Part shown: piece by piece, positions 1 through 64,000 of the stretch
Position numbering within the stretch: position 1 is the stretch's first letter
Layout of the letters: each line of letters opens with the position of its first letter
Source: Snodgrassella alvi
Lineage (GTDB): Bacteria; Pseudomonadota; Gammaproteobacteria; Burkholderiales; Neisseriaceae
Reading direction: 5' to 3'
DNA length: 64,000 nt
NCBI RefSeq assembly: GCF_002777825.1
Contig: NZ_MEIR01000082.1
Location: 62,001-126,000, forward strand
Program-made: the position numbers and the translations under genes
Notes under the pieces: generated by a model
What the model saw: the letters and a program-made list of their open reading frames with translations, nothing else
What the model was told of the DNA's origin: nothing
Database searches by the model: none

Positions 1-257
1 GCGAGCATACCGATTTTAACCGCATCAATCCGAATATCCGACATCACAGCAGCACACTGCGCCTCAATCATATCAGGAGGTACAACCATAACCTGATGTA
101 CACCAAAAGTGTTTTGCGCAGTAATGGCGGTAATGACACTGGTGCCATATGCGCCAAGTGCAGCAAAAGTTTTTAAATCCGCCTGAATACCAGCACCACC
201 ACTGGAGTCAGAACCAGCAATAGTCATTGCACGAGGGTAAGGCTTGGCCAGCGCCAT
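1..257 (-). CDS. thiD: Hydroxymethylpyrimidine/phosphomethylpyrimidine kinase, N-terminal part
   Basis: This is the first 85 codons of a gene that runs off the left edge of the window. The protein reads [20 protein letters not shown] followed by [11 protein letters not shown], the N-terminal substrate-binding signature of the ThiD family of ribokinase-like kinases. ThiD phosphorylates HMP and HMP-P in the cytoplasm for thiamin synthesis. An in-frame ATG lies two codons further upstream (263), but AGAGAG touches that codon directly, while it sits 6 nt before the ATG at 257, so the start at 257 is preferred. No TPP riboswitch is evident upstream. A pyridoxal-kinase role is possible in this fold but less likely. 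Confidence 0.88.
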
Positions 258-429
258 AGGCATCTCTCTAAATATTTCTATTAGTCAACGAATTAACTTA
301 TATATACTTCCTGCAAAAAAAACAAGCCTGTAAAAATATCCGCCCGCTGCCCAATCTGCCCGTTTGTAAAGACAAAATTGCGCAAAGCGGGGATACTTTC
401 AAATAAAAACAAAAAATTAACTAAAACAA

Positions 430-1221
430 TCAGTCAGTAAAACTGTGCTCTACGCCCGGAAAAACTTTTGCCTTTACCTGATTTACATAAGTACTGATTG
501 CCGCCTGAATAGTGTCATGTCCCTGCATAAAGTTTTTGACAAATTTAGCTGTTTTACCCGGATAAATACCCAACATATCGTGCATTACCAGTACCTGACC
601 ATCACAATCCACTCCAGCACCAATACCGATGGTTGGGCAGCTTACTGTAGCAGTAACCTGTGCTGCCAGCTGTCTGGGTACACATTCCATCAACACCATC
701 TCCGCCCCTGCCTGAGCATGCGCCTGAGCATCGGCCAGCAATTGTGCCGCAGCCTCACCACGCCCTTGCACTTTATAGCCGCCCAGAGTATGAACGGATT
801 GAGGAGTAAGGCCAATATGCGCACAAACCGGGATACCACGTTGCTGCAAAAACTGCGTGGTTTCTGCTATCCACGCACCACCTTCCAGTTTAACCATGTG
901 CGCACCAGCCACCATCAGACGCACCGCGGCGGCAAAAGCCTGCTCCTTACTTTGCTGATAGGCTCCAAACGGCAAATCAGCCAGAATCAGTGCCTGCTGA
1001 TTGCCACGCGCCACAGCAGCCGTGTGGTAGCAAATATCCTCTACACTAACCGGTATGGTAGAAGTCTGCCCCTGTACCGCCATGCCGAGTGAATCACCAA
1101 TCAGCAGCACATCAACACCTGCATCGCTCATCAGGCGAGCAAAGCTGGCATCATAACAAGTCAGCATAGCAATTTTTTCGCCAGCTGCTTTCATCTTTCT
1201 TAAAGTGTGAATAGTATGCAT
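430..1221 (-). CDS. panB: 3-methyl-2-oxobutanoate hydroxymethyltransferase
   Basis: PanB transfers a hydroxymethyl group from 5,10-methylene-THF to 2-oxoisovalerate, giving ketopantoate, the first committed step of pantothenate synthesis; it is a cytoplasmic oligomer. The 263-residue length matches the family. Visible signatures are [19 protein letters not shown] near residues 19-37, the metal-binding LLIGDSLGM just after, and the [14 protein letters not shown] block near residue 198. panC, often adjacent in Neisseriaceae, is not next to it on the right; the left neighbour is the thiD fragment. No strong ribosome binding site is seen before the ATG, but the N-terminus ([20 protein letters not shown]) is normal for the family. 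Confidence 0.95.
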
Positions 1222-1805
1222 AAACAGATAAATCCGTTAATTATGTTCATTAGAAAAATACTGCCGGTGGCTACTGCTTATTTGCCTGCCGTCGAAAAAT
1301 TGACAAAAGACACGTGTATAAGTTAACGCAAATAGCATCCAGCCTGATTAATGACCGGCAAAATACCACAGCTGCTCGCCATACCAGAGCAGATTAACAA
1401 ACATTTTGCCAGCAGCCGCATTTTCATTAGCCTAATAAATAATCTCTAACATTTAATTCAATTCGAGCAAAATAATCAGGCTATGCAACTAAAATCGGCA
1501 GCACTCGTTTACCACCAGACTTTATCTGTTTTATTTATTGCTGAATTTTGCGTCCAACAACCAATTATTCAGTTAGCCAATATACAAAAACTGTACTTTT
1601 CCAATGGAAAAATACAGTTTACAACCATGCTCATTTGTAAATCAGTCTGCTAAATACCAGACAAAAAGCATAATATCATTGATATATTTTTACCTAGGTT
1701 AAACAGCGTAACTAGCTAAAATAGCACATTTACGACAGATACAGGCTACAATAATTACCACAATCAGCAGATATTAACAGCCTTTTCGGAAGCTACATCA
1801 GAAAG
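1222..1805. other. Intergenic region, 584 bp, with one hairpin
   Basis: No convincing reading frame on either strand. The only clear structure is an imperfect inverted repeat at 1588-1620: 15-nt arms with one mismatch around a 3-nt loop. It lacks a uridine run and is too far from dck and panB to be assigned as a terminator for either. Confidence 0.5.
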
Positions 1806-2438
1806 TTATTCGCTCAAATTCAGATAGTTGCGACTACCTTTCATATTGGCAATGGTATTGAGCAACAGCTCAAAATGGTCGTCATTACCCAGAAAATCCA
1901 GCTCATTGGTATTAGCAATTAACAAAGGCGCGTGCTGGTATAAATGAAAAAAACGACGATATTCTGCATGAATCTGTTGTAAATAACCCGCAGGAAACAG
2001 GTTTATCATCCCATCCTCACGCTGATGCAGACGCCTGTCCAGTAAATCATCATCTGCTTCCAGATAAATCACCAGATCGGGTACTGGAAATTTCGGCATC
2101 ACTTTCTGTTTGATTTGCCAGTACAGAGTCTGTTCACCTTCACGCAAAATTACCGGTACATATATCTGGTCTTTTTCTAGCAGAAAATCAGCAATAATCC
2201 GTGAACGCCGCTCATCCTCAGCATAAATCACATTGATTGCCTCACAACGACGCATCAGAAAATGCATCTCGGTGGCCAAGCCATGATTAGTGGCATTCAA
2301 ATAAAATTTTTCCAGAAATGGATTGCTTTCCGGTATTTCCGATAACAGTAAGGCATCGAAATACTGCGCCAGACGACGGCTTAAAGCTGATTTACCACTG
2401 CCTATAGACCCTTCTACGACAATGTAGCGATAATCCAT
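1806..2438 (-). CDS. Deoxynucleoside kinase (dCK/dGK family)
   Basis: A P-loop kinase that phosphorylates deoxynucleosides for salvage. The P-loop GSIGSGKS is at residues 10-17 of the chosen start, a LLSEIPESNPF substrate-site segment follows, and the LDRRLHQRED lid with its arginines is near residue 140. The 210-residue size fits the family. The ORF could begin 11 codons upstream, but GGAGGA lies 4 nt before the ATG at 2438, overlapping the folK stop codon, so that is the start used. It follows folK with a gap of 13 nt, in an apparent pcnB-folK-dck operon. The exact nucleoside preference cannot be read from sequence. Confidence 0.85.
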   Translation of the reverse strand: MDYRYIVVEGSIGSGKSALSRRLAQYFDALLLSEIPESNPFLEKFYLNATNHGLATEMHFLMRRCEAINVIYAEDERRSRIIADFLLEKDQIYVPVILREGEQTLYWQIKQKVMPKFPVPDLVIYLEADDDLLDRRLHQREDGMINLFPAGYLQQIHAEYRRFFHLYQHAPLLIANTNELDFLGNDDHFELLLNTIANMKGSRNYLNLSE

Positions 2439-2451
2439 ATTTTCCTCCGCC

Positions 2452-2958
2452 CTAGTCCTGACCGTCTGCAATAATCGTCACCGCATCCGGCTGTGCCTTC
2501 AATAATTTTGCAGCCAGAGTTGAGGCACTTCCGTGTGTACCGATTACATAACACGATGCAATGGCAGCAAGCGGAACCATCACAAAGGCACGCTCATGCG
2601 CACGCGGATGAGGCAGAACCAAATCAGCATCATTAAAAATCTGATGATGATAATCAATCAGATCCAAATCAATTACACGCGGTCCATTAGGGATATCGCG
2701 CACCCGACCCTGCTGCTCTTCCAGTTTTAGCAGGGTGTGTAACAGCTCCGATGCACTCAGCGAGGTATGAACCAATACCACCGCGTTAACAAAATCAGGC
2801 TGGTTAGTCAGCCCTACCGGCTTAGTAGTGTAAAGTGGTGAAATTGCCTTAACTCGAATTCCTTTAGTCTGATTTAAAGCAGCCATGGCTGCTTCAACCT
2901 GCTGGCGCGGATTTTCCAGATTAGCCCCTAAAGCAATAACCGCTGTTACTGTATTCAT
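2452..2958 (-). CDS. folK: 2-amino-4-hydroxy-6-hydroxymethyldihydropteridine diphosphokinase
   Basis: HPPK transfers pyrophosphate from ATP to 6-hydroxymethyl-dihydropterin in folate synthesis. The 168-residue protein shows the family landmarks in order: VIALGANLENP at residues 7-17, SPLYTTKPVG at about 40-49, QPDFVNAVV, and the catalytic metal-binding GPRVIDLDLIDY near 92-103, followed by LPHPRAHERAFV. The start codon overlaps the pcnB stop as ATGA, with GGGAGG a few bases upstream inside pcnB, so the two genes are translationally coupled. It is followed closely by dck. Confidence 0.95.
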   Translation of the reverse strand: MNTVTAVIALGANLENPRQQVEAAMAALNQTKGIRVKAISPLYTTKPVGLTNQPDFVNAVVLVHTSLSASELLHTLLKLEEQQGRVRDIPNGPRVIDLDLIDYHHQIFNDADLVLPHPRAHERAFVMVPLAAIASCYVIGTHGSASTLAAKLLKAQPDAVTIIADGQD

Positions 2959-4289
2959 GCTTCCTCCCGCTTGGATTGCTTAGTTCGTTTGTTACGATAT
3001 CGTTTTTGTCTTATTGATGTTTTTTCCATTTGCATGGCAGTATCGATCAACTGCTCACGTTCCGTATCCGAGCCATGCTGAAAAGCCTGCCACCATTGAA
3101 CAACTTCTTGTGGCACTTCTCCCAGATTTGCACGCAGACACATAAAATCAAAAGCGGCGCGAAAACGCGGCTGGCCAAGTAAACGATAAGGCCGTGCCCC
3201 ACGCATAATTTCAAATTGAGGTTGTAAAGACCAGATTTCACGCATAGTAATACTATACCGCTGCGGCACACCCCAGCGTTTGTCCACATACTGACGCTCC
3301 GAAGCGATTGCCGCATTCATAGCCGCATTGGTACGCATGCCAGCAGCCTGTTCGCGCTGCCATGCATCTCTGATGTGCGGCCATAATACAGCAGCGAGTA
3401 CAAAACCCATCGAAACCGATTTATCTGCCCGCAGACGTTCATCCGTATTATGCAGAGCCAGTGCAACAATATTATCATTACTTTCACCGCCCGGCATCAG
3501 TGCATCCAGCAATGGATGGACATTTTTCAGCCCAAGTACAGCCATCTGGTGCAGGCATGCTTGCGCATTGCCACTGAATAAAATCTTCAGCACTTCGTCA
3601 AATAGCCGGGCTGGCGGTTCACGCTGTAGTAACTGCGCACATTCAGCAATCGGCTTAGACGTATGTTTATCCACAGTAAAATCAAGTTTGCCTGATAGTC
3701 GAGCCGCACGCAACATTCGTACCGGGTCTTCCTGATAGCGTTCCAGTGGATTGCCGATCATCACCAGACGCCGGTTATGGATATCTTCAACGCCATGATG
3801 GAAGTCCAGAATAACCTGACGTTTCGGATCATAGTACAAAGCATTGGCGGTAAAATCGCGGCGCATTGCATCTTGCTCAAGGGTGCCGAAACTGGCATCT
3901 TTCATAATCCGACCCAGCTCATTGTGGCTATTGACGACTCCACCCCGGAAAGTTGTTACCTCAATCGTTTCCGGGCCCACCATAACATGTACAATCGGAA
4001 AACGCCGGCCAATAATGCGGCTACGCCTGAACAGCTTACGTACCTGCTCAGGCGTGGCATTAGTCGCCACATCAAAATCTTTAGGTGTCACACCAAGCAA
4101 CAAATCACGCACAGCCCCGCCCACCACATAGGCCTGATATCCTTCTTTCTGCAAGCGGGAAATTACTTTCTCCGCAGCAAAACTAAGTTCATCTGCCTGA
4201 ATATGATGTTGTGCCAATGGTATTTCCCGTTTTCTGCCGCCACGGGCAGTCTTTCGCGGCAAAACCCTGTGTAACCACTTTGTTAGCAT
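2955..4289 (-). CDS. pcnB: Poly(A) polymerase I
   Basis: PcnB adds 3' poly(A) tails that speed RNA decay. The protein begins with a basic segment (RKTARGGRKRE), then the class II nucleotidyltransferase core: YVVGGAVRDLLLG near residues 54-66 and the carboxylate motif KDFDVATNATPEQV shortly after. GRRFPIVHV and the RNA-binding block EDPVRMLRAARLS follow. The C-terminal tail is lysine/arginine-rich (KRYRNKRTKQSKREEA), typical of PcnB and not of CCA-adding enzymes. At 444 residues it is of normal length. No Shine-Dalgarno sequence is obvious before the ATG. First gene of the pcnB-folK-dck operon. Confidence 0.93.
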   Translation of the reverse strand: MLTKWLHRVLPRKTARGGRKREIPLAQHHIQADELSFAAEKVISRLQKEGYQAYVVGGAVRDLLLGVTPKDFDVATNATPEQVRKLFRRSRIIGRRFPIVHVMVGPETIEVTTFRGGVVNSHNELGRIMKDASFGTLEQDAMRRDFTANALYYDPKRQVILDFHHGVEDIHNRRLVMIGNPLERYQEDPVRMLRAARLSGKLDFTVDKHTSKPIAECAQLLQREPPARLFDEVLKILFSGNAQACLHQMAVLGLKNVHPLLDALMPGGESNDNIVALALHNTDERLRADKSVSMGFVLAAVLWPHIRDAWQREQAAGMRTNAAMNAAIASERQYVDKRWGVPQRYSITMREIWSLQPQFEIMRGARPYRLLGQPRFRAAFDFMCLRANLGEVPQEVVQWWQAFQHGSDTEREQLIDTAMQMEKTSIRQKRYRNKRTKQSKREEA

Positions 4290-4495
4290 AAATAATACAA
4301 AAATTTATGAAAAAATACTCGTGTGCCGCAGCAAACACGACCGACAAAATCGGCATAGTATAACCTATCTGTTCATCTCTCATCATTCCCTGCTGCTAAA
4401 ACTAGTGCAATTAAACCAGCATCTACACCAATACGACCTAATTTGTATATAATAATACTCTCGTTTCTGAATACCATATCCAAGAAGAAACCAAT

Positions 4496-4681
4496 ATGTA
4501 CAATTATCAGTCTGACACTACCCAATTTCTGAATGAATTTATGGCTAAACACCCCGAAGAAGCTCAGATTCAGCTAAAACATCGTGCCATGTTATGGGAT
4601 GTTCAGCTCAATCCAGAAGATGAAGCAAATTTCGCCGCAGCCAAACTGCCAAAAAAAGGCTATACCTATCTGACTGAATAA
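4496..4681 (+). CDS. DUF3460 family small protein
   Basis: A 61-residue soluble protein beginning MYNYQSDTTQFLNEFMAKHP and ending KLPKKGYTYLTE. I recognise the pattern of DUF3460, a short family conserved in Betaproteobacteria: an N-terminal YQSD-TQF-N-F block, a central RA--WD segment and a P-K-Y-Y C-terminus. Its function is unknown. It stands 18 nt before the O-methyltransferase gene and is probably co-transcribed with it. No signal peptide, membrane segment or cysteine is present. Confidence 0.8.
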   Translation: MYNYQSDTTQFLNEFMAKHPEEAQIQLKHRAMLWDVQLNPEDEANFAAAKLPKKGYTYLTE

Positions 4682-4698
4682 TCGCTGTCTGGCCTGTC

Positions 4699-5367
4699 AT
4701 GAGTCAACATACCTGTCTGAGTACGCCGGCACTGGAGCAATATCTGGCCGGGATTAATCCTGTAGAAGAGCCATTGCTGGTACAACTGCGGGCTGAAACT
4801 GCACAGCATCGCAAGGGCACAATGAGCATTGCACAGGAACAGGCAAAATTAATAGTGTGGCTGGCACAGCTAATTCAGGCACGCAACTATCTGGAAATCG
4901 GTGTATTTACCGGTTACAGTAGCACAGCAATGGCACTGGCGCTGCCTGAAGACGGGCACATTACTGCCTGTGACATCAATGTTACTTATACCGATATTGC
5001 CCGCCGCTACTGGCAGCAGGCTAATGTTAGCCACAAAATACAGTTACACCTGCAACCAGCGCTAATCACACTGGATAAACTGATTGCCAGTAATCAGGCC
5101 AATCATTACGACATCGCACTGATAGATGCCGACAAAACACCCACTCCCCATTATTTTGAACGCTGCCTGCAATTGGTTCGCCCCGGGGGCATTATTGCCA
5201 TAGATAATGTACTGCTGCATGGCCGTGTTGCTCAGGCAGCCAATGGTAGTGAATCTGAAAGTGTCCTTATCATGCGTAAGTTTAATGCTGGTCTGATACA
5301 CGATCAGCGCATACGCCCATTAACCATACCGCTAGGCGATGGCCTGACACTTATTCAGAAAAAATAA
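4699..5367 (+). CDS. SAM-dependent O-methyltransferase, catechol/caffeoyl-CoA type
   Basis: A 222-residue class I methyltransferase of the O-methyltransferase family 3 type. The SAM-binding motif I reads NYLEIGVFTGYSS near residues 64-76, with the acidic HITACDIN strand about 25 residues later, and the metal-binding motif IALIDADKTPTPHYFE near 140. The GGIIAIDNVLLHGRV segment follows as in family members. The substrate is not predictable from sequence; these enzymes methylate vicinal hydroxyls with a divalent metal. It sits between DUF3460 and a lipoprotein gene, 30 nt upstream of the latter. Confidence 0.85.
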   Translation: MSQHTCLSTPALEQYLAGINPVEEPLLVQLRAETAQHRKGTMSIAQEQAKLIVWLAQLIQARNYLEIGVFTGYSSTAMALALPEDGHITACDINVTYTDIARRYWQQANVSHKIQLHLQPALITLDKLIASNQANHYDIALIDADKTPTPHYFERCLQLVRPGGIIAIDNVLLHGRVAQAANGSESESVLIMRKFNAGLIHDQRIRPLTIPLGDGLTLIQKK

Positions 5368-5397
5368 TAACGATTACCTGGAGGAGAAAAGCACTTC

Positions 5398-6063
5398 ATG
5401 CCACTTTCAAACTATCACCATTTCAGTCTGGCACTAATAGCCATTCTCACCATCAGCGCATGTAGCACCATGTCTTCCTCTGGCACACCGGTTACCGTCA
5501 CTTCAACTAAATCAGCATCTGATACTACCCAAACTGCTGACCAGCTCAGCCAGATTCAGACACAACTAGCCAGCCTGCAAACCCAGATAGATGGCCTGCA
5601 AAATCAGATGAACAATATTCGCCAGCAACAGACAACCCTGTCGCGTTATATAAATGTACGTATTCCGGCCAGCGAAGTAAGTGTAACCAGCGACTCAGCC
5701 GCTAACAACAATACCAGCGAAGCACGCCGCTTATACAATGCAGGGCTCTATGCACAAAGTATCCGGCTGCTTAAAAATGCTGATAGTGGTGGTAATGGCA
5801 GCGCTTCGGCACAGGAACGCATGTGGTTACTTCTGCAAAGCCATGCCCGATTAAACAACTGCGAATCGGTTATCAATATTGGCAAACGCTTTACCAACCT
5901 ATTCCCGCAAAACAGCCATAGTCCCAATGCTCTGTATCAGATGGCACAATGTCAGGTACATTTACAGCAGCAGGATATTGCCCGTACCACCTATCAGCGC
6001 ATTATCAGCAGCTACCCCAACAGCAGTGCGGCCAGCAGAGCCAGACATCTGTTAAAAAAATAA
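5398..6063 (+). CDS. Lipoprotein with coiled coil and TPR, CpoB/YbgF-like
   Basis: A 221-residue exported lipoprotein. The signal peptide ends in a lipobox, LTISAC, with the lipidated cysteine at residue 22. A heptad-rich segment (about residues 45-85, repeating Q-L/I-Q-x-Q) should form a coiled coil, and the C-terminal half (about 105-221) holds TPR-like helices: EARRLYNAGLYAQSIRLL and PNALYQMAQCQVHLQQQDIA. This order (signal, coiled coil, TPR) is that of CpoB/YbgF, the periplasmic Tol-Pal partner, but no tol or pal gene is adjacent, so the role is inferred. A strong GGAGGAG site precedes the ATG. Confidence 0.7.
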   Translation: MPLSNYHHFSLALIAILTISACSTMSSSGTPVTVTSTKSASDTTQTADQLSQIQTQLASLQTQIDGLQNQMNNIRQQQTTLSRYINVRIPASEVSVTSDSAANNNTSEARRLYNAGLYAQSIRLLKNADSGGNGSASAQERMWLLLQSHARLNNCESVINIGKRFTNLFPQNSHSPNALYQMAQCQVHLQQQDIARTTYQRIISSYPNSSAASRARHLLKK

Positions 6064-6088
6064 CTCGTTATAGTAAATAAGGTACAAC

Positions 6089-6586
6089 ATGAACACTCCA
6101 CTAATCGGCATCATTATGGGCAGTAACAGCGATTATCCGGTAATGCAGCAGGCAGAACAATTTTTGCAACAATTCTGCATTCCATATGAAATACACGTTG
6201 TTTCCGCCCATCGTACTCCGGATTTAATGTTTGAATATGCCGAAAATGCACGTGCTCGTGGTTTGAAAGCGATCATTGCCGGTGCCGGAGGCGCTGCTCA
6301 CCTGCCAGGTATGGTTGCCGCCAAAACCACCATTCCAGTACTGGGTGTACCTGTTCCAAGCAAATATCTGCGTGGTGAAGATTCATTATTGTCTATTGTA
6401 CAAATGCCTAAAGGGGTACCCGTAGCCACATTCGCCATTGGTGAGGCTGGTGCAGCCAACGCCGCTCTGTTTGCCATTTCCCTACTGGCCAATGACAATC
6501 CCCAGCTAGCGCAAAAACTGGCCGATTTTCGCGAAAATCAGAAACAAAGCGTACTGGACATGAATTTACCCAGCCAGCCTGCCTGA
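6089..6586 (+). CDS. purE: N5-carboxyaminoimidazole ribonucleotide mutase
   Basis: Class I PurE rearranges N5-CAIR to CAIR in purine synthesis. The 165-residue protein shows [20 protein letters not shown] at the N-terminus, the catalytic-histidine motif [15 protein letters not shown] near residue 39, [14 protein letters not shown] near 67 and [20 protein letters not shown] near 91. Length and motif spacing are normal. purK is not next to it. An antisense ORF in the same stretch is a shadow. Confidence 0.96.
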
Positions 6587-6814
6587 TTGCCATAACTTCT
6601 TGTAGCCATTTTCTGAATAACAGCCCATGCTGAACAGAATTACCCTATTGCTGCTCCTACAGCATTTTATTCAGTTAAAAACCTGTATAGTATTACTGCC
6701 ACAACACATATTCATTACCTGTTCAGATTAGTTATCACATCATTACCTGTTTGCCGCTCTATTGCCGAAATTTAGTGCAGAATCAATACATTTAATAAAA
6801 TACAGAGGTATTAA

Positions 6815-7321
6815 ATGTTTAAATTAACTAAAAAGGATATTCATTTAAATCAAAGTGCAACCGGTAAAATACAAGCAATAAAGAGTATTGCCCAAGCTTT
6901 GGTTGACGCAGATTTAATAGAAGATGGCTATAGTGAAGAGATACAGCAATGTGAACAACAAGCGGCAAGCTATTTGGATAATGGTATCACAATAATATCT
7001 ACAACCGTATCCCGTCATTTAATTAAAAAAACCGGAGTACAAATATTTCACTTTCCTCAAGGTATTGTTTGGGGTGAGAATGGTAAATTGGCTTATATCG
7101 TAATCGGCATTGCAGCAAATTCAGATGAACAACTCACTTTTCTTGACAAATTAACACGCAATATAAGTAAGGACGGTATTGAAGAAAAAATCAAAAATAT
7201 AAAAACTGTCGAAGATGTTATTAATATTTTGACTGGAAAAAATGATAAAGTAACATTGCTCGAGCACGCCATTGGCGCTTTGTTAGACTCAATAATTTTT
7301 AGATTCATTATCAAGCTCTGA
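6815..7321 (+). pseudogene. FruB remnant: fructose PTS EIIA-like domain lacking the phosphorylated histidine
   Basis: The first ~130 residues align by eye with the EIIA(Fru) domain of FruB: MFKLTKKDIHLN, the AQALVDA-LIEDGYSE helix, KTGVQIFHFPQGIVWG and LAYIVIGIAANSDEQLTFLDKLT are all recognisable. In FruB the active-site segment is NGIAIPHGT with phospho-accepting His62; here it reads NGITIISTT, so the histidine is gone and one codon is missing just after it. The protein ends at 168 residues, whereas FruB continues (about 376 in E. coli) with a linker and an HPr domain. fruK and fruA are absent. A good ribosome binding site (AGAGG, 6 nt) precedes the ATG, so a short product may still be made. 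Best read as a decaying gene; a new non-PTS role is possible but unproven. Confidence 0.75.
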
Positions 7322-7846
7322 CTATTTATGCCATGGGTGCAACCGAATTCGTGCGAAACAGTCAATAAATTAAACGCATAATTACTTATTTTCATTTTTA
7401 TCCATAATCTAGTTATACGCAAATGAACATTATTGGATTTTAAGAATTCTCGCCTACCCCGCATAGGATTCATTTCTATTTTAAATATTGACAACAAATT
7501 ATTTAATCAAAAATCCTGTAGACCATAACAATTATTAATTAATATAATTAATAATCATTGTTTTTTTTATAAATATATTTGCATAACACCTATTTTCATT
7601 AGCTAAAACTATAAATAAAATAAGAATAAAATTTAATCACAGCTAAATATTACAAACTGAACTGACTAATGAGTGATTATATAAATCATTAGCAAATTAT
7701 CTGTTATTTAGACTTTATAACATAGTTATTATCATATCACCTATATAGAACTAGCTATTATCCTGTCTGCTGAGAATGCACACGAATAGAACAAAAACGG
7801 TTACTGCATGCATAATGGCAGTAACCGTTTTTCTGTACCTGAAAAA
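7322..7846. other. AT-rich gene-free region, 525 bp
   Basis: Strongly AT-rich sequence with no ORF that looks real, downstream of the fruB remnant. It probably contains the eroded rest of the fructose PTS locus, but nothing beyond a short possible trace (frame reading GATEFVR near 7333) can be read. Its right end carries the fadD terminator. Confidence 0.5.
7793..7832 (-). terminator. Rho-independent terminator of fadD
   Basis: Perfect 15-bp inverted repeat (AAAAACGGTTACTGC and its complement) around a 10-nt loop, with the T run on the minus-strand 3' side. It lies 15 nt past the fadD stop codon. Confidence 0.85.
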
Positions 7847-9511
7847 TTATTTGTTAGTGCGTAAGTCCTTACGCAGAATCTTGCCTACCGCAGATTTAGG
7901 CAATTCAGTGCAGAACTCAATGTCTTTTGGCACTTTATAGCCAGTCAAATTCTGGCGACAATAGGCAATAATCTGTTCACGCGTCAGATTGGGGTCGCGC
8001 TTGACTACAAATAATTTAATCGCCTCACCACTTTTCTCATTGGGTACGCCAATACAGGCTACTTCCAATACTTCGGGCATAGCGGCTACTATTTCTTCCA
8101 CTTCATTCGGATAAACATTAAATCCCGATACCAAAATCATATCTTTCTTGCGATCAACTAGACGCACATAGCCTTTGGCATCAATTTCAGCCATATCACC
8201 AGTAGCCACAAAGCCACGGCTATCCAGCACTTTAGCTGTTTCTTCCGGCCGATTCCAGTAGCCCTTCATCACCTGCGGTCCTTGTACCCATAATTCACCT
8301 ACTTCACCAATACCCAGCACTTTACCATTATCATCACGGATTTCGATATCCGTATTCGATACTGGCAAACCTGCTGTACCTGTGTATTCAGGATTATTTA
8401 GCGGATTGGCACACACACCCGGGCTGGCTTCAGTCAGGCCATAGGCATCGATAATCGGTACATTGGTAATAGCTTTCCATTCCTGCGCCACTACTTTCTG
8501 AGTAGCCATACCGCCGCCCAGAACCAATTTCCATGATGAAAAATCAATCTTTTTAAATTCCTCATTATGAATCAGGGCATTAAACAGTGTATTGACTCCG
8601 CTCATTACCGTTACCCGATTCTTTTTCAATACTTTAACCAAAGCATTGATATCACGCGGATTGGTAATCAGAATATTCTTGGAGCCGGTATTGGCAAAAA
8701 TCATAATATTCACAGTGAGTGAAAAAATATGATACAGCGGCAATGGCGTTACCACCACTTCCTCGCCCGGCGTCAGATTGGCCTTAATCCATTCCGATGC
8801 CTGCTGCATATTGGCCACAATATTGCCATGTGTCAGCATTGCTCCCTTGGAAACACCAGTTGTGCCGCCGGTATACTGCAATAGTGCCAAATCCTCCAGT
8901 TCCAGCGGTACTGGGGTAAAACGCTGTTTTTTCCCCAGCGCCAATGCCTGAACAAAAGTAATCGACTGGGGCAGATGAAAAGGTTTCACCATTTTTTTTA
9001 CTTTGCGCAGCATGAAATTGACGACGCTGCCTTTCAGCCAGCCAAGCATATCGCCCATACTGGCCACAATTACCTGTTTGACTGCTGTTTGCGCCAATAC
9101 TTCGGCCACTGTATGAGCAAAGTTTTCCAGCACGATAATGGCAGTAGCACCCGAATCAATTAACTGATGTGCCAGCTCTCTTGGTGTATACAGCGGATTG
9201 ACATTTACCACTACGCCACCGGCCTGCAATACACCAAATACGGTAATCGGATATTGCAATACATTCGGCATCATGATTGCTACCCGTTCACCTTTTTGCA
9301 GCTTCAGTACGTTCTGCAAATAAGAAGTAAACTGATTCACATAAGTAGCAGTTTGCGTATAAGTAAGCGTTGTACCCATATTGGAAAAACTTGGCTGCGG
9401 GCCAAACTTCTTCACACTGGTGTGCAGCACGTCAATAATTGACGAATAAGCACGCACATCCACCTCTGCCCGCACCCCTTCCTGATAACTTTGTAACCAG
9501 ATTTTTTCCAT
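7847..9511 (-). CDS. fadD: Long-chain fatty acid-CoA ligase
   Basis: A 554-residue ANL-superfamily adenylating enzyme that activates fatty acids to acyl-CoA through an acyl-AMP. The AMP-binding P-loop-like motif LLQYTGGTTGVSKGAMLTH is near residue 213, followed by VVTPLPLYHIFSL, VLGGGMATQK, the YGLTEASPGVC motif near 355, ATGDMAEIDAKGYVRLVDR, and the C-terminal lysine region KSAVGKILRKDLR. Length and order match FadD. AAGGA is present upstream of the ATG. No beta-oxidation genes are adjacent, so it may serve phospholipid synthesis or exogenous fatty acid uptake rather than catabolism. Confidence 0.92.
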   Translation of the reverse strand: MEKIWLQSYQEGVRAEVDVRAYSSIIDVLHTSVKKFGPQPSFSNMGTTLTYTQTATYVNQFTSYLQNVLKLQKGERVAIMMPNVLQYPITVFGVLQAGGVVVNVNPLYTPRELAHQLIDSGATAIIVLENFAHTVAEVLAQTAVKQVIVASMGDMLGWLKGSVVNFMLRKVKKMVKPFHLPQSITFVQALALGKKQRFTPVPLELEDLALLQYTGGTTGVSKGAMLTHGNIVANMQQASEWIKANLTPGEEVVVTPLPLYHIFSLTVNIMIFANTGSKNILITNPRDINALVKVLKKNRVTVMSGVNTLFNALIHNEEFKKIDFSSWKLVLGGGMATQKVVAQEWKAITNVPIIDAYGLTEASPGVCANPLNNPEYTGTAGLPVSNTDIEIRDDNGKVLGIGEVGELWVQGPQVMKGYWNRPEETAKVLDSRGFVATGDMAEIDAKGYVRLVDRKKDMILVSGFNVYPNEVEEIVAAMPEVLEVACIGVPNEKSGEAIKLFVVKRDPNLTREQIIAYCRQNLTGYKVPKDIEFCTELPKSAVGKILRKDLRTNK

Positions 9512-9662
9512 TATCTTTTATCCTTTGCAACAATGCGCCTGATTTAAAAGGAAGTAAGGAAATTTCAGTCGAAACCGACTGTAAAGAAAACATCAAACCA
9601 GAACTTCAGCATCATTGCCAGTAAGATGACTGCCTGTATCCAGACAATCTGTTGAAACTAAA

Positions 9663-10769
9663 CTAATTATTATAAATACTGTGACTATCGGTATCACTGA
9701 TAATACCACCACCCAGACAAATATCGCCAGCATACAGTACTGCAGACTGCCCGGGCGTCACTGCCCATTGCGGTTCATCAAACACCAGCTCGGCACAACC
9801 ATCATCCAGATAGCGCAAAGTAGCCTGTGCGTCTGGCATCCGGTAACGGGTTTTTACCCCATAACGGCCTTCAGCCGGCCGCTGTGGAGTAGTAAAACTC
9901 AAATCATGCATAATCAGGCTGTGACTGAATAACAATGGATGATCATGCCCCTGCACCACCACAAGCTCATTACGTGGCAGATTTTTACCGGCTACAAACC
10001 ACGGTTCGCCATCGCCACCGATGCCCAAACCTTTACGCTGTCCCAGCGTGTAATACATCAGGCCTTCATGTTCACCTACCACTTTACCTTCCGGTGTTAC
10101 CATTGCACCCGGATTGGTTGGTAGATAACGCTGCAAAAACTGTCTAAAAGGCCGCTCACCAATAAAGCAGATACCGGTACTGTCTTTTTTCTTTGCTGTC
10201 GGTAATTGTGCCTGTTCAGCCAGCAGACGTACCTGAGATTTTTCCAGTTCACCCAGCGGAAACAAAGCTCGTTGCAACTGATAGGGTTGTAGACGATACA
10301 GGAAATAGCTCTGGTCTTTATTCTGATCCAGCCCCTTGAGCAGATAATGCACGCCATCACGCACATCCTTGCGCGCATAATGTCCGGTAGCAATCAAATC
10401 TGCGCCACCGGCCAGTGCGTGTTCCAGAAAACACTTAAATTTAATTTCAGCATTGCATAGCACATCTGGATTGGGTGTGCGCCCGGCCTGATATTCCTGC
10501 AGGAAATACGCAAAAACATTGTCTTTGTACTGGCCGGCAAAATTGACAATATCAATATCCATACCAATCAAGTCGGCCACTGCTACCGCATCGAGTGAGT
10601 CTTGCTTGATTGAGCAATATTCGTCATCGTTATCGTCTTCCCAGTTTTGCATGAAAACACCGCGCACATCATAACCGCCCTGTCGGAGCAGCCAAGCAGT
10701 GACCGATGAATCCACACCACCGGACATACCAACAACAATACGTTGTGATAAATTTGCTTTTATATTCAT
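9663..10769 (-). CDS. mnmA: tRNA-specific 2-thiouridylase
   Basis: MnmA adds sulfur to U34 of tRNA-Lys, -Glu and -Gln using sulfur relayed from IscS/Tus. The PP-loop SGGVDSS is at residues 16-22. The catalytic cysteines lie in the [11 protein letters not shown] and [12 protein letters not shown] motifs. The [13 protein letters not shown] insertion and the [11 protein letters not shown] block are typical of MnmA and distinguish it from other ATP-pyrophosphatases. Length 368 is normal. The gene is read towards fadD and is followed by gltX further upstream on the same strand, but the long hairpin at 10949-11011 separates the two. Confidence 0.96.
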
Positions 10770-10948
10770 TTACATTCATCCAAAACCGGCGCAGATTGTG
10801 CCACAGCCAGAGCTTAGCCACAACTTACCGGCATAATTAATCCTGTAGCAAACTAACTTTATGCCAGCATAAATACACAGTAGTCAGTAAAAAAACAGCA
10901 TTATTTAACATAAAAAAACATCTGGCAGAGCAGCAACAGAATAAATAA

Positions 10949-11011
10949 CACAGGCTGCCGGCACTGCATTATTTGCCCATGGACAAACAATCACAATACC
11001 GGCAGCCTGTG
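10949..11011. terminator. Long hairpin downstream of gltX
   Basis: A perfect 13-bp inverted repeat (CACAGGCTGCCGG and its complement) encloses a 37-nt loop that contains a second small palindrome centred on CCATGG. It begins 16 nt past the gltX stop. There is no strong U run, so it may be a weak terminator or an RNA-stabilising stem. Confidence 0.55.
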
Positions 11012-11027
11012 CAAATGCAAATCAGAT

Positions 11028-12416
11028 TCAATTCTGGCGCAGGCGGCGCAATACCTTTTCACGCCCCAACAACGCCAGCACCTGATCAATCGACGGAGTC
11101 TTACCTGTGCCACATACAGCCAGACGTAAAGGCATACCCAATTTACCCATTTTAATATTCTCTGCTTCACAGAATGGCGCAAACAGCGCATGAATACTTT
11201 CCGTATCCCACTGTGGTAGCTGTTCTAGCTCAGTAGCAAAGCGCTGCATGCGCGCCGGAGCATCTGCATCCCAGTGTTTGGCTACTTCTTTCTCACTCGG
11301 CGTGGCTTTCGCATAAAAATACCTGCATTCGTCAGCCAGCTGATTCAAATCCTGAGCGCGTTCCTTTACCAATGCCACTACATCAGCCAAAGCCGGCTGC
11401 TCGGTAACTTCGATGCCTAACTGTGCCAGACGTGGTTGTATCAGTTCAGCCAGACGAATATCATCACTGGCTTTAATATGCTGAGCATTTAGCCACAACA
11501 GTTTCTCATGGTCAAAACGGCTGGCTGAGGGGCTGACATCCTTTAAATCAAACCATTCAACAAATTGTGCCATCGTGAAGAATTCATCATCACCATGTCC
11601 CCAGCCCAGCCGAGCCAGATAATTCAGCAAGGCTTCCGGTAAAATACCTTGTTTATCATAATCAACCACACTCACTGCATCTCGGCGCTTGCTCATTTTC
11701 GCGCCTTTTTCATTCAGTATCATCGGTAAATGAGCATATTGCGGCAGTGTAGCGCCCATGGCACGCAGAATATTAATCTGTTTTGGGGTATTATTGACAT
11801 GATCATCACCACGGATTACCTGTGTGATACCCATATCATAATCATCTACTACGACACAGAAATTATAGGTAGGCGTACCATCAGCACGTGCAATAATTAG
11901 GTCATCCAAATCCTGATTGGCAATGGCAATATGCCCTTTAACCAAATCATTCCATGCCGTTTCGCCAGTCAGCGGCATCTTAAAACGCACCACCGGCTGC
12001 ACACCTTCAGGTACAGGCGGCAGGATTTTACCCTCATCCGGACGCCAGCGACGGTCGTACCAGAAGTGTTCACCGCGCGCTTCGGCTTCCTGCCGCATCG
12101 CTTCCAGTTCTTCACGGCTGGTATAGTCATAGTAGGCATGGCCGGATGCTAGCAATTCACGCAAAACTTCCGTATAGCGGTCAAAGCGTTGCGTCTGGTA
12201 AAACGGACCTTCATCGTAGTCCAGACCTACCCAGTGCATACCATCCAGAATAGCCTGCACCGATTCGGCCGTAGAGCGTTCCAGATCCGTGTCCTCAATC
12301 CGTAACACAAATTTACCCTGCTGTTTACGTGCAAACGCCCATGAAAACAAAGCTGTGCGCACACCGCCAATATGCAGAAAACCGGTAGGACTAGGAGCAA
12401 AACGAGTACGTATCAT
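11028..12416 (-). CDS. gltX: Glutamyl-tRNA synthetase
   Basis: Class I synthetase that charges tRNA-Glu. From the chosen start it reads MIRTRFAPSPTGFLHIGGVR, carrying the HIGH-type motif as HIGG, the usual GltX form. The KMSKR loop is KGAKMSKRRDAVS, and GDDHVNNTPKQINI precedes it. Length 462 is standard. An ATG three codons further upstream (12425) is also in frame and the Shine-Dalgarno signal does not decide between them; the family N-terminus favours 12416. Transcribed divergently from the asparaginase gene. Confidence 0.95.
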   Translation of the reverse strand: MIRTRFAPSPTGFLHIGGVRTALFSWAFARKQQGKFVLRIEDTDLERSTAESVQAILDGMHWVGLDYDEGPFYQTQRFDRYTEVLRELLASGHAYYDYTSREELEAMRQEAEARGEHFWYDRRWRPDEGKILPPVPEGVQPVVRFKMPLTGETAWNDLVKGHIAIANQDLDDLIIARADGTPTYNFCVVVDDYDMGITQVIRGDDHVNNTPKQINILRAMGATLPQYAHLPMILNEKGAKMSKRRDAVSVVDYDKQGILPEALLNYLARLGWGHGDDEFFTMAQFVEWFDLKDVSPSASRFDHEKLLWLNAQHIKASDDIRLAELIQPRLAQLGIEVTEQPALADVVALVKERAQDLNQLADECRYFYAKATPSEKEVAKHWDADAPARMQRFATELEQLPQWDTESIHALFAPFCEAENIKMGKLGMPLRLAVCGTGKTPSIDQVLALLGREKVLRRLRQN

Positions 12417-12532
12417 GATTACCATTCAGACACAGAAAAACCGCTATTGTACGCGCAAGCAGCGCTAAACAAAACCCATCCATGCTATGCTTGCATCTGA
12501 TACTTTTATTGTCTGAGAGGCGGTATACGCAT

Positions 12533-13534
12533 ATGACAACCAAGAAACATGTCGCTGTTTACTACACCGGTGGTACCATAGGTATGCAGCAAACCCCTGC
12601 CGGACTGGCACCCGCAGCCAGCCTCGCCAATCTGGCCGCGCCCGTCTTTCAGGAATACAGCCATCAACTTCAGTGTGACTGGTTCATCAGCGAGCCATTA
12701 ATCGACTCTTCAGCCATTACCCTGAGCAACTGGCAAACATGGCTTAACTGGATAGATAGTAAGGCCGCAGATTATGATGGACTGCTTATCCTGCATGGCA
12801 CCGATACCATGGCTTACAGTGCCAATATCATTGCACTGGCACGGCCACAACCTGGTATTCCCGTCATCCTTACCGGTGCCATGTTGCCACTGGCTGCGGT
12901 TAATAGTGATGCGCCACTGAATCTGCGCACAGCGCTGGCTGCTTTCAGCCTGTCTGGGTTTACCCAGACAGCGATAGCTTTCAACGGCCAGCTCTGGCCA
13001 GCCATTGGCAGCAGCAAAATCAGTACGGAGCAGGCAGACGCATTTGCCAACCCGCAATTTGGCACACTGGCACAATGGTCGGTGACAGACGGCTGGTTTA
13101 ACACCAGTCTGCCTGTCAGTATACCCACTGCTGCACCAATGTGCCATAACATCAACCCGTCTGCCAGAATTCACTGCTTTACTCTTACTCCGGGCGCCAA
13201 TTTAGACATGATTACCGCCAGCCTGACTCACAACCCGCCCGAAGGTGTGGTATTGCAAAGCTATGGCAATGGTAATACGCCAGCTGATGCCAGTTTTCTG
13301 GCTGCAATCAGACAAATCGGCCAGCAATCCATACCTGTTCTGAATATTAGTCAGGTTTTACAGGGTTGTGCCTCCGCGGCTTATGCGCAAGGGCATGAGC
13401 TGCGCGCAGCTGGTGTGATTAATGGTGGGAAATGCAATCTGGAAACTGCACTGGCAATCCTGACTTTAGCCGCCAGCAATCATTGGCAAAAAGAACAAAT
13501 TGAAAATTTACTGCATCAACAGCAGTTAGTCTAA
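12533..13534 (+). CDS. Type I L-asparaginase
   Basis: Hydrolyses asparagine to aspartate and ammonia. The two threonine motifs of the amidohydrolase pair are visible: YYTGGTIG at residues 10-17 and LILHGTDTMAYSA starting at residue 85. ILTGAMLPL and SDAPLNLRTAL follow. There is no signal peptide from this start, so it is cytoplasmic, like AnsA. The ORF could start 17 codons upstream (12482), but family homology begins at MTTKKHVAVYYTGG and GAGAGG lies 12 nt before that ATG. The 333-residue length fits. Ammonia from asparagine would add to the nitrogen-scavenging theme of the neighbouring gab and arc genes. Confidence 0.88.
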   Translation: MTTKKHVAVYYTGGTIGMQQTPAGLAPAASLANLAAPVFQEYSHQLQCDWFISEPLIDSSAITLSNWQTWLNWIDSKAADYDGLLILHGTDTMAYSANIIALARPQPGIPVILTGAMLPLAAVNSDAPLNLRTALAAFSLSGFTQTAIAFNGQLWPAIGSSKISTEQADAFANPQFGTLAQWSVTDGWFNTSLPVSIPTAAPMCHNINPSARIHCFTLTPGANLDMITASLTHNPPEGVVLQSYGNGNTPADASFLAAIRQIGQQSIPVLNISQVLQGCASAAYAQGHELRAAGVINGGKCNLETALAILTLAASNHWQKEQIENLLHQQQLV

Positions 13535-14008
13535 ACCTCTGTGTCAGCACAAGATTATTCGGTTAATTTAAAACCGTTTAATCTTGTACTTTTAACCATT
13601 AATCCAGTTTAATAATTATCTTTTCATTATGAATAGCATATCAAGCATATTTAAAGGATTTTCTGAACAAACATATTATTATTTAAGAGCGTATAAACGT
13701 ATATCAGTTATATAAACATATCTGCTCTTGCAAAATAAAATACCAGCCATGCATGATTGATACAGTGCATAGCAACCAGCTCCTATTATCTCCAGCCATC
13801 AATTGCTTATACTACTATTCAGATACTAACTACCAATACATGCGTATCAGATAAATAATAATTTAAAATCAGCTATCCGATTAATTAACAGATTAACAAT
13901 AATTTATACTATCATACTGTCTGCAACAGCCCGTTCAGGTAGAATTTTAGACATCCATCAGCATGAGATGTGATATAACTCTTTCTTTTCAGAATAGAAA
14001 AGTTAAAC
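13535..14008. other. AT-rich intergenic region, 474 bp
   Basis: No supported gene on either strand. It presumably contains the promoter of the downstream exporter gene. I see no convincing long palindrome or terminator. Confidence 0.4.
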
Positions 14009-15208
14009 GTGGAAGAAAATATTGCTATAAAACAAAAGACTTATATTATTCTGGGTTCTTTTCTGGTAGCTGCATTTATTATTGGTATTGCTGGTGCCCT
14101 ACAGGCGCCTACTCTCAGCCGATACTTAGCTGAAGATGTTAAAGTAAATCCGTATCAAGTAGGATTGTTTTATTCAATAAATGCTATCGCCGGAATAGTA
14201 GTGAGCTTTCTACTGGCACAGTACTCGGATAATAAAGGCATCCGGCGCAATATCATTTTATTTTGCTGCCTGATGGGTATCGGTAACTGCATCACATTTG
14301 CCTTCTCTCGCCAGTACCTGATACTGGTCACGGTTGGTATCTTTTTTTCTGCACTTACTTCGGCAGCTATGCCGCAGATTTTCGCCTCTGCACGTGAATA
14401 TACCGACCAGACTGGCCGCAATGTTGTAGTATTCAATGGCATTTTACGGGCACAATTATCACTGGCCTGGGTAATCGGGCCGCCTTTATCATTCTTGTTG
14501 GCGGTAAATTACGGCTTTACCATCATGTACCTGAGCGCCGCAGCCATGTTCTTTGTGGCCTTGCTGATTGTTTTTCTGTTTTTTCCAGCCATTAGACGTC
14601 CTACACCTGTTAATAAGCAGCAGGAGCAGAAGGAAAAGATTTTCAGTAATCACAATGTTATCTTGCTGTTTATCGCCTCAATCAGCATGGGCACAGCTAA
14701 TATGATGTATCTGATTGACATGCCTTTGTATATCGACAAGATACTGCCCGGTTCACCCTCCCTGCCCGGCCATTTAATGGGTATTGCCGCAGCGATTGAA
14801 ATTCCGGCTATGCTGGTGGCCAGTATGCTAGTACCGCGTTTTGGCAACAAGAATCTGATTTGCTTTGCTGTTATTTGCGGCATCATATTTTATATTGGTA
14901 TGCTGTTTACCCAGAATGAACGAATGCTGATTGCCCTGCAATTGTTCAATGGTCTTTTTATCGGTATCGTAGCCAGTATCGGCTTGATTTATTTTCAGGA
15001 TTTGCTACCCGGGCGCACCGGTATTGCATCTACATTGTTTAATAACTGTGTATCTTGCAGCATTATTCTCGCTGGCATGCTACAAGGAGTAATTTCTGCC
15101 AATTTAGGCCATCATGTGGTTTATGAAATTGCGCTGGTGATGGTATCTGTATCCTTTGTGTTCTGTCTGCTTATCGGCAAGCCAGCCCGTATTAAGGTAA
15201 ATACCTGA
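14009..15208 (+). CDS. Sugar efflux transporter, Set family (MFS)
   Basis: A 399-residue major facilitator with about twelve hydrophobic segments. It shares long recognisable stretches with E. coli SetA/SetB: GIAGALQAPTLSRYL near residue 24, QVGLFYSINAIAGI, FCCLMGIGN, LSLAWVIGPPLSFLLAVNYG near 150, and LFIGIVASIGLIYFQDLLPG near 315. Set proteins export sugars or sugar analogues across the inner membrane. The start is GTG, 27 nt inside a purine-poor leader with no strong Shine-Dalgarno site. The physiological substrate is not known. It stands alone, with hairpin 15276-15302 downstream. Confidence 0.85.
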   Translation: MEENIAIKQKTYIILGSFLVAAFIIGIAGALQAPTLSRYLAEDVKVNPYQVGLFYSINAIAGIVVSFLLAQYSDNKGIRRNIILFCCLMGIGNCITFAFSRQYLILVTVGIFFSALTSAAMPQIFASAREYTDQTGRNVVVFNGILRAQLSLAWVIGPPLSFLLAVNYGFTIMYLSAAAMFFVALLIVFLFFPAIRRPTPVNKQQEQKEKIFSNHNVILLFIASISMGTANMMYLIDMPLYIDKILPGSPSLPGHLMGIAAAIEIPAMLVASMLVPRFGNKNLICFAVICGIIFYIGMLFTQNERMLIALQLFNGLFIGIVASIGLIYFQDLLPGRTGIASTLFNNCVSCSIILAGMLQGVISANLGHHVVYEIALVMVSVSFVFCLLIGKPARIKVNT

Positions 15209-15699
15209 ACAGCTTTAAAAAATACTGCACTCATCTGCCATTTGAGCATAAAAACATGTTGATTTGGGATATTTTCAGGCTAAACCAGAATGGTTTAGCC
15301 TGTCTACTAACATGGCTAACTGCCTTGATACAATCAAACCGGTACAAGCGTGAAGATTTAAAAAATCACTAAATTAACTTGTCGTCACAAGAATATATGC
15401 ATAAATTATGCAATCAAATTAATTATTAATGGTTATTATTAATATAATTTGCCAATACATACAGCATTAAAACCATTTAATTCCATTAATATGACATTTT
15501 TGCTTATAATCCATGCGAACGAAGTATCTGGCTGGATTGACAGTATAAATTTAATCCCGTAACTTGCTGAAATGATGTAATCACCCCCTCTTGACTGAAT
15601 GATTTCAGCCAGTTAATTATATTGTTACAACGCCCATCATACCGATGATATGCGTGATATACCTGCTTAGGCCGATCTACATTTTTCTGGAGAAAATTT
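15209..15699. other. Intergenic region upstream of gabT, 491 bp
   Basis: Contains the hairpin listed at 15276-15302 and then about 400 nt of AT-rich leader before gabT. No ORF is supported. The long leader suggests regulatory input for the gab genes, but I cannot identify a defined operator. Confidence 0.45.
15276..15302 (+). terminator. Perfect hairpin downstream of the Set exporter gene
   Basis: Twelve-bp perfect stem (CAGGCTAAACCA with its complement) and a GAA loop, 68 nt past the stop codon. It lacks a good U tract, so its terminator role is probable only. Confidence 0.55.
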
Positions 15700-16974
15700 A
15701 TGAATCAAACAGGCAACATCCGCCAACGTCAACTGGCTGCTGCGCCGCGTGGTGTCGGCTTTATGTGTGATTTTTACATTGATCATGCCAAGAATGCCGA
15801 GTTCTGGACACCTGAAGGCAAGCGTTATATTGACTTTGCCGGCGGTATTGGCGTTCTGAATACCGGCCACCTGCATCCGAAAGTACAACAGGCAGTATCT
15901 ACCCAATTGCAGAAATTTTCGCATACCTGCTTTAATACCGTGCCGTATGAGCTGTATGCCAAAGTAGCAGAAAAAATCAATGCCCGCGCACCCATTGCCG
16001 GTGATAAACGTACCATGTTTGTGACCTCTGGAGCTGAAGCAGTTGAAAATGCCATCAAGATTGCACGCGCCTATACCAAAAGACGTGGCGTAATTGCATT
16101 TAATGGTGCTTTTCACGGGCGAACCAATCTGACTATGGCCTTAACGGGCAAGATTGCCCCCTATAAAGTCGATTTCGGGCCATTTCCGGCCGACATCGTG
16201 CATGCCCCCTATCCCAATGCCCTGCATGGCGTTAGTGTAGAAGATGCGCTACATGGTCTGCACAATATCTTTAAATGCCATCTGGCTGCCAGTGATGTTG
16301 CTGCAATCATTATCGAAGTGGTACAGGGTGAAGGCGGCTTTAATGTCACACCAAACGAATTTCTGCGCGCCTTGCGCCAGCTAGCCGATGAACACGGAAT
16401 CGTACTGATTTTTGATGAAATCCAATCAGGCTTTGCCCGTAGCGGCAAACTATTTGCTACCGAGTTGACTGGTGTACAGCCGGATTTGATGACCATTGCC
16501 AAATCTCTGGCCGGAGGTTTCCCGCTGTCTGGAGTAGTGGGCAAGGAAGCCATCATGAACGCTCCTGTTGTTGGTGGTCTAGGTGGCACTTATGCCGGCA
16601 GCCCGCTGGGGCTGGCTGCGGCCGATGCCGTTATCGACGTTATTGAAGAAGAACAACTGTGTGAACGCGCCAATATTCTGGGTAACCGGCTGAAAGAACG
16701 CTTCAACGGCCTGAAACAAACTATTCCAGCAATTGCTGAAGTACGCGGCCCCGGTTCAATGGTTGCCATTGAATTAGTCAAACCCGGCAGCACCGAACCA
16801 GATGCCGAGATGACTAAAAAAGTACAACAGCTAGCACTGGAAAACGGCTTGATGATTCTGACATGCGGCCAGTACTATAACGTGATTCGCTGCCTGTATC
16901 CGCTAACTATCGAAGACAACGTGTTTGACGAAGCACTGGATATACTTGAAGCAGCCCTGCGTCAGGCTCAATAA
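15700..16974 (+). CDS. gabT: 4-aminobutyrate aminotransferase
   Basis: PLP enzyme that moves the amino group of GABA to 2-oxoglutarate, giving succinic semialdehyde and glutamate. The Schiff-base lysine is Lys268 in TIAKSLAGGFPLSG, the same number as in E. coli GabT. IIEVVQGEGGFNVTP and LIFDEIQSGFARSGKLFA are the cofactor-binding blocks. Length 424 is normal, and GGAG precedes the ATG. gabD follows after a hairpin terminator, and gabP after that, giving a complete import-to-succinate route for GABA. Confidence 0.94.
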   Translation: MNQTGNIRQRQLAAAPRGVGFMCDFYIDHAKNAEFWTPEGKRYIDFAGGIGVLNTGHLHPKVQQAVSTQLQKFSHTCFNTVPYELYAKVAEKINARAPIAGDKRTMFVTSGAEAVENAIKIARAYTKRRGVIAFNGAFHGRTNLTMALTGKIAPYKVDFGPFPADIVHAPYPNALHGVSVEDALHGLHNIFKCHLAASDVAAIIIEVVQGEGGFNVTPNEFLRALRQLADEHGIVLIFDEIQSGFARSGKLFATELTGVQPDLMTIAKSLAGGFPLSGVVGKEAIMNAPVVGGLGGTYAGSPLGLAAADAVIDVIEEEQLCERANILGNRLKERFNGLKQTIPAIAEVRGPGSMVAIELVKPGSTEPDAEMTKKVQQLALENGLMILTCGQYYNVIRCLYPLTIEDNVFDEALDILEAALRQAQ

Positions 16975-16988
16975 TATCCGGTATCTTG

Positions 16989-17038
16989 AGGCTGCCAGTA
17001 CAGACTGGTTTACTGGCAGCCTGTTGTGTGTGTTTTTT
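16989..17038 (+). terminator. Rho-independent terminator between gabT and gabD
   Basis: Perfect 12-bp stem (AGGCTGCCAGTA and its complement), 10-nt loop, then a GT-rich stretch ending in six T. It separates gabT from gabD, implying partial termination or a separate gabD promoter. Confidence 0.8.
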
Positions 17039-17058
17039 AGTTATTTTGGGAAAAACCT

Positions 17059-18516
17059 ATGCAATTGCATGATTCTGCACTATTAAAAACCCAATGCTAT
17101 ATAAATGGTCAATGGGTAAACGCCGACAACGGCGCAGTAATTTCAGTGACTAATCCGGCGAGCGGAGACAATCTGGCCGATGTACCCCGAATGGGTGCAG
17201 CAGAAGCAGAACGTGCCGTAGCCGCAGCTCATGCAGCTCTGAAACCATGGCAGGCCAAATCAGCCAAAGAACGCAGTAATCTGCTGCGCCGCTGGTTTGA
17301 ACTGATGATGCAACATCAGGAAGACCTGGGCATAATACTGACTTCAGAACAGGGCAAGCCGCTAGCTGAGGCCAAAGGCGAAATTGCTTATGGCGCTTCC
17401 TATCTGGAATGGTATGCAGAAGAAGCCAAACGCATTTATGGCGATACTATTCCTGCTCCGGCAAACGACAAGCGGATTATGGTGCTCAAACAGCCAATTG
17501 GCGTATGCGCAGCGATTACCCCGTGGAACTTCCCCAATGCAATGATTACGCGCAAGATTGCACCAGCTCTGGCGGCTGGCTGTACTTTTGTTATTCGTCC
17601 TGCTTCACAAACTCCCCTATCAGCACTGGCCATCGCAGAGCTGGCACAGCGCGCTGGTATTCCAGCCGGCGTAGTGAATGTGATTACCGGCAGCTCAAGT
17701 GAAATCGGCAAGGTATTAACCGAAGACGACCGAGTTAAAAAATTCAGTTTCACCGGTTCCACCGAAGTAGGCCGCAAACTGATTGCCCAGTGTGCCAGCA
17801 CCGTAAAAAAAGTTTCTATGGAACTCGGTGGTAACGCACCTTTTATTGTCTTTAACGATGCTGATATTGATGCTGCCGTTGAAGGGGCAATGATTTCCAA
17901 ATTCCGCAATGCTGGCCAAACCTGTGTCTGTGCCAACCGTTTATACGTACAAAGTGCAGTATATGACCAGTTTGTCACCAAACTGGCACAAGCCATTGCC
18001 AAACTAAAAGTCGGCAATGGCTTGGAACAAGGTGTGACCGTTGGCCCCCTGATTGACGCCAGTGCAATCAGCAAGGTTAAGGAGCATATTGCTGATGCCA
18101 TCGGCAAAGGAGCAGAAATCGTTACCGGCGGGACAGCAGACCATCACGGTGAGCTGTTCTTTCAGCCTACCCTGCTGAAAAATGTCACGCAGCAGATGAA
18201 AGTCGCCCGAGAAGAAACTTTCGGCCCGCTGGCACCAGTATTCCGCTTTGAAACCGAAGAAGAAGTGGTTAACTGGGCTAATGATACTGAATTTGGACTG
18301 GCCAGTTATTTCTATAGCCGTGACATCGGCCGGATTGTGCGTGTCAGCGAAAATCTGGATTATGGTATGGTGGCCATCAATACCGGCCTGCTTTCGAATG
18401 AAGCAGCCCCATTTGGCGGCGTTAAACAGTCTGGCCTTGGACGCGAAGGTTCCAAATACGGCATTGAAGACTACCTTGAAATCAAATACGTACTTCTGGC
18501 CGGTATAGACCAGTAA
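17059..18516 (+). CDS. gabD: Succinate-semialdehyde dehydrogenase (NADP+)
   Basis: Oxidises succinic semialdehyde to succinate, feeding GABA carbon into the TCA cycle. An aldehyde dehydrogenase fold of 485 residues; the general base Glu255 is in MELGGNAPF and the catalytic Cys289 in NAGQTCVCANR. TPWNFPNAMITRKIAPALAA and GSTEVGRKL are the NADP-binding segments. Length and numbering match GabD (E. coli 482, Cys288). It lies between gabT and gabP. Confidence 0.94.
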   Translation: MQLHDSALLKTQCYINGQWVNADNGAVISVTNPASGDNLADVPRMGAAEAERAVAAAHAALKPWQAKSAKERSNLLRRWFELMMQHQEDLGIILTSEQGKPLAEAKGEIAYGASYLEWYAEEAKRIYGDTIPAPANDKRIMVLKQPIGVCAAITPWNFPNAMITRKIAPALAAGCTFVIRPASQTPLSALAIAELAQRAGIPAGVVNVITGSSSEIGKVLTEDDRVKKFSFTGSTEVGRKLIAQCASTVKKVSMELGGNAPFIVFNDADIDAAVEGAMISKFRNAGQTCVCANRLYVQSAVYDQFVTKLAQAIAKLKVGNGLEQGVTVGPLIDASAISKVKEHIADAIGKGAEIVTGGTADHHGELFFQPTLLKNVTQQMKVAREETFGPLAPVFRFETEEEVVNWANDTEFGLASYFYSRDIGRIVRVSENLDYGMVAINTGLLSNEAAPFGGVKQSGLGREGSKYGIEDYLEIKYVLLAGIDQ

Positions 18517-18681
18517 TTTCTGAATCTAAGGCGGCATCAACACACGATGCTGCCACTTTCTTTTCTGCAAGAGTAAACCAACCCTGAATGCTTTACATAA
18601 ATCAGGAGAGCCCGTGGCCGACTGTAATCTGCGCATTCCAGCTTACCAGTCTGGCATTCACCACCACTTAGGAGGAACACG

Positions 18682-20067
18682 TTGAGCACATCATCCGCAC
18701 TCAAAAACGGACTTAAAACACGCCATTTAGCCATGATATCTATTGCTGGCGTCATTGGTGGTGCATTATTTATCGGTTCCGGACCAGTAATCTACCATGC
18801 CGGACCAGCCGCTATTCTTGCCTACGGCGCCGGCGGCATACTGGTTATGCTGATTATGCGCATGCTTGGCGAAATGGCTGTTGCCCATCCAGATAGTGGT
18901 TCTTTCTCTACCTATGCCGATATTGCTATCGGCCGCTGGGCCGGTTTCAGCATCGGCTGGTTATACTGGTATTTCTGGGCACTGCTCATGGGCTGGGAAG
19001 CGTATGTAGCCGGTAAAATTCTTAATAACTGGTTCCCAATAATACCCATCTGGGGCTATATGCTGGCAGTAACAATAGCCTTAGCCATCATCAACCTGAT
19101 GGATGTCAAAAATTACGGTGAATTTGAATTCTGGTTTGCCCTAATTAAAGTGATAGCCATCGTCTTGTTTCTGATTGTGGGCAGTCTGGCCATTATGCAT
19201 TTATGGCCTTGGGGACAGGAAGATGCCAAAGGCTGGTCACATTTAAGCAATCAGGGCTTTATGCCCAACGGTGTATCCTCAGTTGTCACCGCCTTACTGG
19301 GAGTAATGTTTGCCTATATTGGTGCGGAAATCGTTACCGTTGCCGCAGCAGAGTCCAGCCATCCGGCAACAGAAATCCGCAAAGCCACCAAATCCATAGT
19401 CTGGCGCATTATCCTGTTTTATGTCGGTTCGATTTTCATCACCGTATGCCTGATTCCCTACAATGACCCACACCTGAACGAGCCCACATGGGGTACATAC
19501 AGCGTAGTATTAACCTCTTTAGGTATTCCGCAGGCACGCCATATCGTCAATTTTGTCGTACTCACCTCCGTATTGAGCTGCTTTAATTCAGCACTGTATA
19601 CCTGCTCGCGCATGTTGTACTCACTGGCCAAGCGTGGCGACGCACACCGGATAATGGCCTATACCGCGAAAAACGGCAGTCCGCAAATTGGCGTACTCAT
19701 TTCCTGTATCTTTACCCTGTTCGCCGTATACCTGACTGCCAGTGCCAGAATGAACGTTTATGATTTACTGATGACCGCCACCGGCACCATTGCCCTATAC
19801 GTCTATCTGGCCATCAGCTTTTCACAATTATTTTTGCGCAAAAAACTGGAAAAACAAAGGCAGACACTGACATACAAAATGTGGTGCTTTCCTTGGCTAA
19901 CCTACGTTGTTATCGGGCTGATTATCGCCTCCATCATCACCATGATTATTGAGGGAACCTATAAACATGAAGTGATTTACACCAGCATACTCGCAGCCAT
20001 CATTCTGGTTATGGGCATACTGGCACAGGCATGCAAATTGGGCAGCAACATAACTAAAGCAGAATAA
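18682..20067 (+). CDS. gabP: GABA permease, amino acid transporter (APC family)
   Basis: A 461-residue APC-superfamily permease with about twelve membrane segments. The N-terminus reads LKTRHLAMISIAGVIGGALF, and ARMLGEMAVAHPDSGSFS-type sequence with SFSTYADIAIGRWAGFSIGW marks the amino acid transporter (AAT) group. Its place right after gabT and gabD makes GABA the likely substrate. The start codon is TTG at 18682: GGAGG lies 6 nt upstream and no in-frame ATG is close by. Substrate assignment rests on context plus family resemblance. Confidence 0.82.
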   Translation: MSTSSALKNGLKTRHLAMISIAGVIGGALFIGSGPVIYHAGPAAILAYGAGGILVMLIMRMLGEMAVAHPDSGSFSTYADIAIGRWAGFSIGWLYWYFWALLMGWEAYVAGKILNNWFPIIPIWGYMLAVTIALAIINLMDVKNYGEFEFWFALIKVIAIVLFLIVGSLAIMHLWPWGQEDAKGWSHLSNQGFMPNGVSSVVTALLGVMFAYIGAEIVTVAAAESSHPATEIRKATKSIVWRIILFYVGSIFITVCLIPYNDPHLNEPTWGTYSVVLTSLGIPQARHIVNFVVLTSVLSCFNSALYTCSRMLYSLAKRGDAHRIMAYTAKNGSPQIGVLISCIFTLFAVYLTASARMNVYDLLMTATGTIALYVYLAISFSQLFLRKKLEKQRQTLTYKMWCFPWLTYVVIGLIIASIITMIIEGTYKHEVIYTSILAAIILVMGILAQACKLGSNITKAE

Positions 20068-20229
20068 AACTGGCAACCACTATCCACCACACTGAGGTTA
20101 TCATTTTATATCAATATATTCACAAAGTTAGTTTAAGGTAAAATTTTGGATAAATTAATTTAAAATTTATTCGCCATGTCAAGCAACTATTCTGTACACT
20201 ATTCATTTTTCAAACTCAACCTGCGCAAA

Positions 20230-21480
20230 ATGATTACTCTAGAACAATGTCAGCAATGGGATGCCTCCGACACTCTGGCATCACTCAAAAACCAGTTTGA
20301 ATTGCCACAAGGCATCATTTATCTGGATGGTAATTCCTTGGGCGCCAAACCCAAACAGGCAGCAGAGCGCGCACAGGCTGTGATTAATCAGCAATGGGGT
20401 ACAGATTTAATTAATAGCTGGAACAAGGCTGGCTGGTGGGATTTACCCGTGCGGCTGGGCAACAAAATCGGCCGGCTGATTGGGGCACAGGAAAATGAAA
20501 CCGTGGTTACCGATACCACCAGCCTCAACCTATTTAAAGTTCTGGCGGCTGCGGTACACATTCAGCAGAATAATGATAATAGTCGTAAAGTTATCATTGC
20601 CGAACGCGATTCCTTCCCCACCGATATTTACATGATTGAAGGCTTTATGGCTCTGATTAATCAGGGTTATCAGCTTCATTTAATCGATACACCTGCTGAT
20701 CTGGCTACCTGCATCAACCAGCATACCGCCGTAGTAGTGCTTTCGCATATCAACTACCGCACCGGCTACCTGCATGATATGGCTGCAATCAATGAACTGG
20801 TACACGCCCATGGCGCATTGCTCATCTGGGATCTGTGTCACTCAATTGGTGCCGTCCCCATTGACTTAAATGGCAGCAACAGCGATTTTGCCATTGGCTG
20901 TACCTATAAATACCTGAATGGTGGCCCCGGCGCACCAGCCATGTTGTGGGTACATCAACGCTACCAGACTGCATTCAGCCAGCCCCTTTCCGGCTGGTGG
21001 GGACATGCAAAACCCTTCGATATGGCCGTAAACTATACGCCTGCTGACAATATACGCCGCTACTTATGCGGTACACAGCCGATTGTCTCCATGAGTCTGA
21101 TAGAAAGTGGCGTAGATATCTTTTTACAGACTGATATGCACGCCCTGCGGCGCAAATCCCTGCAACTAACTGATTTACTGATTGCGCTAACCGAACAGGA
21201 ATGTGCCGGCTTTGACCTCACCTTAATTACCCCACGTGAACATGCACACCGTGGCAGCCACGTCAGCCTGCGCCATCCGCATGGTTATGCCGTAGTGCAG
21301 GCACTGATTGCCCGCGGCGTGATAGGTGACTACCGCGAACCCGAAGTTATCCGTCTTGGTGTAACCCCGCTATACCTGAGCCACATCGATATCTGGCATG
21401 CTGTACAGCACCTGAAACAGGTTTTGCTTAATCAGGAATGGGCACAACCGCAGTTTCATACGCGCGGACAGGTAACCTAA
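20230..21480 (+). CDS. kynU: Kynureninase
   Basis: PLP enzyme that cleaves L-kynurenine to anthranilate and alanine. From the chosen start (MITLEQCQQWDASDTLASLK) the PLP lysine is Lys227 in CTYKYLNGGPGAPA, the same position as in the Pseudomonas enzyme. IYLDGNSLGAKP near residue 31, SHINYRTGYLHDM and WDLCHSIGAVPIDL are further family blocks. An upstream ATG at 20176 is in frame; neither start has a clear Shine-Dalgarno site, and homology favours 20230. No kynA or kynB is visible in the window, so the substrate may be imported, possibly through the permease encoded next. Confidence 0.92.
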   Translation: MITLEQCQQWDASDTLASLKNQFELPQGIIYLDGNSLGAKPKQAAERAQAVINQQWGTDLINSWNKAGWWDLPVRLGNKIGRLIGAQENETVVTDTTSLNLFKVLAAAVHIQQNNDNSRKVIIAERDSFPTDIYMIEGFMALINQGYQLHLIDTPADLATCINQHTAVVVLSHINYRTGYLHDMAAINELVHAHGALLIWDLCHSIGAVPIDLNGSNSDFAIGCTYKYLNGGPGAPAMLWVHQRYQTAFSQPLSGWWGHAKPFDMAVNYTPADNIRRYLCGTQPIVSMSLIESGVDIFLQTDMHALRRKSLQLTDLLIALTEQECAGFDLTLITPREHAHRGSHVSLRHPHGYAVVQALIARGVIGDYREPEVIRLGVTPLYLSHIDIWHAVQHLKQVLLNQEWAQPQFHTRGQVT

Positions 21481-21560
21481 TTTGCATTTTCAACTCAAAC
21501 AGTTACAGGCCGGGCATAAGTATTCTGCTCGGCTTGTGCTTCTCATCATAAGGAAAAAAG

Positions 21561-22943
21561 ATGGGTAATTTCGAGCGAATACAGTCGCGGGAAACGGGGT
21601 TACACAAAAAACTGTCTGCCAGCCAGATGAGTATGATTGCCATTGGCGGTGCAATTGGTACAGGACTGTTTCTGGGCAGTAAATTTGCCATTGGTTTTGC
21701 CGGCCCTGCCGTGATAATCAGCTATGCCTTAGGTGGGCTGATTGCACTGGCGTTGATGGGATGTCTGGCAGAAATGACTGTACAACACCCTACTTCTGGT
21801 TCTTTTGGCGCCTACGCAGAATTCTATCTGCACCCAATGGCCGGCTTTCTGGTACGTTACAGCTACTGGGCATGTATCGTACTGGCTGTAGGTACCGAAG
21901 TCACCGCCATTGCCGAATACATGAAATTCTGGTTTCCGCAAGTAAACTCATGGATATGGATTATCCTGTTTTCCGGTAGCCTGATTGGCATTAATGCTTA
22001 TAGTGTCAAAGCATTCGGTTCCGTAGAATACTGGTTTTCCACCATCAAGATTTTCGCCATTATGGTATTCATCGTGCTGGCGGTAAGCGTATTACTGTCA
22101 CAGGGTAATATCAGCAGGATTGAGCAAAATCTTTTCAACGGCGGTTTTACCCCACATGGATTTTCTGGTATCTGGACCGGCGTCATTATTTCCATATTCA
22201 GTTATCTGGGTATCGAAATGATTGCCATAGCCGCAGGCGAAGCCACCAATCCCGAACAGGCAGTAAAAACAGCATTCAAGGGCACACTGGCACGACTACT
22301 GATATTCTACCTGCTAGCCCTCAGCCTGATTGTCATGCTGGTACCTTGGCAGGAACTAATTGAAGAAAACAGTACCAGCCCGTTCGTAACCGTGATGCAA
22401 AATGTAGGCATCCCCTTTGCCGACAGCATACTTAACTTTATTGTCATCGTGGCTGCACTTTCAGCCATGAACAGCATGCTTTACATTGCTACCCGCATGA
22501 TGTTCAGCCTGTCACGTGCCAACGAAGCACCACAAATACTCGGCAAAGTAAAAAACAATGGCGTACCGCTCAATGCGCTAGCTTTGTCTTCTGCCGGCAT
22601 TGCCGTGGCTGCGCTGGTTTATGTGTTTAACCCAGAAACCGCCTTTCCCATCATGATCGCCCTGTCCATGTTCGGAGCCCTGTTTAGCTGGGGCGCAGTG
22701 TTTCTGACACATCTGTGTTTTCGCATTCGCATGCGGCAACAACAACAAACCCTTAAATTCCGAGTACCAGGATTTCCATTTATCACCCTTGCCGGTCTGG
22801 TCGCCATCATCAGTATCATGATTACTACCTGGTTTACACCAATATTCCATGCCACCCTACTATTTGGCATCCCTTTTCTGGCGTTTTTAATTCTGATGTA
22901 TATTATTCAGGCATATCATAAAAAAGCACAGGCAAATAAATAA
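21561..22943 (+). CDS. Amino acid permease (APC family) next to kynU
   Basis: A 460-residue APC permease with about twelve membrane segments. MSMIAIGGAIGTGLFLGSK is the first membrane segment with the conserved GGxIGTGLF substrate-site motif; EMTVQHPTSGSFGAYAEFYL follows. AAGGA precedes the ATG. It follows kynU by 80 nt on the same strand, suggesting it carries an aromatic amino acid or kynurenine, but APC members are too alike to name the substrate. A terminator closes the unit at 22964. Confidence 0.85.
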   Translation: MGNFERIQSRETGLHKKLSASQMSMIAIGGAIGTGLFLGSKFAIGFAGPAVIISYALGGLIALALMGCLAEMTVQHPTSGSFGAYAEFYLHPMAGFLVRYSYWACIVLAVGTEVTAIAEYMKFWFPQVNSWIWIILFSGSLIGINAYSVKAFGSVEYWFSTIKIFAIMVFIVLAVSVLLSQGNISRIEQNLFNGGFTPHGFSGIWTGVIISIFSYLGIEMIAIAAGEATNPEQAVKTAFKGTLARLLIFYLLALSLIVMLVPWQELIEENSTSPFVTVMQNVGIPFADSILNFIVIVAALSAMNSMLYIATRMMFSLSRANEAPQILGKVKNNGVPLNALALSSAGIAVAALVYVFNPETAFPIMIALSMFGALFSWGAVFLTHLCFRIRMRQQQQTLKFRVPGFPFITLAGLVAIISIMITTWFTPIFHATLLFGIPFLAFLILMYIIQAYHKKAQANK

Positions 22944-22963
22944 GCCCATGCTTAATCGCATAC

Positions 22964-23003
22964 AATAGCAGCTTCAATAGTAACAGCCATGAAGCTGCTA
23001 TTT
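22964..23003 (+). terminator. Terminator of the kynU-permease unit
   Basis: Perfect 12-bp stem (AATAGCAGCTTC and complement) with a 15-nt loop, 21 nt after the permease stop, followed by a short T-rich stretch. Confidence 0.7.
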
Positions 23004-23268
23004 CATACTTCCATATCAGGATTTAACCGTAACAAATATAAATGACAGCTTATTTAGCAATAGCAAAGATTGTCTGACATTAAACCAAAAATTCAATCAA
23101 CAACATAAAAGATATACTACAATTTATTTTATACAACTTATATAATCTAATTAACTAATTACACCTATACTACATATTCTGCCAGCACAAAACTGCTAGG
23201 ATAAACCCCTGATTTCTCCATGAATATCGTCAGCAACGCTTATATTTTTCAAAATAGGCAATAAATAA

Positions 23269-23312
23269 AACGGCTAAATAACGCATGCCCAAGAACGCGA
23301 TAGATAGCCGTT
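23269..23312 (-). terminator. Terminator of the DUF2628 gene
   Basis: On the minus strand an 8-bp outer stem (AACGGCTA/TAGCCGTT) with an inner CGC/GCG pair is followed by TTATTTATT, 24 nt after the stop codon. Confidence 0.6.
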
Positions 23313-23336
23313 ATCAATAATATATTGCTCAAACTA

Positions 23337-23750
23337 TTAAAATAATCCCTCAAATACATTAAAGGACTTGGATTTTTTTACTCTATGTAAATAATAGGCC
23401 GGATTAGCAATTGTCATTGAAAGTGACATATTAACGCAAATTACTATAGCTTTACTTCCACCGCATGCAAATACAACGAATGCAATAGTAAACCATAACA
23501 GACATAAGATTATTGCTTTACGCCACATACCAAGGCATAAAAAATACAGCGGTCCAAAAAAACAGGCGCCAATATTACTAGCTAATGTAAACCGCTGCCC
23601 TGGTGGTAATGCTTTAAATTTTTCTTTATACTGATCGCTTGACTTAAATTTTGGCAAACCATTTTCTTCGTAAAATTTAAATCTGAACTGCCATGCCTTA
23701 CTAAGCCCCAAATTGGCAAAATCAAATTTTTCTTCCGTACTGTTATCCAT
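23337..23750 (-). CDS. DUF2628 family membrane protein
   Basis: A 137-residue protein with an N-terminal soluble part (WQFRFKFYEENGLPKFKSSD) and two or three hydrophobic helices (about residues 58-130). The arrangement F-FYE-NG-P---S--YKEKF--LPPGQR followed by N-GA-FFGPLYFL--GMWRKA is the DUF2628 signature seen in E. coli YigF-like proteins. Its function is unknown; it is an inner membrane protein. AAGG lies 6 nt before the ATG. It is flanked by long AT-rich non-coding DNA on both sides. Confidence 0.75.
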   Translation of the reverse strand: MDNSTEEKFDFANLGLSKAWQFRFKFYEENGLPKFKSSDQYKEKFKALPPGQRFTLASNIGACFFGPLYFLCLGMWRKAIILCLLWFTIAFVVFACGGSKAIVICVNMSLSMTIANPAYYLHRVKKSKSFNVFEGLF

Positions 23751-24210
23751 AAATGACCTTCTAATATAAAACTTAAAAAAAAGGAAATCCTAATATTATA
23801 TTTAACAAAAAATAATATTTTAAAAAATCAAATCTAAATTTTTAACGTAATTTATTATTTTAACCTATTTTATTAATATAAATATATTAAAATAATTTAA
23901 TCAAAACTTTCTTTACATTTTATTTTATAAAATAGCTTCTGAAACCATAAACCCGTGTTGAACTAACCTATCTGAGCGATAAAGATAGTACGCAATCTCA
24001 TACCACTAATCATGTTTTTGAATGTATTTAATTTTTCTTATCAAACAAAGCATATCGGAAAGAAATTATAATTACAGCAAAATAAATAATTGAATTTATC
24101 TACCTTAAACCACTTTGCCATAAGCCCAGTCAGGTAATAAAACAACTATTCAAACAGCAATAAAAAAGCTGCCTCAGACGAGACAGCCTTTATAAACCAT
24201 ACAAACAGCT
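23751..24210. other. AT-rich intergenic region, 460 bp
   Basis: No supported ORF. Very AT-rich up to about 23930. Its right end carries the htpG terminator. Confidence 0.4.
24162..24191 (-). terminator. Rho-independent terminator of htpG
   Basis: Minus-strand 8-bp stem (GCTGTCTC against GAGGCAGC, one mismatch) with a 4-nt loop followed by six T, 20 nt beyond the htpG stop. Confidence 0.8.
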
Positions 24211-26109
24211 TTACTGGTTTAACGTCAGTAATAAATGATTCATGCGTTTTACAAATGCAGCCGGATTTTCCAGTTTGCCACCTTCGGCCAGCAGCGCCTG
24301 ATCATATACCAGCTCAGCCAGCTCATTGCGCTGGGTTGCATCCTGTTCCCCTGCAATTTTCTTAATCAGCGGATGTTCCGGATTAATTTCCAGCGTTGGC
24401 TTAGTGTGCGGAATCTGGCCGGCTGCGCCAGAAGCTTCCAGCATACGCGCCAGATGCTGGCTCATATCATGCTCACCAACCACCAGACAGGCCGGGCTTT
24501 CAGTCAGACGAGCCGTTGCACGCACAGCATCTACTTTATCGCCCAGAGCAGTCTTAATCAACTCAACCAAGTCTTTATTGTCTTCTTCAGTTTTAGCCTG
24601 TGCTGCTTTTTCTTCCTCATCAGCCAGATTACCCAAATCAAGCGAACCCTTGGCCACACTCACCAAAGCTTTACCATCAAATTCTGGCAGACTGTTTACC
24701 ACCCATTCATCCACACGGTCAGTCAGCAGCAATACCTCAACACCTTTTTTCAAGAAAATTTCCAAATGTGGGCTATTCTTGGCAGCAGCATAACTATCGG
24801 CAGTAATATAATAAATTTTTTCCTGCCCTTCTTTCATGCGACCAATATAATCAGCCAGCGTCACATTCTGCTCGCTGCTATCATTATGCGTAGAGGCAAA
24901 ACGACACAAGCCAGCAATTTTATCTTTATTATTATAATCCTCAGCAATACCCTCTTTCAGCGTATTGCCAAATACCTGCCAGAATTCAGTGTATTTCTCC
25001 GGCTGATTCTTCTTCAAATCTTCCAGCAAAGACAATACCTTTTTCACACTACCAGCACGAATAGCATCAAGATCACGGCTTTCCTGCAAAATTTCGCGTG
25101 ATACATTCAGCGGTAAATCACTGCTGTCAATTACACCGCGGATAAAACGCAGGTAGGAGGGCATCAGCTTTTTCGCATCGTCCATAATGAATACACGTTT
25201 TACATACAACTGTACCCCATGCTTGGGTTCACGTTCATACAAATCAAACGGCGCGTGTTTAGGCACATACAGCAGTCCCGTATATTCATGCCGGCCTTCA
25301 ACACGAAAATGCGTCCATGCCAGAGCATCATCATAATCGTGCGATACATGGCGATAAAAAGTCTGATACTGCTCAGCAGTAATTTCATTTTTTGGCCGTT
25401 GCCATAATGCCTGAGCCTGATTAACCACCTCCAGCTCATCTGAAGCTTTTACATTACCTTCCTCATCATATTCTGGCGCCTTTTTCATATAAATCGGCAC
25501 AGAAATATGATCACTGTAAGTAGTCACAATCCGGCGTAACGTCCAGTCAGACAACAAATCCTTTTCGTCTTCTTTCAGATGCAGAATCACATCTGTACCA
25601 CGCGTAGTCTTGCTGATGGGCTCAACAGTAAACTCACCATCACCGGCGCTTACCCAGCGTACCGCCTCATTTTCAGCCACACCAGCCTTACGGCTTTCAA
25701 CAGTTACCTTATCTGCCACAATGAATGCAGAATAAAAACCCACCCCAAACTGACCAATCAGATTAGCATCTTTCTTATCATCACCAGTCAGCTTTTCTAG
25801 AAATGCTTTCGTACCCGATTTGGCAATCGTACCCAGATGTTCAATCACATCCGCTTCATTCATACCAATACCATTATCAGATACCGTAATCGTTTTAGCC
25901 TCCGCATCCGCAGTAACAGTAATTCTGAATTCAGCATCATCCCCTAACAAAGAAGCGTCATTTAATGATTCAAAGCGCAACTTGTCGCAGGCATCCGCTG
26001 CATTAGAAATCAGCTCACGCAAAAAAATTTCTTTATTACTGTATAAAGAATGAATCATCAACTGTAACAACTGTTTTACTTCAGTCTGGAAACTGTGTGT
26101 CTGTTTCAT
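24211..26109 (-). CDS. htpG: Chaperone protein HtpG (Hsp90)
   Basis: Cytoplasmic Hsp90 homologue, an ATP-driven dimeric chaperone. From the chosen start it reads [20 protein letters not shown]; the GHKL ATPase motifs follow as [29 protein letters not shown] and [18 protein letters not shown]. The middle domain has [18 protein letters not shown]. Length 632 is normal. The ORF extends 23 codons further upstream, but GAGAAAG lies 3 nt before the ATG at 26109 and the sigma-32-like promoter at 26151-26179 would be inside the longer reading, so the shorter start is right. A 288-aa antisense ORF is a shadow. Confidence 0.97.
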
Positions 26110-26150
26110 AATCTTTCTCAAAATACCTAAAAATAATTGTTGTAGATTCA

Positions 26151-26179
26151 AAATAAGGGCAGCACAATCCAGTTTCAAG
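26151..26179 (-). promoter_or_regulatory. Sigma-32-type heat-shock promoter of htpG
   Basis: On the minus strand CTTGAAA is followed after 13 nt by CCCTTATTT, close to the RpoH consensus CTTGAAA-N(11-15)-CCCCATnT. It lies about 40 nt before the htpG start codon, as expected for a heat-shock gene. Confidence 0.7.
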
Positions 26180-26323
26180 CCAGCCTGTTGCCCAAATTAC
26201 CAGCTTGCCCACTTACACCAGCAAGCAAATAAATACAGCCAGATATCAGCATCTACATTTCCGCCAAAACTAATTTGCTACAATAGCACATTTACACAAG
26301 TCTACTAAAATTGACTCAACATT

Positions 26324-27427
26324 ATGAATACCACACATCACTGCCTGCCAGATACACGTGCCTATCCTACCGACCACGTTAAAAACGAACTGTTACTTCA
26401 TGCAGCCAGTCTGGTAACACCTACATCAAAAGCCCAAACCACCCTCGCCCAGGAAAGCCTGCAAGCAGAAACCACCCGGATGCTGGCACAGAATAATTAC
26501 ACCAACCTCTCAGTAGCACTAGCTATGGCTGCCAATAGCGATATTTACAATATCCTATGGGACACCATAGAAACAGTATTACAGGCGCAAAATCAGACCG
26601 AAGTGCAATGGCTGGCTCTACCCGTAATAGTAGTAGGTGGTGCCAAAGAAAATATCCGCCTGCCCGAAACCATACCCGCCGCAGCCATCTCCGAAACCTT
26701 TAAAAACCAGCCCTGGGCTGAAGCCTGGAATAACATTCACTGGGCAGCCCATCTTATCAACGACACCACCTTAACCCACATTAAGGCCAGCCAGTGGTTT
26801 GCAGCCAAGCAAAACCCACAAGTGGCCGCCGATTTCCTCAGTCGGCTACCACATTCACCGTTGCTGGTAGAAAGCGGGCAATCAGTACAGGTTTTCTACG
26901 CCCTGGGTTTTGCCGGCACAGACATTCAGCCTGCCCTGAACTGCAATCTGACCGATACCGCCCTGCCCCTGATGCAAGTCTGGCAAACCCATCTGGCTAC
27001 CGCCGGTGCCACTTTATTCATCAACCCGCTTTCTCCGCAATCGCCCCTGGATGCCCTACGTTCAGGCAATGCCATGCGCTTACGCATGGCCTGCGACGTA
27101 TTTACCACCAACGCCATCCGCACAATACGCCTGCAAAGTCCGCGCGTAGGTGTCGTCATCGCAGCACAGGAAGGTGGAAACATCCTGTTTGGCTTCAACG
27201 CTACCGACAGCGCATTTGAACTACAGCCACAAATTTTCCGCTGGCCACTTACTCAGGCTGATAATATCGACAGCATCGTACAAAATTTCATTGATTTACT
27301 GGCCGAATGCCAAGTTGAAAACATCCGCCTGCTGCACGAACCCATCAGCACACAGGCGCAACTGCCCAGTTATGCCCAATCTATCAACATGATAGGGCAC
27401 AATCCCCTTTTTCCACGGAGTCACTAA
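26324..27427 (+). CDS. Conserved hypothetical protein
   Basis: A 367-residue soluble protein whose function I cannot name. It has no signal peptide, membrane segment or nucleotide-binding motif. Alanine- and glutamine-rich stretches alternate with segments such as LPVIVVGGAKENIRLP (near residue 99) and RVGVVIAAQEGGNILFGFNA (near 281). The stop is 1 nt before the phosphatase start codon (TAACATG), so the two are co-transcribed and probably translationally coupled. I recall similar proteins of unknown function in Neisseriaceae. No obvious Shine-Dalgarno site precedes its ATG. Confidence 0.75.
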   Translation: MNTTHHCLPDTRAYPTDHVKNELLLHAASLVTPTSKAQTTLAQESLQAETTRMLAQNNYTNLSVALAMAANSDIYNILWDTIETVLQAQNQTEVQWLALPVIVVGGAKENIRLPETIPAAAISETFKNQPWAEAWNNIHWAAHLINDTTLTHIKASQWFAAKQNPQVAADFLSRLPHSPLLVESGQSVQVFYALGFAGTDIQPALNCNLTDTALPLMQVWQTHLATAGATLFINPLSPQSPLDALRSGNAMRLRMACDVFTTNAIRTIRLQSPRVGVVIAAQEGGNILFGFNATDSAFELQPQIFRWPLTQADNIDSIVQNFIDLLAECQVENIRLLHEPISTQAQLPSYAQSINMIGHNPLFPRSH

Positions 27428-27428
27428 C

Positions 27429-27899
27429 ATGTCTGTCACCAAAGTCCTGTTTGTCTGTCTGGGTAACATCTGCCGCTCACCCATGGCCGAATATGTTCTG
27501 CGCGATCTAGTAGACCAAAAAGGCCTGAGTCAACAAATTGAAATTGCCAGCGCCGGTACTTCCGGCTGGCACAACGGTGAAGACATGCATCAAGGCAGTA
27601 AAGACATTCTGCATGCGCACAACATCAATACTAATGACTTCCAAAGCAGCGAAGTAAAGCCGGAAGACATCGCCATCTACGACCATATCATCGCCATGGA
27701 CGACAAAAATCTGCAAGATTTATCTCGGATTTTCGGCAGCAATCGCCCAGACAAAGTCTATAAAATTACTGATTTACTGCCAGACAGCGAATACGATTAC
27801 GTACCCGACCCCTATTTCAGCGGCAACTTTAACGCAACCTACACCATCATCCATGCTGGCTGCATCGCATGGCTAAAGCACTGGCAAAGAACAGCATAA
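27429..27899 (+). CDS. Low-molecular-weight protein-tyrosine phosphatase
   Basis: A 156-residue cysteine phosphatase. The P-loop CLGNICRS spans residues 10-17 with nucleophile Cys10 and Arg16; SAGTSGWHNGEDM follows at about 38-50, and the general-acid loop VPDPYFSGN carries the Asp near residue 127. Such enzymes remove phosphate from tyrosine kinases of capsule or exopolysaccharide systems, or from arginine, but no kinase or polysaccharide gene is adjacent. It is coupled to the hypothetical gene upstream. Confidence 0.9.
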   Translation: MSVTKVLFVCLGNICRSPMAEYVLRDLVDQKGLSQQIEIASAGTSGWHNGEDMHQGSKDILHAHNINTNDFQSSEVKPEDIAIYDHIIAMDDKNLQDLSRIFGSNRPDKVYKITDLLPDSEYDYVPDPYFSGNFNATYTIIHAGCIAWLKHWQRTA

Positions 27900-27962
27900 A
27901 ATATGCTTAAGATTATCCAACCATTTATACAAACCAGATAGCAGCCTACTCAATAAAAAAGC

Positions 27963-27987
27963 AATATGGTAAAATTAATACCATATT
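27963..27987. promoter_or_regulatory. Perfect palindrome upstream of yebC
   Basis: AATATGGTA and TACCATATT form 9-nt perfect arms around a 7-nt AT spacer. The shape suits a dimeric repressor site or a small stem, 92 nt before yebC. The binding protein is unknown. Confidence 0.4.
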
Positions 27988-28013
27988 TCAATTATTTGAT
28001 GGCGTTCACACCT

Positions 28014-28040
28014 GCCAAAGCCCCAAGCTTTGGCTTTGTT
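28014..28040 (+). terminator. Hairpin with T tract between phosphatase gene and yebC
   Basis: Perfect 8-bp stem GCCAAAGC/GCTTTGGC, loop CCCAA, followed by TTTGTTTT. It ends 38 nt before the yebC start, so it can terminate the upstream transcript or act as an attenuator in the yebC leader. Confidence 0.7.
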
Positions 28041-28078
28041 TTAACGCATAAAACCATCACAAAAACAAGGATTTCAAA

Positions 28079-28807
28079 ATGGCAGGACACAGCAAGTGGG
28101 CCAATATCCAGCATCGTAAAGGACGTCAGGACGCCAAACGCGGCAAAATATTCACCCGCCTGATTAAAGAAATTACCATTGCCGCCAGACTCGGAGGCGG
28201 TGATCCAAACGCCAACCCGCGCCTGCGTCTGGCCATGGATAAAGCCACCGATGCCAATATGCCCAAAGACAATATCCAGCGTGCAATAGACAAAGGCACA
28301 GGCAATCTCGAAGGCGTTGAATATGTAGAACTGCGTTACGAAGGTTACGGCATCGGCGGCGCAGCAGTCATGGTAGACTGCCTCACCGATAACAAAACCC
28401 GTACCGTTGCCGACGTACGTCACGCATTTACCAAACATGGCGGTAATCTGGGCACCGATGGTTCCGTGGCATTCCAGTTTACCCATCAGGGCTATCTGCT
28501 TTTCAGCCCGGATGTAGACGAAGACAGCTTAATGGAAGCTGCACTGGAAGCAGGTGCCGAAGACGTTATCATTCAAGAAGACGGCTCCAAAGAAGTTATT
28601 ACCGAACCTTATCAGTACAGCAGCGTCAAAGAAGCACTGGAAGCAGCCGGTTTTCATGCCGCAGATGGCGAAGTAACCATGCGCCCAGTCAACGAAACCG
28701 TACTGGCAGGAACCGAAGCAGAAAAAATGCAACGACTTCTGGATGCACTCGAAGATCTGGATGATGTCCAGAACGTGTACACCACCGCCGTACTGGAAAC
28801 TGAATAA
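28079..28807 (+). CDS. yebC: YebC/PmpR family (TACO1-type) regulator or translation factor
   Basis: A 242-residue protein starting [20 protein letters not shown], the invariant YebC opening. [36 protein letters not shown] and the [14 protein letters not shown] block follow. Members were named DNA-binding regulators; work on this family also links it to relief of ribosome stalling at proline tracts. An AAGGA site precedes the ATG. A terminator follows directly, so the gene is a unit of its own. Confidence 0.93.
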
Positions 28808-28811
28808 AACC

Positions 28812-28838
28812 AAACGGACTGCAATCCAGTCCGTTTTT
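28812..28838 (+). terminator. Rho-independent terminator of yebC
   Basis: Ten-nt arms AAACGGACTG/CAGTCCGTTT with a 5-nt loop and a T run, starting 5 nt after the stop codon. Confidence 0.9.
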
Positions 28839-28878
28839 TATTACTTACAGCTCAACAACCCTCATCATCTTCAGATTC

Positions 28879-29088
28879 ATGCAAGCCACAACCCAACTTT
28901 TCCAAACAGCTTCAGCCGGAGAATGTGCCGAAGTTCTCGATTTTTGGTTAAACGAATGCAGCCTTGATCAAGCACCAGATGCACATACCGTGCAGCAATG
29001 GCAGCAGCTCTTCCTGCAACGTGGCAACAAATTTATCCGACTGGCTTCCCTATGCCAGCAATGGCTAAACGAAACAGATTTAATATGA
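28879..29088 (+). CDS. Small acidic hypothetical protein coupled to the VanZ-like gene
   Basis: A 69-residue protein (MQATTQLFQTASAGECAEVL at the N-terminus) without membrane segments or known motifs; it is probably helical. Its stop overlaps the next start as ATGA, the arrangement of a coupled two-gene unit, which together with its position between a terminator and the VanZ-like gene supports it as real. No strong ribosome binding site is visible. Function unknown. Confidence 0.6.
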   Translation: MQATTQLFQTASAGECAEVLDFWLNECSLDQAPDAHTVQQWQQLFLQRGNKFIRLASLCQQWLNETDLI

Positions 29089-29468
29089 AATCAGCATATA
29101 TAAACAAATGGCTATTACTAGCCATCTGCTGGTTTATAGCCAGCATCTACTTTCTGTTTTTCAAATCTAGCGGCAATCCAGTACCCATTCCACAATTCGA
29201 CAAAATCTGCCACCTAGGTTTATTTTTCGGACAGTTCTGGCTACTGGCCAAAGCCTGCTTCAGTGCCAACATTACCATACCACAGCGCCTGTTCATCATA
29301 ACAGCAATCTTCTGGGCAGCAGCTAGCGAAACCATTCAGGCACTATTCACCACTCGCGAAGGCGATATAATAGATGCAATCGCCGACCTAACCGGCGCAG
29401 CGCTAGCACTCTGGCTGGCTCAACAAATACAAACAGCTCGCTGCAACAGCAGCAAGGAGAAATACTAA
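29085..29468 (+). CDS. VanZ-like family membrane protein
   Basis: A 127-residue protein with about four hydrophobic segments. The VanZ-like signature can be seen: FDKICHLGLFFGQFWLLAKA (D-K--H---F motif) near residue 33, and SETIQALFTTREGDIIDAIAD (E--Q-F---R---D-ID) near 84. The role of the family outside teicoplanin resistance is unknown; it is an inner membrane protein. The start at 29085 overlaps the preceding stop (ATGA); longer readings in the same frame would run through the upstream gene and are rejected. pepP starts 2 nt after its stop. Confidence 0.75.
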   Translation: MKSAYINKWLLLAICWFIASIYFLFFKSSGNPVPIPQFDKICHLGLFFGQFWLLAKACFSANITIPQRLFIITAIFWAAASETIQALFTTREGDIIDAIADLTGAALALWLAQQIQTARCNSSKEKY

Positions 29469-29470
29469 CC

Positions 29471-30793
29471 ATGGATATCGACATCACCATTTACCAGCAA
29501 CGTCGTCAAAAAGTACTGGAACAAATCGGCGAAGATGGCATTGCCATTCTTTTTGCCGCACCAGAACAGCGCCGCAGCAACGATACAGAATATCCTTTCC
29601 GGCAGGACAGCTATTTTCATTACCTGACCGGCTTTCCCGAAACCGGCGCCGCACTGATACTAAATGGCCGAGAACACAGCGCCACCCTGCTGTGCCGCAA
29701 TAAAGACCCCAAACAAGAAATCTGGAATGGCTTTCGCTATGGCCACACAGCAGCACGGGAAATATTTGCTTTCGATGCCACCGACGACATCAGCCAATGG
29801 CCGACTTACCTCAGAAATGCCCTGCCCGGACATCGGCGCCTTTTTGCCCTATGGGGTTTGTATCCTGAAAACGACCCGAAACTAATCGAATTATGGTACG
29901 AAGTTGCCCGCATCGCTAACTATCGCAGCGCCAATGGCAGCACCCTCGCACCAGACAGCCTAGTCAATCTGGCAACCATACTCGACCCAATGCGCCTTAT
30001 CAAAGATCAGCATGAACAGGCATTAATGCGCACAGCCGCCCAAATCAGCGCACAAGCACATATCCGCGCCATGCAGACCACCCGCCCGGGACAGTATGAA
30101 TATCAGGTAGAAGCCGAAATCCTGCATGAATTCATGCTGCGCGGAGCACGCTACCCTGCCTATAACAGCATCGTAGCCGGTGGTAAAAATGCCTGCTGCC
30201 TGCATTACGTCAGCAACAACTGCCAGCTTCAGCACAATGAACTACTCATGATAGATGCCGGTGCAGAATACCAGATGTATGCAGGTGACATCAGCCGTAC
30301 CTTCCCCATCAGCGGCCGCTTCAATAGCGCGCAAAAAGATATTTACGACATCGTACTGGCCGCTAACCAGGCCAGCATCGCCGCTACCATCAAACAGGCC
30401 AACTGGCAAACCATCAGCGCCACAGCCATCAGCATGCTGACTCAGGGGCTAATAGATTTGCGTATCCTGCATGGCAGCCTTGAACAGAATATCGAAACAC
30501 AAGCCTACCGGCGTTTTTACATGCATGGCCTCGGCCACTGGCTTGGTTTGGATGTTCATGATGTTGGAGGCCGCTTTGATCAAAAAGAACAGCCCATCCT
30601 GTTACAGCCCGGCATGGTAACCACAGTCGAACCCGGCTTGTACATCAGCGCTGCCGATGACATACCAGCAGCATTTCATAACATCGGCATTCGCATAGAA
30701 GACAACGTACTCGTTACCGAAACAGGCAACGAAGTCCTTACCGCTTCTGTGCCTAAAACCACCACAGAAATAGAAGCATTAATGCAGCATTAA
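29471..30793 (+). CDS. pepP: Xaa-Pro aminopeptidase
   Basis: Di-metal (Mn) peptidase that removes N-terminal residues before proline. An N-terminal creatinase-like domain (QDSYFHYLTGFPETGA near residue 46) is followed by the pita-bread catalytic domain. The five ligands are visible: two Asp in MIDAGAEYQMYAGDISRTFP, His in HGLGHWLGLDVHD, Glu in VEPGLYI and Glu in RIEDNVLVTE. Length 440 matches E. coli PepP. AAGGAG lies upstream. It follows the VanZ-like gene by 2 nt and ends at the hairpin at 30820. Confidence 0.95.
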   Translation: MDIDITIYQQRRQKVLEQIGEDGIAILFAAPEQRRSNDTEYPFRQDSYFHYLTGFPETGAALILNGREHSATLLCRNKDPKQEIWNGFRYGHTAAREIFAFDATDDISQWPTYLRNALPGHRRLFALWGLYPENDPKLIELWYEVARIANYRSANGSTLAPDSLVNLATILDPMRLIKDQHEQALMRTAAQISAQAHIRAMQTTRPGQYEYQVEAEILHEFMLRGARYPAYNSIVAGGKNACCLHYVSNNCQLQHNELLMIDAGAEYQMYAGDISRTFPISGRFNSAQKDIYDIVLAANQASIAATIKQANWQTISATAISMLTQGLIDLRILHGSLEQNIETQAYRRFYMHGLGHWLGLDVHDVGGRFDQKEQPILLQPGMVTTVEPGLYISAADDIPAAFHNIGIRIEDNVLVTETGNEVLTASVPKTTTEIEALMQH

Positions 30794-30819
30794 AACAACA
30801 ACATAAACATAATCAGTTT

Positions 30820-30850
30820 GCAGGCAGATAACTCCTCTGGCTGCTTTCTT
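30820..30850 (+). terminator. Hairpin after pepP, homologous to the hslO terminator
   Basis: Arms GCAGGCAGA and TCTGGCTGC (one mismatch) with a 7-nt loop and a following TTTCTTTTT, 27 nt after pepP. Alignment by eye shows it corresponds to the hslO terminator at 32077-32107 as part of a longer duplicated stretch. Confidence 0.7.
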
Positions 30851-30870
30851 TTTCAAATAGTTTCTAAATA

Positions 30871-30948
30871 TTACAGTTTCCTATTGGCCAAGTCTTGCTG
30901 TGCTGTTGCCACAACATTACTGCCAAACAAAGCACTCACATTAGCTGA
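30871..30948 (-). pseudogene. Duplicated, diverged 3' end of hslO
   Basis: Read on the minus strand this encodes ALFGSNVVATAQQDLANRKL and a stop. The intact hslO ends ALFGTDVVAAAQQELAARQL before its last two residues. The DNA match continues past the stop through the terminator hairpin (30820-30870 against 32083-32126). The copy contains only the last ~26 codons and has no start. Several differences are conservative at the protein level, as expected of an hslO end from a related lineage. It marks one edge of the inserted effector cassette. Confidence 0.8.
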
Positions 30949-31134
30949 TAGATAAAAATGAAATAATTACACCATATATCATTTTTAAATTAAAATTTTC
31001 GATAATATAATATTATTAACAATAGCGATAGAAATAGTTATATTTTTATATATAACAAATATATATCACGTACTACCCATAAATGGATAAACATGATCAA
31101 GCAATAATCATTATAAATGACAAAAGGATAGCAT

Positions 31135-31656
31135 ATGATTCAGTGTGATATGGATTACAATAACGTTACGGCAGATGGTAAGTCTATTAAATTAATATGT
31201 TACGGGGTAGGAACATTTGACGTCTTTTCAGGCATAAAACCAACAACAAATATTGCAGAATGTGCATTTAAGCATAAGGCAGCCCTTCCTCCCGGAACTT
31301 ATTGGATAGTCCCGCGCCCTGAGGGTAGCTTTGTTAATCGTGTATAGACTTTCATAAAAGATTATAGAAATGAAACAGACCACAGTGAATGATTTGGTTT
31401 GTGTAGCAATTTAACCATGAGTGATCACCTTTTTGTTAATGGCGTTGAAAGAGGCGGATTTAGGCTACATCCATTACGTCCAGATGGTTCGGGTGAGTCA
31501 TGGGGTTGTATAACATTTCGCCAATATTCCCAGTTTCAAATGCTTAGAAGGGCGCTTCTTTCTACAAAAAAAGTTAAAGTCAAAGATGACATTCAAGCAT
31601 ATGGGCAAATTGTCGTTAGAGGAAACACCAATTATGCAAATTGCAAAATCAAATAG
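31135..31656 (+). pseudogene. T6SS amidase/transpeptidase effector Tlde1-like (DUF2778), broken by two stops
   Basis: One reading frame of 174 codons is cut by TAG at 31345-31347 and TGA at 31390-31392. Read through, it has the DUF2778/Tlde1 landmarks: LPPGTYWIVPRPEGS, HSE-stop-FGL (where related proteins have a tryptophan, so TGG became TGA), GVERGGFRLHPLRPDG and SGESWGCITF, with the His and Cys of the L,D-transpeptidase-like active site. Such effectors are injected by the type VI system and attack peptidoglycan in the periplasm. An AAAAGGA site precedes the ATG. The codons after the stops show no frameshift, so decay is recent. No T6SS structural gene is in the window. Confidence 0.78.
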
Positions 31657-31897
31657 TCGCTTTCATTCTATTGCATTATTCATAGTTATTTACATAATAT
31701 GTCAGGCAATAGTATTTCTCGTCCGCCCCGTCTGGCAGCTCATAGAAAAATTATCATTCCTCATAGATGATTTACTAAATATAACTGGAATCGCATTGGC
31801 TGATGGTGAATTTAATCCATCTGGATTATCGGTTATTTTTGGTGTTCCCTTATTATGTACCCTTATTATTTTCTACCTCATCAAAAAACTAAGTTAA
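31634..31897 (+). CDS. Small membrane protein, candidate immunity protein of the Tlde1-like effector
   Basis: An 87-residue protein starting MQIAKSNSRFHSIALFIVIY, with two hydrophobic helices (about residues 12-37 and 64-82). Its start overlaps the last 23 nt of the effector frame, the tight order usual for effector-immunity pairs; AGAGGA lies about 10 nt upstream. A longer in-frame start at 31586 lies inside the effector and is less likely. Unlike the effector it has no internal stop. I do not recognise the family, and the immunity role rests on position and membrane location alone. Confidence 0.6.
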   Translation: MQIAKSNSRFHSIALFIVIYIICQAIVFLVRPVWQLIEKLSFLIDDLLNITGIALADGEFNPSGLSVIFGVPLLCTLIIFYLIKKLS

Positions 31898-32076
31898 TTT
31901 TAACAATCAGGTAAAGCCTCTTTTCAGGATAAGATAAATACAATTAATTCTTCCACAACCTATGCCAATAATATCAAGTATGGCTTTGGAAAAAATGACG
32001 TAATTTATTTTCACTACCTGCATACAGACCTTTATCAAAAATAATATAAAGCTATTATTTGAATTGATTGCCTGCA

Positions 32077-32107
32077 AAAAAAGCAGTCAGCGAATTCCGC
32101 TGGCTGC
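32077..32107 (-). terminator. Rho-independent terminator of hslO
   Basis: Minus-strand 10-bp stem GCAGCCAGCG/CGCTGACTGC (one G-U) with a 5-nt loop and a run of seven T, 20 nt past the hslO stop. Confidence 0.88.
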
Positions 32108-32126
32108 TTTCTGTCTCAAATCTTTT

Positions 32127-33041
32127 CTAATGATTCAACTGCCGTGCCGCCAGCTCCTGCTGGGCAGCTGCCACAACATCAGTACCAAACAAAGCATTCA
32201 CATCAGCCTCATCAAACACATAACGTGCATAACAGAAATCACAGTTCACCTCAATACTGCCCTGCTCCGCTACCGCCTCACCTACTTCCTGTCCGCCCAG
32301 TAACAACAGCATATCCCCCACCTTAGCACGGGAACAGGTACAGGCAAATTCCACATCCTGCGGCGCAAACAGCCTTACCTCATGTTCATGAAACAACCGG
32401 TACAGTAAAGTCTCAGCATCCAGTTGCAACAACTCATCCCCAGTAAGCGTACCAGCCAGAGCAGACAATTCCGTCCAGCTATCTTCCTCGATATCCTGTT
32501 CTGGTAATCTTTGCAGCAACAATCCACTGGCATGCTCATCATCTGCCGCCAACGTAATATGAGTCGCCAGTTGTTCCGAGCGCGCCATGTAATTCATCAG
32601 CATCTGCGCAATACTATCACCAGCCAGCTCCACCACCCCCTGCCATGAATCACCCTGAGCCGGTTGCAACGTCAGCACAAACATGCCGCCCTCACCCAGC
32701 AAATCCACCAGCTTCATATTTTCATCAATTACCGCAGACTCATCCCAGCGCGCAGTTGCCCGGCAAGTAGCTGCTGAGGTAGCTTCTGCGACCAGCATTT
32801 TCAACACCCCCTTACCTTGCACCTGCACAATCAGATTACCATCAAACTTCAGATTACTGGCCAGCAACACCGCCGCTACCGTCAGCTCCCCCAAAGCCTG
32901 ATGAATCGCCTTTGGATAAGCCTTATTCTGCGCCACGTGCCGCCATACCTGTTGCAAATTCACATGCAGACCACGCACCGGACAATCATCAAACATAAAA
33001 CGCGTCAACTGATCTGCCTTAGCCATCTTACTTTCTGTCAT
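32127..33041 (-). CDS. hslO: Redox-regulated chaperone Hsp33
   Basis: Hsp33 is a holdase switched on by oxidation. From the chosen start (MTESKMAKADQLTRFMFDDC) the protein has about 304 residues. GELTVAAVLLASNLKFDG and the GDDSWQGVVEL-type core are present, and the C-terminal zinc switch shows CTC near residue 248 and CDFC near 281, the four thiolate ligands. The ORF extends upstream to 33098, but that reading would overlap the heat-shock promoter at 33071-33099; GGGATGG lies 8 nt before the ATG at 33041. The next ATG (33026) is an alternative. The gene's 3' end is duplicated at 30871-30948. Confidence 0.92.
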   Translation of the reverse strand: MTESKMAKADQLTRFMFDDCPVRGLHVNLQQVWRHVAQNKAYPKAIHQALGELTVAAVLLASNLKFDGNLIVQVQGKGVLKMLVAEATSAATCRATARWDESAVIDENMKLVDLLGEGGMFVLTLQPAQGDSWQGVVELAGDSIAQMLMNYMARSEQLATHITLAADDEHASGLLLQRLPEQDIEEDSWTELSALAGTLTGDELLQLDAETLLYRLFHEHEVRLFAPQDVEFACTCSRAKVGDMLLLLGGQEVGEAVAEQGSIEVNCDFCYARYVFDEADVNALFGTDVVAAAQQELAARQLNH

Positions 33042-33070
33042 CATTACCATCCCAGCAAAATAATCAGCCA

Positions 33071-33099
33071 ATATGGCCGCACCAGCCAAAAAAATCAAG
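33071..33099 (-). promoter_or_regulatory. Probable sigma-32-type promoter of hslO
   Basis: On the minus strand CTTGATT and GGCCATAT are spaced by 14 nt, resembling the RpoH consensus with two mismatches in each box. It lies about 30 nt before the preferred hslO start, and hslO is a heat-shock gene in E. coli. Confidence 0.5.
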
Positions 33100-33213
33100 T
33101 CAGATTATCGCCAAACCAAAACCATACAATCTTCCTAGTTACATCCCTTACCATCAAATTCATTAAACCAATATATACATATTGAAATAATTACATTAAA
33201 ACATACAACTTTT

Positions 33214-34345
33214 TTAGGAACTAAGATAAACTTAACTCCTAAAAGGAAAAATATGAATCAAGAAAAATGTATAAGACAGACTTTTAGTGCTGATTTTAAA
33301 ATGTAAATAAGCAAATTTTATCAGCGGAGAAAATCGCGCCGCGAATTAGTCAAGAATTATAACTTGATATCATACACTTTACACCAATAGATAAGCCAAT
33401 TAAACAAAATGACTCATTTAAAATTGAAGATAACTGCATTCTCACAGAAAATAAACAGCTTGCATGACAAAAAGAGCTCAAGCAATTGCGGATGGAAAAC
33501 AATATTCCAAAGTAAATATACTAAATAATGAGACGAAAATCAAAATCCTGAAAGCAAACCAACATAGTTATACTGCAATGACAATATATCGTTGCTTAGG
33601 GATATCCAGACATTATATCTATTATCAGAACAAAGCCACTAAGCAGAAAACAATTGCGGAGTATGCAATAAATAAGATATTAACTATTTTAACCGCAGCT
33701 ATCAAACGTATAAGAGCAGACGGGTTCGTTTTGCCTAACAACAGGCAAGCATCAGTGTTTCCTGCCGTTAGATTGCCCGAGTAATGAAGTCACTATCATT
33801 GAAATCAAATTCTACAGTTAAACTGTAAGCAAATACCTTAGGCAGCAAATAATAGCTAATCATTTATAATATTAGTTTAATATGGGTACCAACCTGCAAA
33901 TTATAAAAACGAACTTAACCTACAGTCGCATTAACCATCGCCGGAATTATTTTATGTGTTACTTAAGTTATCCAATAACCATATAATTAATTATCGCGTC
34001 ATTCAACATAAAATAGCAAACTTAACAATGTCTGCATAAAGCCAGATTAAGCCACTGCTATCACCACTAAACCTATTTTATTCAGATAGAAGAAAGGAGT
34101 TTGATAATCAGTTGCCAAATAAATGTTTTAATACCTTTGATATTCAACGTTTACTAAGCAAAAAAATGCCTGCACGATAACACATAACGCAAATAACATT
34201 TAAAACTAAGTGTATTAAAGAAGAAAATTTATAACAACTCAAAAATAGCAACAAGCTTTTGCTGCATATGCTTATTAGTAAAACTTACAAATAGTTATAT
34301 TCTTCGTTAGCCTAATTGTCCGCTGCGGAATTTAACAAATAAACA
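33214..34345 (+). mobile_element. Decayed IS3-family insertion sequence (transposase relic)
   Basis: An IS3-family transposase can be traced through many stops and shifts. OrfA: RQTFSADFKM at 33277, then KSRRELVKNYNL and, in a shifted frame, IEDNCILTENKQLA and ELKQLRMENN. OrfB: TAMTIYRCLGISRHYIYYQ near 33574, NRSYQTYKSRRVRFA and QASISVSCR near 33690-33770, a catalytic-core trace SDRRKEFDNQLPNKCF near 34085 and the C-terminal TFKTKCIKEEN with LSAAEFNK near 34200-34340. At least five stops and several frameshifts make it non-functional. An imperfect inverted repeat (TTAGGAACTAAG at 33214, its complement at 33231) lies at the left edge; exact IS termini are not defined. Confidence 0.78.
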
Positions 34346-34569
34346 TCCACAATTTTATTGTTTCAAAATGTATTACCATTCCAGAGAGAATTTTCTACTC
34401 CGTAGCTCTAATATTTTAAGAGAGATAAGTACAATTGGTGACCAACTTTGAAAATCATGTGACAAATTATTTAATAAAATATAATTTCAAAAATTTGAGA
34501 TGAACTTAAATCTAACTCAAAATTTTAAAACTATATTGTTATATAGTCCTACAAAGTAATCTACCAAAA
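34346..34569. other. AT-rich spacer between IS relic and tRNA-Arg
   Basis: About 220 nt of AT-rich sequence with no ORF; possibly more IS debris. Nothing further can be supported. Confidence 0.35.
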
Positions 34570-34646
34570 TGGTGCACCCGGAGCGATTCGAACGCCCGAC
34601 CCTCTGGTTCGTAGCCAGATACTCTATCCAACTGAGCTACGGGTGC
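34570..34646 (-). tRNA. tRNA-Arg (anticodon ACG)
   Basis: Reading the minus strand gives a 77-nt tRNA with encoded CCA: acceptor arm GCACCCG pairing with CGGGTGC, D arm AGCTCAGTTGGATAGAGT, anticodon arm CTGGCTACGAACCAG with ACG at the anticodon, and T arm with GTTCGAATC. ACG (read as ICG after deamination) decodes CGU/CGC/CGA. It is downstream of the arc cluster on the same strand and next to the IS relic; no attachment-site duplicate is seen. Confidence 0.97.
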
Positions 34647-34762
34647 ATACATACTATATTAATCTAAATAAGATGATACAGTCAAATGTTCATATCAAAT
34701 TAATCCAGTCAGAAAGAAACCATCTCTCAAATTTTGTTTTTTTGTTTATTTTATAATAAGCA

Positions 34763-34798
34763 CTCCTCCCTAGAATCTACTGAAGATTGAGGAAGGAG
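34763..34798 (-). terminator. Probable terminator of the arc operon
   Basis: Minus-strand CTCCTTCC and GGGAGGAG pair (one G-U) around a 20-nt loop, followed by a T/A-rich stretch with T runs, 33 nt beyond the transporter stop. Confidence 0.5.
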
Positions 34799-34830
34799 CT
34801 GAGGAAAAACGGCCGGTGTAAATTGGAAAA

Positions 34831-36303
34831 TCAATTTATCAATAATTTCATAGATACGGTCAAAATAATTATATTCATAATCAATATAATAGCTATAGGT
34901 CGACCCATAAATTTTAACCAAGTACTGTAATTTACTTTAGATAATTGCAAGCCGCCCATTACCACACCAGACGTAGGTGTAATCAAATTTACTAAGCCGC
35001 TGCCAGCTGCAAAAATCATAATCATAATATTAGGATCCATTCCTAACTTAGCCGTCAGCGGCCCTAGAATCGGTATAGAAACAAAGGCCAGAGCAGATGT
35101 TGAGGGAATCAAGAAAGACAAACCTAAATAAATCAAATAGGCTACAGGCACGAAAATAATTGGTGATAAACCTGTTAATAGATTTTGAGCCTTATCTAAA
35201 ATAAATAGATCCAGATGTGTTTCTCCCATTAATACAGATATAGAACGAGCAACAACAATGATCAAAACCACTGATAAGATATCGCAAGCTCCCGCTATAA
35301 AATTATCAATAATTTCTTTTTCCGACATTTTTGCCGCAATACCAATCACTACTGACATCAATAAGAACCACATAGCTAAATCACCAAAGGTCCAGTCTCC
35401 AAAGTTACTGCCAGTCAAAAATGACGTCCAATCATTAAAAACGGTTATATTAAATTCTCCCCAAGGTATTAATGAAATTATCATAACAATGAAGGTAAAC
35501 GCAAATAGGATCAGAATATTTTTTTCACGCCGCCCAAAGTTAAGATGTTCTGTATTTTCTGTATTAAAATACAGATTCATTTCCGTTTGTTCTTGTTGGG
35601 ACAACAATGTCAGACCCTTATCTTTTTTAATTTTCTTGGCATACCTCATTACATACCATATACAAAAAGCGAGCGTTGATAACCAAAGTACTGTTCCCAC
35701 AGTGATTATAGTCCCCTGATTTGGATTATAACCAACACCCTTAAGTGCATCACCAGCCACACCAGTAGCAAAAGGATTAACTGTTGAGCCTAATACACCA
35801 GCTCCTGCTCCCAAAAGAATGACTGCTACAGCTACTATAGTATCAAAACCAGCAGCAACCAAAGTTGCAGTGATAAGAACATAAAATGCAATAGTCTCTT
35901 CAGCCATTCCATATACAGTTCCACCAATAGAAAACAAAAACATCAGCAGCGGGATAAGCACCAATTCTTTTCCTTTTAATTTCTGCACCAATGCAGAAAT
36001 ACCAGCTTCTAAAGAATTTGTTTTCATCGCCACATTGATAAACCCGCCTAATACAAGGATAAATACAGCGATATTAATTGAATTTTGAAAAGATTTAAAT
36101 GGTGCCATCACAAGATTACTAAGTGACGGAGAGATAACTGTAGAGACTACTTCTGAACTATCAGGGAGAGTGACCGGAGTAAATGAATGACCAGATAATA
36201 ATTTAGAAATAATCCATAGCAAAGTCAAAATAATAAATAAAATACTAAATGCTGATAAGGATTTTTTCTTTTCTTTGGATTGAGTACTTTTTTCAGATTG
36301 CAT
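34831..36303 (-). CDS. YfcC-family antiporter of the arginine deiminase operon (ArcD-type role)
   Basis: A 490-residue membrane protein with about twelve hydrophobic segments and a lysine-rich loop near residue 225. NSLEAGISALVQKLKGKELV, GMAEETIAFYVL, LGAGAGVLGSTVNPFATG and LSFLIPSTSALAFVSIPILGP are features of the YfcC/anaerobic C4-dicarboxylate carrier-like family. In several arc operons such a protein replaces the APC-type ArcD as arginine-ornithine exchanger, and that is inferred here from position: last gene of arcA-arcB-arcC-arcD, 62 nt after arcC. It lies in an AT-rich stretch unlike the flanking housekeeping genes. Confidence 0.82.
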   Translation of the reverse strand: MQSEKSTQSKEKKKSLSAFSILFIILTLLWIISKLLSGHSFTPVTLPDSSEVVSTVISPSLSNLVMAPFKSFQNSINIAVFILVLGGFINVAMKTNSLEAGISALVQKLKGKELVLIPLLMFLFSIGGTVYGMAEETIAFYVLITATLVAAGFDTIVAVAVILLGAGAGVLGSTVNPFATGVAGDALKGVGYNPNQGTIITVGTVLWLSTLAFCIWYVMRYAKKIKKDKGLTLLSQQEQTEMNLYFNTENTEHLNFGRREKNILILFAFTFIVMIISLIPWGEFNITVFNDWTSFLTGSNFGDWTFGDLAMWFLLMSVVIGIAAKMSEKEIIDNFIAGACDILSVVLIIVVARSISVLMGETHLDLFILDKAQNLLTGLSPIIFVPVAYLIYLGLSFLIPSTSALAFVSIPILGPLTAKLGMDPNIMIMIFAAGSGLVNLITPTSGVVMGGLQLSKVNYSTWLKFMGRPIAIILIMNIIILTVSMKLLIN

Positions 36304-36365
36304 AATAACGAATCCTTAAAAAAAAGGTACCGCATTTATTCAATACGATACCTAGTTTGCTTCAG

Positions 36366-37301
36366 TTAATAGTATGTTAGCTCAGCAGAAAACGATGTAT
36401 TAATCCTCGTACCAGCAATACCTTTAACAATATCTTCAATATCAGCCAAAGATCCGATGACTGCTGATTTTCCCGGATTTTCCCGTGCAAAATTTATGGC
36501 AGCCTGTACTTTTGGCCCCATGGAACCGGCAGCAAAGCCCATTTTCTCTAACGTATCGGGGTGTGCCTCCTTAATCGCCTGTTGATTTGGTTGACCCCAA
36601 TTAACAAAAGCTGCAGATACATCAGTTGCAATGATAAAAATATCAGCCGCAACTTGTTTTGCTAAAACAGCAGAACAAAGATCTTTATCTATTACAGCTT
36701 CCACTCCTTTTAAGGTACCATCATCGTCATAAAATGTTGGTATACCACCACCACCAGCACAAATAACCACCGTACCTTTTTCCAATAACCATTTTACAGG
36801 TCGAATTTCAAAAATACGTTTCGGAATTGGGCTGGGAACGACACGTCTATATTTATCGTTATCAGGAGCAATGCTCCAATTTTTTTCTTTTGCCAGCTTT
36901 TCAGCCTCTTCTTTTGTGTAAACAGGACCGATAGGCTTGGTTGGATTCATGAATGCTGGATCATTTTTATCAACTTCTACTTGAGATAATAACGTTGCTA
37001 ATGGCGTCTCTAGCGGAAGAAGATTACCTAATTCTTGCATGATCATATAACCAATCATTCCAATAGACTCTGCTCCTAATACATCTAAAGGATATGAAGG
37101 AACATCCGTATATGACAAAGATTGTAATGCAATTAATCCTACTTGCGGGCCATTACCATGCGCAATAACTAATTCATTTCCCGGATAAACTTTAGCAATT
37201 TGCTGGCATGCAATTTTAGTATTTTGGCGTTGATTCTCAGCCGTTAAAGGCTCCCCTCGTCGCAATAGCGCATTACCACCTAAAGCAATAACAATTCTCA
37301 T
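36366..37301 (-). CDS. arcC: Carbamate kinase
   Basis: Converts carbamoyl phosphate and ADP to ATP, carbon dioxide and ammonia, the energy-yielding end of the arginine deiminase pathway. The 311-residue protein begins [20 protein letters not shown] and has the amino acid kinase features [36 protein letters not shown] and [12 protein letters not shown]. Length and motifs are normal. It lies between arcB (21-nt gap) and the antiporter gene in one operon. Confidence 0.96.
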
Positions 37302-37322
37302 TTTGATTCCAATCGTTTTATT

Positions 37323-38330
37323 TTAAACTAAGCTGGATACAATAACTGCTTTAATAGTATGCATTCTGTTTTCTGCTTGTTCGAATGCAATATTAATGGG
37401 AGATTCAAATATATCTTCTGTAACTTCGATACCATTTTTAAATTGAGGATATTGTTCCGCAACCTCTCTGCCCACCGTAGTTTCAGAATTATGAAATGCA
37501 GGTAAACAATGCATAAATTTAACCCGTGGATTGCCAGTTGCCGCAATTAATTCCTTATTTACCTGATACGGAGTTAACGCATCAACACGTTCACCCCATG
37601 ATTCGATAGGTTCACCCATCGAAACCCAAACATCAGTATGAATAAAATCAACGTCTTTCACCGCTTTTTTTACATCATCAGTAACAGTGATGCGCGCACC
37701 ACTTTCTTTGGCAAATTTCTCACACATTGCCACTAATTCGGGCTCAGGCAGTAATGATTTTGGGCCAGAAATACGTACATCCATACCTAATTTCGCACCG
37801 ATTAACAATAATGAATTTCCCATATTATTGCGTGCATCACCTACATACGCGTACTTGATTTCATTTAGCGGTTTGCCATTAGAATATTCCAGCATTGTTA
37901 ATACATCTGCAAGCATCTGCGTTGGATGAAACTCATCGGTTAAACCATTCCACACAGGAACACCCGCATAATCTGCAAGCTCTTGCACAACAGATTGTTT
38001 GTAACCGCGATACTCAATCCCATCATACATACGTCCCAATACACGGGCAGTATCTTTCATACTTTCTTTATGACCAATTTGTGAACCACTTGAACCAATA
38101 TAAGTCACATTTGCTCCTTGGTCATGGGCAGCAACCTCAAAAGCACAACGCGTTCTAGTTGAAGTTTTTTCAAAAATTAAAGCAATATTTTTGCCTTTTA
38201 ATAATTGTTGTTCTGTTCCAGCATATTTAGCTCTTTTAAGATCACGAGCCAAATCAATTAGATAATTAATTTCACGTTCAGTATGATGAACTAAACTAAG
38301 TAAATTACGATTTTTTAGATTGAAAGCCAT
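37323..38330 (-). CDS. arcB: Ornithine carbamoyltransferase, catabolic
   Basis: Phosphorolyses citrulline to ornithine and carbamoyl phosphate in this context. The carbamoyl-phosphate site [15 protein letters not shown] is near residues 54-68, followed by [20 protein letters not shown]; the ornithine site HCLPAFHN is near residue 272. The 335-residue length and the position between arcA and arcC argue for the catabolic enzyme rather than anabolic ArgF, although the folds are the same. Gap to arcA is 22 nt. Confidence 0.93.
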
Positions 38331-38352
38331 GATAAATTTCCTTTATTTAAAC

Positions 38353-39597
38353 TTAAATGATTGAATCTCGAATAATTGGACAAGTCATACAATGACCACC
38401 ACCACGCCCACGACCTAATTCACCAGCATCCACCTCTAATACCTCTACCCCGTGATCACGCATAATCTTATTTGTATAAGTATCACGGTCATAAGCAATG
38501 CAAACCCGTCTATCTAACATAATTACATTATTAGCATCATCCCATTGCTCTCTCTGAGCCTGGAAATTGTCCCCGCCAGTTTGAATACGAGTAACCTGCG
38601 CACCAGTTACTTTACCCATAGCCTCTGCAACAACATCAACAAAATGTTGGCCTTTATGCTCTTCAATAGTAATTTTTTCCTCAGTACTGCTTCTAAATAA
38701 GCTATAACATTTAATCTGATCGACAACTTCTGGGAAAACTGAGAATAAATCATAATCCAGCATTGAAAACACAGTATCCAAATGCATTGCGGCACGTGAT
38801 TTTGGCATTTGACATGCAATTACCCTTGTAGCCCCATCCTCTTTACCACAAATGCTATTTGCCAGTTGAGATACCATCTGAGGGTTTGTGCGTTCGCCCA
38901 TGCCCACCAACACAACCCCATTTCCTATCGGCATTACATCACCGCCCTCAATGGACAATGTGCCTAAATTTTCATCTGTGTCGCCCCACCAGATTTTGGC
39001 TTTACCAGCAAAATAAGGATTAAACTTATAAATTGCGCGCATAATCAGTGTTTCAGGACGGCGAGCAGGCCAATACATCGGATTTAAACTGACGCCACCA
39101 TAAATCCAGCAACTTGGATCACGTTGAAAAAGGGCATTTGGAGTTGGAGAAATTAAAAAATCATCTTGAGCCATGTAATTGAACATCAGATCGCTACTAG
39201 TTTTAAATGGTAAATCTGATTTAGTAATACCACCGAATAAAAACGCAGATAGATTTTCAGCAGGAAGTTCATTTAACCAAGCACGCACATCACTCAGCAT
39301 ATGAACCCCAATGTTTTGAGGAACGAAAAGACGATCAAGGATCCAATTTCTATGTTCTTTATTTTGTAATACTTCATTTAAAGCAATATTCGCATCGATA
39401 ACGTGAATACCACGATCTCTCATAATTTTCACAAAGTTATCATGATCACGTTGAGCCTTTTCAACCCAGATAACATCATCAAACAAAAGATCATGACAAT
39501 TTGATGGAGTCAATCTGTTATGTGCTAAATTAGGACGACACACCATTACACTTCGCAATTTACCGCATTCTGAATTAACACCGAATTTTTCTGACAT
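38353..39597 (-). CDS. arcA: Arginine deiminase
   Basis: Hydrolyses arginine to citrulline and ammonia, first step of the ADI pathway. The 414-residue protein starts [20 protein letters not shown]. Guanidinium-modifying motifs are present: [19 protein letters not shown] near residue 155, [22 protein letters not shown] near 215, and the C-terminal nucleophile Cys403 in [19 protein letters not shown] lies 8 nt before the ATG. It is the first gene of the operon, divergent from the Lrp-type regulator. The pathway yields ATP and ammonia and can buffer acid. Confidence 0.96.
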
Positions 39598-40179
39598 TAT
39601 TAAAACTCCTCAACACATTATCTAACATAAAGATACTGAATCCGTAGCTATTATGCTCTTTTTGTATTGAAATTTAATTTTTTTAATTATTTATATGAGA
39701 TATATTTTGGAATTTAGTTTTAAATAATCCATGATTAATAGTATCAGATTTTAATTGCAAATTTTCCTTAAAAAAGTTCTGCAAAAACATTCAAAATTCT
39801 CTATCATTAAACAAAAAGAGAATCGTGAGATATGAAAAAACTTATCAACATAAAAATTACTGAAGTTGTGATGCATGTCAAAGACTTTTGCTGCAAATAT
39901 GAGAGAAACGTTTATACTGTCATAAACGGCCAGATAGCCAGTATCCACAGATTAAAACACGGGAGTAAGTAAACCGAGTATATTGATCAAAAGTATTTAA
40001 ACTATATATTTGCTAATTCGTAACATGCAAGAAGCGTAACAAAAAAGCAGTTAACGATATAAATAACACGGAACATCCTCATAAGGAATTAAGCAATATG
40101 GTACCGATAAAATATAAACTACTTAAATAAGATACTTAATTTTCTGTGTAATTGCTGTACTAACAATGGGGTATTTATA
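39598..40179. promoter_or_regulatory. Divergent regulatory region between arcA and the Lrp-type regulator
   Basis: 582 bp of AT-rich DNA without a supported ORF, large enough for both promoters and several regulator sites. An inverted repeat CGTTTA-N8-TAAACG lies at 39909-39928; a short palindrome TTGATCAA is near 39983 but does not have FNR spacing. No operator can be assigned with confidence. Confidence 0.5.
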
Positions 40180-40644
40180 ATGAAATTGGATAACATTGAT
40201 AAAAGGATACTAAGAATACTTCAGCGAGAGGGTAATATTCAAAATAATGAACTTGCCAAAAAAGTAGGATTATCTCCATCCCCGTGCCTGCGTCGCATAA
40301 AAATATTAGAAGATGCCGGATTTATAAAACAATACGTAGCATTACTCGATAAAAAAACCATTAACAAACAATTAATAGTATACGTCAGAATAAAGATAGA
40401 TATTGCCAACACAAACTCAGCCGCCATAGAAAGATTTATTTATGAAGTAAAATTATTATCACAAATTCAAGAGTGTTATGTAATGGCAGGAGAAAATGAT
40501 TTTTTACTGCGGGTTTTGTGTAAGGATTTAGAAGAGTATAGAAGTTTTCAAGTCAATACCTTAGCATTGTTACCAGGCGTCTGTAATATCAGAACAGAAA
40601 TACCATTACAAGTTGTGAAATGGACTACTGAAATAGACATTTAA
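40180..40644 (+). CDS. Lrp/AsnC family transcriptional regulator
   Basis: A 154-residue regulator. The N-terminal winged helix-turn-helix reads LDNIDKRILRILQREGNIQN then ELAKKVGLSPSPCLRRIKIL, followed by the RAM ligand domain (IQECYVMAGENDFLLRVLC near residue 106). Its divergent position to arcA suggests it senses an amino acid, perhaps arginine, and controls the arc operon, rather than being the global Lrp. There is no ArgR-type gene nearby. It shares a bidirectional terminator with argS. Confidence 0.9.
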   Translation: MKLDNIDKRILRILQREGNIQNNELAKKVGLSPSPCLRRIKILEDAGFIKQYVALLDKKTINKQLIVYVRIKIDIANTNSAAIERFIYEVKLLSQIQECYVMAGENDFLLRVLCKDLEEYRSFQVNTLALLPGVCNIRTEIPLQVVKWTTEIDI

Positions 40645-40653
40645 ATAAAAAAT

Positions 40654-40680
40654 AAAAAGCCTGAGTTTACAGGCTTTTTT
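40654..40680. terminator. Bidirectional terminator between regulator gene and argS
   Basis: AAAAAGCCTG and CAGGCTTTTT form a 10-bp stem with a 6-nt loop and have U tracts in both directions, serving the convergent regulator and argS genes. Confidence 0.9.
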
Positions 40681-40685
40681 GTTTC

Positions 40686-42422
40686 TTACATTTTGTCTAA
40701 TACATCTAACCCCAAAAGATGCATTCCCTGTTTTAAGGTTCTTCCTGTTAATCTGGCTATCTGTAAACGACTATTTCTGATTTCATCCTTTTCTTTTAGA
40801 ATCGGATATTTTTCATAAAATTTAGAGAAAGAAGAGGCTAATTGAAATAAATAATTAGCAAGATAATGAGGCATACATTCTTTCGCCACAGAAATAATCA
40901 CATCCTCAAACTGCAACAATAAGCATAACAGATTTATCTCATCCTGCTCTATTGCCCTGATAACATGACCAACATCAGGCTCAATAGATTGTCCGCTTTT
41001 ATTAAGCAAACTTTGAATGCGTGTATAAGCATACTGTAAATAAGGTGCAGTATTCCCTTCGAAAGACAACATACCTTCCCAGTTAAAAATATAATCACTC
41101 GTTCTGTTTTTAGATAAATCTGCGTACTTTATCGAAGATATACCAACAGCAGTTGAAATCTTAGCAATTTCATCATCGGACAACGCCGGATTTTTCTGGC
41201 GTACCAAATCTGAAGCCCTTTCAACAGCTTCATTTAAAAGATCAATTAATTTAACTGTATTACCATCCCGGGTTTTAAATGGTTTACCATCTTTTCCCAT
41301 CATAGTACCAAAAGCAATATGCTCCAACTTAACATTTTCAGAAGCAAATCCTGCTTTATGTACTGTTGCAAACAGCTCTTTAAAGTGTAAACTCTGGCGA
41401 ACATCAACAACGTACAGAATTCGATCTGCCTTTAAATGTCTAACACGATATCGAATACATGCTAAATCAGTAGTCGAATATAGAAAACCACCATCGCGCT
41501 TCTGAATAATAAATGGCGTAGGATTGCCATCTTTATCTTTAATCTCATCCAGAAATACAACCTTTGCGCCCTCACTATCTACTGCTATGCCTTTTGCAAC
41601 AAGCTCATCAACAGTTGGTTGCAAATCATTATTATATGAAGATTCACCTTTGAAATTACTCTCATTAACCAGTAATCCCAGTTTCTTATAAACCTCCAAA
41701 CAATGCTTTTGCGACACTTGGACAAAACGACGCCATAAAGCAAGAACTTTTTCATCTCCGCTTTGTAATAACACTACGTAACTTCTGGCTGTTTCTGCAA
41801 ATTCTTCTGACTCTTCAAATCTCTTTTTTGCATTTCGATAAAATGCTTCCAGATCCACCAGCGCAACATCACTTTCCCCAACTTTTTCTGTTTCAACCAT
41901 ATAAGTAATGAGCATACCAAATTGCGTTCCCCAGTCGCCAACATGGTCTTGACTAAAAGCATCATGCCCTAAAAACCTCAATACCCTGTTTAAAGCATCA
42001 CCAATAATACTAGCGCGCAAATGACCAACATGCATCTCCTTAGCTAAATTAGCAGAAGGATAATCAATGGGTATTATTTGTTTCGGTTGTTTTTTTACAC
42101 CTAATCTATCATCAACCAAACTTTCTAATGCCCTCTGACCAAGAAAGCTGCCTGATAAAAAAATGTTAATAAAGCCAGAACCTAATACCTCAATAGTCTC
42201 AGCAATCCCCTCTGCTTTTAAACTAGCTAAATTACTTACAATTTTTTCAGCCAGCTCTCTAGGATTTAATTTTAAAGATTTTGCAGCCGCCATAGCGCCG
42301 TTAATCTGATAATGGCCAAATTCAGGTTTTGATGCAGGGCGCAGCAAAGTAGCGTAAGAAGATAAACCACTATCTTCAAAAGCTTTATCCACATAACGAC
42401 TTAAAAATTTTTGTAATTCCAT
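40686..42422 (-). CDS. argS: Arginyl-tRNA synthetase
   Basis: Class I synthetase charging tRNA-Arg. MELQKFLSRYVDKAFEDSGL opens the protein; IDYPSANLAKEMHVGHLRAS carries the HIGH motif as HVGH, typical of ArgS, and DHVGDWGTQFGMLI follows. The C-terminal DALR domain ends RLTGRTLKQGMHLLGLD. Length 578 is normal. A GTG two codons upstream (42428) is in frame, but AAGGTG lies 7 nt before the ATG at 42422. The gene is as AT-rich as the neighbouring arc genes and stands at the edge of that cluster. Confidence 0.95.
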   Translation of the reverse strand: MELQKFLSRYVDKAFEDSGLSSYATLLRPASKPEFGHYQINGAMAAAKSLKLNPRELAEKIVSNLASLKAEGIAETIEVLGSGFINIFLSGSFLGQRALESLVDDRLGVKKQPKQIIPIDYPSANLAKEMHVGHLRASIIGDALNRVLRFLGHDAFSQDHVGDWGTQFGMLITYMVETEKVGESDVALVDLEAFYRNAKKRFEESEEFAETARSYVVLLQSGDEKVLALWRRFVQVSQKHCLEVYKKLGLLVNESNFKGESSYNNDLQPTVDELVAKGIAVDSEGAKVVFLDEIKDKDGNPTPFIIQKRDGGFLYSTTDLACIRYRVRHLKADRILYVVDVRQSLHFKELFATVHKAGFASENVKLEHIAFGTMMGKDGKPFKTRDGNTVKLIDLLNEAVERASDLVRQKNPALSDDEIAKISTAVGISSIKYADLSKNRTSDYIFNWEGMLSFEGNTAPYLQYAYTRIQSLLNKSGQSIEPDVGHVIRAIEQDEINLLCLLLQFEDVIISVAKECMPHYLANYLFQLASSFSKFYEKYPILKEKDEIRNSRLQIARLTGRTLKQGMHLLGLDVLDKM

Positions 42423-42782
42423 TCTCACACACCTTATCTTTTATATTTATACTTCTATATATAACATAAAAAAATATAAAAGAAATTATAATTATTTATA
42501 GAATTTATTGATAAATCTGCTTTTTATTAAATTATTTAACAAAAAAAGTAAATATATTGATACTAAACATATACTTATAAAAAATATATACGCATACCAA
42601 AAACTGAAACATTAGCACAAAAATAGCATATAAAATATAAACCATTTTTCTCATACAATTCAGAATTTCGTCAATATACCAGCAACATGTCTGGCATACT
42701 TCACTTACATAGCTGGGTGGTTACGGATAAAGGCGCATTAATTAAGAAGCAGACAGGGAAGGTGTAAAAATTCTTGCTGATT
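42423..42782. other. AT-rich intergenic region upstream of argS, 360 bp
   Basis: Carries the argS promoter region at its left end. The right half (42660-42782) begins to show sequence of higher GC that probably belongs to the broken gene that follows, but no frame is readable there. Confidence 0.4.
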
Positions 42783-43191
42783 ATGTCTGTATTGTTAACA
42801 ACTGATAAAAGAGGTAAGAATCAACCACAGATATTAACTAAAGAGCAATTAAAAGCTTGGAGCGAGCAAATCAAAACCGGCGAGCTGTCGGCCATAGGAG
42901 AAGTGTATCAGGCGCTGGCCAAAAAGGGCATGACTATGCTCACTGGGCATTAGGAGTGGCCACGGCAGATACCATCACCGGCAATGGCGCTTTGCAGTTT
43001 ATGCAGGCCGTGGCTAAGAACCATAAACAAAAGCTCATTCAGGCGTGGGTTGACAGTATACGGCGCGATATGGTGCTGGGCTATCTGGCCATGCTGCAAA
43101 AAAACTGGAAAAAGGTAAAGGCGGTAAAGATATTACCTATGAAGAAATGTTAGACTTTCATGTAGACGTATTTAACAACAATAAGCTGGAT
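42783..43191 (+). pseudogene. Fragment of a large secreted/toxin-like protein, two frameshifts, cut by an IS end
   Basis: Three frames join into one sequence. Frame one gives KNQPQILTKEQLKAWSEQIK and GELSAIGEVYQALAKKG; a shift near 42927 leads to HDYAHWALGVATADTITGNG and ALQFMQAVAKNHKQK; a shift in the A run near 43100 leads to KDITYEEMLDFHVDVFNNNK. Then the DNA turns into the end of an IS3-family element at about 43192, which supplies the last residues. I do not recognise the protein with certainty; the style resembles inter-repeat regions of large FrpC/RTX-like or polymorphic-toxin proteins. There is no start or export signal. Confidence 0.6.
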
Positions 43192-43320
43192 ATCGGCTTC
43201 GGCTTCTTTTAAAATAGATACGATTTGATGTTCAGTCATCTTTTTCATGTTTAAATCCTTAGTGGGTTAATAAAGAAAATTTTCTACTTTTATGCTGTAC
43301 TATTTTAGGGGATAGTTACA
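43192..43320 (-). mobile_element. 5' end of an IS3-family element (truncated)
   Basis: On the minus strand AAGGATTTAAACATG starts an OrfA reading MKKMTEHQIVSILKEAEAD, the usual opening of IS3-family OrfA, which then runs into unrelated sequence at about 43192. About 70 nt of leader precede it, ending at TGTAAC near 43320 where the IS481 fragment begins. The rest of the element is missing. Confidence 0.7.
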
Positions 43321-43458
43321 GCTGAACATTACCTAACTGTTTAGAGAGTTCTAAAAGTCCTAATTTTGGTTTAATTATTTTTGTAGATTGATTCATTACT
43401 GACACTCCATTATTGGTTTAAAATATATTAAATGTCAGATTAAATAAAGACTACTACA
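43319..43458 (-). mobile_element. 5' end of an IS481-family element (truncated)
   Basis: On the minus strand ATG at 43396 starts MNQSTKIIKPKLGLLELSKQ then LGNV, the standard opening of IS481-family transposases, before the frame is cut by the IS3 end near 43320. GGAG lies upstream, and the likely terminal sequence TGTAGTAG is at 43451-43458. The remaining transposase is absent, so the IS3 element inserted in it and later deletions removed both bodies. Confidence 0.65.
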
Positions 43459-44062
43459 ATTTAAAAACGGCGACGGCATCACCACCATTGAAGACCATAA
43501 TGGATTGTCTTATATTAAGGATGATCAGATAAAGTCGCTTACTTTCAGTGCTTATAAAGACGGAATAGTGATTAAAAACGGGATTAAAGGCAATATTATT
43601 TATCTGCTTGGCTATAATTTGAAAAACCGGGGCAAAAATTCTGATTTAGACAATATTATATTTACCAAAGATGATAAGCATGGGCAAACTTTATTAAGCC
43701 TGATTACAAAGCGAAAACCTGCTGATATGCCCCTTATTCCGCAGTTTGAAATAGATTCGGCTATCAATAATCACCTGCTCAGCTCTGCTGACAATAGTCT
43801 GCTTGATGATTCAGGCAATTATACCGCAGGCCTTGCCAGAATTCCTGTAAAGAATGCCCCGCCGGATAACCATACCAATAAAATTCTCAACTCCGGTTTT
43901 AATTACGCTGATGCGATGTTACTCAAGCAGGCAATGGCGTCTATGAGTTCAGGACTTGTTAATAGCAGCATGGCAATACACCGCCACAGGATAAACTTTC
44001 AGGTACTGCTGATAATTATTTGTGTGTTTCGGCTGTATAAAAGCAAGTTTCTGTTCTGTTAA
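43459..44062 (+). pseudogene. C-terminal fragment of a large secreted protein, FrpC/RTX-like
   Basis: From the IS481 end onward one frame reads KNGDGITTIEDHNGLSYIKD, a D/N-G-D-G calcium-loop-like opening, then GNIIYLLGYNLKNRGKNSDL and DNIIFTKDDKHGQ, similar in style to the inter-repeat segments of FrpC-type proteins. The frame has no start codon of its own before 43505. Near 43980 a shift appears: the alternative frame would end PPPQDKLSGTADNYLCVSAV, a more natural C-terminus. So this is the 3' remnant of a gene whose 5' part was lost, perhaps the same gene as the 42783 fragment. Function not determinable. Confidence 0.55.
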
Positions 44063-44073
44063 TTTGAATTTAT

Positions 44074-44102
44074 GCCTGTAACAACAGTTACAGGCTTTTT
44101 TT
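44074..44102 (+). terminator. Rho-independent terminator after the secreted-protein remnant
   Basis: Perfect 9-bp stem GCCTGTAAC/GTTACAGGC, loop AACA, then seven T; 12 nt after the pseudogene end. Confidence 0.9.
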
Positions 44103-44211
44103 ATGTACAAATATTGGCATCTGTTATCGATTACAGTAATCAGGATGTATAATATTTACTTGATGAAACAGCAAATATTAAATTATTAATTTATTTATGG
44201 AGAAATAACCC

Positions 44212-45054
44212 ATGTGCCAGTTGTTAGGCATGGATTGCAATACGCCCACTGATATTGTGTTTTCTTTTGAAGGTTTTCGTTTGCGTGGTGGGTTAACAGA
44301 TTATCACGCTGATGGCTTCGGTATTGCTTTTTTTGAAGGCCATGGCGTACGCCTGCTTCAGGATGACAAGCCCTGTGCCAGCTCACCGGTGGCTGATTTG
44401 GTGCAGCAGTATAAAATTAAGTCGGAAAATGTGATTGCACATATACGCAAGGCTACGCAGGGGCAGGTGCATCTGGTGAATACGCACCCGTTTGTACGCG
44501 AATTATGGGGAGAATACTGGGTATTCGCACATAATGGTAATCTGCGCCATTTTGCGCCAGCCAGAGGAGAATATTTTAATCCGGTAGGTTCTACCGATTC
44601 TGAACAAGCATTCTGCTATCTGCTTGAGCAGCTACGCCAACGTTTTCGCCACAAGCCCGCACGCGAGGTTTTATTTCATACAGTAGCAGAAATCACTGCT
44701 GAACTGCGCCAATACGGGCTGTTTAATTATATGCTCTCCAATGGCGACTGGTTAATAGCCCATGCCAGTACCCTGCTTTTTTATATTATCCGGCAGGCAC
44801 CTTTTGGCAAGGCCATTCTGGCTGATGAAGATGTGGCCATTGATTTTTCCGCTGTAACCACGCCGTACGATCGTGTGGCGGTAATTGCCACCCTGCCCCT
44901 TACCTGTAATGAGCAATGGCAGCAACTGGCCATTAATGAGCTGGTGATGTTTAGTCAGGGAGAAATTGTTTTGCGTGATTGTATTCAGCCGCCGCAATAT
45001 ATGGATGTAGAAGAAGGGCTGGCCATTGCACGTAAAGCGGGGGTAAGTATGTAA
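44212..45054 (+). CDS. Class II glutamine amidotransferase, YafJ type
   Basis: A 280-residue Ntn-hydrolase of the YafJ/GATase-II group. After removal of Met1 the nucleophile is Cys2 in MCQLLGMDCNTPTDIVFSFE. YHADGFGIAFFEG, AHIRKATQGQVHLVNTHPFV and WVFAHNGNLRHF are the glutamine-binding blocks, and STDSEQAFCYLLEQL follows. No synthase domain is fused, so it may be a stand-alone glutaminase or an accessory to an unknown ligase. GGAG lies upstream. It stands alone between the pseudogene area and the sodium symporter gene. Confidence 0.88.
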   Translation: MCQLLGMDCNTPTDIVFSFEGFRLRGGLTDYHADGFGIAFFEGHGVRLLQDDKPCASSPVADLVQQYKIKSENVIAHIRKATQGQVHLVNTHPFVRELWGEYWVFAHNGNLRHFAPARGEYFNPVGSTDSEQAFCYLLEQLRQRFRHKPAREVLFHTVAEITAELRQYGLFNYMLSNGDWLIAHASTLLFYIIRQAPFGKAILADEDVAIDFSAVTTPYDRVAVIATLPLTCNEQWQQLAINELVMFSQGEIVLRDCIQPPQYMDVEEGLAIARKAGVSM

Positions 45055-45575
45055 TGGCTGATTGAAACAGATGATTTATTTATCTGGTACATGGGAAAAT
45101 TTTAGTCTGCGGGTTGATTGCTGTAAACACAATATCGCTGGTTTTTATTATTGGCCAGATAATAGCATGCATTTATACAGCATAGTATTAGCTGTTTATT
45201 TTGTTGATTTATGTGCCTCTGTAGCCGGTAAATGCACTCTACTTTTAATTTAATCTTACCAGCTAATCAACATCGGGATATTTGTATGCATAAACAGACT
45301 GTGTAATAACAAACTGAAATGGCTTTCTCTGTCTAATAAACTAATTTACGTGCTATACCAACGAATCAATACAAATTTAATATTGAAGCATTCGCTGCTT
45401 TGAATTGGTATTTATTGACAACTTATTATTTTTACAGAAGTATTGGTTTATTCTACTGTGTAGATGCAGGTTTTTATACGCTATAAATAAAGCCATTAAC
45501 ACATAAGCTTCTGTATGTTCAGGAGTCTATGTGTTAATGGCATAAGTCTTGATTACAATATTAACGGTATCGGAA
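45055..45575. other. Intergenic region, 521 bp
   Basis: Between convergent genes. One 63-codon frame at 45062 (TTG start) has no family resemblance and is not called. The right end holds the terminator at 45492-45541. Confidence 0.45.
45492..45541 (-). terminator. Terminator of the sodium symporter gene
   Basis: Perfect 14-bp stem (GCCATTAACACATA and complement) around a 22-nt loop, followed on the minus strand by TTTATTTATAG, 35 nt after the stop. Confidence 0.75.
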
Positions 45576-46937
45576 TTACATAAAACCGTATATCAGGATA
45601 GCAATTACCGCCACAGGGATAACAATCCGGCACAAGAACTTCCAGCCAGCAAATATTGCCGGGCTTAAATTCAGTTCCTGCCGAATGGTTTCCTGCTTCA
45701 TCAGCCAGCCCGCAAAAATAATGGTACCCAGACCGGTTAACGGCAGCATAAGTTTACTGGTAACGTAATCCAGAAAATCAAAAATATTTTTTCCAAATAT
45801 GGTGACATCCTGCCATGCATTAAAGGACAACAGACAGGCAATACCCAATGCCCAGATAACCACGCTGCTTGCTAATGTAGCTGATTTACGGCCTAAATGG
45901 GTTTTCTCTTCCAGCAGTTCTACTGTTGGTTCCAGTAATGAAATAGAGGAAGTGAGTGCAGCAAAGGTAAGGAAGATAAAGAACAGTACACCAATGATAG
46001 TACCGCCAGCCATATTACCAAAAGCAATCGGCAAGGTAACGAAAATCAGGCCGGGGCCTTCCGCCGGTTGCAGGCCGTTAGCAAATACCAATGGAAAAAT
46101 AGCCATACCGGATAATACGGCCACGATTACGTCCAGAATCACAACGGTACGGGCAGTGGAAATCAGATTAACATCTTTGCCCAGATAAGAGCCATAGGCC
46201 ATCATAATGCCCATACCCAGAGACAGACTGAAAAACGCATGTCCCAATGCTGCCAATACTGCCTTACCAGTAATGGCAGACCAGTCTGGGGTAAACAGGA
46301 ACGCAAATGCCTTGCCAAATGACGGGCCACTGACAACGCCAGCATAAATCACCAGTCCAATCAGCAAAACACCCAGCCCCGGCATCATGATTTTGCATGA
46401 GCGCTCCAAGCCAGCACCTACACCCATGGCTACAATTAAGCCAGTAGCCAACATAAACACCGTATGCCAAGTAAGCAAATGGTTTACACTGCCAAGAAAC
46501 TGCTCAAAAACCTGGCTGGTGCCATCACCATGCAGCCCTTTAAAAGTACCATTGGCGGCAAGAAAAATGTAATCAGTCGCCCAGCCACCTATCACACTGT
46601 AAAAAGACAATATCAGGAATGAACCAAGTACACCAATAATGCCTACCCAGCGCCATGATTTAGACCGTCCTTCAGCAGCAGCCACATCTTCCATGGTGTG
46701 AATCGGGTTTTTCTGTCCGCGACGGCCAATCAACCATTCAGCTACCAGAATCGGCAACCCAATTATAAACATACAAATCAGATAGGTAAGCACAAAGGCA
46801 GAACCACCCATCTGACCGGCCATATAAGGAAATTTCCAGATATTACCCAAACCTACCGCTGAACCTGCTGCGGCAAGCATAAATCCCATCCGCGAGCTCC
46901 ACTGTGAATGCGATTTTTTCTTTGTTCCGCCACTCAT
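45576..46937 (-). CDS. Sodium-dependent transporter, NSS (SNF) family
   Basis: A 453-residue symporter of the neurotransmitter:sodium symporter family with about eleven or twelve membrane helices. The first helix reads MGFMLAAAGSAVGLGNIWKF then PYMAGQMGG, with the unwound GxGN sodium/substrate site. SFYSVIGGWATDYI and FFSLSLGMGIMMAYGSYLG are further family blocks. Bacterial members carry amino acids such as tryptophan, tyrosine, leucine or methionine; the substrate here is open. It has no operon partner; a terminator follows. Confidence 0.9.
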   Translation of the reverse strand: MSGGTKKKSHSQWSSRMGFMLAAAGSAVGLGNIWKFPYMAGQMGGSAFVLTYLICMFIIGLPILVAEWLIGRRGQKNPIHTMEDVAAAEGRSKSWRWVGIIGVLGSFLILSFYSVIGGWATDYIFLAANGTFKGLHGDGTSQVFEQFLGSVNHLLTWHTVFMLATGLIVAMGVGAGLERSCKIMMPGLGVLLIGLVIYAGVVSGPSFGKAFAFLFTPDWSAITGKAVLAALGHAFFSLSLGMGIMMAYGSYLGKDVNLISTARTVVILDVIVAVLSGMAIFPLVFANGLQPAEGPGLIFVTLPIAFGNMAGGTIIGVLFFIFLTFAALTSSISLLEPTVELLEEKTHLGRKSATLASSVVIWALGIACLLSFNAWQDVTIFGKNIFDFLDYVTSKLMLPLTGLGTIIFAGWLMKQETIRQELNLSPAIFAGWKFLCRIVIPVAVIAILIYGFM

Positions 46938-47163
46938 AATTGCCCTTTACTTCCTGATTCAAAATTCATAAAAAAATTCAACATTTAACTATATAATGTA
47001 AATTTAATCAGTAATCATGCCATGAATCGCTTTTTTGGACAAGAATTGATTGCTAATGCACCCTATTTCTGAGTATAAAATCTATTATTTAGACATTATG
47101 TCTAAAAATATGCGTTTGTATTTCTGCATTTCACCGCCCACAGAGACAAACAACAATCGATGA

Positions 47164-47967
47164 TTACAGTAAACGATGTTGTAGTGCTGGTAGCTTTGCG
47201 CGTACCGATTGCAGAAACTCAGCATTCAGCTCAGCACAAATCACGCCCTCACCTTCAGGTAATGAAGCCAGAACCTCACCCCACGGATTAATAATCAGGC
47301 TGTGGCCATAGGTACGACGGCCATTCTGATGCTGCCCGCCCTGTGCTGAAGCCAGTACATAGCACTGATTTTCAATTGCTCGGGCGGTTAATAGTGTATG
47401 CCAGTGTGCCTTACCAGTGGTATAGGTAAAGGCTGCCGGTAAAACCAGCACATCAAATGGGAGCTGGGCGCGGAAGAATTCAGGAAAACGCAAATCGTAA
47501 CAAATACCCTGTGCTACCGCGATATTATCAACTTTCAGCTCTGGTACATCCATTCCCCGCAGTATGGTATCGGCTTCAGCATAGTATTCATTAGCACCAC
47601 TGTAACCAAACAAATGCATTTTGTGATAGAAACCTAGCAGCTCACCGGCACGCCCATATACCAGCATAGTATTAAGCACTTTGGTTTTGTCTGTACTTTG
47701 TAAAGGTATGGTACCTCCAAACAGCACAATACCCAACTCAGCCGCCAGTGTTTTTAAAGCAGTTTGCAGTGCGCCATCGCCAAATGTCTCTGCCACAGCT
47801 ACTTTATCGGTATCATCCTTTCCCATTATTGGCCAGTATTCGGGTAATACCACCCATTCTGCTCCTGCTGCGGCAGCCTGCCGCACTAATCGTTGCATAG
47901 ACCGGATATTTTCAGCAACGTCAGTACCTGAAACCATTTGTACAATGCCAACATTGATATTGTTCAT
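47164..47967 (-). CDS. Carbon-nitrogen hydrolase, Nit1/YbeM-like (deaminated glutathione amidase type)
   Basis: A 267-residue nitrilase-superfamily amidase. The Glu-Lys-Cys triad is visible: Glu43 in VVLPEYWP, Lys in GFYHKMHLFGY near residue 115 and Cys in GICYDLRFPEFFR near 153, with TYGHSLIINPWGEVLA near the end. The FY-K-HLF and NEYY pattern is that of the Nit1 group, which repairs deaminated glutathione; a general omega-amidase activity is the alternative. It is monocistronic. A 226-nt gap separates it from the NSS gene downstream on the same strand. Confidence 0.88.
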   Translation of the reverse strand: MNNINVGIVQMVSGTDVAENIRSMQRLVRQAAAAGAEWVVLPEYWPIMGKDDTDKVAVAETFGDGALQTALKTLAAELGIVLFGGTIPLQSTDKTKVLNTMLVYGRAGELLGFYHKMHLFGYSGANEYYAEADTILRGMDVPELKVDNIAVAQGICYDLRFPEFFRAQLPFDVLVLPAAFTYTTGKAHWHTLLTARAIENQCYVLASAQGGQHQNGRRTYGHSLIINPWGEVLASLPEGEGVICAELNAEFLQSVRAKLPALQHRLL

Positions 47968-48397
47968 GTATTGCTCCTTAAATACTCAAAAAACTTATGC
48001 CATAACTGTAGCCGTAAGATTATTTATAGCCTTAACTGGATTAAGACGCAAATAAATCAATATTTATTGTGATAATGCAGGTAGTTACTGTGATGGTAAA
48101 GCATTTATTGAAAAAATGTTACTTTAATTTCTACTAATACATTAATATTACTTAATATATTTATACTAATATAAATATATTTTGACTTTGATATAAGGCT
48201 ATTACTAGAATGATCATGAAGTTGAACAGAAGTTAATATTTAGCTGCTGCAACAGTATAAGAGGAGGAATAGACAATAATACAAACCAAACCACTACTTT
48301 TAAATAATACCACCTGATTAGCTGATGATTCAGCTATATAAATAATTACAGCAGAATTAAGTATCAATTTTTTCGGATTTACTCAGGAACAATCATA
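47968..48397. other. Intergenic region upstream of the Gabija-like operon, 430 bp
   Basis: AT-rich, between divergent genes, with both promoters presumably inside. No ORF, tRNA or attachment-like repeat is seen that would explain how the defence operon entered. Confidence 0.4.
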
Positions 48398-50686
48398 ATG
48401 TATCTACAAAGCTTCACAATTAAAAATTTCCGCAAGTTCGGGGAACATGACAATGAAGTCATGTTTGTGAATTCTAAAGAAATATGCCATAACAATTCAG
48501 GACACGATATCCCACCACTGGTGTCACCCTCAAGTACGCTGATTATTGGCAAAAACAATACCGGCAAAACAACGATTACTCATGCTTTAACGATGCTTAC
48601 TAACAATAAATTATCGATTAAATCCAGTGATTTTAATTTGAGTTATCTGAATAATTTAATAGATACTTATATAGCAGCCTATCAAAATAAAGACGAAAGC
48701 CCTCAACCCAATTTAAAAACGCCTTTAGAAACGCCGAAATTAGAATTTGAGTTAAAAATAAAATTAGATCATCCAGACGATGAATATATCCATAATTTAT
48801 CTCAATTTATGCTGATTGGGAATAATTATAAGGAAGCAATCATTATTAAAGCTATTTACGAGGTGAAAGAAGAGGCTAATTTTTTTGCTGCGGTTAAAAC
48901 CTTGGTTCAGCGAAAGCGGCAGGAACCATCTGACAAGACTTCTGAAACGCCTAATGATGAAAAAGTAGATAAAAGAACGCTGCTGGAAGAAATCCTTAAA
49001 TTGCTGGATGATAAAAATCAAACGGAATTTAAGTTAAGCTATAAAAATAAAATGGATCAGGAAGTAAAAAATTTTTCTTTAGATAAACTGATGGAAATCA
49101 ATTGTATTAAGGCTAATCGCCATCTGAATAAAAATGTTTTAACCGGTGTATTCAAGCGCATTGTTATCTCTTTATTCAGCGATGAAGAAAGTGATGGTTT
49201 GTTTAATCAGGAGCTGAAAGATATTAATGACATTATCACGGAAAAAGTAGAGCAAAAAAATAAATCGATTAGTGAGATACTAAGAGAAATTGAACAATTA
49301 AATCACATTGATATGAAACTAAGTGGTAATGTTACTAAAGACGATATTTTAGATAATCTGATTAAGTACAGCTTTAGTGATGGCGATAGCTATATACCGG
49401 AAGATCAGTTTGGTCTGGGCTATATCAATTTGGTTAATATTATTGGTGAAATCATTGACTATATTAATTCCTATGAAGAGAACAGCCATCGCAGCCGCAT
49501 AAATCTGCTACTGATTGAAGAGCCCGAAGCTTTTATGCATCCACAAATGCAAGAATTTTTTATTAAACGCATTGATCTAGCGGTGAATAAAGCAATAAAA
49601 CAGAAGAGCGCAAACGAAAATCTGGAAAATCTGGCAACTCAGTCACTCAAATGCCAGATTGTGATCACTACCCATTCTTCGCATATTGTCAACAGTAAAA
49701 TTCATAGCAGTAATTCATTCGATAATATCAATTATTTAACAACAGAAAACCGATGCAGCAAGGTGATACCGTTATATGATAAATTATTAACAGAAAGCTC
49801 TCAGCCATCCAACTCAAAATCTTCTAAAAAATCAGATGCTAAATCAGACTCAAACAATAGTTCATTAGATTATAAATTAGATTCTAATGATCTGCTGTTT
49901 CTGAAAAAACACATTAAATACAAAGTATCGGAATTGTTTTTTTCAGATGCAGTCATTTTAGTGGAAGGTACAACTGAGGAAATGTTATTAAATTATTTTC
50001 TTGAAAATGATAAAGATTTAAAGAAATATTATATTTCCATATTCATAATTGGTGGTGCCCATGGTAAAGTATACCTGCCTTTAGTGCAACAATTAAAGAT
50101 ACCTTGCTTGATAATTACTGATATAGATATCAAGCGGTATGACTGCGAGAAAAATAAAACATGTAAAAACTCAAAATGCCCAACATGCCAAGGTCAGATA
50201 TCTGAACCTCAGGGATTTAAACAAATTACGTGTTTAAATAACAGAGAAACTACTAATGAAACCCTAAAATATTTATTCGGAAATAATATTCTAAAAAATA
50301 ATATGCAATATATAGAAAAAGATAATATATATACTGTATTTCAAAAAGACCAAATTAAGGGGCAATATGCCACTAGTCTGGAAGAAGCAATTATTTTAAC
50401 TAACTATAAAAATGACATGCTTATCAAATCATTAACAAAAGTATTATCAGATCCGCCCCAATATTTTATTGATGATCAAAATAATAAAATTAATTATGAA
50501 TCCTCTTATGAAATTCAGCGGAAGCTTAGCTCCAAAGGAAACAAAGCTAAATTTGCCAGCACACTACTCTATAACACGATAATTTCAGACGCAGAATCAC
50601 CATGTATTTGGCTACCTAATTATATTCGTCATGGATTGAAGTGGTTAAAAAACCAACTGGATAATCATTATGGAGAAAAAAAATGA
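48398..50686 (+). CDS. OLD-family ATP-dependent nuclease (GajA-like)
   Basis: A 762-residue protein with an ABC-type ATPase and a C-terminal TOPRIM domain. Walker A GKNNTGKT is at residues 51-58, Walker B LLLIEEPEAFMHPQ near 369 and the switch ITTHSSHIV near 424; a lysine/acid-rich insert lies between A and B. TOPRIM follows: VILVEGTTEEMLL near 519 (acidic E) and LIITDIDIKRYD near 571 (DxD). Straight after DxD comes C-x5-C-x4-C-x2-C, probably a zinc knuckle. OLD nucleases with an adjacent UvrD-like helicase form the Gabija anti-phage system. This protein is longer than the roughly 580-residue prototype. Its stop overlaps the helicase start by 4 nt. AGGA lies upstream. Confidence 0.85.
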   Translation: MYLQSFTIKNFRKFGEHDNEVMFVNSKEICHNNSGHDIPPLVSPSSTLIIGKNNTGKTTITHALTMLTNNKLSIKSSDFNLSYLNNLIDTYIAAYQNKDESPQPNLKTPLETPKLEFELKIKLDHPDDEYIHNLSQFMLIGNNYKEAIIIKAIYEVKEEANFFAAVKTLVQRKRQEPSDKTSETPNDEKVDKRTLLEEILKLLDDKNQTEFKLSYKNKMDQEVKNFSLDKLMEINCIKANRHLNKNVLTGVFKRIVISLFSDEESDGLFNQELKDINDIITEKVEQKNKSISEILREIEQLNHIDMKLSGNVTKDDILDNLIKYSFSDGDSYIPEDQFGLGYINLVNIIGEIIDYINSYEENSHRSRINLLLIEEPEAFMHPQMQEFFIKRIDLAVNKAIKQKSANENLENLATQSLKCQIVITTHSSHIVNSKIHSSNSFDNINYLTTENRCSKVIPLYDKLLTESSQPSNSKSSKKSDAKSDSNNSSLDYKLDSNDLLFLKKHIKYKVSELFFSDAVILVEGTTEEMLLNYFLENDKDLKKYYISIFIIGGAHGKVYLPLVQQLKIPCLIITDIDIKRYDCEKNKTCKNSKCPTCQGQISEPQGFKQITCLNNRETTNETLKYLFGNNILKNNMQYIEKDNIYTVFQKDQIKGQYATSLEEAIILTNYKNDMLIKSLTKVLSDPPQYFIDDQNNKINYESSYEIQRKLSSKGNKAKFASTLLYNTIISDAESPCIWLPNYIRHGLKWLKNQLDNHYGEKK

Positions 50687-52917
50687 GTCTGCAAGAGAAT
50701 ATACGCAATGAAGAGCAACAACTAAAGAAAATATTCACAGCTATTGACGGTGGCAAAAGCTTTATTGTTCACGCCGGAGCAGGTGCAGGTAAAACCTACA
50801 CACTGATTGAATCAATTAAGTATATTTTAAGTCATAAATTAAATACTTTACGCAAACACAATCAAAAAATCATCTGTATTACTTATACCAATGTAGCCGT
50901 TGATGAAATCCGGCACCGGCTGGGCGAAAGCCAGTTTGTGCAGGTGTCAACCATTCATGAGATGCTATGGCAACAAATTAAATTGTATCAACAATATGAA
51001 TTGGTTAAACTACATAAAAACAAACTTGAAAAGGAAATAGAAAATACTAAGTTGGAAATAACAGAGCTAGCTAAAGATGCTGCTAATCTGGCTGATCTCA
51101 ATACTGAGAAAAATAAACCATTATTCAGGCAGTTTGTACAAGATAACAAAGAAAATTTTTTTAAACTAGAAAATGAAAAAGCTAAAGCAGATAAATTTAG
51201 AACAAGAATGTTTGAATTAGCTCAACCGGATGATTTGAAAAACGCTTTAGATAATGCTCTAAAAAATGTTAGCAATTTTAAAAAAATTTTTAAGCTTACT
51301 AGCCGGCTGAACAGCTATACACAAGCCTTAGAAAAAATAAATCATCCAGAAGAGCATAAGAGAATATCGATAGAATATGACAGTAATTCTAATTCTGATC
51401 GTCTGGCCTCAATGAAATTCAGCCACGATACATTGCTCGAATACAGCCTGCAATTAGTTAAACAATATAATGTGTTCAGAAAACTGCTCACTGACCAATA
51501 TCCTTATATTTTTATTGATGAATATCAGGACACTAATGAATCTGTTATCAGGTTGATGGCTTATTTACAGCAATACGCCCATCCGGAACGATGGCTGGTA
51601 GGGTATTTCGGTGATAGTAAACAAAATATTTATGATAGTGGTGTGGGTAATCATATTGAGGATATTTATCGGGAAATATCGGCCGAAGGTAAGGGGGAAA
51701 TTAAGCTGGAAAAGATTGTTAAAGATTTTAACCGGCGCTCACAGATACAAATTATTAATCTGATTAATAAAATCAGAAATGATGAATTGACGCAAAAACC
51801 AATTGATCCAGATAGGACAAATGGAAAAGTTGAATTTTACTGCCTTAAAGCAAGAGCTGCTGAAAGAGATAAGGATAAAGCGATAATTGATCAGTTTATT
51901 GCACATCTTGTTCCATCGCTACCGAGTAATGAGCAAATCAATTGTTTGCTATTGCTTAATCGTTCTGTGGCCAGTATGAGTGGATTTGAACAACTTTATA
52001 ACGCAATTGGAAAAGCAAAATTTATCCAATGGGATAACCTTAATTCCATGCTGCTTTCACGTATACTTAATAAATTGCATCCCGCAGTCCTGCGCCTGTA
52101 TCAATTGGTCACAGCCTATAATAGTTTAAATAATCCGCACACTACTCTGTATGATTTATTCGGCAATACTCAACGTAGCGTTACTTTTGCTGAGGCAGGT
52201 AAACTGGTGCAAATCCTTAAAAAACAGCAACCACCTGCTACTTTAAATGAATTTATTCAGAATATTTCAACCGGCTTAAATCAATTAGCTAAGAAAAAAC
52301 ATAAAAGTGAAAATGACGCAATTAAATTCTGGCTGAAAAACTGCTTTGGGATTAATTATCCTAAGGATATAAAGCAAAATAATGCAGGTTTAGCAAACTT
52401 ATCTTTTGCTGATTATTATATTAATTTTCTGCTGTATGAAGAAATGTATGGAAGCATTAATCATGCAGAAACCGAAGTTGAAGAAACAGATGATGTGGTT
52501 GCCATTAATCAGCAACATATCAGCGACATTCTGGATATTGATTTAAGCCAATGGCTAAGCTGGGTAGCTTTTATTAATGATGAACATGATAAACAGCAAC
52601 AAGTGTTATACCATACCTATCACGGCACCAAAGGCGAAGAATATGACAATGTAGTAATAATAATGGAAAATGATTTTGGCAAAAATAAAAAAAATAAATT
52701 TAACAATTACTTTTCCAGCCTGTCTGCTGATGAGAACATTCAGGTTAGAGATGAGGAGGACAAAGAGCTGGAAAATACACGCAATCTATTCTATACAGCC
52801 TGTTCACGAGCACGTAAAAATTTATGGATTCTTTATCTAGATGATATTACTAAAATCAGAGATAAGATTAAATTGCTGTTTGGTACGGTTAAAACATTTG
52901 AACCTGCCATAGAATAA
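50683..52917 (+). CDS. UvrD/Rep-like superfamily 1 helicase (GajB-like)
   Basis: A 744-residue SF1A helicase. Motif I GAGAGKT is at residues 32-38, motif Ia ICITYTNVAVDEIRHR near 66, motif II FIDEYQDTNE near 277, motif III GYFGDSKQNIY near 307, motif V TYHGTKGEEYDNVVII near 645 and motif VI YTACSRARKNLWIL near 704. A lysine-rich probably coiled-coil insert occupies about 105-240. It overlaps GajA as ATGA with GGAG just upstream. In Gabija the helicase works with the nuclease to recognise and cut invading DNA; prototype GajB is about 500 residues, so this is a longer form. Base composition is lower in GC than in the neighbouring housekeeping genes. Confidence 0.85.
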   Translation: MSLQENIRNEEQQLKKIFTAIDGGKSFIVHAGAGAGKTYTLIESIKYILSHKLNTLRKHNQKIICITYTNVAVDEIRHRLGESQFVQVSTIHEMLWQQIKLYQQYELVKLHKNKLEKEIENTKLEITELAKDAANLADLNTEKNKPLFRQFVQDNKENFFKLENEKAKADKFRTRMFELAQPDDLKNALDNALKNVSNFKKIFKLTSRLNSYTQALEKINHPEEHKRISIEYDSNSNSDRLASMKFSHDTLLEYSLQLVKQYNVFRKLLTDQYPYIFIDEYQDTNESVIRLMAYLQQYAHPERWLVGYFGDSKQNIYDSGVGNHIEDIYREISAEGKGEIKLEKIVKDFNRRSQIQIINLINKIRNDELTQKPIDPDRTNGKVEFYCLKARAAERDKDKAIIDQFIAHLVPSLPSNEQINCLLLLNRSVASMSGFEQLYNAIGKAKFIQWDNLNSMLLSRILNKLHPAVLRLYQLVTAYNSLNNPHTTLYDLFGNTQRSVTFAEAGKLVQILKKQQPPATLNEFIQNISTGLNQLAKKKHKSENDAIKFWLKNCFGINYPKDIKQNNAGLANLSFADYYINFLLYEEMYGSINHAETEVEETDDVVAINQQHISDILDIDLSQWLSWVAFINDEHDKQQQVLYHTYHGTKGEEYDNVVIIMENDFGKNKKNKFNNYFSSLSADENIQVRDEEDKELENTRNLFYTACSRARKNLWILYLDDITKIRDKIKLLFGTVKTFEPAIE

Positions 52918-53079
52918 CCAATTTTTTCATATAACTTTAATTATATTAAGATATTTGACTAAATATAGAATGGATTTTTGTTGCATCTTTAATGTGGATT
53001 AAGGCAAAGATTGCAGTTTAGATTGAGGTGAGTAATTCAATATAATAATTTATTGATACTAAATATCAGTTGCAGAGAA

Positions 53080-53121
53080 ATTCTGGATATTGTGCTTAAT
53101 TGAAAAGCTGATATCCAGAAT
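53080..53121. terminator. Hairpin between the helicase gene and zur
   Basis: Perfect 11-bp arms ATTCTGGATAT/ATATCCAGAAT around a 20-nt loop, between convergent genes. U tracts are weak on both sides, so it is a possible shared terminator. Confidence 0.5.
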
Positions 53122-53145
53122 CATTCTTTAAACTAATCAAATATT

Positions 53146-53646
53146 TTACGACAGACGCTGCTGGCATTGCTGGCAGATGCCGGTAAGTACGATATGTTCA
53201 TCATTGAGCATAAAGCCGTTATCGGCCGCGCGCCGGCGCAATGCTGCCCATTCAGAGCTCAGGCTTTGTTCATCTACGGCGCCACACTGGTTACACACCA
53301 GTACAAAATCGCTGTGATGTATATTGTCTTCCTGACAATGGCTGTCACATTCATGCTGTACGTGACGGCAGAGTATATAGCCGTTAACAGCCGGTATTTT
53401 ATGCAATACGCCCTGCTCTGCCCAAAAATCCAGTGCCCGATAGGCGGTGGGCGGGGCAACGGTGTTGCTGCTGTGCTGCTGCATATGTGCCAGTACCTGA
53501 TAGGCTTTAATTACGCCGTCCATGTTCAATACAATATCCAGTACCTGAGCACGTAGCTGGGTAACGGTAACGCCCTGTTCTGCGCACTGTGCCATGATAC
53601 GTGCTTTATCTTCGGCTTTGGATTGCCATGCTAGATTGCTACTCAT
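53146..53646 (-). CDS. zur: Fur-family regulator, Zur-like
   Basis: A 166-residue ferric-uptake-regulator family protein. The winged helix region reads VTQLRAQVLDIVLNM then NTVAPPTAYRALDFWAEQGV, with the PPTAYRALDFW recognition helix characteristic of Zur. Histidine/cysteine-rich sensor sequence HVQHECDSHCQEDNIHH and the structural zinc pairs CNQC and CQQC follow. It is probably the zinc-responsive repressor of zinc uptake; no znu gene is in view. It lies 11 nt after the SDR gene, probably in one transcript. Confidence 0.85.
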   Translation of the reverse strand: MSSNLAWQSKAEDKARIMAQCAEQGVTVTQLRAQVLDIVLNMDGVIKAYQVLAHMQQHSSNTVAPPTAYRALDFWAEQGVLHKIPAVNGYILCRHVQHECDSHCQEDNIHHSDFVLVCNQCGAVDEQSLSSEWAALRRRAADNGFMLNDEHIVLTGICQQCQQRLS

Positions 53647-53657
53647 GCCTGCCAGCC

Positions 53658-54410
53658 TTATGCCAGATCACGGGTGACACTCAGACCGGCAAAGGTTTGT
53701 GATACTGGCATGATTTCGATGTTGTTGACATTCATATGGGCAGGGGTTTGATAGAGCCATAACACGGTATTGGCGATATCTGCCGGTTGCAGATAGCTGA
53801 TATTTTCATACACGGCTGCGGCCTGTTTGTCGTCTCCGCGAAAGCGCACATTGGAAAATTCAGTATCACCACACAGGCCGGGAGCAATATTGGTGACACG
53901 AATACGGGTGCCGGCCAGATCGGTACGTAAATTCAGGCTAAACTGGCGTACAAAGGCTTTGGTGGCGCCATATACATTGCCACCTTTATACGGCCATGCG
54001 CCGGCAGTGGAGCCCAGATTAATGATATAACCGGCATTTTTGGCTATCATGCGCGGCAGTATCTGCCGTGTTACATAGGTTAAGCCAAGGATATTGGTGT
54101 GAATCATGGTTTCCCAATCGGCATAGTTTGCCTCCTGAGCTGGCTCCATGCCCAGCGCCAGCCCGGCATTATTCACCAGTAAGTCAATATCCGCCCAAGT
54201 ACCCTGTAAAGAAGCCAAGGCGCTATCGACACTGCTTTTATCGGCCACATCCATTTGTAACGGTAAAAAGGCTGCGCCCAGCTCAGCCTGTAAATGGTGC
54301 AGCTTATCCAGCCGTCGTGCTGCGCCGATTACTTTATAGCCGGCATGAACCAGTACTCGACACATTTCTGCACCAAAACCGGCAGAAGCGCCTGTAATCA
54401 ATATTGCCAT
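53658..54410 (-). CDS. SDR-family oxidoreductase, YdfG-like
   Basis: A 250-residue classical short-chain dehydrogenase. The Rossmann motif ITGASAGFGAEM is at the N-terminus, AARRLDKL supplies the NADP-preferring arginines, NNAGLALG is near residue 85, and the catalytic Ser, Tyr and Lys are in NLGSTAGAWPYKGGNVYGATKAF. The IAPGLCGDTEFSNVRFRGDD segment is typical of YdfG, which acts on 3-hydroxy acids such as serine or hydroxypropionate. The ATG three codons upstream touches AAGG, while the ATG at 54410 has AAGGA 8 nt before it, so this start is used. zur follows. Confidence 0.85.
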   Translation of the reverse strand: MAILITGASAGFGAEMCRVLVHAGYKVIGAARRLDKLHHLQAELGAAFLPLQMDVADKSSVDSALASLQGTWADIDLLVNNAGLALGMEPAQEANYADWETMIHTNILGLTYVTRQILPRMIAKNAGYIINLGSTAGAWPYKGGNVYGATKAFVRQFSLNLRTDLAGTRIRVTNIAPGLCGDTEFSNVRFRGDDKQAAAVYENISYLQPADIANTVLWLYQTPAHMNVNNIEIMPVSQTFAGLSVTRDLA

Positions 54411-54530
54411 ATTCAGCATCCTTCTGTGTTATTTGCCAGATTATGTTTGTCTTCCAGCTACTAATCTTAGCACGTTCCGGCAGATTTTCTATTAAAGTAA
54501 GTAGCTAGTTTAACCAGCTATATAATATAA

Positions 54531-54552
54531 ACCCCGTTGATGCTAACGGGGT
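54531..54552 (-). terminator. Terminator of pbpG
   Basis: Eight-bp stem ACCCCGTT/AACGGGGT with a 6-nt loop, then a T-rich stretch on the minus strand, 20 nt past the stop. Confidence 0.75.
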
Positions 54553-54572
54553 GGCTAATTACAGACCAGTAC

Positions 54573-55523
54573 TTACAGAGATTGCTGCATGGCCCATGAG
54601 CGCAGTGCGCGGGCATCACTAACCCGGGTTGTGGAACTGGGGGAATTCAGCAGGACAATGGTAACCGGCTGATTCTGTACGCTGGTCAGTAAAACCATGG
54701 AGCGGCCTGCTTCACGGATATAACCGGTTTTTTGCAAGGCAATTGGCCATGCGCCTTCGCGTACCAGTGCATTGGAATTGCGATACTGTTCTATACGGCC
54801 ATTACTGGTATATACCGAACCAGAATTATCGGTGGAATACTGTCTGATAAGCGGATACTGGCTGGCACCGCGTACCAGTAAGGCCAGATCACGTGCTGTA
54901 GCCTGATTACGCGGATCCAGCCCAGTTGGCTCGTAAAAGCGTGCATTGGTCATACCCAGTTCGGCCACCTTGCGATTCATGGCATCTACAAATGCGGGCA
55001 TCCCCCCCGGATAGGTACGTGCCAAGGCGTGGATTGCTCTGTTTTCACTACTCATTAAACCGATATGCAACAATTCACGCCGGGTCATTACGGTGCCAAC
55101 CGACAGGCGGCTGGTTGAGTTTTTCAGCCGGTCAATTTCCGCATCGGTGATAGTAATGAGTTCATTCATATTCTGGTTGGCATCCAGCACTACCATTGCT
55201 GAAACCAGCTTGGAAATGGATGCAATAGAACGTACCTGATTGATGTTTTTCTGGTACAGAATTTCGCCGGTTTGATTGTTCATAATCAGTGCGGATTGCG
55301 AGCTTAATAAAGGGCCGGCAATCTGGGCACGGGTTTCCAGATTAGCATCTGGGTGATTGGTGATAAATGAGCTGAGGGTATCAGGCTGACTATCCACCTG
55401 CTTTTGTTCGATAAATTTACCGAGGACGTCCAAATCGTTAGCAAAAGTAGGTACTGCAAAAAACAGGGTACTACTTAACAGGCTTACCCACTGCCAGCGA
55501 CGCAGACAAGATAAACGTGACAT
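54573..55523 (-). CDS. pbpG: D-alanyl-D-alanine endopeptidase (PBP7-like)
   Basis: A 316-residue periplasmic low-molecular-weight penicillin-binding protein. A signal peptide (WQWVSLLSSTLFFAVPTFAN) precedes the serine peptidase S11 domain. The three active-site motifs are SxxK as SISK near residue 103, SxN as SEN near 158 and KTG in LQKTGYIREAG near 261. S11 enzymes of this length without the C-terminal PBP5 domain cleave peptide cross-links. Monocistronic, divergent from clpX across 414 bp. Confidence 0.87.
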   Translation of the reverse strand: MSRLSCLRRWQWVSLLSSTLFFAVPTFANDLDVLGKFIEQKQVDSQPDTLSSFITNHPDANLETRAQIAGPLLSSQSALIMNNQTGEILYQKNINQVRSIASISKLVSAMVVLDANQNMNELITITDAEIDRLKNSTSRLSVGTVMTRRELLHIGLMSSENRAIHALARTYPGGMPAFVDAMNRKVAELGMTNARFYEPTGLDPRNQATARDLALLVRGASQYPLIRQYSTDNSGSVYTSNGRIEQYRNSNALVREGAWPIALQKTGYIREAGRSMVLLTSVQNQPVTIVLLNSPSSTTRVSDARALRSWAMQQSL

Positions 55524-55937
55524 GATAACTTCCTTTTTGCCCTTGATTCAGGGTAATTTAATTCTCAATTAAGATGCTCATACTGAACGTGAGAGAGGAA
55601 CAGATTGTTCTGTTGCCTGTGATTAATAGAAGTTTCAGCGTCCAAATATTCAATACATAAATCTGATTATATTGCCAATTATAAGACAATTTTAATCGTA
55701 ACCGAAACTTTCATCAGTTGTTTAGGTAAATAAAAGCTGTTTATAAACGATATTTTAACTAGATTTTCATTGTTACACCGATTGCTGCAACGGCTAAAAC
55801 TACATTAGCATTCAGTTTGATATCGCGCTAATAACACTATATACTTATTTTTTGGCTGATTTCGGCTATGGTGGTTAACTCTGTATCCGGTCAGGCTCTC
55901 TATATATAAGCTCTATTTTCTTGATGAAATCCTGTTT
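55524..55937. other. Divergent intergenic region pbpG/clpX, 414 bp
   Basis: Contains the promoters of pbpG and clpX. No ORF and no clear sigma-32 element for clpX. clpP is not directly upstream. Confidence 0.45.
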
Positions 55938-57212
55938 ATGAGTAAAGAAATTCGTTATTGTTCGTTTTGCGGGAAACCTGAAAACGATGTTAAAAATTTG
56001 ATTGAGGGTGAAAACGCATTAATCTGTGATGAATGCGTGGATACATGCAATGACATGCTACATAATCCGGGTAGTTCTTCTGAAGAAAAAGCTATGTCGG
56101 CTTCTGCCGGTTCAGATGCTGGTACCAGTCAGGATAAACTGCCTACGCCGGCGGAAATTGTTGCCAATCTTGATCAATATGTGATCGGACAGGAAACAGC
56201 AAAAAAATCGCTGGCTGTAGCGGTATACAATCATTACAAACGCTTGCGTCTGGGCAAGGAAGAAGGTCAGGTAGAGCTGTCCAAATCCAATATTCTGCTG
56301 ATTGGGCCTACTGGTTCGGGCAAAACGCTGCTGGCTCAGACTCTAGCACGCAAACTGGATGTACCGTTTGTAATGGCTGATGCCACTACCCTCACTGAAG
56401 CAGGTTATGTAGGTGAGGATGTGGAACAAATTATTACTAAATTACTGGGCAAATGTGATTTTGATGTACAGAAAGCGCAAAGAGGCATTGTGTACATTGA
56501 TGAAATCGATAAGATTTCCCGCAAGAGCGATAATCCTTCGATTACACGTGATGTTTCGGGCGAAGGTGTGCAACAGGCTTTGCTGAAACTAGTAGAAGGT
56601 ACTGTTGCTTCCGTACCGCCTCAGGGTGGCCGTAAGCATCCTAATCAGGAATTTATTAATGTAGACACCACTAATATTCTGTTTATCTGTGGTGGCGCCT
56701 TTGCCGGTTTGGAAAAAGTTATCCGCCAACGTACTGAAAAAGGTGGTATTGGTTTTGGTGCGGCGGTACATAGTAAAGATGAAAATACCAATATAAGTGA
56801 GCTGTTTCAAACGGTGGAACCGGAAGACCTGATTAAATTCGGTTTGATTCCTGAGCTGATTGGTCGTCTGCCGGTAATTGCCACGTTGACGGAGCTGGAT
56901 GAAGATGCTTTGATTAATATTCTTACTGAACCGAAAAATGCATTAATCAAGCAGTTTCAGGCGCTGTTTGCGATGGAAGGTGTGGAGCTACAGGTGCAGC
57001 CCTCGGCATTGCGCGCTATTGCCAAGCTGGCCATGGCACGTAAAACCGGAGCGCGTGGCTTGCGCTCAATTGTGGAAAAAGCCTTGCTGAATACCATGTA
57101 TGCCTTGCCTGATTTAACTGATGTGAAAAAAGTTGTGGTTAATCAGGATGTGATTGAAAAAGGTGCAGAACCGGAATGGTTACTGGCTGATGGCAGTGCC
57201 TATAAGGGTTAA
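55938..57212 (+). CDS. clpX: ATP-dependent Clp protease ATP-binding subunit ClpX
   Basis: AAA+ unfoldase that feeds substrates to ClpP. The N-terminal zinc-binding domain has Cys8, Cys11, Cys30 and Cys33; the AAA module has Walker A GPTGSGKT near residues 123-130, Walker [10 protein letters not shown] near 185, the pore loop EAGYVGEDV and the ClpP-contacting IGF equivalent within GGIGFGAAV near 270. Length 424 is normal. In many genomes clpP is just upstream; here the upstream neighbour is the divergent pbpG. Confidence 0.97.
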
Positions 57213-57243
57213 AGCGATAAGCTGAAGTTTTGTAGGTATAAAT

Positions 57244-57286
57244 AAAAAAAACCGCCTGAAATTTTAAAATTCAGGCGGTTTTTTAT
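57244..57286 (+). terminator. Rho-independent terminator of clpX
   Basis: A long AT-capped stem (CCGCCTGAA and complement, extended by A/T pairs on both ends) with T runs on both strands, 32 nt after clpX; it can also serve the convergent repressor gene. Confidence 0.9.
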
Positions 57287-57415
57287 TTGTTCTGGTAAAT
57301 CAGGCTTGCAGCAGACGCATGCAGCATAAAGTGCCAGCCTCTAAGTTAATCATGCTGGATTGGTGTATTTCTTTATCTGATAGCTTTTTCAGGCCAGAAC
57401 AAAGAGCTATGGGTA

Positions 57416-58093
57416 TTACAGGTATCGGCCAAACCACAAGACCTTGCCGATAATCTGCACATCATCGCTTTCGCTATCCAGCCGGATTTCAAAACTCGGG
57501 TAGGCATCGTTGGCAGAAATCACATTGACTACATTACCCGGCATAAGCTGTAGACGTTTTACCAGTAAATTGTCGTTGATGCGTAATACATATAAACCAT
57601 CACGACGGATATAATTCATTTGCTGTACCAGAATGGTATCCCCGTCATTGAGTACACCTTCCATTGAATCGCCTTTAACCGAAATAACAGACAAGCCGCT
57701 AACTTCCGGGCTAATCATTGAATTAATCCAGTCTTTGCGAAATGCCATGGTGAACATAGGGGTTTCATTGGTAACCAGACTACCATGTCCGGCCGCAGCC
57801 TCAATCGCGTACCGCGGTACATAAACAAAATCATCGGCATTAACCGGATTGCCCAGCGTATCATGTGCGGCCTGAGCAGGCTGTTCAGGAAAAGGCTCTC
57901 CTTCTCCGGTTAGCAGCCAGTCGATACTGCATCCTTTTAGTTCTTTAATACGCTTTAAAGTTTCCGCCTTAGGCAAACCGCCTTCATGCCAGATACGGCT
58001 GAATCCAGCCATAGTCATATCAATATCTGTGGCAATTTTGGATTGGCGCTCACCCGGCCATAGTGATGCTAGACGGTCTTTGAATGTTTGCAT
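57416..58093 (-). CDS. S24-family (LexA/CI-like) repressor
   Basis: A 225-residue repressor: N-terminal helix-turn-helix (about residues 15-65, KIATDIDMTMAGFSRIWHEG) and C-terminal S24 peptidase fold with the Ser-Lys dyad at Ser143 (VKGDSMEG) and Lys179 (LVKRL). An Ala-Gly pair in AAAGHG at 101-102 is a possible self-cleavage site. The ORF could begin 20 codons earlier, but CTGGAG lies 7 nt before the ATG at 58093. Phage CI-like repressors have this form, yet no phage gene is nearby; a stress or SOS-type regulator is likely. Targets unknown. Confidence 0.85.
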   Translation of the reverse strand: MQTFKDRLASLWPGERQSKIATDIDMTMAGFSRIWHEGGLPKAETLKRIKELKGCSIDWLLTGEGEPFPEQPAQAAHDTLGNPVNADDFVYVPRYAIEAAAGHGSLVTNETPMFTMAFRKDWINSMISPEVSGLSVISVKGDSMEGVLNDGDTILVQQMNYIRRDGLYVLRINDNLLVKRLQLMPGNVVNVISANDAYPSFEIRLDSESDDVQIIGKVLWFGRYL

Positions 58094-58275
58094 ACACAAA
58101 CTCCAGCAATTTATTAGAAATATCGTCAGTAAATTTATTTTATTATACTTCATTTTTGAAAAAATGAATAGTAATTAAACGTTTAAGAAATTTACCTCTT
58201 GAAAATTTATTTTTTTCTAATTATTATAGTAAAAATTAAATAATTAATTAGATTTATCTAAATATAGAGTGGATT

Positions 58276-58551
58276 ATGAAATTATTGAAGATATCTGGGT
58301 TGATGGTTTTACTATCGCTGCTAGGAAATATTCATGCTGCACCAGTCAGTGCCACTACACCCTCAACTTTGATTGCTGAGGCTCTGGATTGTCATCATCT
58401 GGCACAATTAACCTATACAGAGATGAACTCAGCCCAGATACAAATAGCCAAAAGCTGTGACCAGCATGAAGCGGCGCAGGGCTGGCTCAATATATATGGA
58501 AAAATGAACCATACCGAGCTGGCAAAGGCAATGGTATATGAAGCTTCCTGA
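58276..58551 (+). CDS. Small secreted protein of unknown function
   Basis: A 91-residue protein with a clear Sec signal peptide (KISGLMVLLSLLGNIHA, cleavage after residue 21) and a mature part of about 70 residues with two cysteines (near residues 39 and 61) that could form a disulfide. GAGTGG lies 3 nt before the ATG. I recognise no family. It is divergent from the S24 repressor gene and might be its target, which is inference from position only. Confidence 0.65.
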   Translation: MKLLKISGLMVLLSLLGNIHAAPVSATTPSTLIAEALDCHHLAQLTYTEMNSAQIQIAKSCDQHEAAQGWLNIYGKMNHTELAKAMVYEAS

Positions 58552-58660
58552 AACTGGGTGCTACTATTCTGCTGTGACAACTTTATTTGCACCAATTTAA
58601 TTGTTTTTGTGCACAGGCATACTGATATGGTTTTAAACCAAATGTGTAATATTGGAATAA

Positions 58661-58697
58661 AAGCCTGATTGATCGAAATAATAGATCAATCAGGCTT
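58661..58697 (-). terminator. Terminator of mpl
   Basis: Perfect 14-bp stem (AAGCCTGATTGATC and complement) with a 9-nt loop and TTTTATT on the minus strand, 59 nt past the mpl stop. Confidence 0.85.
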
Positions 58698-58756
58698 GTA
58701 GAGAGCCTGAATCAGCATCTGGATATTCTTTGCGCCAGAAGTCAGGCATACTGCAA

Positions 58757-60160
58757 TTAATCTGCTGCTCGATGTTCTAGCTGTGTCAGTAGTTGTTGAT
58801 GAATACCACCAAAGCTGCCATTACTCATTACCAGAATATGATCGCCCTGTTGTGCCTCGCCAGTAATGGCAGCAATCAATAACTGCATATCCTGAAAAAC
58901 CGCTACTTTATCCTGTAACGGACTCAGGGCAGCAGCGACATCCCAGTCAACACCACCAGCATAACAATACACTTTATCGGCTTCTGCCAGACTGGCTGGC
59001 AGTGCAGCTTTCATGGTACCTAGCTTCATGGTGTTGGAGCGTGGCTCGAGTACAGCCAGAATACGTGCATCACCTACTTTCTGGCGCAAACCGGCAATGG
59101 TGGTGGCTATGGCTGTGGGATGATGGGCAAAATCATCATAAACAGTGATATTATTGACGATACCTTTGATTTCCATGCGCCGTTTGACATTTTCAAAACG
59201 AGCTAGTGCCGCACATGATTGCTGTACGGAAACACCGGCATGGCGGGCGGCCGCAATAACGGCCAGCGCATTCATGCGATTATGCTGCCCCAGTAGTTGC
59301 CATTCAATATGGCCTACTTTCTGTTGCTGATATAGCACATCGAAGCCGCCAGTATCAGAGACTTCGCCTACTTGCCAGTCTTTGCTGGAACCAAAGCCTT
59401 CTACCGCAGACCAGCAGCCCTGTTGTAAGACTTCGGCCAATGCTTCAGACTCTTCATTGACAACAATCAGGCCATCACCCGGGATGGTACGAATCAGATG
59501 GTGAAACTGAGTCTGGATTGCAGCAAGATTGGGAAAAATATCCGCATGGTCATATTCCAGATTGTTCAGAATTGCAGTACGGGGACGATAATGTACAAAT
59601 TTACTGCGTTTATCAAAAAAAGCTGTGTCGTATTCATCGGCCTCAATCACAAAAAACGGGCTGCAATCGGCTGTGCCTGTGAATTGTGCTGCTGGGGGTA
59701 TTTGTGGCAAGCGGGCTGATACGGCAAAATTCTGCGGCACGCCGCCAATCAGAAATCCGGGTGCCAAGCCGGCGTCTTCCAGTACCCATGCCAGCATGCT
59801 TGCCGTAGTGGTTTTGCCATGAGTACCGGCCACGGCCAGTACCCAGTGTTGTTGCAGTATATTTTCAGCCAGCCATTGCGGCCCGGAAGTATACGGCAGA
59901 TTACGATTGAGAATTGCCTCAACTACAGGCATCCCGCGGCGGGCAACATTGCCAATTACATAGACATCGGCAGGATAGCTATCCAACTGTGCTGCCTCAA
60001 ATCCTTCCACCACATCAATGCCCAAATCAGCTAGCTGGGTACTCATGGGCGGATACATTTTGGCATCGCAACCGGTGACACGGTAGCCGGCCTGCTTGGC
60101 AATAGCGGCAATTCCTCCCATAAATGTTCCGCCGATACCGATGATGTGGATATGCTGCAT
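58757..60160 (-). CDS. mpl: UDP-N-acetylmuramate:L-alanyl-gamma-D-glutamyl-meso-diaminopimelate ligase
   Basis: Mpl joins recycled tripeptide to UDP-MurNAc in peptidoglycan recycling. A Mur-ligase of 467 residues: N-terminal Rossmann HIIGIGGTFMGGIAAIAKQA, ATP site VAGTHGKTTTASMLAWVLE near residue 113, FVIEADEYDTAFFDKRSK near 170 and the C-terminal VYDDFAHHPTAIATTI near 340. The GGTFMGG start and EYDTAFFDKRSKF separate Mpl from MurC. Monocistronic with a terminator. Confidence 0.95.
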   Translation of the reverse strand: MQHIHIIGIGGTFMGGIAAIAKQAGYRVTGCDAKMYPPMSTQLADLGIDVVEGFEAAQLDSYPADVYVIGNVARRGMPVVEAILNRNLPYTSGPQWLAENILQQHWVLAVAGTHGKTTTASMLAWVLEDAGLAPGFLIGGVPQNFAVSARLPQIPPAAQFTGTADCSPFFVIEADEYDTAFFDKRSKFVHYRPRTAILNNLEYDHADIFPNLAAIQTQFHHLIRTIPGDGLIVVNEESEALAEVLQQGCWSAVEGFGSSKDWQVGEVSDTGGFDVLYQQQKVGHIEWQLLGQHNRMNALAVIAAARHAGVSVQQSCAALARFENVKRRMEIKGIVNNITVYDDFAHHPTAIATTIAGLRQKVGDARILAVLEPRSNTMKLGTMKAALPASLAEADKVYCYAGGVDWDVAAALSPLQDKVAVFQDMQLLIAAITGEAQQGDHILVMSNGSFGGIHQQLLTQLEHRAAD

Positions 60161-60404
60161 TTTTCTGTCTCTATGCGGTAAAAAGCAGCATTATAGACTG
60201 TCCTTATGGTTGCTACATGTATGTTTTTTATTTTCTGTAATTGCACGCTTGTGAAAATAAATTTCACTGTGGGCAAGCAAGTTTTGCATGCAGGTTAATT
60301 GATTACTGTCACTATTTAATGATGGCATGCATTTGGTAATTAGAATTTATCTACACTATAAATAATAATTGCTGCCATATAACCAATTACGCTAGATATT
60401 ATTA

Positions 60405-60821
60405 TCATGAATATCTGATGATATAGCGCTCCAGGATATTTTTTAGATTACCTTTGTGCCATTTTGCTGCAACAATAAAGTTGGGTACTTTAATATGATA
60501 TTTCTTTTGCTCAAATGTAAATGTTATTTCCCCTCTGAAAATGCCTCTCTTAAAGCTTAAAGCAGAAATTTTGGTCATTGGGATAATGGTTATGGATTCG
60601 GTTAAATCTGCACTTAGCGATAAACCAATCAAAATCATTTTTTCTGCATTGAAATAAATAAGCAAATGCTTAATACATAATGTTGCCAGTCCGGAAAATA
60701 GTGCATATTGCCACGCTTTGGCATTAATCATGCCATAAATTATTGATGAGCTGTCAAAAGCTGGTAATTGATGCTGTTCAAAATAGGTTTTGATTTGTTC
60801 TAGTTTTAAGCCACTGTTCAT
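60405..60821 (-). CDS. Hypothetical protein, possible PH-like domain
   Basis: A 138-residue protein from MNSGLKLEQIKTYFEQHQLP. The C-terminal two thirds alternate short beta strands (KMILIGLSLSADLTESITII, KISALSFKRGIFRGEITFTF, KKYHIKVPNF) and end in a helix, the layout of bacterial PH/YokE-like domains; this is structural guesswork, not a firm assignment. The ORF could begin 35 codons upstream, but those residues look non-coding and AGAG precedes the ATG at 60821. It has one hydrophobic stretch near residue 45. Function unknown. Confidence 0.5.
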   Translation of the reverse strand: MNSGLKLEQIKTYFEQHQLPAFDSSSIIYGMINAKAWQYALFSGLATLCIKHLLIYFNAEKMILIGLSLSADLTESITIIPMTKISALSFKRGIFRGEITFTFEQKKYHIKVPNFIVAAKWHKGNLKNILERYIIRYS

Positions 60822-61552
60822 ATGAGTCTCTAGTGTTATTAAGTTGGTATTCTGGATAAATATTCTAATCATGTAGACATGACTTGTATAGCTGATAAGC
60901 GCTGAATCAACCAATATAATTATCATATTGGTTGATATGATTAAGCACAGTATTAAGGTTTTGAGTAATGTGTGATTTATGCTGTATACATCTGGCTTTA
61001 TGATTTTATAATTATCTATGAATTAGGTGTGAATAGAACAGGTTTAGCATCAATTTTAATAGGATAAAAAGCTACCCGCTGTAGGTGTTATGTATCAATG
61101 AGTACTGAGAATTTAGTTTATCCACAAGGAAAGATGATTTATGCCGCATTTTCCCTGTTCTTTCGCCAGCCCAGTTATTAACAGGCGTGATGTGCTGGGA
61201 TAAATACACATTATTCATGTTATTACTGGGATGTTATTGCATATAAACTGTGGATAAGTAATTTAGATTATTGTTACTTATGAATTAAATTTAACTGATT
61301 AAATTTTAGGCAACAGCATGGAACAAGACTGGATTTCCTGCTTTCAGCAGGCTAATCAACCTATACATATGGGTATTCGGGTGTATAAATGCCTGTAGCC
61401 AGCATTTGAATTTTCTGACAATACCGGCTCGAGCCAATTAAGTTTATAGGTGTGTAGCTTTGGCTTTGCTGCGGGAGAGTGAACACTATCTGCCAGACAA
61501 AAGAAAAAGCTGCCTTGCATGCAAGGCAGCCTGAAAGATTGAATACTGAAAA
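60822..61552. other. Intergenic region, 731 bp
   Basis: No convincing gene. A 26-codon frame MEQDWISCFQQANQPIHMGI beginning at 61318 ends in TAG and could be a remnant. The right end carries the pnp terminator. Confidence 0.4.
61509..61530 (-). terminator. Rho-independent terminator of pnp
   Basis: A 22-nt perfect palindrome centred on GCATGC, followed on the minus strand by TTTTTCTT, 22 nt past the stop. The adjoining AGGCAGCCTGAA equals a DNA-uptake-sequence dialect described in Neisseriaceae. Confidence 0.88.
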
Positions 61553-63676
61553 TCAGTTTTCAGCTGGTTTGTATTCTTGTGGTGCTTTTTCCAGCAGAGC
61601 TTTGATGGATAAACGCACGCGGCCGCGATCGTCGATTTCTAGGGCTTTAACTTTTACTTGTTGTCCTATCTGTAGATAATCGCTGACATTTTTTACGCGC
61701 TCGTGTGAAATCTGGCTAATGTGTACTAGGCCATCCTTACCGGGTATTACTGATACAATCGCACCAACATTATTATCCAGAATCTTGATCACTGTACCTT
61801 CGTATACTTTGCCTACTTCCACTTCGGCAGTAATCTCTTCAATACGACGTTTGGCAGCTTCACCTGCTTCGCTGGTGCTGGCCGCAATGGTGATGGTACC
61901 ATCTTCGGCAATATTGATTTCAGTGCCGGTTTCTGCGGTTAATGCACGGATGGTTTCACCACCTTTACCAATGACATCGCGAATTTTATCCTGATGAATT
62001 TTCATGCTAAATAAACGCGGTGCATGAGCCGATAATTCCTGCGGGCCTTCTACGGCTTCCTGCATCTGGCTAAGGATTTTCAAGCGTGCTTCTTTGGCCT
62101 GAGCCAGAGCAATCTGCATGATTTCTTTGGTAATGCCCTGAATCTTGATGTCCATTTGCAGGGCAGTCACACCGGTAGTGGTACCGGCTACTTTGAAGTC
62201 CATATCACCAAGGTGGTCTTCATCACCCAGAATATCGGTTAAAACGGCAAATTTATTGCCATCCAGTATCAAGCCCATGGCGATACCGGCCACATGGCTT
62301 TTCAGAGGTACACCAGCATTAAGCAGGCTCAAACATCCGGCACACACGCTAGCCATGGAAGAAGAACCGTTGGATTCGGTGATTTCTGATACTACACGCA
62401 TGGTGTAGCTGAAATCTTCCACATCAGGCAGAACAGCCAGTAATGCGCGTTTTGCCAGTCGGCCATGACCGATTTCGCGTCGTTTAGGTGCGCCCATGCG
62501 TCCTACTTCACCAGTTGAATAAGGCGGGAAGTTATAGTGCAGCATAAAGCGGTCGGTATATTCGCCGCTTAGGGCATCAATAATCTGCTCGTCACGCTGG
62601 GTACCCAAGGTAGCAGTGGCCAGTGACTGGGTTTCACCGCGAGTAAATAAAGCAGAACCATGGGTACGTGGCAATACGCCAGTCTGGATATCAATCGGGC
62701 GCACGGTACGGGTATCGCGACCATCGATACGTGGCTGACCTTCGAGAATTTGGCCACGAACCACTTCTTTTTCCAAATCTTTGAAAATACCGCGAATCTG
62801 ATTGGCGAGTAAGGTATCGGTTTCTTCGGTAATCAGGGCTGCTTCTACCGCTGCCCATGCCTCATCCAGCTTGGCCGTGCGTGCCTGTTTCTGTTTGATT
62901 TTGAACGCTGCATCGATGGTTGCACCAGCCAGCTCGCGCACTTGCGCCACCAAGTTTTTATCTGTAGCCGGTGCCTGCCAATCCCATACTTCCGGATTCA
63001 CTTCGTCGGCAAATTCATTAATGGCACGAATAGCGGCCTGCATTTGTTCATGTCCGAATACTACTGCGCCAAGCATGGTTTCTTCAGACAAAATATCTGC
63101 TTCAGATTCCACCATCAGTACTGCTTTTTCAGTACCGGCCACTACTAAATCCAGTTGTGACTGAGCCAACTGGGCTTTAGTAGGATTAAGTACATATTCG
63201 CCATTTACATAGCCAACGCGTGCAGCACCAATCGGGCCGGCAAAAGGTACACCTGTTAGCAATAGTGCGGCTGAGGCGCCTAGCATGGCCGGAATGTCTG
63301 AATCTATTTCCGGGTCAACTGATACCACCATAGCCACAATCTGGATATCGTTAAAGAAACCTTCTGGAAATAAAGGACGAATCGGACGGTCAATCAGACG
63401 GCTGGTAAGAATTTCTTTTTCGCTCTGCTTGCCTTCACGTTTGAAGAAGCCACCCGGGATTTTACCAGCGGCATAGGTACGTTCAAGATAGTCTACAGTA
63501 AGCGGGAAAAAATCCTGGCCGGGTTTTACTTCCTTAGCAGCTGTAACCGCCACCAGTACTACGGTGTCACCCATGGAAATTTTTACTGCACCAGCCGCCT
63601 GACGGGCAATTTCACCGGTTTCTAAAGTAACAGTCTGATTACCGTACTGGAATGTTTTAATGTGTTTATTAAACAT
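61553..63676 (-). CDS. pnp: Polyribonucleotide nucleotidyltransferase (PNPase)
   Basis: Phosphorolytic 3'-5' exoribonuclease, trimeric, part of the RNA degradosome. Two RNase PH domains ([20 protein letters not shown] with FFKREG near residue 60; SDGSSSM-type [19 protein letters not shown] near 430) are followed by a KH domain ([20 protein letters not shown]) and an S1 domain ([20 protein letters not shown]). Length 707 is normal. The ORF extends 25 codons further upstream but [12 protein letters not shown] is the family start, with AGAAAG 7 nt before it. Confidence 0.97.
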
Positions 63677-64000
63677 GCTGAACTTTCTGTTCTGAATTTC
63701 ACAAAAGCCGCACCTGCTAAAAAACCTAACAATGTATACGTAACTACACATCTACATGGGTAGGGTTTCTGGCTGGGCGAAATTTGCAAAATGATTACTA
63801 AATTAGGTTTATACGGGGCTGTAGCAGCCACAAATACATTTTGTATTATGGACAAATTCTAACATATATTTTTTACCTTATCGCAAGCGCGATGACAGTC
63901 TGCTGGTATATGTCTATTTAATTTATGTGTTTTTAGTCTTTTTATGGCTGAAATGATAATTTTCATTCAAATGTTGATATTTTTTTACAATTATTTGGTA
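63677..64000. other. Region upstream of pnp, 324 bp
   Basis: AT-rich, includes the pnp leader and promoter. rpsO is not present directly upstream within the window. No ORF is supported. Confidence 0.4.

Follow-up and report, generated by a model that had tools for sequence, protein, structure and literature searches.

A probable Gabija anti-phage system in an exchangeable nit-zur slot of Snodgrassella alvi, with a putative zinc knuckle in GajA

Background

Few anti-phage systems are as common as Gabija, whose trigger signal is still disputed (PMC12407980, in part). In the 64,000-nucleotide stretch of Snodgrassella alvi DNA analyzed here (the window), a nuclease gene and a helicase-like gene lie between a nitrilase gene and a putative zur, which raises the questions of whether the pair is Gabija, how it came to occupy this site and how it differs from the systems already described. 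A clade that combines a loop of putative metal ligands at the mouth of the nuclease with a longer GajB would help in the study of substrate choice. It would also help to show whether the lack of helicase activity reported for Bacillus cereus GajB (PMC10681800, in part) is general. The nit-zur slot, holding Gabija, PDC-S15, a remnant or nothing, is in turn a small natural experiment in defence turnover in a bee-gut symbiont. A literature search for Snodgrassella together with Gabija found no paper.

Results and discussion

The gene pair and its assignment

The operon and its neighbours are as follows.

47164-47967, minus strand: nit, carbon-nitrogen hydrolase gene (Pfam CN_hydrolase, E 6.3e-47)
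48398-50686, plus strand: gajA, 762 aa, class 2 OLD nuclease (ABC ATPase plus TOPRIM)
50683-50686, plus strand: ATGA, overlap of the gajA stop and the gajB start
50683-52917, plus strand: gajB, 744 aa, UvrD/Rep-like SF1 helicase-fold protein
53146-53646, minus strand: FUR-family regulator gene, putative zur (E 4.9e-07)

An earlier note on this DNA had described an OLD/TOPRIM nuclease gene overlapping a UvrD-like helicase gene by 4 nt, and both open frames and the ATGA were located accordingly; the overlap suggests translational coupling of gajB to gajA. The described setting between a nitrilase gene and zur was also recovered, with CN_hydrolase and FUR-family genes as neighbours, as was the lower GC content of the operon (0.30-0.35 in 1-kb windows, compared with 0.44-0.50 for the flanking genes). 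Near-full-length profile matches and open homologous pairs elsewhere, in four other Snodgrassella genomes, in Neptunomonas and on proviral contigs, argue that the operon is more than a chance arrangement. The closest named loci were those of S. alvi App4-8, WF3-3 and wkB298, at 91, 90 and 57% best-segment identity, respectively. No terminator-like site was found at the operon.

The pair very probably makes up a complete Gabija anti-phage system that occupies the nit-zur site as exchangeable cargo. The Gabija assignment follows from PADLOC profiles matched almost end to end, the intact metal-binding residues and helicase-fold motifs, the fold of the C-terminal nuclease region and the operon order. 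GajA aligned to PDLC00065 (E 1.5e-195) from residue 1 to 755, spanning positions 1-668 of 670, and GajB to PDLC00128 (E 3.2e-242) from residue 3 to 740, spanning positions 6-683 of 685, in keeping with the Gabija-like character first proposed for the pair. Weak matches to PDLC00065 mean little, as the profile reaches E≤0.001 in 11/14 of the control genomes. Pfam placed GajA above the cut-offs for AAA_15 (113.9 bits, cut-off 32.1) and OLD-like_TOPRIM (67.9 bits, cut-off 23.2), the latter defining the catalytic core:

49937-50128, plus strand: GajA TOPRIM core with E523, E527 and D575-x-D577 (Pfam OLD-like_TOPRIM, residues 514-577)

The TOPRIM metal-binding residues E523, E527, D575 and D577 are present, and were invariant in a nine-row alignment (A3). 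A PDB sequence search with GajA returned OLD proteins only, and the C-terminal nuclease region of the GajA model is predicted to have the class 2 OLD fold with its helical domain. GajB matched Pfam UvrD-helicase above cut-off (E 1.1e-27), and its PDB sequence search gave UvrD-type helicases plus four distinct GajB sequences among 13.

The GajB model matched the folds of UvrD, PcrA, Rep and the further repair helicases AddA and RecB ahead of GajB itself, and a role in repair has been discussed for OLD proteins (PMC8136825, in part), as would suit a class 2 OLD-helicase pair serving host DNA repair and not defence. We consider this very improbable. All NCBIfam matches of the pair were below cut-off, those to the repair helicases by a wide margin (uvrD 56.8 vs 1144 bits, pcrA 55.4 vs 911, rep 46.9 vs 951), the Gabija profiles fit end to end, and no profile search placed the pair in a non-defence repair clade. 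The uneven distribution, the replacement by a defence candidate, the decayed copy in one genome (G008) and the proviral relatives, all described below, likewise speak against a repair role.

The second alternative was an OLD system of the retron Eco8 or PARIS type, in which GajB would not be the partner. Retron Eco8 effector structures tied with GajA in the fold comparison of the whole model, and the AriA model matched GajA residues 1-431 (E 7.2e-33). The likelihood of either system is nevertheless negligible. The NCBIfam Eco8 effector model scored 28.7 bits against a cut-off of 250, neither a reverse transcriptase nor a non-coding RNA was found beside the OLD gene, positions 44000-57000 gave no Rfam match, and the neighbours are CN_hydrolase, GajB and FUR-family genes. 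As for PARIS, in which AriA has AriB beside it, the best models of the partner protein here are GajB, and AriB was not among the 25 families listed.

By analogy with solved Gabija systems, GajA would form a tetramer onto which GajB docks (4:4 complex), with phage DNA cut or nicked at the TOPRIM site; the assembly and nuclease action are known from work on B. cereus (PMC10781630, PMC10822852, PMC8136825 and PMC10568477, each in part). The trigger might be nucleotide loss, as in the B. cereus model, or linear DNA ends lacking RecBCD, as in the Pseudomonas aeruginosa model, the two being in dispute (PMC10568477 and PMC12407980, in the portions consulted). In the clade of the window only, a Cys/His zinc knuckle just past the DxD would stiffen a lysine-rich loop.

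The nit-zur slot in Snodgrassella

The slot was compared among 14 Snodgrassella genomes, one per species and including that of the window. A FUR-family gene was found in all 14 and nit in 13. The operon is accessory: Gabija occupied the slot intact in 4/14 genomes (G000, G002, G009 and G013), and is not a core gene held at this site by all relatives, an outcome that the earlier note had named as refuting its reading. The G008 slot contains pieces of gajB with stops, a decayed operon with two large parts missing, between flanks that match G013 at 92%. In G003 and G010, the slot encodes an FRG protein matching the defence candidate PDC-S15 (E 1.3e-105 and 5.6e-105; genes at L072 1732-3480 and L073 1690-3438) and an HTH protein, whose gene adjoins on the opposite strand. 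Other, largely metabolic genes fill the slot in G005, G006 and G007, and likewise in G001, where it is split over two contigs. G012 has a cobW-type gene, and the G004 slot was not judged, nit not being found there, so that other or unassessable content accounts for 6/14. In G011, 60 bp separate nit and zur.

The extent of the exchanged DNA was given by alignment to the two genomes with the PDC-S15-like gene:

48357-53032, no strand: exchangeable block (blastn against G003 and G010 ends at 48356 and restarts at 53033/53034)

The left flank up to 48356 was 87.6 and 87.4% identical to G003 and G010, respectively, over ~1.36 kb, and the right flank from 53033/53034 was 95.2 and 94.3% identical, while G002 and G009 aligned straight through the block at 93.1 and 95.0%. 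Between the window and G002/G009, synonymous distances were 0.05-0.11 for gajA and gajB and 0.15-0.22 for nit. The lower distances of the cassette genes fit a recent cassette exchange, although genes need not share one rate. Neither a recombinase nor terminal repeats could be assigned to the ends of the cassette: repeats within 48250-53150 were short, none exceeding 29 nt. Among them, a loose inverted pair (I1, 23 nt, 83%; 48592-48614 and 53045-53067) starts inside gajA and was not accepted as the cassette ends.

Comparison of the nit-zur junction for an empty site, as the earlier note had advised, succeeded in part: the 60-bp gap in G011 is near-empty, but its flanks are only ~70% alike, and no close empty site was found among the 14 genomes. 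The transfer suggested from composition gained support all the same, from the low GC, the patchy presence at the site, the alternative cassette between matching flanks, the remnant, the near-empty site and the proviral relatives.

The remnant in G008 also bears on whether the system of this strain is itself decaying or silent. The same cassette has decayed there, dN/dS to the near alleles is 0.47-0.73, and promoter-like sites at the operon are no commoner than chance (27 vs 28.0). Against this, both frames are open, the metal-binding residues are kept, and dN/dS to the more distant G013 alleles is 0.18 and 0.25, and we judge decay or silence to be unlikely.

The remaining slot contents deserve brief mention. 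In G006 (L074 1133-5596), the slot encodes an MFS efflux protein (Pfam E 2.4e-47), together with a divergently oriented TetR-like gene and two genes of transposase type, and may resemble tetracycline resistance and IS200/IS605. The cargo common to G001, G005 and G007 (L075, L076, L080 and L081) includes genes for ketoacyl-ACP synthase III, SDR-like proteins and others, and has the look of a small pathway of lipid type; the profile tests of fatty-acid hydroxylase and desaturase genes covered G006 alone.

Distribution and mobile relatives

Gabija genes also occur outside the slot. G005 carries a homologous gajA-gajB pair on another contig (L082), where 4/4 phage-like proteins tested matched structural or tail families within a few kb of gajB, and two other proteins matched no family. 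G012 has a split and distant GajA/GajB of a second Gabija type on a 6.6-kb contig (L083 2208-6001), the splits reflecting either decay or sequencing error. Among 83 genomes of the family, alignment A1 gave matches at E≤1e-15 in six, all Snodgrassella, with looser OLD-type matches in other genera (for example G016, 8.4e-28 with PDLC00065). Wider draws, each including the genome of the window, gave 11/369 in the class (E≤1e-20), and 15/398 in the phylum and 12/399 in the order (both E≤1e-12).

Three proviral IMG/VR contigs (L116, L117 and L118) carry the pair. L116 and L118 have CI- and CII-like regulators, L118 has an integrase gene just upstream of gajA, and L117 has tail genes on the same contig; a fourth contig, L119, was left aside as a weak match (29%, residues 370-592). 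The plasmid search matched 114 records, all at <60% identity and only three covering ≥80% of the query, and the phage search matched two records at ~25% identity. In a separate genome (G106:C143; L104 and L105), two distant GajA-GajB-type pairs were observed ~15 kb apart.

Protein size and relation to known systems

Relative to the Gabija system of B. cereus VD045, the gene pair, TOPRIM metal residues, UvrD-fold partner and fold match are the same. Both proteins are longer here (the B. cereus GajA has 578 aa, as derived from the truncation given in the part of PMC8136825 consulted, and the GajB chains 493-499 aa), GajA has a Cys/His loop past the DxD, and the helicase core motifs of GajB are separated by more helical sequence. 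The description of the components as enlarged thus stood with respect to this prototype and to GajB, whose 744 aa exceeded all 12 distant homologues sampled, but the 762 aa of GajA are ordinary. GajA-like frames had a median of 748 aa (n=43), a value biased by finding the whole sample with profiles of the window's own clade, and drawn from lengths that include L026 (ending at a contig edge), L114 (a split frame) and some over-long starts and omit L083 (518 aa, split gene). The charged insert claimed for each protein was likewise found with qualifications. In GajA it corresponds to a linker:

49787-49867, plus strand: low-complexity Ser/Lys/Asp linker of GajA before the TOPRIM (residues ~464-490), strain-variable

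The linker is long in 2/7 rows of alignment A1, those of the window and G009. The surplus of GajB includes a charged helical stretch (~106-220), but this is predicted to be part of the fold.

The suggestion of a subtype was weakened by PADLOC already having models for both proteins; the almost full cover by PDLC00065 and PDLC00128 (670 and 685 positions vs 762 and 744 residues here) indicates that the lineage is already represented. By kind, this is an ordinary Gabija system, well supported, with one notable putative structural feature.

A predicted zinc knuckle past the catalytic DxD

50144-50188, plus strand: predicted zinc knuckle C583-x5-C589-x4-C594-x2-C597 of GajA (alignment, loop survey and tree)

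This predicted lysine-rich knuckle begins six residues past the catalytic DxD and covers positions six to twenty past it; the block means of model pLDDT here are 82 and 72. A survey of 47 loci, of which L132, L133 and L135 yielded no loop and were dropped, showed that the loop between the DxD and the next conserved T/S-N motif is highly variable (16-67 residues, n=44), and this insert region has also been noted as variable in published work (PMC6755086, in part). At least one Cys occurs in 32/44 loops, and the full C-x(3-8)-[CH]-x(2-40)-C-x2-C pattern in eight: those of the window, G009, G002, G005, Neptunomonas, Undibacterium, L116 and L117. The G013 loop has three Cys and two His without the full pattern. 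In a 22-row GajA tree, from which Undibacterium is absent, the seven full-pattern rows and G013 are set apart from the rest by a branch with 99/100 support, and the next relatives (L118 and L148) are without the loop. The complete four-ligand loop is confined to one clade. Neptunomonas qingdaonensis (L025), Undibacterium jejuense (L026, GajA truncated at the contig end), L116 and L117 have the complete loop as in the window, with His as the second ligand in place of Cys, in GajA proteins 47-49% identical to that of the window; L025, L116 and L117 share its clade in the tree.

From its sequence, the loop would be a zinc knuckle on a DNA-contacting loop. The class 2 OLD proteins of Burkholderia pseudomallei and Xanthomonas campestris (PDB 6nk8, 6njv-6njx) differ in this post-DxD loop, where the knuckle lies here. 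In the B. pseudomallei protein, R467/R468, ten and eleven residues past D457, are implicated in cleavage (PMC6755086, in part), and by residue offset the knuckle may occupy the position of this basic patch. The Cys/His loop was not seen described in those portions of the Gabija literature that were consulted, where zinc came up in a reference title (PMC8136825) and in connection with retron effectors (PMC10568477). Tentatively, the clade could be a subtype in which a zinc-module loop sets DNA or site preference and in which GajB, longer and more like UvrD, might unlike that of B. cereus unwind DNA or translocate on it, a reading that we regard as possible though doubtful; in its boldest form, offered as a proposal, the nuclease would be gated by zinc occupancy.

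Zinc coupling to the neighbouring zur was rejected as the main reading. The slot cargo is unrelated to zinc in most genomes, the cobW-type gene of G012 being the exception, and the Gabija of G005 lies elsewhere; given this unrelated cargo and the pair outside the slot, the adjacency of zur and a knuckle-bearing Gabija is probably coincidence.

Two further observations concern sequence variation. The G009 GajA (L085 1531-3801) is for the most part 0.9-1.0 identical to that of the window. Within the inspected stretch ~631-714, however, residues 673-714 are only 0.48 identical to the window and equally distant from G013 (0.43), which marks a mosaic allele, perhaps from an unseen donor. At 43505-44062 of the window, a 185-aa frame with a TTG start lies in low-GC DNA without a Pfam match; the corresponding frames of L023 and L024 measure 1272 and 1149 aa, so that the short frame could be the tail of a larger variable gene.
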